Assembly: GCA_013821605.1 (NCBI GenBank)
Contig: JACDGP010000048.1
Span: forward strand, 1 to 36,954
Reading direction: 5' to 3'
Source of the DNA: Herpetosiphonaceae bacterium
GTDB taxonomy: Bacteria; Chloroflexota; Chloroflexia; Chloroflexales; Kallotenuaceae
DNA: 36,954 bases
A program made the position numbers and the translations under genes. Below the pieces are notes generated by a model that saw nothing but the letters and a program-made list of their open reading frames with translations, had not been told where the DNA came from and did not search any database. Below are positions 1 to 36,954 of this stretch, one piece after another (within the stretch, counting starts at the first letter, position 1; the number at the start of each line of letters is the position of its first letter).

Positions 1-70
1 ATATTGTACTGCACGCACTCGCTTAAGCGTCTATACTCCTGCAAGAATGTGCGGAAGCAGGATCTCACGC

Positions 71-2419
71 ATGGATGTTCAAGTCGATCAATGGCTGTTC
101 GGTTGGGACCCGCTACCTGGGATTGTGTCGGTCTGGGCCGGACGTGACGGGCGTGCGGTTGTGTGGCAGCGCGTGCAGGACCAGGTGGTTTGTACTCGGG
201 ACCGCTTTCGGCCCTGGATCATGGCGACGACCCTGGCCGATCTTGGGCACCTAGGCGCTGATCTCGTACCGGTAACAGCGGCAAGCCCGGATGTGGGCCT
301 GGTACAGTATCGAGAGTTGGACGGGCCTACGGATGGCTACCGCTATCTCTTGTCAGCGCGTCCCGGCTATGCGCTGGACCGTGCGATCTTGCAGGGTGCC
401 TCCCGGCGGCTAGGGCGGGTGGTCACACGGCTCCGTGCCCTTGACGACTACTACGGCGTTGGTCCAGTTGAGCAGTATCTGATGCAGACCGGCCGCGTCT
501 ACTTTCGCGGTCTCGAGTATGATGATCTCCACCGCTTGCAGTTTGACCTCGAAACGACCGCGCTCGATCCCCGTGAGGGGCGGATCTTCATGGTTGCGGT
601 GCGCGATAATCGGGGCCTAGCGACCATCCTGGAAGCACCGGAGCCGGAGGACGAGCCGCGCTTAATCAGCGATCTCTGCTCGCTCATACGCGAACGTGAT
701 CCCGACGTGATCGAGAATCATAATCTGCATGGCTTCGACCTGCCGTTTGTGGTGGAGCGAGCCCGTCGGTTGTGGGTGCCACTCTACCTGGCACGGGTGG
801 GTGGTCCGCCGGAGCTTGAGCAATATGCCGACTCGCGCGGCAAAGCTGCCAACGGCGAACGCCGCATGCGTTGGAGCATTCCTGGTCGTGAACTGATTGA
901 CACACTGGACGCGGTACGACGCTATGATTTCTCGGCGCGCGAACTCCCCAGCCATGGACTGAAGGCGGTGGCCCGCCATTTCGGCTTGGCGGCGACGGAT
1001 CGCGTCGAGTTGCCGGGTGCACAAATCTATGCGACCTACCGCTCCGATCCGGCGCGCGTCCGGCAGTATGCACTGCAGGACGTCGAGGAGGTTGATGGCT
1101 TGTCACGGCGACTGCTTGGCGCACCCTTTGCGCTGGCCGGCATGGCCCCCCGGCGCTATGAGCGGGTGGCTTCGGCCGGACCGGCGATGGGCATCTTGGA
1201 GCCGCTGCTTGTTCGAGCCTATCTGCGTGCGGGAGCAGCGCTCCCTTGTGAGAAACAACCGGTGCTGGCACCCCATGCCGGTGGTGCTACGCTGTTGTTT
1301 GCCACGGGCATCGCGCAACAAGTGGTCAAGGCTGACGTTGCCTCGCTGTATCCATCGTTGATGCGCTGCTACCAGATAGGCCCTGTCTGCGACCGGTTGG
1401 GCGTGCTGCTTGGTATCCTTGACCGGCTGATCGATCTGCGGCTGCTGCATAAAGCTGCAGCCCGAACGGCGGTGCCCGGTTCATTGATTGCCGGTCACCA
1501 TGATGGCATGCAGGCCGCCATGAAGATTTTGATCAATTCGGCCTACGGCTATATGGGCGCGCCACATCTGGCGCTTTTCGCCGATCAGCATGCTGCCGAT
1601 GAGGTGACCCGGCGCGGGCGTGAGTTGCTGCAAGGGGTCGTTAACGCGCTACGGGGGCGCGGCGTGGCCTTGATCGAGGCCGATACCGATGGCGTATATG
1701 TGGCAGTGCCCGAGCACTGGGCCGAACGCGAGGAGCGCGCGCTGGTCGCCGCTATCGCCACTGAACTGCCAGCGGGCATTCAGCTTGAGTACGAGGGTCG
1801 CTACCAAGCGATGTTTAGCCATGAGGTGAAAAATTACGCGCTTCTCACCTATGATGGCAAGTTGATCACGCGGGGGGTGGCCTTCCGCTCACGCGGTGCC
1901 GTGCCGTTCGCCGAGCGTTGGCTACAAACCGCCCTGCATGCCCTCTTGCACGGCGATGTGGTAGGCGTGCGAGCAGCCTTTCTCGCCACTATCGCAGCGG
2001 TACGGAGCGGGACCATGCCGCTGGCGGAGCTTGCCGAGCAGGTCGCCTTGACCAAAACACCCGAGGCCTATGCTGCGACGCGTGCACGGCGGCCCGAGCC
2101 GGTTTATGAAGCACTGCTGGCAGCCGGGCGCACGACGTGGCGGGCAGGCGAGCGCATCCGGATCTACCGTGACGCGGATCATCGCTGGTTCTCCCTCCCA
2201 ACGGGCGATGATGCCTCAGCTACCGCAGCTTACGATACCGACCATTACCTCCAGAACGTGCTCATGGGCTATGCCACGCGGTTGCGTAAGGCCTTCGCCC
2301 CGGATGACTTCGCGCAGATCGTGCAGATGGATGGCCAACTCGGACTGTTTGATCGCCCGATAGCACAGATCGAGCCACACTGGATTCGATGTGGCAACGT
2401 CGAATTGCCCATCCCCTAA
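71..2419 (+). CDS. Family B DNA polymerase with 3'-5' exonuclease
   Basis: Template-directed DNA polymerase of family B (Pol II/archaeal PolB type) with a proofreading domain, about 782 aa, close to E. coli Pol II in length. The exonuclease site is complete: Exo I FDLETTALDP near residue 160, Exo II NHNLHGFDLPF near 220 and Exo III YALQDVEEV near 335. Polymerase motifs follow in order: motif A DVASLYPSLM near 422, motif B KILINSAYGYMG near 485 and motif C EADTDGVYV near 538, with both catalytic Asp present. ATG at 71 is chosen because an AGGA-like site lies about 9 nt upstream; an in-frame ATG at 47 would add 8 residues but has no ribosome site. A TATACT hexamer at 32-37 could be a -10 box, with no good -35. 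A role in repair or translesion synthesis is inferred from Pol II, not shown by neighbours. Confidence 0.93.
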   Translation: MDVQVDQWLFGWDPLPGIVSVWAGRDGRAVVWQRVQDQVVCTRDRFRPWIMATTLADLGHLGADLVPVTAASPDVGLVQYRELDGPTDGYRYLLSARPGYALDRAILQGASRRLGRVVTRLRALDDYYGVGPVEQYLMQTGRVYFRGLEYDDLHRLQFDLETTALDPREGRIFMVAVRDNRGLATILEAPEPEDEPRLISDLCSLIRERDPDVIENHNLHGFDLPFVVERARRLWVPLYLARVGGPPELEQYADSRGKAANGERRMRWSIPGRELIDTLDAVRRYDFSARELPSHGLKAVARHFGLAATDRVELPGAQIYATYRSDPARVRQYALQDVEEVDGLSRRLLGAPFALAGMAPRRYERVASAGPAMGILEPLLVRAYLRAGAALPCEKQPVLAPHAGGATLLFATGIAQQVVKADVASLYPSLMRCYQIGPVCDRLGVLLGILDRLIDLRLLHKAAARTAVPGSLIAGHHDGMQAAMKILINSAYGYMGAPHLALFADQHAADEVTRRGRELLQGVVNALRGRGVALIEADTDGVYVAVPEHWAEREERALVAAIATELPAGIQLEYEGRYQAMFSHEVKNYALLTYDGKLITRGVAFRSRGAVPFAERWLQTALHALLHGDVVGVRAAFLATIAAVRSGTMPLAELAEQVALTKTPEAYAATRARRPEPVYEALLAAGRTTWRAGERIRIYRDADHRWFSLPTGDDASATAAYDTDHYLQNVLMGYATRLRKAFAPDDFAQIVQMDGQLGLFDRPIAQIEPHWIRCGNVELPIP

Positions 2420-2632
2420 TTACGCCACCCCGCCGATCATCATGGCCCCCCGGTTTGCTATCGGTTTCGTTCATCGGAGACCGCGCCCGCCCGTAGCCGA
2501 CGACCGGCTGCGGATGGTCTTTTCCCAACCAGAACCGCGTTATCGCATTCTACCGGCAGCATGTGCTCCCACGCTGGCGAGCGCGACAGGCTGCAGGCAA
2601 TGGATGAACATAGTGCAGTGAACAGGTGAAGT

Positions 2633-2678
2633 AGGGGACCTAAGCATGAGCTTGTTCCAGCGCTTGCTTAGGTCCCCT
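2633..2678. terminator. Perfect 14-bp inverted repeat, terminator-like
   Basis: Arms 2633-2646 (AGGGGACCTAAGCA) and 2665-2678 are exact reverse complements around an 18-nt loop. The right arm contains the stop codon of the small minus-strand gene and the hairpin also lies downstream of the polymerase gene, so it may end transcription from both sides. Neither side has a clear T-run, so it is not a classical intrinsic terminator. Confidence 0.5.
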
Positions 2679-2880
2679 CAATCTCTGGGTTGTCGTCAAT
2701 CTTTTCTAGCGTAGCTTCGACATTCTTGAGCGGCTCGCGTCCCGTGCGCTGCCTGGTTTCTGGGTCCTCACCGGCTGACTTAGGCTCTGCGGAGTAGCGC
2801 GGGCCTTCCCCAGCGCTTTTAGTCTGGTCGCGCGGTGGCAACTGCTGCGCTTGGTGTAGTACTTCCTCATCACCCGTCAT
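2668..2880 (-). CDS. Small hydrophilic protein of unknown function
   Basis: A 70-residue, strongly charged protein rich in Glu, Pro, Gln, Lys and Arg, with no membrane segment and no recognised domain; it looks disordered. An imperfect internal duplication is visible (TKSAGEGPRYSAEPKSAGED). The start is supported by GAGGA about 7 nt before the ATG. It is transcribed away from the response regulator gene, and its stop codon sits inside a perfect hairpin. I do not recognise the family. Composition and ribosome site favour a real gene over a chance frame. Confidence 0.55.
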   Translation of the reverse strand: MTGDEEVLHQAQQLPPRDQTKSAGEGPRYSAEPKSAGEDPETRQRTGREPLKNVEATLEKIDDNPEIEGT

Positions 2881-2965
2881 GTGTCATCCTCATGCGAAAG
2901 CGTTCGTACGGGAGATATCGTACCAGGTATCCTTCGTGTACGCAGGTGTGGTTCGGGGGCACGCT

Positions 2966-2992
2966 GGTATACTGTAGCCACAGGAGGAGCGG
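2966..2992 (+). promoter_or_regulatory. Extended -10 promoter and strong RBS
   Basis: TGGTATACT, an extended -10 (TGn-TATACT) with the hexamer at 2968-2973, is followed by AGGAGGAGCGG directly before the ATG at 2993. No convincing -35 is seen, which fits an extended -10 promoter. It should drive the response regulator/kinase pair. Confidence 0.5.
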
Positions 2993-3670
2993 ATGGCAAC
3001 GGTACTTGTAGTCGATGATGATCCCCATATTCGGAGTGTCTTGAGCCGCGGACTGCGTTTCGAGGGCTACGACGTTGAGCTGGCCATTGACGGGCCACAT
3101 GCCCTCCAGCTGGCTCGTAGCAACCCACCAGATATTGTCGTGCTCGATGTTATGTTGCCCGCCTTAGATGGGCTAGAGGTGTGTCGTCGCCTGCGGCGGG
3201 GTCTGGAAGTACCGATTTTGATGTTGACCGCCCGAGACGCGGTCCCTGATCGGATCGCCGGTCTTGACAGTGGGGCTGACGATTATTTGGTCAAGCCGTT
3301 CGACTTCGATGAACTCCTGGCTCGGATACGTGCACTCCTACGTCGCGCGCAGCCACAACGCGAGCGTGTGTTGAGCTTTGCGGATCTGCGGCTCGACACC
3401 GGTGCGCGCGAGGCGTACCGGAGCACGCGACGCATCGATCTCACGACCCGAGAGTACGAGCTATTGTTGCTGTTCATGCGCCACCCACGTCAAGTATTGA
3501 CGCGCGAGCTGATTTTGGACCGCTTATGGAGCGATGCGGATGTCGACAGCAATGCGATCGAAGTTCATATTGCGCGGCTTCGTGATAAACTCGAAGGCAG
3601 CGGTCACGAGCCCCGGCTGATCCAAACGATACGTGGTGCCGGTTACGCACTCCGCGAAAGCGACGAATAA
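2993..3670 (+). CDS. OmpR/PhoB-family response regulator
   Basis: A 225-aa two-component transcription regulator. The receiver domain (about 1-115) has the acidic pocket VVDDDP, phospho-acceptor Asp52 in VVLDVMLP, the switch Thr79 and Lys101 in YLVKPFD. A winged-helix DNA-binding domain follows (about 130-220), with [16 protein letters not shown] and a C-terminal [11 protein letters not shown] typical of OmpR regulators. The start has an excellent AGGAGG. The histidine kinase gene begins about 8 nt after this stop, or overlaps it if an upstream GTG is used, so the two form a cognate pair. The signal sensed is not evident from the sequence. Confidence 0.95.
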
Positions 3671-3677
3671 CAACGGC

Positions 3678-5054
3678 GTGTCACTAGGGCTGCGACTGAC
3701 CTTGCTGACCACGCTGCTCACCGGCGCGACGCTGGTTCTATTCGCCATCACCTTTTACCAGGTCTTGCAAGCCACCCTCCGACGTCAAATCGACACCCAG
3801 CTCGAAACACGCGCACTCCTTTTTACACGTGCTCTAACGCCTACCACAAGTGTGGCAGGCGCTCAAGCACTCTCATTACCGGTACCATTAGAGGAGTTCG
3901 CGGTCCCTGGCATCTATGCCGAAGTCGTAGCCTCCGATGGAACAGTGCATGCTGCTTCACCGAACCTGCCTGGTGGCCGTTTGCCATTAGCAGCCACGGT
4001 TCTCGCTGACGCACATGCGGGTAAGGGTATCCGTGGAACGGCTATGGTAAGTAACACCGAGCAACTGCGCTTCCTGGCACAGCCTTTACGGGGCCAACCA
4101 GATCGCGTGCTGGTCGTCGCCGAGTCACTCCAACCATTGTTGCGGACGCTCCAGGGGATACGCGTGGTGCTGCTGGCGGGTGTTGGCATGAGCCTGCTAC
4201 TGGCAGGTGGTGGTGCAACACTGCTGACAGCCCGGGCGCTCGCGCCAATTCGCCAGCTGACACAAACAGCCAGCCAAGTGGCGCTCACCGGACGGTACGA
4301 CACCCGTGTACCGCTGCCCCATCGCCAGGACGAAATTGGACAGTTGGCTACGACGATTAATACGTTGATCACCACCGTCGAGCAGACCTTGATTCAGCAA
4401 CGGCAGTTCTTGGCTGATACCTCACACGAACTACGCTCGCCGCTGACCGTCGTACTCGGGAATCTCCATTTATTGCAACGCAACCTGGATCCTCACGAGC
4501 GCGACCTCTCGGTCCAGGAAGCCACGGCTGAAGCTCAACGTATGCGGCGGCTGGTCAATGACCTGTTGCTACTGGCGCAAGCCGACGCTCATCAGGTGAT
4601 TGCGCAGGCACCAGTACGCCTTGATCACGTCGTGCAAGAAACTGCTGCTACCATCGCGCGTCAGACGCAGGATCATACGATCTCGCTCGATATTGGAGCG
4701 CCGGTGAGGATCATTGGGGATGCGGAACGGCTGACCCAGCTGATGCGTAATTTGCTAGAGAACGCCATCCAGCACACACCACCCGGCACAGCGGTGATGG
4801 TGCAACTCCAGCAACGTGATGGCTGGGCCGTCGTGACGGTCGCAGATAACGGCCCAGGTATTCCGGCGGATCATCTATCCCACATCTGGGAACGTTTTTA
4901 CCGGTTAGATAAGACGCGCACGCGTGCGAGTGGCAACAGTGGCCTCGGACTGGCCATCGTCAAATATATTGCCGAGGCCCATGCTGGCAGCGTTGATGTT
5001 TACAGTAGCATTGATGCGGGCACAACGTTTGCGGTTCAGCTCCCGCTGGGCTAA
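3678..5054 (+). CDS. Membrane sensor histidine kinase
   Basis: Sensor kinase partner of the adjacent regulator, about 458 aa. An N-terminal membrane helix (LTLLTTLLTGATLVLFAITF), an extracytoplasmic domain of roughly 120 residues and a second helix (VVLLAGVGMSLLLAGGG) are followed by a HAMP linker (LAPIRQLT ... DEIGQLATTINTLI). HisKA carries the phospho-His in DTSHELRSPLTVVLGN near residue 250. The ATPase has an N box (NLLENAIQHTPP), G1 (DNGPGIPADH) and G2 (SGLGLAIVKYI). GTG at 3678 is preferred as the first start after the regulator stop; GTG at 3633 or 3636 would overlap the regulator, and none has a strong ribosome site. The stop overlaps by 4 nt the stop of the convergent TerC gene. Confidence 0.92.
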   Translation: MSLGLRLTLLTTLLTGATLVLFAITFYQVLQATLRRQIDTQLETRALLFTRALTPTTSVAGAQALSLPVPLEEFAVPGIYAEVVASDGTVHAASPNLPGGRLPLAATVLADAHAGKGIRGTAMVSNTEQLRFLAQPLRGQPDRVLVVAESLQPLLRTLQGIRVVLLAGVGMSLLLAGGGATLLTARALAPIRQLTQTASQVALTGRYDTRVPLPHRQDEIGQLATTINTLITTVEQTLIQQRQFLADTSHELRSPLTVVLGNLHLLQRNLDPHERDLSVQEATAEAQRMRRLVNDLLLLAQADAHQVIAQAPVRLDHVVQETAATIARQTQDHTISLDIGAPVRIIGDAERLTQLMRNLLENAIQHTPPGTAVMVQLQQRDGWAVVTVADNGPGIPADHLSHIWERFYRLDKTRTRASGNSGLGLAIVKYIAEAHAGSVDVYSSIDAGTTFAVQLPLG

Positions 5055-5824
5055 TGATCATGCTGCAGGGGCGCACCACGCACCTCGCGCTGCAGCGGGA
5101 TCTGAGGCGTAGCGGAAGCATCTTGCTGTTTCCGCAGGCGTAAGTTGAGCATTTCAACAGCTACTGAAAAGGCCATGGCAAAGTAAATGTAACCTTTAGG
5201 AATGTGCACCTCGAAGCCTTCGGCAATCAACGAGAAGCCGATCAGCAGCAAAAAGCTTAAGGCCAACATTTTCACGGTTGGATAGCGTTCAACAAAGGCG
5301 CCGATCGTTCCAGCAAAAAACAGCATACAGATGACGGCAACGACGACCGCCGTCACCATGATGCCAAGCTGGCTGACCATGCCGACAGCAGTGATCACCG
5401 AATCAAGCGAAAAAACAATATCAAGTAACACGATTTGCACAATGATGCTGGTGAAGGATACCCCGCTCCCTACCCGTGTTGGCTCTGGAGCCCCTTCCAA
5501 CTTCTGATGAATCTCATGGGCGCTCTTGCCCAAAAGAAACAGTCCACCGATGATCAAAATCAAATCTCGTCCCGAGAGCTCTTGTCCCGCGATCACGAGC
5601 AAGGGTGCTGTCAGACGTGTGAGCCAGGCTAGCGAGAAGAGCAATGCGATCCGCGTGAACATCGCTAACCCTAAGCCCAACGAGCGTGCCCGTGCTTGCA
5701 GGGCTGCCGGCAGCTTAGCGACCATGATCGAGATAAAGATCACATTGTCAATACCCAACACAATTTCGAGTGACACTAATGTGACGAGTGCGATCCACCC
5801 CGCAGGGCTCGTTATCCAATCCAC
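5051..5824 (-). CDS. TerC/YkoY-family integral membrane protein
   Basis: About 257 aa with seven or so hydrophobic helices. Two conserved acidic membrane motifs mark the TerC family: LEIVLGIDNVIFISI in the first helix and DIVFSLDSVITAVGM midway. The family includes tellurite-resistance TerC and manganese exporters such as Alx/YkoY, so metal ion export is the likely role. The GTG at 5824 is chosen because AAGGA lies about 8 nt upstream and the first helix begins just after; the longer frame to 5923 only adds a hydrophilic leader that overlaps the upstream gene. The start lies inside the end of the receiver gene (13-nt overlap), so the two are probably translated together. Confidence 0.88.
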   Translation of the reverse strand: MDWITSPAGWIALVTLVSLEIVLGIDNVIFISIMVAKLPAALQARARSLGLGLAMFTRIALLFSLAWLTRLTAPLLVIAGQELSGRDLILIIGGLFLLGKSAHEIHQKLEGAPEPTRVGSGVSFTSIIVQIVLLDIVFSLDSVITAVGMVSQLGIMVTAVVVAVICMLFFAGTIGAFVERYPTVKMLALSFLLLIGFSLIAEGFEVHIPKGYIYFAMAFSVAVEMLNLRLRKQQDASATPQIPLQREVRGAPLQHDH

Positions 5825-6297
5825 CTTTGCATTCCTTCTTGTTTGTTCAATGCTCCCATCGCTCCTGACACTGATCCGACCAACGTTTGCCGCTCCGTTC
5901 GCAATTGTGCCTTGCGTAAGCACGCTTCGACGAGCAGCCTGAGTTCAACGAGCTTGAACGGCTTCGCGAGCACTGAGCAGCGCAAGGCATGCAAGACACT
6001 TGCCTCGGCTTGGAGCCATAGATCATCAACGGAGCAAACAATCAGTGGCATATGCCTTAGCATTGGCGTAGTACCCAGACGCGTTAACACAGCTAAACCC
6101 TCTTGGGGGTGAGGCAGCCACAGATCCATCACGACGAGATCAGGTTGTACCTGTTCAATGAAGTCATAGGGTGCTTCCCCGGCTATCCACAGGCGCACAT
6201 CATGCCCAGCATCGCTCAAGCAATCGCCAAGCAGCATCGACAGCAGCGGATCATGCTCAAGGATTGCAATGATATACTGCGATGTTCCGGTACGCAT
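5812..6297 (-). CDS. Receiver-only response regulator
   Basis: A 161-aa single receiver domain without an output domain. Phospho-acceptor Asp58 lies in LVVMDLWLP and the conserved Lys112 in LAKPF. The usual acidic pair is reduced to EHD near residue 15, and Ser89 sits where Thr/Ser is expected. The last 30 residues are a hydrophilic tail. The stop overlaps the start of the TerC gene, suggesting an operon. AAGGACGAG stands upstream of the ATG, and TGCTATAGT about 45 nt upstream resembles an extended -10. It could work by protein contact or as a phospho-sink; no kinase is adjacent on this strand, but the convergent kinase is close. Confidence 0.85.
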   Translation of the reverse strand: MRTGTSQYIIAILEHDPLLSMLLGDCLSDAGHDVRLWIAGEAPYDFIEQVQPDLVVMDLWLPHPQEGLAVLTRLGTTPMLRHMPLIVCSVDDLWLQAEASVLHALRCSVLAKPFKLVELRLLVEACLRKAQLRTERQTLVGSVSGAMGALNKQEGMQRWIG

Positions 6298-6507
6298 CGT
6301 TTGCTCGTCCTTCTGACTAGCCCACCTAGCGGTGCTTCAGACTATAGCAAGCAATGCTGTCGCGAGGATTAAGCTGGATTGAAGGTTGGCTGAAGTTTCA
6401 GTGGATGCGCAATCCTTGGCAAGGTCCTTGCAAGTAGATGGGCAGACCAACAACATGGTTATCCTCACTTCCTACCACAACATATACATACCCAAGGAGC
6501 AGTAGCC

Positions 6508-7800
6508 ATGTCTCTCATAACCCATCGCTTACCCGGGCTCGTGCTGACCGACCATGAGTTTCGTGTTCCGCTGGATTACACTCAACCTGAGGGTGAACAG
6601 CTAATGGTTTTTGCGCGCGAGGTAGTTGCTCCGAGCCAGGAGCAGCGCGATCTACCGTGGCTAGTTTTCTTCCAGGGTGGTCCCGGTGGTAAATCTCCCC
6701 GCCCTGATAGCCGGAACGGTTGGCTTAAGCGAGCAACCGAGGAGTATCGGGTGTTACTGCTCGATCAGCGTGGTACCGGTCGAAGCACGCCCGTCAATGA
6801 GCAGACGCTGTCAAGGCGCGGCACTGCAGAGGCACAGGCTGAGTATCTGATGCACTTCCGTGCCGATGCGATTATACGTGACGCTGAACATATTCGCGGC
6901 CTGCTCCTTGGACCGGAAGGACGCTGGAGTGTGCTCGGGCAAAGCTACGGCGGTTTTTGTGTGGTGACCTACCTCTCGTTCGCGCCGGAAGGCTTGCGTG
7001 AAGCTTTTATCACCGGTGGACTGCCGCCACTTGCTCACACCGCCGATGAGATCTACCACATGACCTACCGGCGTGTTCTTACGCAAAACCTGCTCTACTT
7101 TGCGCGCTATCCCGACGACCAGACCCGTGCCCAGGCCATCGTAGCCTATCTACGTGCCAACGACGTCCGGCTGCCCAACGACGAACAGTTAACACCCCAC
7201 CGCTTTCAAACGCTCGGTATGGGCTTCGGTATGAGCGATGGCTTTGAGGAACTCCATTATCTGCTGGAGGAGGCGTTCGTAGAGGGCGCTAGCGGCCCTG
7301 AGCTGAGCCAAAGTTTTCTGTATAGCGTCATGTCGATGGTGACGTTTGCCGGTCGTCCGCTCTATGCAGTCCTGCATGAACCGATCTACTCCCAGGGCGT
7401 CGGCCCACATTGGGCTGCCGAGCGCGTGCGCACGGCATACGGGGAGTTTGTCCTGGAGCCGGGCAAGCCCGTGTATTTCACCGGCGAGATGATCTACCCC
7501 TGGATGTTTGCCGAGGACAGTACACTGCGCCCGTTGGCTGCGGCTGCCGAGCTTCTGGCGCAGCATGATAGCTGGTCACGCCTGTATGACGCAGAATGCT
7601 TACAGCACAACACCGTGCCCTGTGCTGCGGCCATCTACTACGACGATATGTATGTCGAGCGTGTAGTCTCAGAGGAGACGGCGCGCACCATCGCCGGCTG
7701 CCGGGTCTGGGTCACCAACGAGTTCCAGCACAACGGCCTGCGTGCCGATGGTGAACTAATCCTCGGCCGCCTGATCGCGATGGTGCGTGGCGAACGTTAA
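6508..7800 (+). CDS. Alpha/beta-hydrolase, proline iminopeptidase-like (S33)
   Basis: A 430-aa cytoplasmic hydrolase of the alpha/beta fold, resembling prolyl aminopeptidases of family S33, which remove N-terminal proline or similar residues from peptides. The oxyanion-hole motif FFQGGPGG is near residue 57, LLLDQRGTGRST near 85 is the typical strand before the cap, and the nucleophile Ser146 lies in LGQSYGGF. The likely catalytic His is in the C-terminal NEFQHNGL. Length is typical of the long S33 group. AAGGAG lies upstream of the ATG. It appears monocistronic and is convergent with the DUF2277 gene. The exact substrate cannot be told from sequence. Confidence 0.88.
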   Translation: MSLITHRLPGLVLTDHEFRVPLDYTQPEGEQLMVFAREVVAPSQEQRDLPWLVFFQGGPGGKSPRPDSRNGWLKRATEEYRVLLLDQRGTGRSTPVNEQTLSRRGTAEAQAEYLMHFRADAIIRDAEHIRGLLLGPEGRWSVLGQSYGGFCVVTYLSFAPEGLREAFITGGLPPLAHTADEIYHMTYRRVLTQNLLYFARYPDDQTRAQAIVAYLRANDVRLPNDEQLTPHRFQTLGMGFGMSDGFEELHYLLEEAFVEGASGPELSQSFLYSVMSMVTFAGRPLYAVLHEPIYSQGVGPHWAAERVRTAYGEFVLEPGKPVYFTGEMIYPWMFAEDSTLRPLAAAAELLAQHDSWSRLYDAECLQHNTVPCAAAIYYDDMYVERVVSEETARTIAGCRVWVTNEFQHNGLRADGELILGRLIAMVRGER

Positions 7801-7802
7801 GG

Positions 7803-7845
7803 CAAGCACTGCTTATTTAGAAAACCTTTGAGCAGAGCGTGCTTG
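7803..7845. terminator. Possible terminator between convergent genes
   Basis: CAAGCAC (7803-7809) pairs with GTGCTTG (7839-7845), with an additional inner TGCT/AGCA pairing and a bulge. It starts right after the peptidase stop and overlaps the end of the convergent DUF2277 gene. No T-run follows, so support is weak. Confidence 0.3.
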
Positions 7846-8082
7846 GGCCTTGGCAGCTTCTTCGATACGATTCTTGGGTGGTGCGTTCGTCTCAAGCTCG
7901 TTGAGTAGCTTACGGGAGGCGACGGCTATCTCGTCAACGGCGACCAGGAATGCCGCTTCGTTGGCTTTGGATGGCGTGTTGAAGCCGCTTACTTTGCGCA
8001 CGAATTGTAATGCGGCGGCATGAATCTCGTCCCCGGTCACTGGCGGTTCGAAGTTGAAGAGTGGCTTGATGTTTCGACACAT
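7813..8082 (-). CDS. DUF2277 family protein
   Basis: An 89-aa protein with the hallmark N terminus MCRNIKPLFNFEPPVT of DUF2277, followed by a helical stretch (DEIHAAALQFVRKVSGF) and NEAAFLVAVDEIA, close to the usual full length of this family. Function is unknown; the conserved N-terminal Cys is a family trait. AGAGGAAAC is an adequate ribosome site. It follows the L,D-transpeptidase gene on the same strand by about 70 nt, with a GC-rich hairpin between them, so joint transcription is uncertain. Confidence 0.88.
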   Translation of the reverse strand: MCRNIKPLFNFEPPVTGDEIHAAALQFVRKVSGFNTPSKANEAAFLVAVDEIAVASRKLLNELETNAPPKNRIEEAAKAQARSAQRFSK

Positions 8083-8103
8083 GCGCGTTTCCTCTTAAAC
8101 TGG

Positions 8104-8131
8104 AGGAGCGCGCCGGCTGGGGCACGCTCCT
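8104..8131 (-). terminator. GC-rich hairpin between two minus-strand genes
   Basis: AGGAGCG (8104-8110) is complementary to CGCTCCT (8125-8131) across a 14-nt GC-rich loop. It lies after the transpeptidase stop and ahead of the DUF2277 start, so it could end or attenuate transcription. There is no T-run. Confidence 0.3.
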
Positions 8132-8153
8132 GTGGAATGATAGCCCTATATCA

Positions 8154-9182
8154 TCAATAATGGACCCACACTGGTGTGCCGACCGGTGCCCACGCATAGA
8201 GCTGTGCCGCAACGCCCAATGGTAGATTAACACAGCCGTGGCTCAGCCGGTCACCGGTACCGAAGCGGTTATGCCAGTAGGTACCATGTAGTGCATCGCC
8301 GCCGAAGAAATACATCACATTCGGTACATTCGGTACTACCCACGATGTGCCTTTCGCCGTCCCCCGCATCGTTTGGATAGATAACTTCTCATAGACGGCA
8401 TAGTTGCCAGGGGGTGTATCCCAGCCAGGGCGACCCGTCGAAACTCCCGAGCTTACGAAGAGCTGGTTGCCGTCATAGGCATACATCTGCTGTGTACTCA
8501 GGTTGACTTCAATGCGTTTCCCTATGGGAGTCGGTTTGGTTGCGGAAGTTGCGGGTGCCGGTGTACTGGCCGGTACCGAGGCGACAGGTGGTTTCGCTGC
8601 AGGAGCACCGGCGGGAGGTAGTACCGCTGCGGGAGCGCTCGCCGGGGCCGGTGTCGTGACAGGAGCACTCACGGCAACTGCTGGCGCAGGAGCAGGAGTG
8701 GCCGCCGGAATAACCAGTGACTGCCCGGCATAGATCAGCCCAGGATTAGTGATGCTATTCGCACGTGCGATGGCGTCCTGTGAGATGCCATACTGTAGAC
8801 TAATACTCCAGATCGTTTCACCGGCTTGTACCACGTGTTGTCCCGCCACCATAGTAGCAGCCGGAGCAGCAACGGCAGCAGGGGCCGCCGGCAGGAAGCC
8901 GCAGTTCGGAATCAAGAGCGGCTGGCCACCATAGATCAGGTTGGGATCGGCAAGTCCATTCGCCTGAATAATCGTTGCTTCAGGTATCCCAAACTGCACC
9001 GCCAGGCCGGAGAGCGTTTCACCCACCTGAATCATATGCATAACGCTGGTGGTGCAGGTGGCATCCTGCTGTGCTAGCTCCGACGCAGCCGCGCTGTGAG
9101 CAAAGAGGGGCAGAGGCAGGAAGCAGCCAAGGCTTAGAGCAGCGGCCATGAGCCATGATCTCAACCGTCGTGAACGCAGCAT
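8154..9182 (-). CDS. Secreted LysM / L,D-transpeptidase (YkuD)
   Basis: About 342 aa. A signal peptide (SWLMAAALSLGCFLPLPLFA) is followed by two LysM peptidoglycan-binding repeats (QVGETLSGLAVQFGI and QAGETIWSISLQYGI, each ending in a Leu-Ile-Pro), an Ala/Pro-rich linker of about 70 residues, and a C-terminal YkuD catalytic domain with HGTYWHN and the active-site SHGCVNLPL near residue 318. The enzyme would form 3-3 crosslinks or anchor proteins in peptidoglycan outside the membrane. ATG at 9182 is chosen because AAGGAGG lies 8 nt upstream and the signal peptide follows; the frame open to 9308 would bury the signal. Confidence 0.93.
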   Translation of the reverse strand: MLRSRRLRSWLMAAALSLGCFLPLPLFAHSAAASELAQQDATCTTSVMHMIQVGETLSGLAVQFGIPEATIIQANGLADPNLIYGGQPLLIPNCGFLPAAPAAVAAPAATMVAGQHVVQAGETIWSISLQYGISQDAIARANSITNPGLIYAGQSLVIPAATPAPAPAVAVSAPVTTPAPASAPAAVLPPAGAPAAKPPVASVPASTPAPATSATKPTPIGKRIEVNLSTQQMYAYDGNQLFVSSGVSTGRPGWDTPPGNYAVYEKLSIQTMRGTAKGTSWVVPNVPNVMYFFGGDALHGTYWHNRFGTGDRLSHGCVNLPLGVAAQLYAWAPVGTPVWVHY

Positions 9183-9402
9183 GGAATACCCTCCTTCTGT
9201 ATGTTCTGGCCAACCATTGCAGCAGGGAGCATCGCTTGACGCCCCAACACGTTTTACGATATAACGCTCATAACCTAGTCTACTACAAAGGAGCACGAAT
9301 AGTACCAAGCAGTTACGTGTAATGTCGACGTCGTCGATATCATAGCAAAGATGGCAACCTCCGTCGTATCACAACCTTGATCAATGTTAGATGAGGTAAC
9401 GT

Positions 9403-10206
9403 ATGTTGATTCAAACCGAGGGCGACACGCTGGTCATCGTGCGCCAGACCGACCACATGGCGCAGGTTGCCCGTATCGCCGAGCAATGGGGCAATACCTC
9501 GTTTCCGCCACCGGAGCATCTTGAAGAGACCGTTCGCGCCGCTGGCCTCCACGACAATGGCTGGCGTGACTGGGAGGAACATCCCACCCTCATCCCCACA
9601 ACGCAGCGCCCCCGCAACCTCAGTGAGATAGAGCCGCCCGTGCATGCCGCGTTCTATGGGGCCGGTGTTGAGCGCGCAGTCGCCATCGATCCCTATACCG
9701 GTCTACTCGTCAGTCTGCATGCCGCCGTCCTGTATGCCGGCGTTGAAGGTTGGGACCCGCAAACCCTGGTGCCGCCGCTTCGTCCGGAAGCCCCTACCGT
9801 TGAGCGCACATTTATTGAGGAGCAGATCACACTGCAGCGGCAGCTGCGAACGCAGCTTGCGCAGACCTCGCACTATGCCGCCGCCGTCGAACCTGCACGT
9901 CTCTGGCCGGCCTACCTGCGCCTCAGAACATGGGATCGCCTTTCGCTATTCTTCGTGTATTTTGGTATGCGCGATCAAGTGCTTGACCACGTGCCGGCGA
10001 GCGACGGCGAGACAACCATTGCGGTGCGCAACATTGGCGAACGAACGGCGACGGTTGATCCCTGGCCGTTTCAGGAGGACGAGGCCACGTTTCCCGTGCT
10101 CGCCGTGCGCGTGCCGGACCGACCGTATAGCAGTGGTGACGAATTCCTCCAGGTGCTGGCAACCGCTACTCCGGAACTCCAGCAGTTTATCGTGCGCCGC
10201 GCATAA
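9403..10206 (+). CDS. DUF3891 family protein
   Basis: A 267-aa soluble protein matching DUF3891, a family of unknown function seen in several bacterial phyla. Features visible are the N-terminal VRQTDHMAQVARIAEQWG, a His-Asp motif HDNGWRDWE near residue 51, and SLHAAVLYAG near 106. Conserved His and Asp placed like this recall HD-type metal hydrolases, but that is inference. GAGG precedes the ATG. It is flanked by a divergent transpeptidase gene and a convergent secreted protein gene, so it seems to stand alone. No signal peptide or membrane segment. Confidence 0.8.
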   Translation: MLIQTEGDTLVIVRQTDHMAQVARIAEQWGNTSFPPPEHLEETVRAAGLHDNGWRDWEEHPTLIPTTQRPRNLSEIEPPVHAAFYGAGVERAVAIDPYTGLLVSLHAAVLYAGVEGWDPQTLVPPLRPEAPTVERTFIEEQITLQRQLRTQLAQTSHYAAAVEPARLWPAYLRLRTWDRLSLFFVYFGMRDQVLDHVPASDGETTIAVRNIGERTATVDPWPFQEDEATFPVLAVRVPDRPYSSGDEFLQVLATATPELQQFIVRRA

Positions 10207-10297
10207 GCCACCGGTGAGCGTGGCCTATGCGCGTTTGGACAAGCTGAATCCAAGAATGCTCGAAATGGGATGGGCGTCGTGAAGCGTCTGATGGCGC

Positions 10298-11398
10298 TTA
10301 CTGCGAACAGGCCGCCGGCAAGACGGACGCCGCCGTCGCGGTGGCCGGGCCTTCCTGGATCTTGGCACTATAGATGCGCCATAGCGTAGCCGCCGGATTG
10401 GGGTCGATACCTGGATTGGTGTGGCGCACGGTATAACAGCCGAAGAAGACCTGCCGTGACGCGTCGGTGTGGCGCACAACCAGCACGGTTGGGATATCCG
10501 CAAAGACACTCCCCGCCGCTCCCTGGCCACTTGCGAGACCGATCGTCAGCTCGACGAACTCGGTCGTGGCGAAGCCCGCCGCAAACTGCGCGAATGGCGG
10601 CAGCCCGTTCAGCGCGTTGGGCGCCTCCCAGTAGTTGTAAGCACGCTGGTATTCGTGGCGGTTGATGGCATCATAATACGAGATCAGAAAGCGCTCCGGC
10701 TCGACATCCCGGCTCTCATAGAAGGGCACAGGTGCTGGTGACCGGGCAGCGCGGACCTCGTTGCCGAGCAGTCCTAGCAGCACAGTGAAGGGTGGCGCCA
10801 GCAGCGGATGGTATTCGAAGCGCGCCCGCTCGAACCACTGCGTCAGGACCATATCGCCCGACGAGTTCGTTTCCATCGCCGGCTCCGAGAGCGGATAGCC
10901 GAAGAGCCCCAACGACTCCTGGAAGCTAAGCCCTGGGTCACCGAGGTCCAGACCATGGCTCGACCAGTAGCTCCAGAACTGCGGTGCAATGGCATGACCC
11001 GTCACGGCAAAATAATGGGGCGCCGCCGGGTTGGCTTTGGGGAAAGTGGTCCAATCTCGGCCCTGCTGCTTCAACCGCTCGTCGCCGAGCCGCCCAAGCA
11101 AGACGGTGAAGGGTACGGGCATTTCTGGATGCGATTCGAGGCGGTTGCGCTCGAACCACTGGGTCAGATAGGTCGCGCCGATATCAGGGTTGACTTCGGG
11201 ATTGACCGTCGTCGTGGGATAGCCAAAGACGGGCAAACCGCCATTGAGCGGCCAGTAATTACTAAAAAAGACCCCGAGGCACTGGCCCGTCGCCGTAAAA
11301 CAGGACGAGCTTGCGCTGGCATGTTGTGGCCACGCGAGTGCCAGAGCTACCAGCAGTGCCAAACCTGTCATGCGACGCCTCAACGATGCTCGATGCAT
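10298..11398 (-). CDS. Secreted protein with two FGYP/QWFER modules
   Basis: About 366 aa, exported: a basic N terminus and a hydrophobic core LALLVALALAWP end at ASA. Two tandem modules follow. Each has an F-x-x-YW...GL segment, an FGYP turn (LPVFGYPTT; LGLFGYPLS), a QWFERxRxExHP box (QWFERNRLESHPEMP; QWFERARFEYHPLLA) and PFTVLLGxLG. I associate this architecture with secreted Chloroflexota proteins; no function is established that I know. The last third (YYDAINRHEYQRAYNYWEA) looks like an NTF2-like domain. ATG at 11398 is chosen over GTG at 11407 because AGGAGG lies 8 nt before it. A role at the cell surface, perhaps binding envelope polymers, is inference. Confidence 0.8.
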   Translation of the reverse strand: MHRASLRRRMTGLALLVALALAWPQHASASSSCFTATGQCLGVFFSNYWPLNGGLPVFGYPTTTVNPEVNPDIGATYLTQWFERNRLESHPEMPVPFTVLLGRLGDERLKQQGRDWTTFPKANPAAPHYFAVTGHAIAPQFWSYWSSHGLDLGDPGLSFQESLGLFGYPLSEPAMETNSSGDMVLTQWFERARFEYHPLLAPPFTVLLGLLGNEVRAARSPAPVPFYESRDVEPERFLISYYDAINRHEYQRAYNYWEAPNALNGLPPFAQFAAGFATTEFVELTIGLASGQGAAGSVFADIPTVLVVRHTDASRQVFFGCYTVRHTNPGIDPNPAATLWRIYSAKIQEGPATATAASVLPAACSQ

Positions 11399-11505
11399 AA
11401 CGTACACCTCCTATGTCAAAAATTAACCTGGTTGTACACCGTCTGCGAGCTATTCATGCTCATTCGATAATTCGACAACGAGCGCGTTTCAGCTGATGTG
11501 TCTGA

Positions 11506-14007
11506 TTATGCTTTTCCGCCGTGGCTGTTGCTTCCTTCCTGCTGTATAGACTGTCCATCGAACAGCTCGCTTCCGACTGCTTCATAGGCCCATTCGATCA
11601 GATTCACCTCGGTTATGGGTGTGTCGTGATCGCGCGGCACGCGAAACGTCTTGATCTCGCAGGGGTCAAAATGAGTCGTTAGCTCACGGCCCCAGAGCGA
11701 CAAATGAAAGGTTGCTTCGGTCGCCATTTTGGCGGTCTCGTAACAGCGCAAAATCGTTGAGTCGTCGTCTTCGGCTTGCTTGAGCACACTCACGACGATA
11801 TTGGGCCGGTCCACCGCAATATACGAAGCCTGCTGTGGCAGCGGACCGTCGTGGGCCGACTCGACGAGTGTCACGACGGGCTGGTTGAGTTCCAAGGCAT
11901 GCTGCACGGTGCCGGCAGTTTCCCAGCTGCGATCATGCGGCAACAGGGCATAGGTAAACCATTGGATGCCTTGATCCATGAAGGTGTAGTCTTCCTCCGG
12001 CACAAGTTGGCGTGGGACGTGGTGCGCATAGGGTGGTGAGCGTAGGATGGTCATGCTCAACTCGTTGCCGCGCACATCAAAACTATATTTGCCATCATTC
12101 AGCAAGCTCAAGCCATAGGGGATTTCGGTACTGCGCTCGATTCCCGACACGTCGAGCCAATTCAACCCAGGCTCTTCCTCGCCGGTCGCCGGGCGCTCGA
12201 TCGAGCCATAGGGGATTTCGTAGGTTGCCTTGACGAAGTGCAGGTTGACCGGAAAGCGTAACTTCAGCAGCTTGAGTTGCTCGTGCCAATCCACTTGTAC
12301 GCGAACGGTGATATACGGCAGGTCGCGGTACAGGGTGAAGTATTGCGTGATATGGGAAGCCCCATAGCGGCTCTGGACACGAATGGTGGCTTGGACGGGA
12401 CCCTGCTCGACCAAGCATACGTCGGTCGCCGTGAATGCTCCAATCACGTCCTGAAAATGATATACGCCATGGCTCCAGGTATCGCTGCGATCTTCGATCA
12501 CCACCGGGACTGCGGCCGGTCCAGCGAAGACCTCAACGTGCCAGCGTTTATCATGCAAGCTGACGATAGAGCCGGTCGTAGGGTCGATCTCTAGGCGGAA
12601 CCAGTCGGTCTCGATCATGTAGTCGCTTGCCGCAACCGCTGCCACTTCGAGTTGTGAGGGCTCCTTGCGCATGCGGAAGACGCGGTAGCCGAGGGCCGGT
12701 AGGTCGGCCACAAAGCTCATGCGCTTACGCCAGCCACTCACGACCACACTGGGCCGGATGAACTGGAACGACAGTTCGCGGTTCGTGTCGTCGACCAAGC
12801 GCATTTGGGGAGTTAGGCCGCCATAGTCGACTTCGACGGGGACAGTGGCGGGCCAGGCATGCGGATTGAAGACGACGATTGGGGTCATGCCGGCTTCGAA
12901 GGGCAGCGCGATGTTGGAGGCCAGGCGTTGGAGCGCATCGTTGAGCGCGCGGTTGCCGATGGAGAGTGCTTCACCATAGAGGTCGCGGGCGTCGTCGTAG
13001 GCTTCGGGAAGGCTGGTCCCGGCCAGGATGTCATGGAACTGGTTGAAGAGCACGTTTTGCCAAGCATGGGTCAGCTCCGATGGGTAGGGCTGGTTCACGA
13101 GATGGGCTGCCAGTACCGAGAGCCGTTCGGCAGTCAGGAGCAGATGTTCGGCCTGGCGGTTCCAGCGCTTGACACCGGAGTGGGCCGCATAACAGCCGCT
13201 GGCGTGGTGCTGCAACTCGTCATGGACCACCGGAAAGCGCTGGCCGCTGGCCCGCACAGTGTTGAAGAAGCCTTCGGGCGAATCAAAGACGAGGTGCGGG
13301 AACTCAGGATCCGCATCCATGCGGCGGATGCTGGCAAGGTTGGCACGGGTCGGCCCACCGCCATGGTTGCCGACACCGTAGAAACACATCAGGTCGTCCA
13401 GCGGAGCTTTCAGCTCGGGCATACAGCGGCGGACATAGGTTTGGAGATCGGCATCGCGCGATAAATATTCGTAGGGAATACGATAGGCGAGGACACGCGA
13501 GCCATCGTCCGATTCCCACCAAAAGACGCGACCGGGCAGGCCTTTCTCGAAGGTTTCGGGACGGGTAAAGACGTAGGACGTTAGGCCACTTTTCAGCAGA
13601 ATTTGGGGCAGCATGGCGTGGTGGCCAAAGCTATCGACGTTATAGCCGACAGTCGCGACCACACCCAGCTTTTCTTTGAAAAAGCGCTGGCCGTAGAGCG
13701 CGTGGCGGACAAAGGCTTCGCCACAGGGCAGGTTACAGTCGGGCTGGAGCCACCAGCCGCCGACGATGCACCAACGCCCTTCCACCACGCGCTGCTTAAT
13801 AGCCGCGAACATTTCGGGGTCGTTGCTTTCGATCCAGGCATAGATCGCGGCGGAGCTCGACGTAAAGACGAAGTCAGCCGATTCGCCTAACTGTTGGAGC
13901 ATGGCGCGAAAGGTTGCTTTGGCAGCTTGCAGCCCCTCCTGCCAACGCCAGAGCCACACGACGTCAAGATGCGCATTGCCGATCATATGTAACGTCTTGT
14001 GCTTCAT
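11506..14007 (-). CDS. Glycoside hydrolase family 38 alpha-mannosidase
   Basis: About 833 aa, hydrolysing terminal alpha-mannose residues. The N-terminal GH38 domain carries the metal-binding His13-x-Asp15 in GNAHLDVVWLW, Asp90 in LQPDCNLPCGEA and the nucleophile Asp125 in GYNVDSFGHHAMLPQ. A helical middle domain (LFNQFHDILAGTS near 330) contributes further conserved residues, and the C-terminal half is the long beta-rich region typical of the family. The start at 14007 follows GGAG at 5 nt and leaves MKHKTLHMIGNAHLD, a normal family start; the frame open to 14130 is an unlikely extension. No signal peptide, so it acts in the cytoplasm. No sugar transporter is adjacent. Confidence 0.92.
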   Translation of the reverse strand: MKHKTLHMIGNAHLDVVWLWRWQEGLQAAKATFRAMLQQLGESADFVFTSSSAAIYAWIESNDPEMFAAIKQRVVEGRWCIVGGWWLQPDCNLPCGEAFVRHALYGQRFFKEKLGVVATVGYNVDSFGHHAMLPQILLKSGLTSYVFTRPETFEKGLPGRVFWWESDDGSRVLAYRIPYEYLSRDADLQTYVRRCMPELKAPLDDLMCFYGVGNHGGGPTRANLASIRRMDADPEFPHLVFDSPEGFFNTVRASGQRFPVVHDELQHHASGCYAAHSGVKRWNRQAEHLLLTAERLSVLAAHLVNQPYPSELTHAWQNVLFNQFHDILAGTSLPEAYDDARDLYGEALSIGNRALNDALQRLASNIALPFEAGMTPIVVFNPHAWPATVPVEVDYGGLTPQMRLVDDTNRELSFQFIRPSVVVSGWRKRMSFVADLPALGYRVFRMRKEPSQLEVAAVAASDYMIETDWFRLEIDPTTGSIVSLHDKRWHVEVFAGPAAVPVVIEDRSDTWSHGVYHFQDVIGAFTATDVCLVEQGPVQATIRVQSRYGASHITQYFTLYRDLPYITVRVQVDWHEQLKLLKLRFPVNLHFVKATYEIPYGSIERPATGEEEPGLNWLDVSGIERSTEIPYGLSLLNDGKYSFDVRGNELSMTILRSPPYAHHVPRQLVPEEDYTFMDQGIQWFTYALLPHDRSWETAGTVQHALELNQPVVTLVESAHDGPLPQQASYIAVDRPNIVVSVLKQAEDDDSTILRCYETAKMATEATFHLSLWGRELTTHFDPCEIKTFRVPRDHDTPITEVNLIEWAYEAVGSELFDGQSIQQEGSNSHGGKA

Positions 14008-14172
14008 CGCGCTCCGTTTTTCCACGGCGGCATTGCCGGTCCTCTGCGCCGCGTATATGTAATCTTGGCGTAGATCGTTCGCGGCTGTCAAGTTGGAAAA
14101 GAGCGGCGCTACGAGGCCCCCATCGCTCATGCCTCCGGTCGCACGCCACTCATCCCTCGCTCCTCACCATGG

Positions 14173-14205
14173 TACAATCGAATCAGAATGGTTACGGAAG
14201 GAGCT
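14173..14205 (+). promoter_or_regulatory. -10 box and RBS of the phosphatase/MetAP pair
   Basis: TACAAT at 14173-14178 lies in the gap between divergent genes and would start RNA near 14185. GGAAGGAG at 14196-14203 then serves the GTG at 14212. No clear -35 is visible. Confidence 0.35.
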
Positions 14206-14211
14206 GTGAGC

Positions 14212-14826
14212 GTGTCTTCGTCCCTCGTTGCCCAGATCCTGCGCTTACGAACGCAGATTTTCTTGCGCAGGCGTGCCTGGCAACGGCGCCGCCAGCCGGC
14301 CTTGCCACCCAACGCAGATGCGATTACACCGCAACTGGTCGTGGGTGCCTTTATCGATGAGGCGGATTGGCGCCAGCTGTTTAATCAGGGGATCCGGGTG
14401 GTCGTCTCCTTACAAGGCGAACGCCATGACGAAGACACCTTCGGCGAGCTGCAACCCACCGGCTACCTGCGCTTACCCACGCCCGACTTTAATCCACCCA
14501 CGCTCGCACAACTGCGCATGGGTGCTGCCTTTATCAACGAAGCGATCCGTGCAGGTGAAATCGTGCTGGTGCATTGCCATGCCGGTGTCGGACGCTCAAC
14601 CATGCAGTGCGCGGCGTATTTGATGTTGAACGGCATGGAGCTCGACGCGGCTTGGGAGCTGATCAAAAGTAAGCGGATCAAGGCAGTCTGGAATGAGCGG
14701 CAGGAAGCGACGATGCAAGCCTTCGCCGCCGCGCTTATGGTCGAGCGTCAGGACATAGCTGGCGAGCTCGTACCCAAAGCTGATCTGGCTGCAACGACCG
14801 AGCAGAGAGAACTGAGAGAAGAATGA
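14212..14826 (+). CDS. Dual-specificity phosphatase-like protein
   Basis: About 204 aa with a cysteine-based protein tyrosine/dual-specificity phosphatase domain. The P-loop HCHAGVGRS supplies the nucleophilic Cys122 and Arg, and PTPDFNPPT near residue 90 supplies the general-acid Asp. An N-terminal basic stretch (LRRRAWQRRRQPALPP) precedes the domain and could touch membrane or nucleic acid. GTG at 14212 is preferred because AAGGAG lies about 8 nt upstream; ATG at 14188 is upstream of that site. The last bases overlap the MetAP start (ATGA), indicating translational coupling. Substrates may be phosphoproteins or phosphoinositide-like lipids; sequence does not decide. Confidence 0.87.
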   Translation: MSSSLVAQILRLRTQIFLRRRAWQRRRQPALPPNADAITPQLVVGAFIDEADWRQLFNQGIRVVVSLQGERHDEDTFGELQPTGYLRLPTPDFNPPTLAQLRMGAAFINEAIRAGEIVLVHCHAGVGRSTMQCAAYLMLNGMELDAAWELIKSKRIKAVWNERQEATMQAFAAALMVERQDIAGELVPKADLAATTEQRELREE

Positions 14827-15599
14827 CAATCACACTTAAGTCACGGAGCCAAATTGCACAACTCCATGCTGCCGGGCAACTGGTTGCCGAAACCTTTGAG
14901 TTGCTGCGGGACCACGTGCGGCCCGGCGTGACGACAGGCGAGCTGGACCAGTTGGCCGAAGAGTTTATTCGTCGCCACGGGGCGGAGCCGATCTATAAAG
15001 GCTATGTGCCACGCGGCAGCCGGGGCACACCGCCCTTTCCCGCCACGATTTGCGCCTCGGTCAACGACGTGATCTGTCACGGTATCCCCAACTCACGGCA
15101 GCAGCTCAAGGCCGGCGATGTCATTGGCGTCGACATCGGCGTACGCCTGCATGGCTGGGTCGGTGACTCGTGCGTCACCTATCCGGTCGGCGAGATCGAC
15201 GCCACGACCCAGCGGTTGCTCGCTACCACGCAGGAATGTTTGATGCTCGGCATCGAGCAGGCTCAACCACGCCAACGGCTCGGCGATATTGGGGCCGCAA
15301 TTCAACGCCATGCCGAGGCCGCCCACTTCTCCCTTGTGCGCGAATATACCGGCCACGGGCTCGGACGCAACTTACACGAAGATCCGACGGTGCTGCATTA
15401 CGGCACACCCGGTACGGGTCAGCGCCTACTCCCAGGGATGGTCTTTACGATCGAGCCGATGGTCAACGCTGGTGCTGCCGACACCAAAGTCGAACGTGAT
15501 GGCTGGACCGTCCGCACCGCCGACGGCTCACGCTCGGCCCAATTCGAGCATACGGTCGTAATTACCGACGACGGCCCGCTGGTCTTGACACGGCTGTAG
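14823..15599 (+). CDS. map: Methionine aminopeptidase, type I
   Basis: Removes the initiator methionine from new proteins. At 258 aa it has the usual length of the type I bacterial enzyme. All five metal ligands are visible: Asp104 in GVDIGV, Asp115 in GDSCVTYP, His178 in YTGHGLGRNLHED, Glu211 in FTIEPMV and Glu242 in QFEHTVV. The substrate His is in ICHGIPN near residue 86. The ATG overlaps the phosphatase stop as ATGA, so the gene is read as the second cistron. In many bacteria map lies in a ribosomal-protein cluster, so this placement is atypical and may mean a second copy elsewhere. Confidence 0.95.
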   Translation: MTITLKSRSQIAQLHAAGQLVAETFELLRDHVRPGVTTGELDQLAEEFIRRHGAEPIYKGYVPRGSRGTPPFPATICASVNDVICHGIPNSRQQLKAGDVIGVDIGVRLHGWVGDSCVTYPVGEIDATTQRLLATTQECLMLGIEQAQPRQRLGDIGAAIQRHAEAAHFSLVREYTGHGLGRNLHEDPTVLHYGTPGTGQRLLPGMVFTIEPMVNAGAADTKVERDGWTVRTADGSRSAQFEHTVVITDDGPLVLTRL

Positions 15600-15651
15600 T
15601 GGATGCGTCTTACGTGAAGTGATCGGCGATCGGTGCGCAAGCCACGGCACG

Positions 15652-15969
15652 TCAGTGCGCTTTCCGCGCATCCACCGCCTCTCGCAGCAACACAATAATT
15701 TCGCCATTGATCGAGCGCACGTCTTGCTGCGCTAGCTGCTCCACATCATTGATTAACTCCGTTGGCAGGGATACTGCCATCCGGCTCTGCGTTCGCTCCG
15801 CGCGCGGCACACCGCCGGAGCGCCGGCTTCCTCCTACCCGACGCTCCTCGCCGGCACGACGCTCGGGCTCATCCCACGTGCCACCGCCTACGCGCCGGTC
15901 ACCATTTGCTCGCTGGTCACCTTCTGCTCCAGCACGACCCTCGCTGCTCCGTTCCTTTTTCATGGCCAT
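15652..15969 (-). CDS. Ribbon-helix-helix DNA-binding protein with basic tail
   Basis: About 105 aa. The last 45 residues form an Arc/CopG-like ribbon-helix-helix: strand RMAVSLPTEL, helix INDVEQLAQQ and helix RSINGEIIVLLREAVDA. The first 60 residues are low-complexity, rich in Arg, Gly and Glu (for example ERRAGEERRVGGSRRSGG), probably disordered. ATG at 15969 follows GGAGAGG; ATG at 15963 is an alternative. It faces the pentapeptide gene, and the intergenic DNA carries repeated heptamers of the kind bound cooperatively by ribbon-helix-helix repressors, so it probably controls itself or its neighbour or both. No toxin gene is adjacent, which argues against a simple antitoxin. Confidence 0.75.
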   Translation of the reverse strand: MAMKKERSSEGRAGAEGDQRANGDRRVGGGTWDEPERRAGEERRVGGSRRSGGVPRAERTQSRMAVSLPTELINDVEQLAQQDVRSINGEIIVLLREAVDARKAH

Positions 15970-16000
15970 GACCTCTCCATATACTGTGTGTATCAATCAT

Positions 16001-16079
16001 ACATCAATTTGCTGCCAGAGTGTTGACAAATATCATTTTGATGTTATACTGATGTTTATCAGATGTTCAACCAACATCA
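16001..16079. promoter_or_regulatory. Candidate operator: 11-bp-phased TGATGTT repeats
   Basis: The heptamer TGATGTT occurs at 16039 and 16050, and as AGATGTT at 16061, each exactly 11 bp after the last, i.e. on one DNA face. Inverted copies lie at 16073-16079 (AACATCA) and, as ACATCAA, at 16001-16007. The array covers the -10 box and start region of the pentapeptide promoter. Binding by the adjacent ribbon-helix-helix protein is inferred. Confidence 0.6.
16023..16050 (+). promoter_or_regulatory. Sigma-70 promoter of the pentapeptide gene
   Basis: TTGACA (16023-16028), a 16-bp spacer and TATACT (16045-16050) make a near-consensus housekeeping promoter in an AT-rich stretch. RNA would start near 16057, inside the repeat array, leaving a leader of about 50 nt. 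Confidence 0.75.
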
Positions 16080-16106
16080 CCTAACAAGTATTGCGAGGTA
16101 GCGTCC

Positions 16107-16721
16107 ATGCTCAACATTCAACGTTCTCGGTCCACCCTCCCTCGTCTCCTGCTCCTGGTCATCGTGACCCTCTGGAGCGCGCTCGCCCTCGGTCATGTGT
16201 CGGCGCACAGTTGTGATAGCACAACGGGCTTTCCCAACCTCCAAGCACGCGACTTGTCCGGCTGTGACTTGACCGGCGCTTCCCTCAACCAGGCGAACCT
16301 GACCGGCGCGAACCTGAGCGGTGCTATCCTGAACCATGCCAGCGTGCAAGGGGCCGTTCTAACGAGGACCAACCTGCAAGGTGCTGTCCTAACCGGCGCG
16401 AACCTGAGCGGTGCCGTCCTGAATCACGCCAGCCTACAAGGGGCCGTCCTGATCAGCGCGAACCTGAGCGGTGCCGTCCTGGACCACGCCAGCCTGCAAG
16501 GTACCATCCTGATGGGTGCCAACTTGCAAGGTGCCACGCTCACCCATGCCAACCTCACGCAGGCTAACCTCACGACGGTCAACCTGACCTACGCCAACCT
16601 CAGCTACGCTACCCTGTATCAAACGACCGGCACAGACATTCTGTGGTCAAGCACCATCTGCCCCGACCGTACCACCAGCACTGCCGACGGTGGCACCTGT
16701 GCCGGACACTTCCACGTCTAG
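16107..16721 (+). CDS. Exported pentapeptide-repeat protein
   Basis: 204 aa. A signal peptide ([19 protein letters not shown], ending near VSA) precedes about 24 tandem A(N/S)Lxx pentapeptides (residues about 45-170; for example [16 protein letters not shown]) that would fold into a right-handed quadrilateral beta-helix. A short C-terminal cap has two cysteines. Pentapeptide proteins such as Qnr and MfpA are cytoplasmic and bind gyrase; here export makes a structural or surface role more likely. At DNA level the repeats are nearly identical (copies begin at 16308, 16398 and 16458), pointing to recent amplification. GAGG precedes the ATG, and a strong, apparently regulated promoter lies upstream. 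Confidence 0.88.
16308..16517 (+). repeat. Near-identical in-gene DNA repeats
   Basis: The unit beginning GCGAACCTGAGCGGTGC recurs at 16308, 16398 and 16458. The 60-nt blocks 16398-16457 and 16458-16517 differ at only a few positions. All offsets are multiples of 15 nt, so repeat gain or loss keeps frame. Confidence 0.7.
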
Positions 16722-16729
16722 CTTCAGGC

Positions 16730-16750
16730 CTGCTCCGCTACAAGGAGCAG
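16730..16750. terminator. Hairpin between convergent genes
   Basis: CTGCTCC (16730-16736) and GGAGCAG (16744-16750) pair around a 7-nt loop, 9 nt after the pentapeptide stop and downstream of the convergent MarR gene. No T-run follows, so it is only terminator-like. Confidence 0.4.
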
Positions 16751-16847
16751 CAGGGAGGAGAAACCCACCAGCATACGGCCCTGGAAGAGTACCGGGGCCG
16801 GTGTATGGTTTTCGCCTTGCACAAGCTCTGCCGCCGATACAGCACTG

Positions 16848-17315
16848 TCACCATGTTGGACGAAATTTTTGTGGCAACGTGCCACCATTCACCACCGTGA
16901 TAAGTTGGCGCAAGTCAGCCCTTAGCTCTTCCATACGCTCTGCTCCAACGATCACCGCCCACTGTGTTTCCAGATCTGAGAGGATCCCCTCGGTCTCGCG
17001 AATACAGTTCCACCCCCGCTCCGTGAGGGTAACGATCTTCCCGCGCCGATCCGCAGGGTGTGGCTGGCGCATAACGTAGCCATGCTGTTCAAGATAATCC
17101 ACCATCTCACTTGCAGCTTGTTTAGTAATGTCTAAAAAGTCGGCAAGCTCGTTCCCAGTTGCACCATCAGGCGCGAGGCGCTGGAAAGCGAACCCGTGTG
17201 CAGGACGAACATCGTCGTAGCCGAGTGTAGCAAGCTGTCCATGTAAGTGGTCTATCACCGTCCGAAATCCGAGCCCAAGCAGGAGCATCAAGTCATAATG
17301 AGGTGTGGATGCCAT
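16848..17315 (-). CDS. MarR-family transcriptional regulator
   Basis: About 155 aa. Helices for dimerisation flank a winged helix: LADFLDITKQAASEMVDYLEQ near residue 60 holds the recognition helix, and VMRQPHPADRRGKIVTLTERG near 85 is the MarR wing with its Asp-Arg-Arg core. ATG at 17315 is used; TTG at 17321, with AGGG ahead of it, is an alternative. The gene is divergent from a SnoaL-like gene, and two matching palindromes lie between them, so it most likely represses its neighbour and itself. MarR proteins usually respond to small phenolic or oxidising ligands; the ligand here is unknown. Confidence 0.9.
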   Translation of the reverse strand: MASTPHYDLMLLLGLGFRTVIDHLHGQLATLGYDDVRPAHGFAFQRLAPDGATGNELADFLDITKQAASEMVDYLEQHGYVMRQPHPADRRGKIVTLTERGWNCIRETEGILSDLETQWAVIVGAERMEELRADLRQLITVVNGGTLPQKFRPTW

Positions 17316-17342
17316 CCTCAATGTTCCCTTTGTTTCTATAAA

Positions 17343-17361
17343 TAGTCAAGCCGCTTGACTA
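17343..17361. promoter_or_regulatory. MarR-type operator 1
   Basis: Perfect palindrome TAGTCAAG-CCG-CTTGACTA. Its right arm contains the -35 of the SnoaL promoter, so binding would block RNA polymerase. Confidence 0.75.
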
Positions 17362-17383
17362 TATTCGCAGTGGACTATATACT
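17355..17383 (+). promoter_or_regulatory. Sigma-70 promoter of the SnoaL-like gene
   Basis: TTGACT (17355-17360), a 17-bp spacer and TATACT (17378-17383). RNA would begin near 17390, at the edge of operator 2. Confidence 0.72.
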
Positions 17384-17389
17384 ATGTAA

Positions 17390-17410
17390 GTAGTCAAGCC
17401 CTTTGACTAC
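17390..17410. promoter_or_regulatory. MarR-type operator 2
   Basis: Palindrome GTAGTCAA-GCCCT-TTGACTAC, the same half-site as operator 1. Its centre is 48 bp from that of operator 1 and it covers the expected transcription start. Confidence 0.72.
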
Positions 17411-17467
17411 TATACGATGAGTTTTCTCATAGGGGAACAATTCTACTTGGTCCCATAGGAGGCCACG

Positions 17468-17869
17468 ATGTCTATCAACGCAAATAAAGATGTGATTACA
17501 CGGTTCATCATGGAAGTTTGGAATGGGAACAACCTTGATGTACTCGATGAGTTCCTTGATCCGGCTTACTTCGATTATTCATATCAGCCACGCAACCGTG
17601 AGGGTCTTGAGCACACCTTACTGATCATGCAGGCAGCATTTCCCGGTCATGAAACAATCATCGAAGAGATTGTTGGTGAAGCCGATGCGGTGGCAGTTTG
17701 TCTGACGTTACGCGGGACGCACACTGGGCCATTTCGCGGCTTGTCCGCGTCCGGCAAACAATTTGAAATCGGCGGCTACCGTTTCTATAAGATCAGAGAC
17801 GGCAAGATCACCTTGCATCGAGCATTACTTGACCTCCCGAGCCTGCTCCAACAGATCACAGGCCAATAG
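17468..17869 (+). CDS. SnoaL-like ester cyclase / NTF2-fold protein
   Basis: A 133-aa protein of the SnoaL/ester cyclase group: NKDVITRFIMEVWNGNNLDVLD at the N terminus, a middle AFPGHETIIEEIVGEADAVAV, GTHTGPFRGL near 80, and FYKIRDGKIT near 102. The fold is an alpha+beta cone with a pocket for small hydrophobic molecules; members range from polyketide cyclases to uncharacterised stress proteins. AGGAGG lies close to the ATG. Control by the divergent MarR regulator through two operators is strongly suggested, so the protein may handle the same compound the regulator senses. It is convergent with the transporter gene, only 7 nt away. Confidence 0.87.
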   Translation: MSINANKDVITRFIMEVWNGNNLDVLDEFLDPAYFDYSYQPRNREGLEHTLLIMQAAFPGHETIIEEIVGEADAVAVCLTLRGTHTGPFRGLSASGKQFEIGGYRFYKIRDGKITLHRALLDLPSLLQQITGQ

Positions 17870-17876
17870 CCGTCAT

Positions 17877-19757
17877 CTAGCGCCGCAGACGATAGGGCAC
17901 GCTGGTTACAACAATGTCCTTATTGAAGAGTAGCGCCCCCTTAAGCTGTAGTGAAGTTTGATTATGCAGAAAGTACTGCCACCATTTCGGCGTCACGAAC
18001 TCGGGCAACACCACCGTGACAACATCATTATCATATTTGGCATCAACGTCCTCGATGTACTTGATCAACGGCCTCATCAGCGAACGGTAGGGTGATTCGA
18101 TGATCTCTAAGGGTACACCGTCACCCCACTTGACCCACTTTTCCTGGAGCTTCTTTGCCTCCTCCGGGTCATCCGAAACATGAACGGCCGTAACATCATT
18201 GGAAATAGCTTTAGCATATTGCAGCGCGTTAACGACACCACGGTGCATCGTCGAAATCGGCACGACCACCGTGTTACGCAGCGGTGGCGGTGGTTCCATA
18301 CCCTTCAGGCTAAGTTGATCGGCGACGTTGCTATAGTGGTGATGGATACCTATGAAGACCAGCACCAACACCGGAATCAACAGCACGACCAGCCAGGCAC
18401 CTTCGAGGAATTTGGTCGAGCCGATGATCAGCAGCACGACTAGCGTAGCCACCGCACCTACGCCGTTAACGACGGCGCTAACATGCCAGCCCCGTCCCCG
18501 CAGCCTGAACCAATGGCGCACCATACCGGACTGCGACAGCGTAAAACTCAGAAAGACGCCAACCGCATACAACGGGATCAAGCCGTTCACCGATGCTTTA
18601 AAAACGATGATCAGCAGCGCCGACAGCAGCGCCAGGATCAAGATGCCGTTCGAGAAGACCAGTCGGTCGCCCAGCGAGGCGAACTGCTTGGGCATGTAGC
18701 GGTCACGTGCGATCAATTGTGTCAAGCGCGGAAAGTCGGCATACGAGGTATTAGCTGCCAGCACCAGAATCAAGGCAGTTGCCGCTTGCACACCATAAAA
18801 AAAGATGTTGCGACCATGGAACACGGTCCGTGCGACCTGCGATGGAATCGTTTCATTAATCACTGCATCGGCACCAAACCCCGAGGCATGCGGTGTCGCT
18901 CCCACCTGTCGCGCCAGAAAGCTGATACCGACGAACATGGCCGTCAAGATCACAATCATCCACGTCAAGGTCGTGCGAGCATTGGCCGACTCGGGTTTTT
19001 TGAAGGCGGGCACACCGTTGGAGATCGCCTCCACGCCGGTCATGGCAGTACAGCCGGAAGCAAAGGCTGCTAGCAAAAAGAACCAGGAACTGCGCTCGGG
19101 AGACGAAGGATTAAGTGGTCCTCTCGGCCCTAGCAACGGTCCCTGCAAGTCAATCACTTGGTGCGACAACGTCCCGGTGAAGAATTGAAACAGCCCGTAC
19201 AGAATCATGCCGACGAAGGTGACGACGAAAAAGTAGGTTGGGATGGCGAAAATTGCGCCCGACTCGCGCACGCCGCGTAGATTTGCCAACGTAATGAGCG
19301 CAATCACGGCCAAACAGATCCAGACGCGATAGGGCTCTAGCGCCGGGATAGCCGAATAGGCCGCCTCCACACCTGCGGAGATCGATACTGCGACGGTCAG
19401 CACATAATCGATCAGCAGTGCGGCACCGGCAGTCAGTCCGGGCAGCGTCCCTAGATTATCTTTGGCAACGATGTAGGAGCCGCCACCATTGGGATACGCA
19501 CTGATTGTTTGGCGATACGAGATACCGACGATCAACAGCAGCGCGACAATCACCGCACTGATCGGCACGACCCCCGAGAAAGCGATCACACCGACCGGTG
19601 CCAGGTGAATCAAAATCTCCTGGGTTGCATAGGCTACCGAGGAGAGTGCATCCGATGAGAAGACTGCTAGCGCCGTGCGTTTGTTGAGCCGTTCATGCAC
19701 CGCATGCTCGGTTGCAATGGGTGAACCGATCACTGCCCGTTTTAATTGAGCAAACAC
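17877..19757 (-). CDS. kimA: KimA-like potassium transporter (APC superfamily)
   Basis: 626 aa with about 12 membrane helices and a C-terminal cytoplasmic domain. From memory the sequence follows Bacillus KimA (YdaO) closely: ALAVFSSDALSSVAYATQEI near residue 30, SAYPNGGGSYIVAKDNLG near 85, LLIDYVLTVAVSISAG near 115, and in the tail SPYRSLMRPLIKYIED and PEFVTPKWWQYFLHNQ. KimA takes up potassium with protons and is inhibited by c-di-AMP in Firmicutes. The GTG start has GAGGAG 6-7 nt upstream. The upstream gap is too short for a ydaO-type riboswitch. Annotation as a generic amino-acid permease is the usual alternative. Confidence 0.87.
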   Translation of the reverse strand: MFAQLKRAVIGSPIATEHAVHERLNKRTALAVFSSDALSSVAYATQEILIHLAPVGVIAFSGVVPISAVIVALLLIVGISYRQTISAYPNGGGSYIVAKDNLGTLPGLTAGAALLIDYVLTVAVSISAGVEAAYSAIPALEPYRVWICLAVIALITLANLRGVRESGAIFAIPTYFFVVTFVGMILYGLFQFFTGTLSHQVIDLQGPLLGPRGPLNPSSPERSSWFFLLAAFASGCTAMTGVEAISNGVPAFKKPESANARTTLTWMIVILTAMFVGISFLARQVGATPHASGFGADAVINETIPSQVARTVFHGRNIFFYGVQAATALILVLAANTSYADFPRLTQLIARDRYMPKQFASLGDRLVFSNGILILALLSALLIIVFKASVNGLIPLYAVGVFLSFTLSQSGMVRHWFRLRGRGWHVSAVVNGVGAVATLVVLLIIGSTKFLEGAWLVVLLIPVLVLVFIGIHHHYSNVADQLSLKGMEPPPPLRNTVVVPISTMHRGVVNALQYAKAISNDVTAVHVSDDPEEAKKLQEKWVKWGDGVPLEIIESPYRSLMRPLIKYIEDVDAKYDNDVVTVVLPEFVTPKWWQYFLHNQTSLQLKGALLFNKDIVVTSVPYRLRR

Positions 19758-19861
19758 AGGCGCTCCTCGTTGGTTAGGAGTTTATCTTACATCTACTGCA
19801 TATGCTAGGCCATGACCGGCAAAGATCGTGTATGATTAATCTCCGTGTTGGAGTGTTATCT

Positions 19862-21631
19862 GTGAATCAGAAGATCCTTGTTGCTGTTGCTTGGCCCTAT
19901 GCGAATGGGCCTCGTCATATTGGGCATGTCGCTGGCTTTGGCGTACCCAGCGATATTTTTGCGCGCTATCATCGCCTGGTCGGGAACGATGTGCTGATGG
20001 TTTCGGGCACGGACGATCATGGCACGCCAATTATGATGCAAGCCGATAAAGAAGGCGTCTCCTACCGTGAGCTCGCCGACCGCTATAATGAGGTAATCGC
20101 CCGCGACCTGCAAGGGCTCGGCCTCTCATATAACCTGTTCACCCGTACCGAAACGCTCAACCATACCGAAGTTACCCAGGATCTCTTTACGGCTCTGCTG
20201 CAAAACGGCGGGATCATCAAAGACACCATGCTCGGCACCTTTGCTGCCAATGGCAAAGCACTGCCCGACCGCTATGTCGAAGGCACCTGTCCGATCTGCG
20301 GCTTCCCGGATGCACGGGGTGACCAGTGTGATAACTGCGGCAACCAGCTCGATCCCGTCGACCTGATCAACCCCCGCTCCAAGATCGATGGCTTGCCGCC
20401 GACCTTTCGTCCCACCGAGCATTTTTTTCTCGATCTGCCCAAGTTCCGCGAGCAGCTTCGCGGTTGGATCGAAGCTCAAATGCACTGGCGCCCGAACGTC
20501 CGTAACTTCTCCCTGAATCTGGTTGATGATTTGCGACCACGGGCTGTAACCCGTGACCTTGACTGGGGCGTACCGATCCCGTTGCCTGGCTACGACGAAA
20601 AGCGCATTTATGTCTGGTTCGATGCCGTGATCGGCTACCTATCGGCAGCCATCGAGTGGGCCCACAACCACGGCACACCCGACCGCTGGCAAGAATGGTG
20701 GCTTAACCCAGCGGCGCAGCATTACTATTTCATGGGCAAGGACAACATCACCTTCCATAGCGTGATCTGGCCCGCGATGCTGTTGGGCTATCGTGAGCAA
20801 GACGGGGTCACCGCCGGGCCACACACCTTAAACCTGCCCTACAACGTTGTCTCGACCGAGTTCTTGACGATGGAAGGCAAACAATTCTCGACCAGTCGTG
20901 GCGTGGTGATCTATGTCCGAGATGTGCTGGAGCGCTATGGCGCCGATCCGCTACGCTATTGCTTAACTGCCGGCGGCCCTGAGACTCAGGACGCGGATTT
21001 CACGTGGGCCGAGTTTGTACGGCGCAACAACGATGAACTGGTAGCAACCTGGGGCAACCTGGCGAACCGCGTGCTCACCATCGCCCACCGGAACTTCGGC
21101 GCGGTGCCACCCCAGGGAACACTTCAACCGAGCGATCAAACGTTGCTCGATGAACTGCAACGGGCCTTCGCGACGATCGGTGACTTAATTGCAACGGCGC
21201 ACTTCAAATCGGCGCTGGCCGAGGCCATGGCCACCGCCGCGCGTGTGAACCACTATGTGTCGGAGCAGGAGCCCTGGAAGCTGGTCAAGAGTGACAAGGA
21301 GCGCGCTGCAACGGTGCTGTGGACAGCCTTGCAAGCGGTCGATAGCCTTAAGATTATCTTCTGTCCTTTTCTGCCCTTCTCTTCACAAGCGCTCCACGAG
21401 CAGCTCGGATATACAAGCGTCATTGCGGGACCACTCGAGATCCACGAACAAATCGAAAGCAACGGGGCCCACCACCTGGTGCTCACCTGCGAGCCGGCAA
21501 GCTGGACCGGTCGTTGGCAGCCCAGTGAACTGCCCGCAGGCCAACTGCTCCCGGCACCCAACCCTTTGTTCCGCAAACTCGAGCCCGGCGTCGTTCAGGA
21601 AGAAGTCGCGCGGCTACTGGCCAAGGAGTGA
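19862..21631 (+). CDS. metG: Methionyl-tRNA synthetase
   Basis: Charges tRNA-Met. About 589 aa, class I synthetase. The HIGH motif is at residues 19-22 ([11 protein letters not shown]), the zinc knuckle CPICG...CDNCGNQ near 145-165, a WYVWFDA-type strand appears as [12 protein letters not shown] near 255, and the KMSKS loop is degenerate as KQFSTSRG near 340. The anticodon-binding helical domain follows ([20 protein letters not shown]). No C-terminal tRNA-binding appendix is seen. GTG at 19862 is chosen because TTGGAG lies about 8 nt upstream and the motif spacing is normal; upstream ATGs at 19802 and 19832 would add an atypical leader. plsX starts 5 nt after the stop. Confidence 0.95.
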
Positions 21632-21635
21632 CAGC

Positions 21636-22742
21636 ATGAAGATCGTTCTTGACGTAAGCGGGGGCGACCACGCGCCTCAGGCGACAGTAGCCGGTGCCGT
21701 GCAGGCCGCCCGCGAGCTTGGGGTCGAGGTGGTGCTGGCCGGCGATGAGCAGATGGTGCGTGCCGAGCTTGCCAAACACAACGCTGCCGGCTTGCGACTA
21801 CCCATCGTGCATGCGCCCGAAGTGATCGACATGACCGACCATGCCGGCCAGGCCGCGCGTCGCAAAAAGGCCTCGCCGGTGGCCGTGGGCTTGCGCATGG
21901 TGCGCGACAAAGAGGCCGAGGCTTTTGTGTCGGCGGGTCATAGTGGGGCCACCATGGCCGGTGCCGTACTGATTGTGGGCCGTGTGCCGGGCATTGAGCG
22001 ACCGTGCCTCGCCGCGCCCTTTCCTTCGGTTGGGGGCAACTTGATCGTCGCCGATGTTGGTGCGACGACCGACTGTAAGCCCGAATACCTGGTGCAGTTC
22101 GCACATATGACCAGCTTGTATGCCCAGCGCGTCATGGGCATCCACAATCCGCGCGTCGCCCTGCTGGCGAATGGCGAGGAAGCTACCAAAGGCGACAAGC
22201 TGGTGCAGGAAACCCACGCCTTATTGCAAGGGAGCACGCTCAACTTCGTCGGCAATGCCGAGCCGAAAGATGCCCTAGCCGGTGATGTGGTCGATGTGCT
22301 GATCACCGACGGCTTTGTGGGCAACCTGTTTTTAAAGCAAGCCGAGGCGGTCGCCAAGTTCGCGACGGTCTTGGCGAAGCGCACCCTCGTGCCCCGGCTC
22401 TTTTGGCGCGTGACACTGGGCTTGTTGCCGACCGCGCTGCTAGTCGCGCTGGGCCGCAGCCGGGGTCGTGTAGCGCTCGCTGGTCTTATCGGTGGTCCAG
22501 CCTTATTAGCGGCAGTTGCGGCACCCCTGGCCGGGCTACGTACCGTCCTTGATTACCGTGCGGGCGGGGGCGCGCCACTGCTAGGCGTCAATGGCGTGGT
22601 CATAATCGCGCATGGCAAATCCGATGCTGTAGCGGTCGCCAACGCTATTCGGCGGGCTAAAGAAGCAGTCGAGGGTGGCCTCGTAGCTGCCATTACCGAT
22701 GCTGACCAGCATGTTCAGATCAGCGCTACACTGGCAGCGTAA
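21636..22742 (+). CDS. plsX: Phosphate acyltransferase PlsX with inserted hydrophobic segment
   Basis: Converts acyl-ACP to acyl-phosphate, the donor for glycerolipid synthesis, at the membrane surface. 368 aa, against about 330-345 usual. Conserved PlsX features include VLDVSGGDHAPQATVAGA at the N terminus, SAGHSGATMAGA near 90, DVGATTDCKPEYLVQF near 140, ITDGFVGNLFLK near 225 and GGAPLLGVNGVVIIAHGKSD near 310. Between the last two blocks, about residues 254-303, lies a hydrophobic stretch about 30 residues longer than in Bacillus PlsX. ATG at 21636 has AAGGAG at 7 nt; the frame is open further upstream but that part overlaps metG. It likely shares a transcript with metG. Confidence 0.94.
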   Translation: MKIVLDVSGGDHAPQATVAGAVQAARELGVEVVLAGDEQMVRAELAKHNAAGLRLPIVHAPEVIDMTDHAGQAARRKKASPVAVGLRMVRDKEAEAFVSAGHSGATMAGAVLIVGRVPGIERPCLAAPFPSVGGNLIVADVGATTDCKPEYLVQFAHMTSLYAQRVMGIHNPRVALLANGEEATKGDKLVQETHALLQGSTLNFVGNAEPKDALAGDVVDVLITDGFVGNLFLKQAEAVAKFATVLAKRTLVPRLFWRVTLGLLPTALLVALGRSRGRVALAGLIGGPALLAAVAAPLAGLRTVLDYRAGGGAPLLGVNGVVIIAHGKSDAVAVANAIRRAKEAVEGGLVAAITDADQHVQISATLAA

Positions 22743-22803
22743 GTGGTCTTGGGCATGGTTAAAGTAGCACCGCCCCGGCCAAAGGGCCAGGACGGCGAAT
22801 AGT

Positions 22804-22880
22804 TGGCGATCCCGATAGGGCTCGAACCTACAACCTCAGCCTTCGGAGGGCTGCGCTCTATCCAATTGAGCTACGAGATC
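22804..22880 (-). tRNA. tRNA-Arg (anticodon CCG)
   Basis: A full cloverleaf reads on the minus strand. The acceptor stem GATCTCG/CGGGATC has one G-T pair, the D arm is GCTC...GAGC, the anticodon stem CAGCC/GGCTG encloses loop CTCCGAA with anticodon CCG, and the T arm is GTAGG-TTCGAGC-CCTAT. Discriminator G is followed by an encoded CCA at 22804-22806. It reads CGG codons. Confidence 0.95.
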
Positions 22881-22967
22881 AACACCGCGTATTATGCCAT
22901 GCCTCCATCGAAAGTGCAACTGCTGGTCCGGTGTTTGCCTTGAGTGCATCGTTAAGGAGTTTTTGCC

Positions 22968-24266
22968 ATGAAGCATAGCCCGATCCGCCGTTGTATTGTC
23001 CTGGTGCTCCTGCTGGGCCTACCCCTCGCAGCGCATGCTCAAGCGCAGAACAAAAAGATTATCACGCTGGGTGCCGATCTTAATCCTGACCAGCGCAAGG
23101 CCTTGCTCCAGCGTTTCGGGGCCAATGAAGCGACCGACAAGATCTTGACCATCAACAGCGATGAGACGCGGAACACCATGCAAACGATCATCCCGCTCCC
23201 GCAGGGTTATACCTCAGTCTCTTCAACGGCGCTCACCTGCCTCCCACCCGGCGGTGGGCTCCACGTAACATCCGAAAACATTACCAAGGTCTCGGCGGCC
23301 ATGTATGCCTCCGCGCTGCTAACCGCCGGCATCGGCGACGCTGACCTGATCGTTGCGGCCCCCCAGGATGCTCAGGCCGAAGGTATGAGCGCCCTGGCCG
23401 GCGTTTTTAAAGGCTTCACCGATCCTGTATGTAACCGCGGCGAGCTCAATCCCACGCGCCGTGACCTCGCCCTCCGCCAACTGGCCCTAACTGCTGACCT
23501 CGCAACGACCACCGGTGGCGATTACACCAAGGCCGCAGATTTTATGCTGCGCGCTCAACAGGTGCTGGTCCGCGAAAAAAATAATCCGGATGCCGCCTAC
23601 CCGATTGTTGACGGTGTGCAAAATGATACCGGCATTAAGCTGCCGCCGGAGCAACGCAAAGCCGTCGCTGAACAGTTGGCCGCGATGGGCCAAGCCAAGA
23701 TTGATTGGGGCACCTATGCTGCCGGTTGGGATCTCCAAAAGGTGAGCGATAACGACGTCCGCGTGACGCCTAAAAATATAGGTGGTGCGGCCGCTGGATC
23801 TGCTGCGCCCGCCGGTGGTACCGCCGCCGGGCAAACCTATGATGGTACCGTTGCGAGCACCGCCCCCCTGCGCATCACGGTCCCCGGCAATCTGCCACAC
23901 CTCGAATTGAACGGGAACACCGTCAAAGTCGTCCGGAACGATAAACCTGCAACGCTGAGCGATATCCAACCCAACGACACCGTGACGGTGACTGTCGGGC
24001 CGAACAACATAGTACAGCGAATCGTGGCTCAAAGCGGCGTACCCGGCGCCGCCAACTCGAGTCTAGGACGCGGCATCAGCAGTTCAACAACCGGCATAGC
24101 TGCCCGCATCAGAGGGTTGAGCCGGTACTGGTGGCTGTGCTTGATCCCGCTGCTTCTGCTGTTGCTGCTGTTCCTGGTACGTCGTCGCCGCGGCGATACG
24201 TTACTCGTCACACCGGGACGACGTCGGCTCCTCGACCCCGAAGAGGAAGAGGATTTACTTGGCTAG
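22968..24266 (+). CDS. Membrane-anchored DUF1002 protein
   Basis: 432 aa. A signal peptide (VLVLLLGLPLAAHA) leads into a DUF1002 domain: ITLGADLNPDQRKALLQRFG near residue 32, TLTINSDETRN-type segment near 60 and SSTALTCLPPGGGLHV near 86, ending about 245. A Gly/Ala-rich linker follows, then a small beta-rich domain (VTVGPNNIVQRIVAQ near 340), a membrane helix LCLIPLLLLLLLFLV near 388 and a basic stop-transfer RRRRGD. The C-terminal tail is cytoplasmic and acidic. DUF1002 is known mainly from Firmicutes and has no assigned function. AAGGAG stands well before the ATG. The next gene begins 9 nt after the stop. Confidence 0.82.
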   Translation: MKHSPIRRCIVLVLLLGLPLAAHAQAQNKKIITLGADLNPDQRKALLQRFGANEATDKILTINSDETRNTMQTIIPLPQGYTSVSSTALTCLPPGGGLHVTSENITKVSAAMYASALLTAGIGDADLIVAAPQDAQAEGMSALAGVFKGFTDPVCNRGELNPTRRDLALRQLALTADLATTTGGDYTKAADFMLRAQQVLVREKNNPDAAYPIVDGVQNDTGIKLPPEQRKAVAEQLAAMGQAKIDWGTYAAGWDLQKVSDNDVRVTPKNIGGAAAGSAAPAGGTAAGQTYDGTVASTAPLRITVPGNLPHLELNGNTVKVVRNDKPATLSDIQPNDTVTVTVGPNNIVQRIVAQSGVPGAANSSLGRGISSSTTGIAARIRGLSRYWWLCLIPLLLLLLLFLVRRRRGDTLLVTPGRRRLLDPEEEEDLLG

Positions 24267-24275
24267 GAGTTTTAA

Positions 24276-24662
24276 ATGAGCCAGTCGTGGGGGAAAGCGA
24301 CGCGTCCCATAGGCATCGTGATCATTGCGCTGCTGTTGCTGCTCAAAGTGCTGCAGCAGATCCTGGTCTACCTTGCGCCGGCCCGTTTTGGCTATCCAAC
24401 CGGCATCGTGCAAAGTGCAATCCTGGGCTTCCGCTTTGATCTCTGGTTTGCGATCCTGACAGCTTTGCTGAGCCTTGCTGCTGCGATTGGACTATGGCGG
24501 CTCTACCAATGGGCCTGGTATCTAACGATGCTGATCATGGTCATTGGCTGTGGCTTTTCGACCGTTGATCAGCAATGGCTCCTGGCAATCATTCAGCTTG
24601 CGGTTGTAGTGTACATGATGCGCTCGAAAATAACAGCGGTCTTTGGACTGGGCGGTTTCTAA
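24276..24662 (+). CDS. Small four-helix membrane protein
   Basis: A 128-aa protein with about four hydrophobic helices (IGIVIIALLLLLKVLQQI; LWFAILTALLSLAAAIGLW; WAWYLTMLIMVIGCGF; WLLAIIQLAVVVYMM) and short polar loops. I do not recognise a named family. GGAGTTTTAA precedes the ATG, and the short gap after the DUF1002 gene suggests one transcript and perhaps a shared role. Its stop codon directly abuts the stop codon of the convergent fmt gene. Confidence 0.72.
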   Translation: MSQSWGKATRPIGIVIIALLLLLKVLQQILVYLAPARFGYPTGIVQSAILGFRFDLWFAILTALLSLAAAIGLWRLYQWAWYLTMLIMVIGCGFSTVDQQWLLAIIQLAVVVYMMRSKITAVFGLGGF

Positions 24663-25589
24663 TCATCGCCCCAGTCGCACAGCGCTGCGGTCGCGCAACC
24701 CACGCAGCCAATCGGCCCCCGCCATGGGGCGTTTGCCGGATGGCTGGACCGTGTGCACTTCCAGCACACCGCTGCCGGTCATTACGCGGCACTGTTCGCC
24801 GGGTAACACCATGCCCGGCGGCGCATCAACGTCTGTCGGTTCGACCGTAGCTGCCAGGATTTTGAGTGGGACACCCTCCACCATTGTCCATACCCCCGGC
24901 CACGGGTCAAAGGCCCGCAGCTTGCGCTCGAGTACCAGCGCTGGCTCCCGCCAATCAAGCTCACCATCCGCTTTCCGCAGCATGGAGGAAAAGGTAGCCC
25001 GGCTATGCTCTTGTGGTACGGCCTGCAGTTCACCCTTTGCATAGAGCGGCAGCACGCGCACCAACAACTCGGCCCCCAACTGAAACAACTCGTCGGTTAG
25101 CGGACCACTGCGGGCAGTCGGAGCCAAGGGGACCACGGCCTGCGCCAGGATCGGTCCCGCATCCATCGCCCGCTCCAGCAGCATCACCGACACGCCGGTC
25201 ACCTCATCACCTGCCAAAACGGCTGCGCTTACGGGCGATGGACCCCGGTACAGTGGCAGCAACGAGGGATGAATATTGAGATAGCCCAGCGACGGGAGGG
25301 CCAGCACGGCTTTGCGTAAGATTTCGCCATACGCCGCGACCACACCAACGTCGGGTCGTAGGGCTGCGAGTTGCTCAACGACCACCGGCTCCTTGAGCGT
25401 CGGTGGCTGTAGCACCGGCAAGCCAAGCTCGGTCGCTGCCAGCTTGACCGGTGGTGCTTGCATGCTCCCACCGCGACCCGCCGGGCGATCCGGTTGCGTA
25501 ACCACGCCCACAACATCGTGCCCCGCTGCGACCAGCGCGCGTAGTGGTATGGCCGCAAAGGTGGGCGTGCCCAGAAAAAGAATCCGCAT
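24663..25589 (-). CDS. fmt: Methionyl-tRNA formyltransferase
   Basis: Formylates Met-tRNA(fMet) for initiation. 308 aa, the usual length. The N-terminal domain begins MRILFLGTPTFAAIPLRAL and contains the catalytic Asn-His pair in YLNIHPSLLPLYRGPSP near residue 106 and the catalytic Asp region VSVMLLERAMDAGPI near 137. The C-terminal tRNA-binding domain includes AFDPWPGVWT. ATG at 25589 gives the family start; the frame runs open to 25985 but that stretch overlaps the divergent dehydrogenase. No ribosome site precedes the ATG, while TACACT sits only 6 nt upstream, so a leaderless message is possible. metG and map lie in the same window. Confidence 0.94.
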   Translation of the reverse strand: MRILFLGTPTFAAIPLRALVAAGHDVVGVVTQPDRPAGRGGSMQAPPVKLAATELGLPVLQPPTLKEPVVVEQLAALRPDVGVVAAYGEILRKAVLALPSLGYLNIHPSLLPLYRGPSPVSAAVLAGDEVTGVSVMLLERAMDAGPILAQAVVPLAPTARSGPLTDELFQLGAELLVRVLPLYAKGELQAVPQEHSRATFSSMLRKADGELDWREPALVLERKLRAFDPWPGVWTMVEGVPLKILAATVEPTDVDAPPGMVLPGEQCRVMTGSGVLEVHTVQPSGKRPMAGADWLRGLRDRSAVRLGR

Positions 25590-25623
25590 GCAAACAGTGT
25601 ACAACAAAGCGGACCTTCGTTCG

Positions 25624-25652
25624 TTTACCGCCGCGCCGCGCTGCTGTATAAT
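25624..25652 (+). promoter_or_regulatory. Promoter of the alcohol dehydrogenase gene
   Basis: TTTACC (25624-25629), a 17-bp spacer and a perfect TATAAT (25647-25652) precede the dehydrogenase start. The -35 is weak. Confidence 0.55.
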
Positions 25653-25703
25653 CAGGTTAGTGTCGCAGGCCGCGCAACCTGCATGATGAAACAACGGCGG
25701 ACG

Positions 25704-26660
25704 ATGCAGGCATTCATCTTCGATGGTACAACCCGGCTGGCTAACATCCCCGCACCCCAATTGGTGCCGGGCGAAGCGATCATCGCGCCGCGTCTGGCCG
25801 GCATTTGCGCCACCGACGTCCATATCACCCGCGGCTACATGCATTACCACGGTGTGCTGGGCCACGAATTCGTGGGTACCGTCGTGGAGTGCGACGAGCC
25901 GGGCTGGATCGGTCAGCGCGTCGTGGGCGAAATCAACGCCTGCTGCCATCATTGCCCAACTTGTGCGCGCGGCGACGAGCCTCATTGTCCCAACCGAACC
26001 ACACTTGGTATCGACCGGCGCGATGGCACGATGGCCGAGCGCTTCCGTTTGCCGCTTGCCAACTTACACCGCGTACCCGCCGCCCTGACCGATGAGGTGG
26101 CAGTTTTTATCGAACCGCTCGCCGCCGCGCTCGAAATCGTTGATCGAAGCCATGTGCGTCCAACCGAACGCATTGCCGTTGTCGGTGATGGTAAACTGGG
26201 TCTACTGGTGGCCCAAGTGTTGCGCTTGACGGGTGCGGAGCTCGTCGTGGTCGGGCACCATCCTGAACGCTGGGAACTGCTGCAGGCTCAAGGAATTGCC
26301 ACGAATGGCGACCCACAAGCCCTGGCAGCACGGGACTGGGACGTAGTTGTTGATTGCACAGGGAGCCCGGCCGGTTTGGAAGCTGCTCGCCGGCTCGTAC
26401 GTCCTCGTGGTCGCCTGGTGCTGAAAAGTACCTTTCACGGCACGTCGCCGCTCGATCTCTCACTGCTGGTCGTCGACGAGATCGCGCTCATCGGTTCGCG
26501 CTGTGGCCCGTTTGCCCCGGCACTCCGCCTGCTAGAACGCGGCTTGGTCGAGACCACGCCGTTAATCCACGCGATCTATCCTCTGGCCGAGGCCGAGCAG
26601 GCCTTCGGAGCGGCCCAGGGTCAGGTAAAAGTCCTGTTGCGCATGTCCTCAGGATCATAA
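25704..26660 (+). CDS. Zinc-dependent alcohol dehydrogenase-like protein
   Basis: A medium-chain dehydrogenase of about 318 aa. Catalytic zinc ligands are Cys35 (GICATDVH) and His54-Glu55 (LGHEFVG). The structural zinc site Cx2Cx2Cx7C is at Cys81, 84, 87 and 95 (CHHCPTCARGDEPHC). The nucleotide fold carries GDGKLGLLVAQ near 163. It oxidises an alcohol or polyol or reduces the carbonyl with NAD(P); the substrate is not evident. Short loops make it smaller than the typical 340-360 aa. ATG at 25704 gives the usual family start, with a weak GGCGG site; ATGs at 25683 and 25686 add seven or six residues. The SPFH gene begins 20 nt after the stop. Confidence 0.9.
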   Translation: MQAFIFDGTTRLANIPAPQLVPGEAIIAPRLAGICATDVHITRGYMHYHGVLGHEFVGTVVECDEPGWIGQRVVGEINACCHHCPTCARGDEPHCPNRTTLGIDRRDGTMAERFRLPLANLHRVPAALTDEVAVFIEPLAAALEIVDRSHVRPTERIAVVGDGKLGLLVAQVLRLTGAELVVVGHHPERWELLQAQGIATNGDPQALAARDWDVVVDCTGSPAGLEAARRLVRPRGRLVLKSTFHGTSPLDLSLLVVDEIALIGSRCGPFAPALRLLERGLVETTPLIHAIYPLAEAEQAFGAAQGQVKVLLRMSSGS

Positions 26661-26680
26661 AGTACGTCCCGGGAGCCATT

Positions 26681-27844
26681 ATGCGTCGTTTGCTACCAAG
26701 CGTTTTGCTGCTGTTCTTGCTAATATTCCTGATCCCGATCTATCAGGTCCAGCAAACCAGCGAGGTCCTGATCTTGTCGGTGTCTCTCCTGGCGATCGGC
26801 GTGTTCCTGGCCTTTGGCAACCAACCACGCGGCTTAGAACTCCTCGGCGGCATCACAGTGCTGATGTCATTCGTCGGCATCTACTTTGCCGGGCACATCA
26901 TGGGCAACAATGGCGGCCTTTGCTTGCTCACGTTGTGGGCACTGGCACTCGTGGGCGTTGCGGCGCTGATGTGGCGACGTGCAACCTTTGTCGAGCGTGG
27001 CCAGATCATGGTCGTCAACCAGTTGCCGGATAATCGTATCATCATCTTCGGGGAAGGTGTCCACCGCCCGCTGACCCCCTCGTTCGAGCGCTTACTGGCA
27101 GTGCTGCCGGCTTATGAGCTAATCCAAGAGATCGAGCTCCACCGGGTAAATACCGAGTCGCTCTTTAATGTCGATAAAATCGAGGTGCTGATACGTTATC
27201 GCGTGAACTCAGCGCGCGAGGTCGTCGTGGGCTTTCCCAACCGCGAGCGTGCTTTTGAAGAGCTCCAGCACGAGCGCGGCCATCCCGAAAGTAATGGTGA
27301 TTATGTCGGCTTTTGGACCGAGATGATGCGCCGCCAGATGGCGCACGAAGTCGATGAGGCGACCCGCTCACTCATCGCCAGCATTTCGGGGCCCACCGAT
27401 GTCTCCAAAGGGCGCAGCGACCACGCCCGCAAGATCAGAGTACGGCTTCAAGAGTCGGTTCAGCGCTGGGGCGTCGACATCATGGAACTGCGTTTGCTCG
27501 AAGTTGTGGTGGACCCTGAGCGTATCAGAGCGGCCAACCGTGACCGCATCATCGCCCGCGAACTCCAAGATGCCGAGCGTAAAGCGACGATCGATGCTCA
27601 AGTGGTCGAAAAGGTGGGAGCGGCGCAGGCCAAGGCGACCGCCCAGATGGTCTCTGAGATTGTTGGGTCGCTGAAGGAACAAGGTGCCGATCTGGCTCCC
27701 GAAGACCTAGAGCGGATTATTATCACCGCCATGCAGCGTATGACGGATACGCAACAATTGAGCGGCTTTTTCCGTCAAGTTACGCAAGCTCAAGCAGGTG
27801 GAGCACCTCCCGGTCCCCCCACCGGTGGGTCTGGCCCACGCTAA
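26681..27844 (+). CDS. SPFH/band-7 membrane protein
   Basis: About 387 aa. Three or four N-terminal hydrophobic helices (LLPSVLLLFLLIFLIPIY; LILSVSLLAIGVFLAFG; LLTLWALALVGVAALMW) precede an SPFH/stomatin domain (RGQIMVVNQLPDNRIIIFG to the late WGVDIMELRLLEVVVDP). A coiled-coil helix rich in Ala, Gln, Glu and Lys follows (IIARELQDAERKATIDAQ), then a Pro/Gly tail. Such proteins form oligomers that organise membrane microdomains or guard proteases. ATG at 26681 has GGGAG at 5 nt; the frame is open upstream but overlaps the dehydrogenase gene. It opens a run of closely spaced membrane-associated genes. Confidence 0.87.
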   Translation: MRRLLPSVLLLFLLIFLIPIYQVQQTSEVLILSVSLLAIGVFLAFGNQPRGLELLGGITVLMSFVGIYFAGHIMGNNGGLCLLTLWALALVGVAALMWRRATFVERGQIMVVNQLPDNRIIIFGEGVHRPLTPSFERLLAVLPAYELIQEIELHRVNTESLFNVDKIEVLIRYRVNSAREVVVGFPNRERAFEELQHERGHPESNGDYVGFWTEMMRRQMAHEVDEATRSLIASISGPTDVSKGRSDHARKIRVRLQESVQRWGVDIMELRLLEVVVDPERIRAANRDRIIARELQDAERKATIDAQVVEKVGAAQAKATAQMVSEIVGSLKEQGADLAPEDLERIIITAMQRMTDTQQLSGFFRQVTQAQAGGAPPGPPTGGSGPR

Positions 27845-27861
27845 TGGGCGTTGGAGCAAAC

Positions 27862-28791
27862 ATGCCGCAGCATCCACAGATAGTTGTGATCGGTGGCGCA
27901 TCGCTGGATATCAAAGGTCGCCTGCGCCGCGATTTCTTGCCCGGCACATCGAATGCCGCGTCGGTTCAAATCAGCGTGGGCGGCGTAGCCCGCAATATTG
28001 CGGAGAATCTCGTGCGGCTCGGCCTCTCGACGGCCTTAATCTGCGCGGTATGCGGCGACGATTTCGGCCGTTCGATCCTAAGCCAGACCGAAGCAGCTGG
28101 GGTCGATATGGGCGCGGTGATGCTGACCTGTGATCAGCGCTCCGCTGCCTATATCGCACTGCTCAGCCCTGATGGGACAATGCTCGCCGGACTGGACGAC
28201 AGTCAAACGGCCCGCTTAATCTCACCCGACTGGATCGACCAACACGCGTCCTTGCTCACCAGGGCCGCTATGGTGGTCATCGACGCCAATACCTCGCGCC
28301 AAACCGCCGATCATATCGTCGCGTTATGTGATCGAGCCAAGGTTCCGGTCGCCTTCGACGCCGTCGCAGTCGGGCTCGCTGATCGCTATCGTGAACGGGT
28401 CGGCAACTTTACCTTCGTCACTGGCAGCGAACTTGAGGCTGAGGTCTTGGCTGGCATGAGCATCAGCGATGTAGCCAGTGCCACAGCTGCAGCTCAACAT
28501 CTGATCACCCAGGGCACAAAGCTGGCCGTGATCGCGCTAGGACAGGGCGGTGTCGTCTATGCTACGCCTGACGAAGTCGGCCACGTGCCCCCCATTGAGG
28601 CCGAAATTGTGGACCCGACCGGCGCTGGCGAAGCGCTCGCGGCTATGATTATCTACGGTCTGGTCAATGATATTCCGGTCGCTGAGTGCGTACGCCTTGG
28701 GGTGGTGGCTGCCTCCTTGACGTCGAGCTCACCCGAAACCGTGGCCCCCGACCTTAGCCTCGAACAAGTCTATGCCACACTGGAAACGTAA
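27862..28791 (+). CDS. PfkB-family kinase, pseudouridine kinase-like, with altered motifs
   Basis: About 309 aa, ribokinase fold. The block VSVGG-like ISVGGVARNIAENLVRLG near residue 37 and the ending SSSPETVAPDLSLEQV resemble E. coli PsuK, which phosphorylates pseudouridine. Two signature positions differ: the C-terminal motif reads DPTGAGEALAA (Glu257 where the catalytic-base Asp of GAGD is expected), and the NxxE motif reads SELE (Ser189 for Asn). Activity is therefore uncertain. ATG at 27862 has GGAG at 6 nt and is preferred over ATG at 27844, which touches the previous stop. No PsuG glycosidase gene is nearby, so the substrate may differ. Confidence 0.82.
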   Translation: MPQHPQIVVIGGASLDIKGRLRRDFLPGTSNAASVQISVGGVARNIAENLVRLGLSTALICAVCGDDFGRSILSQTEAAGVDMGAVMLTCDQRSAAYIALLSPDGTMLAGLDDSQTARLISPDWIDQHASLLTRAAMVVIDANTSRQTADHIVALCDRAKVPVAFDAVAVGLADRYRERVGNFTFVTGSELEAEVLAGMSISDVASATAAAQHLITQGTKLAVIALGQGGVVYATPDEVGHVPPIEAEIVDPTGAGEALAAMIIYGLVNDIPVAECVRLGVVAASLTSSSPETVAPDLSLEQVYATLET

Positions 28792-28797
28792 ACGATT

Positions 28798-29535
28798 GTG
28801 AGTACCATGGAGCAAACCCCCACCGACACGCCGTCAGATCAGGCTGGGACGACCGGCACCCGCAAGATGACGCCCTACTACGGGGGCTGGCATTATCTGC
28901 TCCGGACCGTGATGCCGACCATGACCTATGCCAAGGTGGCCGGTGCTGAGTATATTCCCCGTACCGGCGGCGCGCTGCTGGTTAGCAATCACCTCAGCAT
29001 GGTCGATCCACCACTGTTGATGGCCTACGTGCCGCGCCACATTCATTGGATGGTGAAAGCCGAGCTTTTCGAGCAGTGGCCATTGAGCGTGTTAATGCCC
29101 CGTGGTGACCCGATCACGGTCCATCGTGGCCAGATTGACCGCACGGCCCTCCGTGCTGCCGAAAACTTTCTCAAAAACGGCGACGTGGTAGGCATCTTTG
29201 CCGAAGGACACCGGAGCGATGATGCAGCTGCGCAACCTGCGCGTGCCGGCGTCGTCTATCTAGCCCAGCGTACGGGCGTCCCGCTCATTCCGGCGGCCAT
29301 CAGCGGGACCGAAAAGGTCTTTCGCTCCAGCTTCCCCTGGTATCACCATGCCAAGATCCGTCTCACCTTCGGCCCGCCCTTCTACCTGCGCGACTTACCT
29401 GCTGCCCAAGCCCGCAAGCCTGACCGTGACCGGCTGGCCTTTGAAGTCATGGCCAAGGTTGCGGCCTTGCTTCCCCCAGAATATCAGGGCGTGTACCGGG
29501 ACCCGGTGGACTATGGCACTCCAACCCAAGCTTAA
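28798..29535 (+). CDS. 1-acyl-glycerol-3-phosphate acyltransferase (PlsC-like)
   Basis: Transfers an acyl chain to lysophosphatidic acid to form phosphatidic acid, at the inner face of the membrane. 245 aa. The catalytic HX4D is in VSNHLSMVDPPLL near residue 62, the glycerol-phosphate site FAEGHRSDD near 139, and motif IV PLIPAAISGTEKV near 162. GTG at 28798 or ATG at 28807 could be used; neither has a strong ribosome site and translation may couple to the kinase gene 6 nt upstream. The end overlaps the start of the PH-domain gene by 23 nt. Together with plsX it gives two steps of phospholipid synthesis in the window. Confidence 0.9.
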   Translation: MSTMEQTPTDTPSDQAGTTGTRKMTPYYGGWHYLLRTVMPTMTYAKVAGAEYIPRTGGALLVSNHLSMVDPPLLMAYVPRHIHWMVKAELFEQWPLSVLMPRGDPITVHRGQIDRTALRAAENFLKNGDVVGIFAEGHRSDDAAAQPARAGVVYLAQRTGVPLIPAAISGTEKVFRSSFPWYHHAKIRLTFGPPFYLRDLPAAQARKPDRDRLAFEVMAKVAALLPPEYQGVYRDPVDYGTPTQA

Positions 29536-30742
29536 GCCCGAAGGCGACGAGCGTTGGATGTACGTTGCCCGCCGCCATTGGATCGCCTTGCTGGAACGTG
29601 CCGCGATTCCCTTGCTGGTTGGGGCCGTTGCCGCCATCATTTTCGTCGTGCGCGGCTTAACGTTGCAGCCCGATTTCCTGGGCAACCGCCCCCCTCTGCT
29701 CGATCTCCTATCACTGTTGCTGATCTTGCTCGGTCTAGCCATGCTCGTGATCGTCGCTTACACCTATTTCGACTGGCAAAACGACTTTCTGATCCTCTCC
29801 AACAAGCGGGTTATTCTGGAAGATCGCACCTTGTTCCTACGCTACGACTACGAAACGATTCTCCTGGAGCGTGTTCAAAACGTTAACCTCCGGCAGCGCG
29901 GGCTGCAGAAACTGCTCGGGTACGGCAATGTCACGGTTCAGGCGGCCGGGTCTACGGCACCAATTGTGTTCACACGCGCCCGGCGACCCGCCGAGATTCA
30001 GCAGCAGGTTATGAAGGAGGTCAACCGCGAAAAGCGTGAGCAGGAGAAGCGTCGTCTGGATGCAGTCGCTCAACGCCGGCTCAACCCCCAAGCCCCACCA
30101 ATTCCGGTGCCGAAGGTGCCGGTTGAAGAAGGACTGAAAAGCTCAACGCACGGTCTTGAGAGTTTGCTACCGCTGCGTCCGATGTTCCTCAACGGCACTA
30201 CCATCGTCTGGCATCGCCACTGGATCGTACTGCTCCGGCGTCTGCTGTGGCCACTGCTGCTCTTCGCCCTATGGCTTGTCGTGCTGGTCGTGTTACCCAA
30301 ACTGTTGCTGCTCGCGCCGGGCACCACGACCATCCTACTCTTTGTGAGTCTCATCGGTATCCTTGGCTTCGCTGCCTGGCAATGGGAGGATTGGCGCAAC
30401 GATGTCTATATGCTCGATCCAAACCGCCTGATCGATCTCCAGCGGCGGCCCCTCGGCCTTTCCGAAGACCGCAAGGAAGCCTCCTTGGGCGCGATTCAGA
30501 ACGTGAATGCTATCTCACCCAACCTACTGGCGCGTGTGCTCGGCTATGGCGACGTGGAGATCGAAACGGCCGGCACCTCAGGGAACCTGGTGTTTCTGAC
30601 GATTGCACAGCCGCAACAGGTACAGCGCGTCGTTTTTGAATATATGGACCGCCATAAGTGGAGCCAAAAGGAACGCGACTGGAACACCGCAATTGATATT
30701 GTCGAGTCCTATAACCGCGTTCAAAGTCCTCCACAGCCCTAG
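29513..30742 (+). CDS. Duplicated bacterial PH-domain (bPH2/YdbT-like) membrane protein
   Basis: About 409 aa made of two similar halves. Each half has two membrane helices and a bacterial PH (DUF304) domain. Half 1: DWQNDFLILSNKRVILEDR, then LERVQNVNLRQRGLQKLLGY and GNVTVQAAGS. Half 2: DWRNDVYMLDPNRLIDLQRR, then LGAIQNVNAISPNLLARVLGY and GDVEIETAGTSG. A charged linker (EVNREKREQEKRRLDAVAQ) and a Pro-rich stretch join them. The family is found in envelope proteins such as YdbS/YdbT; function is not firmly known. ATG at 29513 overlaps the PlsC gene; ATG at 29558 is possible. The frame is open back to 29348 inside plsC. Confidence 0.83.
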   Translation: MALQPKLKPEGDERWMYVARRHWIALLERAAIPLLVGAVAAIIFVVRGLTLQPDFLGNRPPLLDLLSLLLILLGLAMLVIVAYTYFDWQNDFLILSNKRVILEDRTLFLRYDYETILLERVQNVNLRQRGLQKLLGYGNVTVQAAGSTAPIVFTRARRPAEIQQQVMKEVNREKREQEKRRLDAVAQRRLNPQAPPIPVPKVPVEEGLKSSTHGLESLLPLRPMFLNGTTIVWHRHWIVLLRRLLWPLLLFALWLVVLVVLPKLLLLAPGTTTILLFVSLIGILGFAAWQWEDWRNDVYMLDPNRLIDLQRRPLGLSEDRKEASLGAIQNVNAISPNLLARVLGYGDVEIETAGTSGNLVFLTIAQPQQVQRVVFEYMDRHKWSQKERDWNTAIDIVESYNRVQSPPQP

Positions 30743-30815
30743 AGGCAGCCGTCCATAGGAACAATTCACCTGCGTTCGGCGTCTTCTTCTATGGTGCAGT
30801 TCAAAGGGAGAGTGT

Positions 30816-32714
30816 TTGAAGCGCTTACTTCTGGTTCTCGTCGTCCTTGCAACCCTCCTACCAGGACTGGTTGGTGCGCAGGTCGCTCCTGTGACTCTAT
30901 CTGTGCGCGTGGGTCTGGGCGGACTCGTCAAGCAAAACAGCTGGGCACCCGCCATCATTACTGTCACGAACAGTGGCCAGGACCTCCAAGGCGAGATCGA
31001 ATGGCGTTGGGATAATGAGCCTACGGTCTTCGCCCAAACGTTGGATTTGCCGCGCGGAGCGAATAAGCAGTTGCTTCTACCCGTGCGTGCTCCTAGCTTT
31101 GGTGGCCGCGGCACAGTTCGCTTCCTGGTAGGCGGCCAGCCCGTAGCCCTGGCCACAGCAGTTGCGGATGTGGCTGATATGGGCCAAGCCGTGCTTGCAG
31201 TGCTAGGCGACGAAGGACCTGCCATTATTGGCATCCTCATGGCGCGCAACCTGCCGTCGCTCCGCGCACTTCAGCTTACATCTGGCGAGCTTCCCGACCG
31301 GCCTGAACTGCTTGCTGCCATGAACTGGCTGATCTTGACCGGCGATACTGCTCAGCTACAAGCGGAACAGCAGGCCGCGTTACAGGGTTGGGTCGCCACC
31401 GGCGGACACTTGGTCATTAATGGCGCGCGGCCCCAAACGGCGCTAGGACTAGGAGCTCTGGCTCCCGCGACTGTCGATGATACCGATCAAACGCTCCCTG
31501 CGGCGGACGTGGTGCCACCGTCGGAGGTCGCACAGCCTGGGCCGGTTCATGTTTTGCACCTCGTACCGCGGGCCGGCACTACGGCACAGACCACTGCTAC
31601 TGGTGTGACCACCTTTGTGCAACACCGGTATGGCATGGGTATGGTTATCCAGTCAGCTGTTGACCTTGCTCACCTCGGTACGACGCGTGCAGGCTTGGCA
31701 CGGCTGATTGGACTAGATACGCTCGACCTATCCAGCAACAACCGGTCACCTGCCTTCGGCTTGCTAGAGCGAGCGTTGCGCTTGCCGGCCCTGCGCCTGC
31801 CTTCGTTCGGCGCGCTGCTCAGCTTTCTGCTGTGCTATGTCATCCTCGTTGGCCCGGTCAATTATCTCCTGCTCCGGCGCTGGGACCGGCGCGAGTGGGC
31901 CTACGTCACCATTCCGCTTACGGTCGCGGTGTTCACCATTGGCGCATACCTGTGGGGCACCACGGGACGCGGCTCGCGCGTAATCGTCAACGAACTGGCC
32001 GTCGTCCATGCTGCCAGTGGCGCGACCACCGGTCAGGCTACGACCGAAGTTGGCGTGTATTCACCGGTGCGCCGCGCCTATACCCTTGGCTTTCCCGCCG
32101 ATGCACTGGTTGAGCAGAGCATGTCGAGCTTTCGACGTACTGCTGGCACTCCGATCCGCACGCTGCGTACCGACAGCGCCGTCGAAGTGCCGAACGTTCT
32201 GGTTGATGTGGGCGCGCTACAATCCTTCACCGCCGAGCAAACCATCTCCGTTCCTCCCATCCGTGTCACCCAGACGGGTGGCGCTACTGACACCGTGCTG
32301 GTGCACAATGACAGCAATCAAGCCCTGGAAGATGTGATCATCGTGCAGGATGGTAATGCGCTGCAGGTCGGTGCTCTCCAGCCTGGGGCTGAGCAACGGA
32401 TCACGCTGCCGGTCAACGGTGCGCTTGGGGGCTTGAATGTGCCGGGCCAAGGTACCATCAACCGCCAAGCAGTCTTGATGACCATGGTAGAAGGATCTGG
32501 ACTCTTCGATAACAACCCCGCTGCCCCACCCCATCCGGACGCTTCAGCACCGGCTCCCGCCGTTGTGGCACCACAAAAAGGAGCAGCTTCCCAGCTGTTG
32601 GTCTTCGCTTGGCTGCCCACCTCGCAGTTGCCACTGCAGATCGACCATCGCACGACGAGCACCCAAGGTGAAACATTGTTGATCGTAGGAGCGGACGATG
32701 CCCCCGATCATTGA
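30816..32714 (+). CDS. Membrane-anchored protein with GATase-like domain, next to ABC genes
   Basis: 632 aa. A signal peptide (LLLVLVVLATLLPGLVGA) and a beta-rich extracytoplasmic domain (AIITVTNSGQDLQGEIEWRW) are followed by a region with the look of a glutamine-amidotransferase-like fold (MNWLILTGDTAQLQAEQQAA then LQGWVATGGHLVINGARP). Two membrane helices near residues 335-385 (LLSFLLCYVILVGPVNYLLL; YVTIPLTVAVFTIGAYLWG) precede a second beta-rich domain of about 240 residues. The start is TTG with GGGAGAGTG upstream. The end overlaps the ATPase gene by 17 nt, so it is probably part of that transporter. It recalls GldG-type proteins of ABC exporters, by architecture only. Confidence 0.72.
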   Translation: MKRLLLVLVVLATLLPGLVGAQVAPVTLSVRVGLGGLVKQNSWAPAIITVTNSGQDLQGEIEWRWDNEPTVFAQTLDLPRGANKQLLLPVRAPSFGGRGTVRFLVGGQPVALATAVADVADMGQAVLAVLGDEGPAIIGILMARNLPSLRALQLTSGELPDRPELLAAMNWLILTGDTAQLQAEQQAALQGWVATGGHLVINGARPQTALGLGALAPATVDDTDQTLPAADVVPPSEVAQPGPVHVLHLVPRAGTTAQTTATGVTTFVQHRYGMGMVIQSAVDLAHLGTTRAGLARLIGLDTLDLSSNNRSPAFGLLERALRLPALRLPSFGALLSFLLCYVILVGPVNYLLLRRWDRREWAYVTIPLTVAVFTIGAYLWGTTGRGSRVIVNELAVVHAASGATTGQATTEVGVYSPVRRAYTLGFPADALVEQSMSSFRRTAGTPIRTLRTDSAVEVPNVLVDVGALQSFTAEQTISVPPIRVTQTGGATDTVLVHNDSNQALEDVIIVQDGNALQVGALQPGAEQRITLPVNGALGGLNVPGQGTINRQAVLMTMVEGSGLFDNNPAAPPHPDASAPAPAVVAPQKGAASQLLVFAWLPTSQLPLQIDHRTTSTQGETLLIVGADDAPDH

Positions 32715-33687
32715 AACCCGTGACCTTACCAAACGTTACGGCACCGTCGTCGCGCTGGATCGCCTTAACTTGCTCATCCCCGCAGGCGCGATCTATGGCT
32801 TTATTGGGCCGAACGGCGCGGGCAAGACGACGACCATGCGTATCCTGACCGGCTTGCTCGCCGCTACCTCGGGCCAGGCCCTGGTCGCCGGTCATGACGT
32901 CGCCCGCGAACCTATGCGTGTACGCCGTCTGGTCGGCTGGATGCCCGATAGCTTCGGCGTCTACGACAACATGAAGGTCTGGGAATACCTCGACTTCTTC
33001 GCCGCCAGCATGGGCGTACCCGCTCTGCGGCGCAAGCAGCTGGTCACCGAACTGCTTGATCTCGTTGATCTCAGCCACAAGCGTGATGCCTACGTAATGG
33101 AGCTAAGCCGCGGCATGCAACAACGACTGTCACTGGCCCGCACCATGGCGCACGAGCCGCAACTCCTCATCCTAGATGAGCCGGCCTCCGGCTTGGACCC
33201 ACGTGCGCGCATCGAGTTGCGTGAGCTGCTCAAAGAGCTGCGCGTGATGGGCAAAACAATTCTCATCTCATCGCATATTTTGACCGAATTGGCCGAGATG
33301 TGTACGCATGTCGGCATCATTGAGCGGGGCCACCTCCTGGTAAGCGGCGAAGTCGGTGAGGTCCTCCACGCACTTCAGCCACACAAGCTAGTCGAGATCC
33401 GGGTTCTGGCACGGGCTGAGCAAGCCCTGGCTCTGCTCCCTGGTCTGCCTGGCGTCCGTGCCGCCCGCCGCGTGGCTCCACTCCCTGATCCTGTACTCGA
33501 TCCGGCTCGACCGGCAGACGACGATGGTCCCGCCACATTGAATGTCGATTATGTCGGGGACGGCACTGGCCTGAGCGTCGTATTCAAGGCCTTGGCCGCC
33601 AGCGGTGTACCCGTCGTGCATTTTGCCGAACAAAGCAGCGATCTGGAAGACATGTTCATGCAAGTAACGCAGGGTCTGGCTCAATGA
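32698..33687 (+). CDS. ABC transporter ATP-binding protein
   Basis: 329 aa. ATPase of an ABC-2 type exporter: Walker A GPNGAGKTT at residues 37-45, a Q-loop region GWMPDSFGVYDNMKV near 81, signature LSRGMQQRLSLAR near 137, Walker B LLILDEPASGLDP near 157 and the switch His in ISSHILTELAEM near 190. The C-terminal 100 residues (VEIRVLARAEQALALLPG) form the extra domain common in this subgroup. The gene overlaps the 632-aa gene in front and the permease gene behind (ATGA at 33684), a tightly coupled three-gene unit. Substrate unknown. Confidence 0.95.
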   Translation: MPPIIETRDLTKRYGTVVALDRLNLLIPAGAIYGFIGPNGAGKTTTMRILTGLLAATSGQALVAGHDVAREPMRVRRLVGWMPDSFGVYDNMKVWEYLDFFAASMGVPALRRKQLVTELLDLVDLSHKRDAYVMELSRGMQQRLSLARTMAHEPQLLILDEPASGLDPRARIELRELLKELRVMGKTILISSHILTELAEMCTHVGIIERGHLLVSGEVGEVLHALQPHKLVEIRVLARAEQALALLPGLPGVRAARRVAPLPDPVLDPARPADDDGPATLNVDYVGDGTGLSVVFKALAASGVPVVHFAEQSSDLEDMFMQVTQGLAQ

Positions 33688-34604
33688 GCACCTTCCATAA
33701 TCCGGTGCTGCTGAAGGAGTTACGCAGTCGCATGCGTGGGGCACGTGCCTTCGTGGTCCTAACCGCCTTTCTGCTGGTGCTGGCGGTCTTTACACTGCTA
33801 CTCTATGCTGTCGCACGCCAGCGGGTTGGGAGCGATCCACTCAACGCAGGCCGTAGCATCGGCAAAGCGTTATTTCTCGGTGTAGCTGCGGTAGCCCTAG
33901 TTCAGGTGATGATTATCGTACCGGCGCAGGCAGCAGGGGCCATTGCCGGGGAAAAAGAACATGAAACCTACGACTTGCTCCTCGCGACCGTGTTGCCAGC
34001 ATGGGAGATCGTGCTGGGCAAGCTTCTGGCGGCCTTGGCCTACGCCGTGCTCTTGATTGTGGCCGTCGTCCCATTCATGGCGCTTGCCTTTCTCTTCGGC
34101 GGTGTCACGGCTACGGAAGTGCTCATCGCCTTACTCGGCTTGCTGGCGACGGCCCTCTTGTATGGCTCGGTCGGCATTGTATGGTCGGTCGTCTCGCGGC
34201 GGACGATCACCGCCACAGTTCTGACCCAGGCGACCAACGTACTGATGCTGCTCGGTATTCCTTTCTTGATCTTTCCCTTTGGCTCACTATTTCTGTTTGG
34301 CACGCCCCAACTGCCGACCTGGTTTGGGTTTGCGTCCTATCCCTTTATTTATGGCACCGGCTGGCTGCTGGCTCTCCACCCCTTTATTGCCTTAGGTGGC
34401 GCGGAGTACGTACTGTCAAGCGGCGACACGCGCTGGTTTGTCCCTATGCCCGGCACTCTGCAGGCCGGCCATCAAATCTGGATTCCTACTCCCTGGCTGG
34501 CATTTGTCCTCATGGCGGTGCTGGCCTCTGCGCTGCTGCTGACCGTGGCGACACACCTGGTTCGCCCCGTCCCAAGAAACCGCAAACTGCCGTCGATCAA
34601 ATGA
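33684..34604 (+). CDS. ABC-2 type permease
   Basis: 306 aa with six or so membrane helices, partner of the adjacent ATPase. The N-terminal NPVLLKELRSRMRGARAFVV is a typical cytoplasmic lead of ABC-2 permeases, followed by QAAGAIAGEKEHETYDLLLA near residue 85, the ABC-2 signature for interaction with the ATPase. Later helices include LLIVAVVPFMALAFLFGG and LLMAVLASALLLTVATH-like segments near the end. The ATG overlaps the ATPase stop. The stop codon lies within the loop of a strong terminator hairpin, marking the end of the long plus-strand run. Confidence 0.92.
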   Translation: MSTFHNPVLLKELRSRMRGARAFVVLTAFLLVLAVFTLLLYAVARQRVGSDPLNAGRSIGKALFLGVAAVALVQVMIIVPAQAAGAIAGEKEHETYDLLLATVLPAWEIVLGKLLAALAYAVLLIVAVVPFMALAFLFGGVTATEVLIALLGLLATALLYGSVGIVWSVVSRRTITATVLTQATNVLMLLGIPFLIFPFGSLFLFGTPQLPTWFGFASYPFIYGTGWLLALHPFIALGGAEYVLSSGDTRWFVPMPGTLQAGHQIWIPTPWLAFVLMAVLASALLLTVATHLVRPVPRNRKLPSIK

Positions 34605-34618
34605 TCGGCGGCAGTTTT
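34584..34618 (+). terminator. Rho-independent terminator overlapping permease stop
   Basis: AAACTGCCGTCGATC (34584-34598) pairs with GATCGGCGGCAGTTT (34603-34617) through 15 positions with one G-T pair, closing an AAAT tetraloop and ending in TTTT. The permease TGA spans the loop and right arm (34602-34604). Confidence 0.85.
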
Positions 34619-34699
34619 AAGTGGATAGGAGGTTTGGCTTGGCTGTTATGATAATGGATAGTGATGTCGTCAAGCGCAAGAGAGAGAAAGTTAAGGTGT

Positions 34700-34972
34700 A
34701 TGGCATCTCAGACCAATGCTCGTCGCGCATATCATTTCTTGTTAGACCATGCTAACTCCAACACAGTATTTCATGTTGAAGACTTAATGACTTCGACGGG
34801 CTGGAAGAGAAGCACCGTAGAGACGTACATCGGAAAACAATGGCGTCAGGTCGTTGAACGGCAGCCAACTGGAGAAATTCTTGTTCGACAAGAGATAAAG
34901 AGGTTGAGTGAGGATGCCTTCTTACGGCTAGCCACCCAGAATCGTACTATTTTTGCTACATGCTTGCTGTAG
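34700..34972 (+). CDS. Small winged-helix-like protein beside the methyltransferase
   Basis: About 90 aa, no membrane segments. ARRAYHFLLDHA then FHVEDLMTSTGWKRSTVETYIGKQW looks like a helix-turn-helix with its recognition helix, followed by a short wing (GEILVRQEI) and LSEDAFLRLATQNR. I know similar small domains near restriction-modification and defence genes but cannot name the family. ATG at 34700 with AAGG just upstream, or GTG at 34661, may be the start. The methyltransferase lies in the same reading frame, separated by one TAG and about 69 nt. Codon use is AT-richer than upstream genes. It could be a controller of the system; that is inference. Confidence 0.6.
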   Translation: MASQTNARRAYHFLLDHANSNTVFHVEDLMTSTGWKRSTVETYIGKQWRQVVERQPTGEILVRQEIKRLSEDAFLRLATQNRTIFATCLL

Positions 34973-35041
34973 ACGACCGATACATTATTGACGAAACGAC
35001 GCGCAGTCGTAGCTTGTACACGTGGCAAAAGGCATAACACG

Positions 35042-35908
35042 ATGACGCAATCCGTGGGCTTAGACGAGGAACTCCAGGAAACTTTGTTCGACGGTCTCGA
35101 CGATATTGATCCTCGTGGGCATATTTCTACCATGCCGTTGAAACCGCCTCTCAAGTGGGCTGGCGGGAAGCGTTGGCTAGTTCCCCACTTACATCCGATT
35201 TGGACAGCACATCAAGAGCGAAGGCTAGTTGAGCCATTTAGTGGAGGTCTTGCTGTAACTCTCGCAATGAGGCCTGCTCACGCACTATTAAATGACATTA
35301 ACCCTCACGCCATTAACTTTTACAGATGGCTCAAAAAAGGCTTCACTGTAGACATTCCTACCCAGAACGACCGGGAACTCTACTACGATCATCGTAAAAG
35401 GTTTAACCAGCTCATCACCAATAGTGGTGCTGAAAGTAAAGAGGCTGCGCAGCTCTTCTATTTCCTGAACAGGACGGGCTATAATGGCCTTTGCCGCTTC
35501 AATAAAAAAGGTGAGTTTAACGTGCCCTTTGGCAAGTACAAGCAGATAACATATACTTCCGAATTCTCGAAATATACCGAGGCCTTTACGAATTGGGTGT
35601 TTACGGTTGGTGATTTTGAGAGAATGCAACTACACCCAGAGGATTTTGTGTACGCTGATCCCCCATACGATGTAGAGTTTACCCAGTATTCAAAGGAAGG
35701 GTTTACCTGGAATGATCAAGTGCGACTTGCCAAGTGGCTCGCTCAACATCCTGGTCCTGTAGTGCTATCTAATCAGGCGACACCCCGAGTCGTACACCTA
35801 TACAAAGAGTTAGGTTTCTCACTCAGATTTCTTGATGCTCCTCGAATGATTAATTGCACGGGGGATCGATCCTCAGCAAAGGAAGTTTTAGGAACTAAGG
35901 GTGTTTGA
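35042..35908 (+). CDS. DNA adenine methyltransferase, Dam/DpnM (D12) class
   Basis: About 288 aa, N6-adenine methyltransferase of a type II restriction-modification system. Motif X PLKWAGGKRWLVP near residue 37, motif I EPFSGGLAVTLA near 64 (S-adenosylmethionine binding), NRTGYNGLCRFNKKGEFNVP near 143, and catalytic motif IV YADPPYDVEF near 204 are all intact and in the order of the D12 alpha class. Relatives often methylate GATC, but the target cannot be read off here. ATG at 35042 has AAAGG about 10 nt before it; TTG at 34988 and ATG at 35132 are alternatives. The broken endonuclease gene starts 5 nt after the stop. Base composition is lower in GC than the chromosomal genes. Confidence 0.92.
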   Translation: MTQSVGLDEELQETLFDGLDDIDPRGHISTMPLKPPLKWAGGKRWLVPHLHPIWTAHQERRLVEPFSGGLAVTLAMRPAHALLNDINPHAINFYRWLKKGFTVDIPTQNDRELYYDHRKRFNQLITNSGAESKEAAQLFYFLNRTGYNGLCRFNKKGEFNVPFGKYKQITYTSEFSKYTEAFTNWVFTVGDFERMQLHPEDFVYADPPYDVEFTQYSKEGFTWNDQVRLAKWLAQHPGPVVLSNQATPRVVHLYKELGFSLRFLDAPRMINCTGDRSSAKEVLGTKGV

Positions 35909-35913
35909 GGAAT

Positions 35914-36312
35914 ATGCCTTCTCGTGATACAGGAACAGGCAGCGTATTGGAGCAAATGGTACTCCCGGCACTGCGTAAAGGCGGGTACGCTTATCGAAGT
36001 CAGGTCCACATAGGACAACGATTCGGGGCGGAAAGCATTTTGTGGATATTCTTGCCGAAGATAGTGAGGGTAAGAAACATCTGATTTCACTAAAGTGGCA
36101 GCAGGTTTCAGGCACTGCGGAACAGAAAGTGCCATTTGAAGCAATGTGTTTAGCCGAGGCCGTGCTGACCGGTGATGGCGAATATAGCAAAGCTTATATT
36201 GTTCTAGGTGGTGCTGGACGGAGGGCTTGCCAAACATCTCCGGTATGATGTATTAGTGACCATTACAACCCTGGAGGCGTTTGTAGCAAAAGCTAACAGG
36301 TCTCAATTATAA
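35914..36312 (+). pseudogene. Type II restriction endonuclease remnant, PD-(D/E)XK type
   Basis: Three frames together read as one endonuclease. Frame 1 from ATG 35914 gives MPSRDTGTGSVLEQMVLPAL and ends VHIGQRFG. At the G-run 36025-36028 one missing G shifts the frame; restoring it gives QRFGGGKHFVDILAED. Frame 2 then runs on with the nuclease core HFVDILAED...HLISLKWQQVSG and GTAEQKVPFEA to VLGGAG near 36218. There a second break, apparently with a small deletion, moves to frame 3 (DGGLAKHLRYDVLVT) ending TAA at 36310. The core Asp and Lys of a PD-(D/E)XK site remain, with Ser where Glu/Asp is usual. Product would be truncated and inactive unless these are assembly errors. Confidence 0.75.
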
Positions 36313-36515
36313 AGGCCACCACGAAAAGAAAGCACTTGTATCATAAGAGTTGGGTAAGTATAGTTAAGCTCATGCTGCAGTGTCTATTCCATATGACGGC
36401 CCGGTTTGTCAAGACACGAAAAGTGCGAATTTCAGATAGGGGTCTCCTTTCGTTCATGTCGTGATCGTGGTGGTCTCCCGCACGCCGCAGGATGAGCGGC
36501 GTTCCGTCGTCGTCG

Positions 36516-36570
36516 GGACGGTGGGTAGGTGGGTCAGGTTCCGCAGAAGCTGTCCACCTATCCACCGTCC
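36516..36570. repeat. Long imperfect inverted repeat inside the IS
   Basis: GGACGGTGGGTAGGTGGG at 36516 onward pairs with the arm ending at 36570 (TCCACCTATCCACCGTCC) over about 20 positions with few mismatches and a 12-nt loop. It lies just downstream of the transposase stop and could end transcription or shield the element from outside reading. Confidence 0.6.
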
Positions 36571-36597
36571 ACCCCAGGGCGGCAGGCGGTGCGTCCC

Positions 36598-36954
36598 TCA
36601 ACCGCGAATGGGTCGCGGGCTCCCGAAATACACCGCCGCCGGGGTCTGATAGGCCAAGGCTTGGTGCAACCGCTCCTCATTATAGAAGTGCAGGTAGCTG
36701 GTTAGCCCTTGCCGGACTGCGCGCGGGCTGGCATAGTCCTGCAAATACACATTTTCGTACTTCACGGTCCGCCACAGCCGCTCGACGAAGATGTTGTCGA
36801 GTGCCCGCCCTTTCCCATCCATACTGATGTGCACGTTGGCGGCCGTCAAGCGCTCCGTATAGTGGGGACTCGTGAAATGGCTCCCTTGGTCGCTATTCCA
36901 GATCTCCGGTCGGGCTTGGCCGAGCGCCCGGTCTACCGCCGCGAGCACAAACGG
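36598..36954 (-). CDS. IS3-family transposase OrfB, C-terminal part (runs off window)
   Basis: About 118 residues of a DDE integrase-type transposase; the N-terminal part lies beyond the window end. Visible are the second catalytic Asp in WNSDQGSHFTSPHY, the characteristic ISMDGKGRALDNIFVERLWR with the catalytic Glu in its VERLW, then VKYENVYLQDY and YLHFYNEERLHQALAYQTP, the IS3 OrfB C terminus. The first Asp and the OrfA product are not in view, so completeness cannot be judged. Placement just after the broken endonuclease gene fits an accessory region. Confidence 0.9.
   Translation of the reverse strand, partial: PFVLAAVDRALGQARPEIWNSDQGSHFTSPHYTERLTAANVHISMDGKGRALDNIFVERLWRTVKYENVYLQDYASPRAVRQGLTSYLHFYNEERLHQALAYQTPAAVYFGSPRPIRG

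Follow-up and report, generated by a model that had tools for sequence, protein, structure and literature searches.

A putative operator of four GATGTT cores at 11-bp pitch between an Arc-type ribbon-helix-helix gene and a pentapeptide-repeat gene

Known ribbon-helix-helix operators and the locus

Ribbon-helix-helix (RHH) regulators are numerous, and most have no known operator. Arc and Mnt of phage P22 (Pfam Arc, PF03869) are small repressors that act at a divergently read promoter region. Their sites lie on one face of the helix, and the residues through which Arc contacts DNA are Q9, N11, and R13. AmrZ of Pseudomonas carries an extension before its RHH domain, and ParG and omega are further RHH regulators with N-terminal arms. 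RelB of E. coli is an RHH protein whose operator, relO, contains four 6-bp repeats; the dimers bind to the same face of the DNA, and the spacing of the repeats is essential for cooperativity (PMC2812701).

The window analyzed here is a 36,954-base stretch of DNA from a Herpetosiphonaceae bacterium (contig JACDGP010000048.1). Within it, a phased repeat is placed between a minus-strand RHH gene (15652–15969) and a plus-strand gene for a pentapeptide-repeat protein (16107–16721). We consider it probable that this repeat, which comprises four GATGTT cores at 11-bp pitch, is the putative operator of the adjacent Arc-type RHH protein. The protein would dock there cooperatively, shut off the pentapeptide promoter, and probably limit its own synthesis. 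The features of the locus are as follows:

15652–15969, minus strand: RHH gene (Arc/RHH_5 by Pfam), 105 amino acids from the ATG at 15969
15996–16001, minus strand: possible −10 element TATGAT of the RHH gene's own promoter, with no good −35 element (suggested by the sequence)
16000–16006, minus strand: weaker site TGATGTA, one mismatch, overlapping the possible RHH −10 element
16023–16028, plus strand: −35 element TTGACA of the pentapeptide promoter (promoter scan)
16029–16035, minus strand: weaker inverted site TGATATT, one mismatch, between the −35 and −10 elements
16040–16045, plus strand: array site 1, GATGTT
16045–16050, plus strand: −10 element TATACT of the pentapeptide promoter, situated between sites 1 and 2 with overlap (promoter scan)
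16051–16056, plus strand: array site 2, GATGTT
16062–16067, plus strand: array site 3, GATGTT (heptamer AGATGTT)
16073–16078, minus strand: array site 4, inverted (AACATC on the plus strand), at 11-bp pitch
16107–16721, plus strand: pentapeptide-repeat protein, 204 amino acids, with an N-terminus that by eye resembles a signal peptide (Pfam Pentapeptide, 134.5 bits, over cut-off)

The array and the promoter it overlaps

The three direct cores follow one another in exact 11-bp steps, and the inverted copy stands a further 11 bp on, which extends the array to four cores. A sequence-only reading of this DNA had described three same-strand TGATGTT heptamers at this spacing. The spacing holds for the hexamer GATGTT; the full heptamer is exact at sites 1 and 2, and site 3 departs from it in its first letter. 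The same reading had mentioned inverted copies; AACATC at 16073–16078 is exact, and those at 16000–16006 and 16029–16035 each carry one mismatch. Its near-consensus promoter was borne out: TTGACA and TATACT are separated by a 16-bp spacer, match the consensus at 11 of 12 positions, read toward the pentapeptide gene, and are overlapped by the array. The promoter scan detected none for the RHH gene. The RHH gene's promoter region does contain phased repeats, as RHH autoregulatory operators do.

We compared the array with 20,000 dinucleotide shuffles of positions 15970–16106. A perfect three-site array at pitch 11 arose in 0/20,000 shuffles, whereas one at any pitch of 7–23 arose in 34; a four-site array at any of these pitches arose in none. 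The array is genuine and greatly exceeds chance expectation. It is the sole perfect three-site array, at any pitch of 7–23, in the whole window. The exact pair GATGTTN5GATGTT occurs three times in the 5.88-Mb genome, twice within this array and once inside a 766-codon open frame. Outside coding frames, the genome has no further exact copy of the array, which fits a local operator. A regulon within the same genome was considered and rejected, as the pair with one mismatch is found at 21 places versus 13 for a reversed control and the sole other exact pair is coding. One one-mismatch pair (L009) lies beside promoter-like sequence and does not rise above chance.

In the proposed mechanism, each RHH dimer would insert a two-stranded sheet into one major groove. 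Dimers would load side by side on one helix face, one turn apart, and cooperate through dimer–dimer contacts. Bound dimers would sit over the −10 box and over the start region of this strong promoter facing the pentapeptide gene, so that occupancy of the array should repress it; position alone makes control of this promoter plausible. Through the weaker sites near the RHH gene start, the same protein would probably limit its own synthesis. Autoregulation is likely from the pattern seen in the family, and we are less certain of it than of control over the pentapeptide promoter because the RHH promoter was not convincingly identified. We infer binding by this RHH protein, its cooperativity, its repressive sign, and any signal that relieves it.

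The RHH protein falls over the Pfam cut-offs for both RHH_5 (28.6 bits; cut-off 26) and Arc (20.5 bits; cut-off 20.4). The RHH domain is C-terminal, spanning residues 72–112 of the 114-amino acid frame. It is preceded by about 60 residues rich in Arg and Gly; this stretch, previously called a tail, has the claimed length and composition but is an N-terminal extension. The ribosome-binding-like sequence GGAGAGG at 15972–15978, just ahead of the ATG at 15969, favors the long form of the protein. A low-confidence, uninformative AlphaFold model of the monomer, built from a six-sequence alignment, has a pTM of 0.30, one continuous helix across residues 70–104, and low confidence for residues 1–60. 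In a PDB search, the profile of close RHH relatives matched Arc, Mnt, and AmrZ weakly.

The locus resembles Arc and Mnt in its domain family (with an Arc score just over cut-off), in these distant PDB matches, in having a small putative repressor next to a divergent promoter region, and in sites that lie on one helix face. It differs from Arc in having four cores at 11 bp rather than two half-sites, in carrying the Arg/Gly-rich extension of ~60 residues that is missing from Arc, and in lying outside a phage context. A further difference is suggested by alignment: at the positions of Arc Q9, N11, and R13, the window protein has R, A, and S. Two relatives discussed below have R, N, and R (G055) and A, A, and R (G048). 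Judging from these alignments and general knowledge of Arc, the differing residues would be in keeping with different sites.

The combination of an RHH protein with four 6-bp repeats recalls RelB and relO. However, relO differs in pitch and sequence, with [A/T]TGT[A/C]A repeats and 12-bp half-sites between which no spacing is allowed. RelB also works with the toxin RelE, whereas no recognized toxin gene, such as would adjoin the RHH gene in a type II toxin-antitoxin locus, lies beside it here. The neighbors, identified by Pfam, are a convergent M24 peptidase gene downstream and the divergent pentapeptide gene. AmrZ shares with the window protein an extension before the RHH domain and is among its PDB profile matches. 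In contrast to AmrZ, ParG, and omega, the extension in the window protein is long, low-complexity, and Arg/Gly-rich, and the sequence relation is at domain level only.

RHH relatives, neighboring genes, and alternative readings

A search with the full protein gave weak matches in 4 of 60 related genomes, and the family of the window genome supplied none of them. No RHH orthologue was found in the family's six genomes at E ≤ 1e-3, and weak matches there to profile A1 are different genes. Close homologues were likewise absent from the named genome, plasmid, phage, and viral collections searched. Among 158 genomes from the class, a profile search yielded a core set (G055, G063, G048, and G072) together with more distant matches. 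The RHH_5 genes of G055 and G063, which belong to another family of the order, are orthologous. Their upstream regions read GGCAGT-11-GGCAGT-11-ACTGCC and GGTAGT-11-GGCAGT-11-GCTGCC, respectively; the array stretch is mostly kept between the two genomes, whereas the neighboring DNA has diverged. By eye, both arrays are overlain by a TTGACA-like/TATAAT-like promoter that is directed away from the RHH gene, the same arrangement as in the window.

In a three-site test, the window array and that of G055 each scored 18/18 (p = 0.001, the lowest value that 1,000 shuffles allow), and pitch 11 was the best of 7–23 in both. The G055 pattern had been spotted by eye before testing, with pitch 11 already fixed by the window. 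G063 scored 14/18 (p = 0.047), and G048, G072, and others were not significant in this test. A two-site test of G048, which carries ATATGATgctcATATGAT, gave p = 0.044 at lag 11. The geometry of the window array is found again in relatives of the regulator, with exceptions: the pitch-11 signal is absent upstream of L038, L088, L041, L055, and toxin-antitoxin-like relatives, which have upstream DNA of their own. Constant geometry with changing letters, next to the genes of a single regulator family, is the trace expected of a regulator-operator pair. The claim that 11-bp phasing marks an RHH operator is therefore supported by the own-promoter arrays of RHH_5 relatives, which share the pitch and differ in sequence, and by the lag of 11 at SPFH-RHH promoters described below. 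In the relatives, GGCAGT or GATATCA stands in place of GATGTT.

The divergent gene encodes a small protein that matches no Pfam family above cut-off in G055 and G063 and an HD-domain protein in G048. Because the divergent genes vary among array-bearing relatives, the array goes with the RHH gene rather than with a pentapeptide gene. Two loci from one genus (L036, 985–1302, minus strand; and L039), each in its own genome, encode a conserved protein of ~88 amino acids and unassigned family that faces the RHH gene across the array. At L035, an HD-domain gene (651–1208, minus strand) is read divergently from an RHH gene that carries the pair ATATGAT-11-ATATGAT.

The genome contains further pentapeptide genes. 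The nearest paralogue (L023, 1468–2031; 45% identity) is exported-looking, with an N-terminus that likewise resembles a signal peptide; 1.5 kb of flanking DNA on either side contained no RHH gene, and no significant array was found there. The sequence-only reading had proposed that the RHH and exported pentapeptide proteins form a regulated surface-protein module. We rejected a conserved module of this kind, since the six family genomes hold no close RHH homologue, the pair recurs in no other genome searched, and the closest RHH genes elsewhere adjoin genes other than pentapeptide genes. Titles and abstracts of the literature searched do not describe such a pair. Nothing links this pentapeptide family to RHH regulation in general, and the protein here appears to be a target peculiar to this locus rather than one partner in a novel conserved module.

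The isolation of the pair bears on a reading in which the array is purely an autoregulatory operator of the RHH gene and the pentapeptide gene shares the spacer by chance, being affected incidentally. The lack of conservation, the other genes beside RHH relatives, and the paralogue without an array would all suit it. We nevertheless regard it as unlikely: the strongest sites, all four of them, lie across the −10 element and start region of the pentapeptide promoter, away from the RHH gene start, and with the array occupied, repression of the pentapeptide promoter would be almost unavoidable. It is less probable still that the array serves another regulator encoded elsewhere and adjoins the RHH gene by coincidence. 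Helix-turn-helix-type proteins such as Apl of phage 186 can use direct repeats one turn apart (PMC7498355); however, this pitch is seen again next to related RHH genes across many genomes, and the window genome has no further intergenic exact copy. A short repeat made by chance or slippage and devoid of function is scarcely credible, for although such repeats arise easily in AT-rich spacers, the shuffles produced neither a three-site array at pitch 11 nor a four-site array at any pitch of 7–23, slippage does not make the in-phase inverted copy, and the array recurs in relatives with different letters. Cooperative local (auto)repression by the adjacent RHH protein, as a further case of known RHH regulation, is most likely.

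SPFH/Band-7-RHH operons across phyla

A wider profile search found a match in 51 of 400 genomes of the phylum. Many of these RHH genes sit directly downstream of an SPFH/Band-7 gene, one of which scores 88.4 bits for Pfam Band_7. The DNA upstream of SPFH-RHH genes was tested at all lags of 6–23. Among 17 Chloroflexota regions, lag 11 was the most enriched (Fisher p = 6.6e-6), followed by lag 21 (0.0017) and lag 18 (0.0047). We then drew 80 loci from named genomes with one SPFH protein as the query. According to record titles, these represent Chloroflexi, Bacteroidetes, Gemmatimonadetes, Acidobacteria, Zixibacteria, Krumholzibacteria, Sumerlaeota, and other phyla. The RHH gene lies ≤500 bp downstream of the SPFH gene in 61 of 79 loci (62 with a better profile) and 0.45–2.1 kb downstream in 17 more; one locus has no downstream DNA. 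The 18 loci first taken as an RHH-less control were rejected as such because they include these 17, which leaves no negative set.

Across 71 thinned upstream regions from many phyla, lag 11 gave a Fisher p of 1.6e-51 and was the best lag in 50. The double lag of 22 came second (p = 4.5e-11), and the smallest other p was 0.0044 (lag 6). Related genomes are pooled in these p-values, which overstate independence; in the same regions, all lags besides 11 and 22 provide the control. Alignment of the upstream regions revealed ATATCA-like cores around GATATCA at pitch 11. At loci L112–L191 and L061–L095, which span many phyla, an Arc-like RHH gene comes after an SPFH/Band-7 gene, and the DNA upstream of this operon contains GATATCA-like sites spaced at 11-bp pitch. 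An exception is the verrucomicrobial SPFH locus L146, in which the RHH gene is 1.65 kb downstream and no array lies near the aligned start.

The SPFH-RHH operon resembles the window locus in having RHH proteins of the same profile and a promoter with TGAT-containing sites at 11-bp pitch. It differs in its partner, a membrane SPFH protein whose gene is cotranscribed with the RHH gene, in its GATATCA core, and in the length of the RHH protein, only about 60 amino acids. No SPFH gene lies upstream of the window RHH gene, and the window genome contains no copy of an SPFH gene of this type at E ≤ 1e-20. Two one-mismatch matches to SPFH-type sites were found in that genome, the same number as in the control. 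The window protein is no more than a distant relative of the SPFH-linked RHH proteins (21–39% identity over the domain), and the sites differ.

An RHH gene ends some CesT/Tir-PspA operons that contain band-7 genes (PMC11237479). The literature searched, which mostly excludes subscription journals, holds no description of an SPFH-RHH operator or of TGATATCA as an operator. It is possible, though we hold this tentatively, that Arc-like RHH proteins with site arrays at 11-bp pitch form an undescribed system conserved across several phyla, chiefly as the SPFH/Band-7-RHH operon. The window locus would then represent a stand-alone branch in which the protein gained an Arg/Gly-rich N-terminal arm, the site changed to GATGTT, and the exported pentapeptide gene became a new target.

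The comparison shows the sequence of the site changing while its geometry stays. For a large Arc-like branch, it offers a testable rule, namely repeats at 11-bp pitch on the regulator's own promoter, and the repeat in the window becomes a concrete regulatory prediction. The more interesting by-product is the cross-phylum operator, predicted as ATATCA/GATATCA at pitch 11 for the SPFH-RHH operon in several phyla.

Elsewhere in the window, the spacer at 17322–17467, between a MarR gene (16848–17321, minus strand) and a SnoaL-like gene (17468–17869, plus strand), contains the near-palindromes TAGTCAAGCCGCTTGACTA and TAGTCAAGCCCTTTGACTA, which look like ordinary MarR operators.
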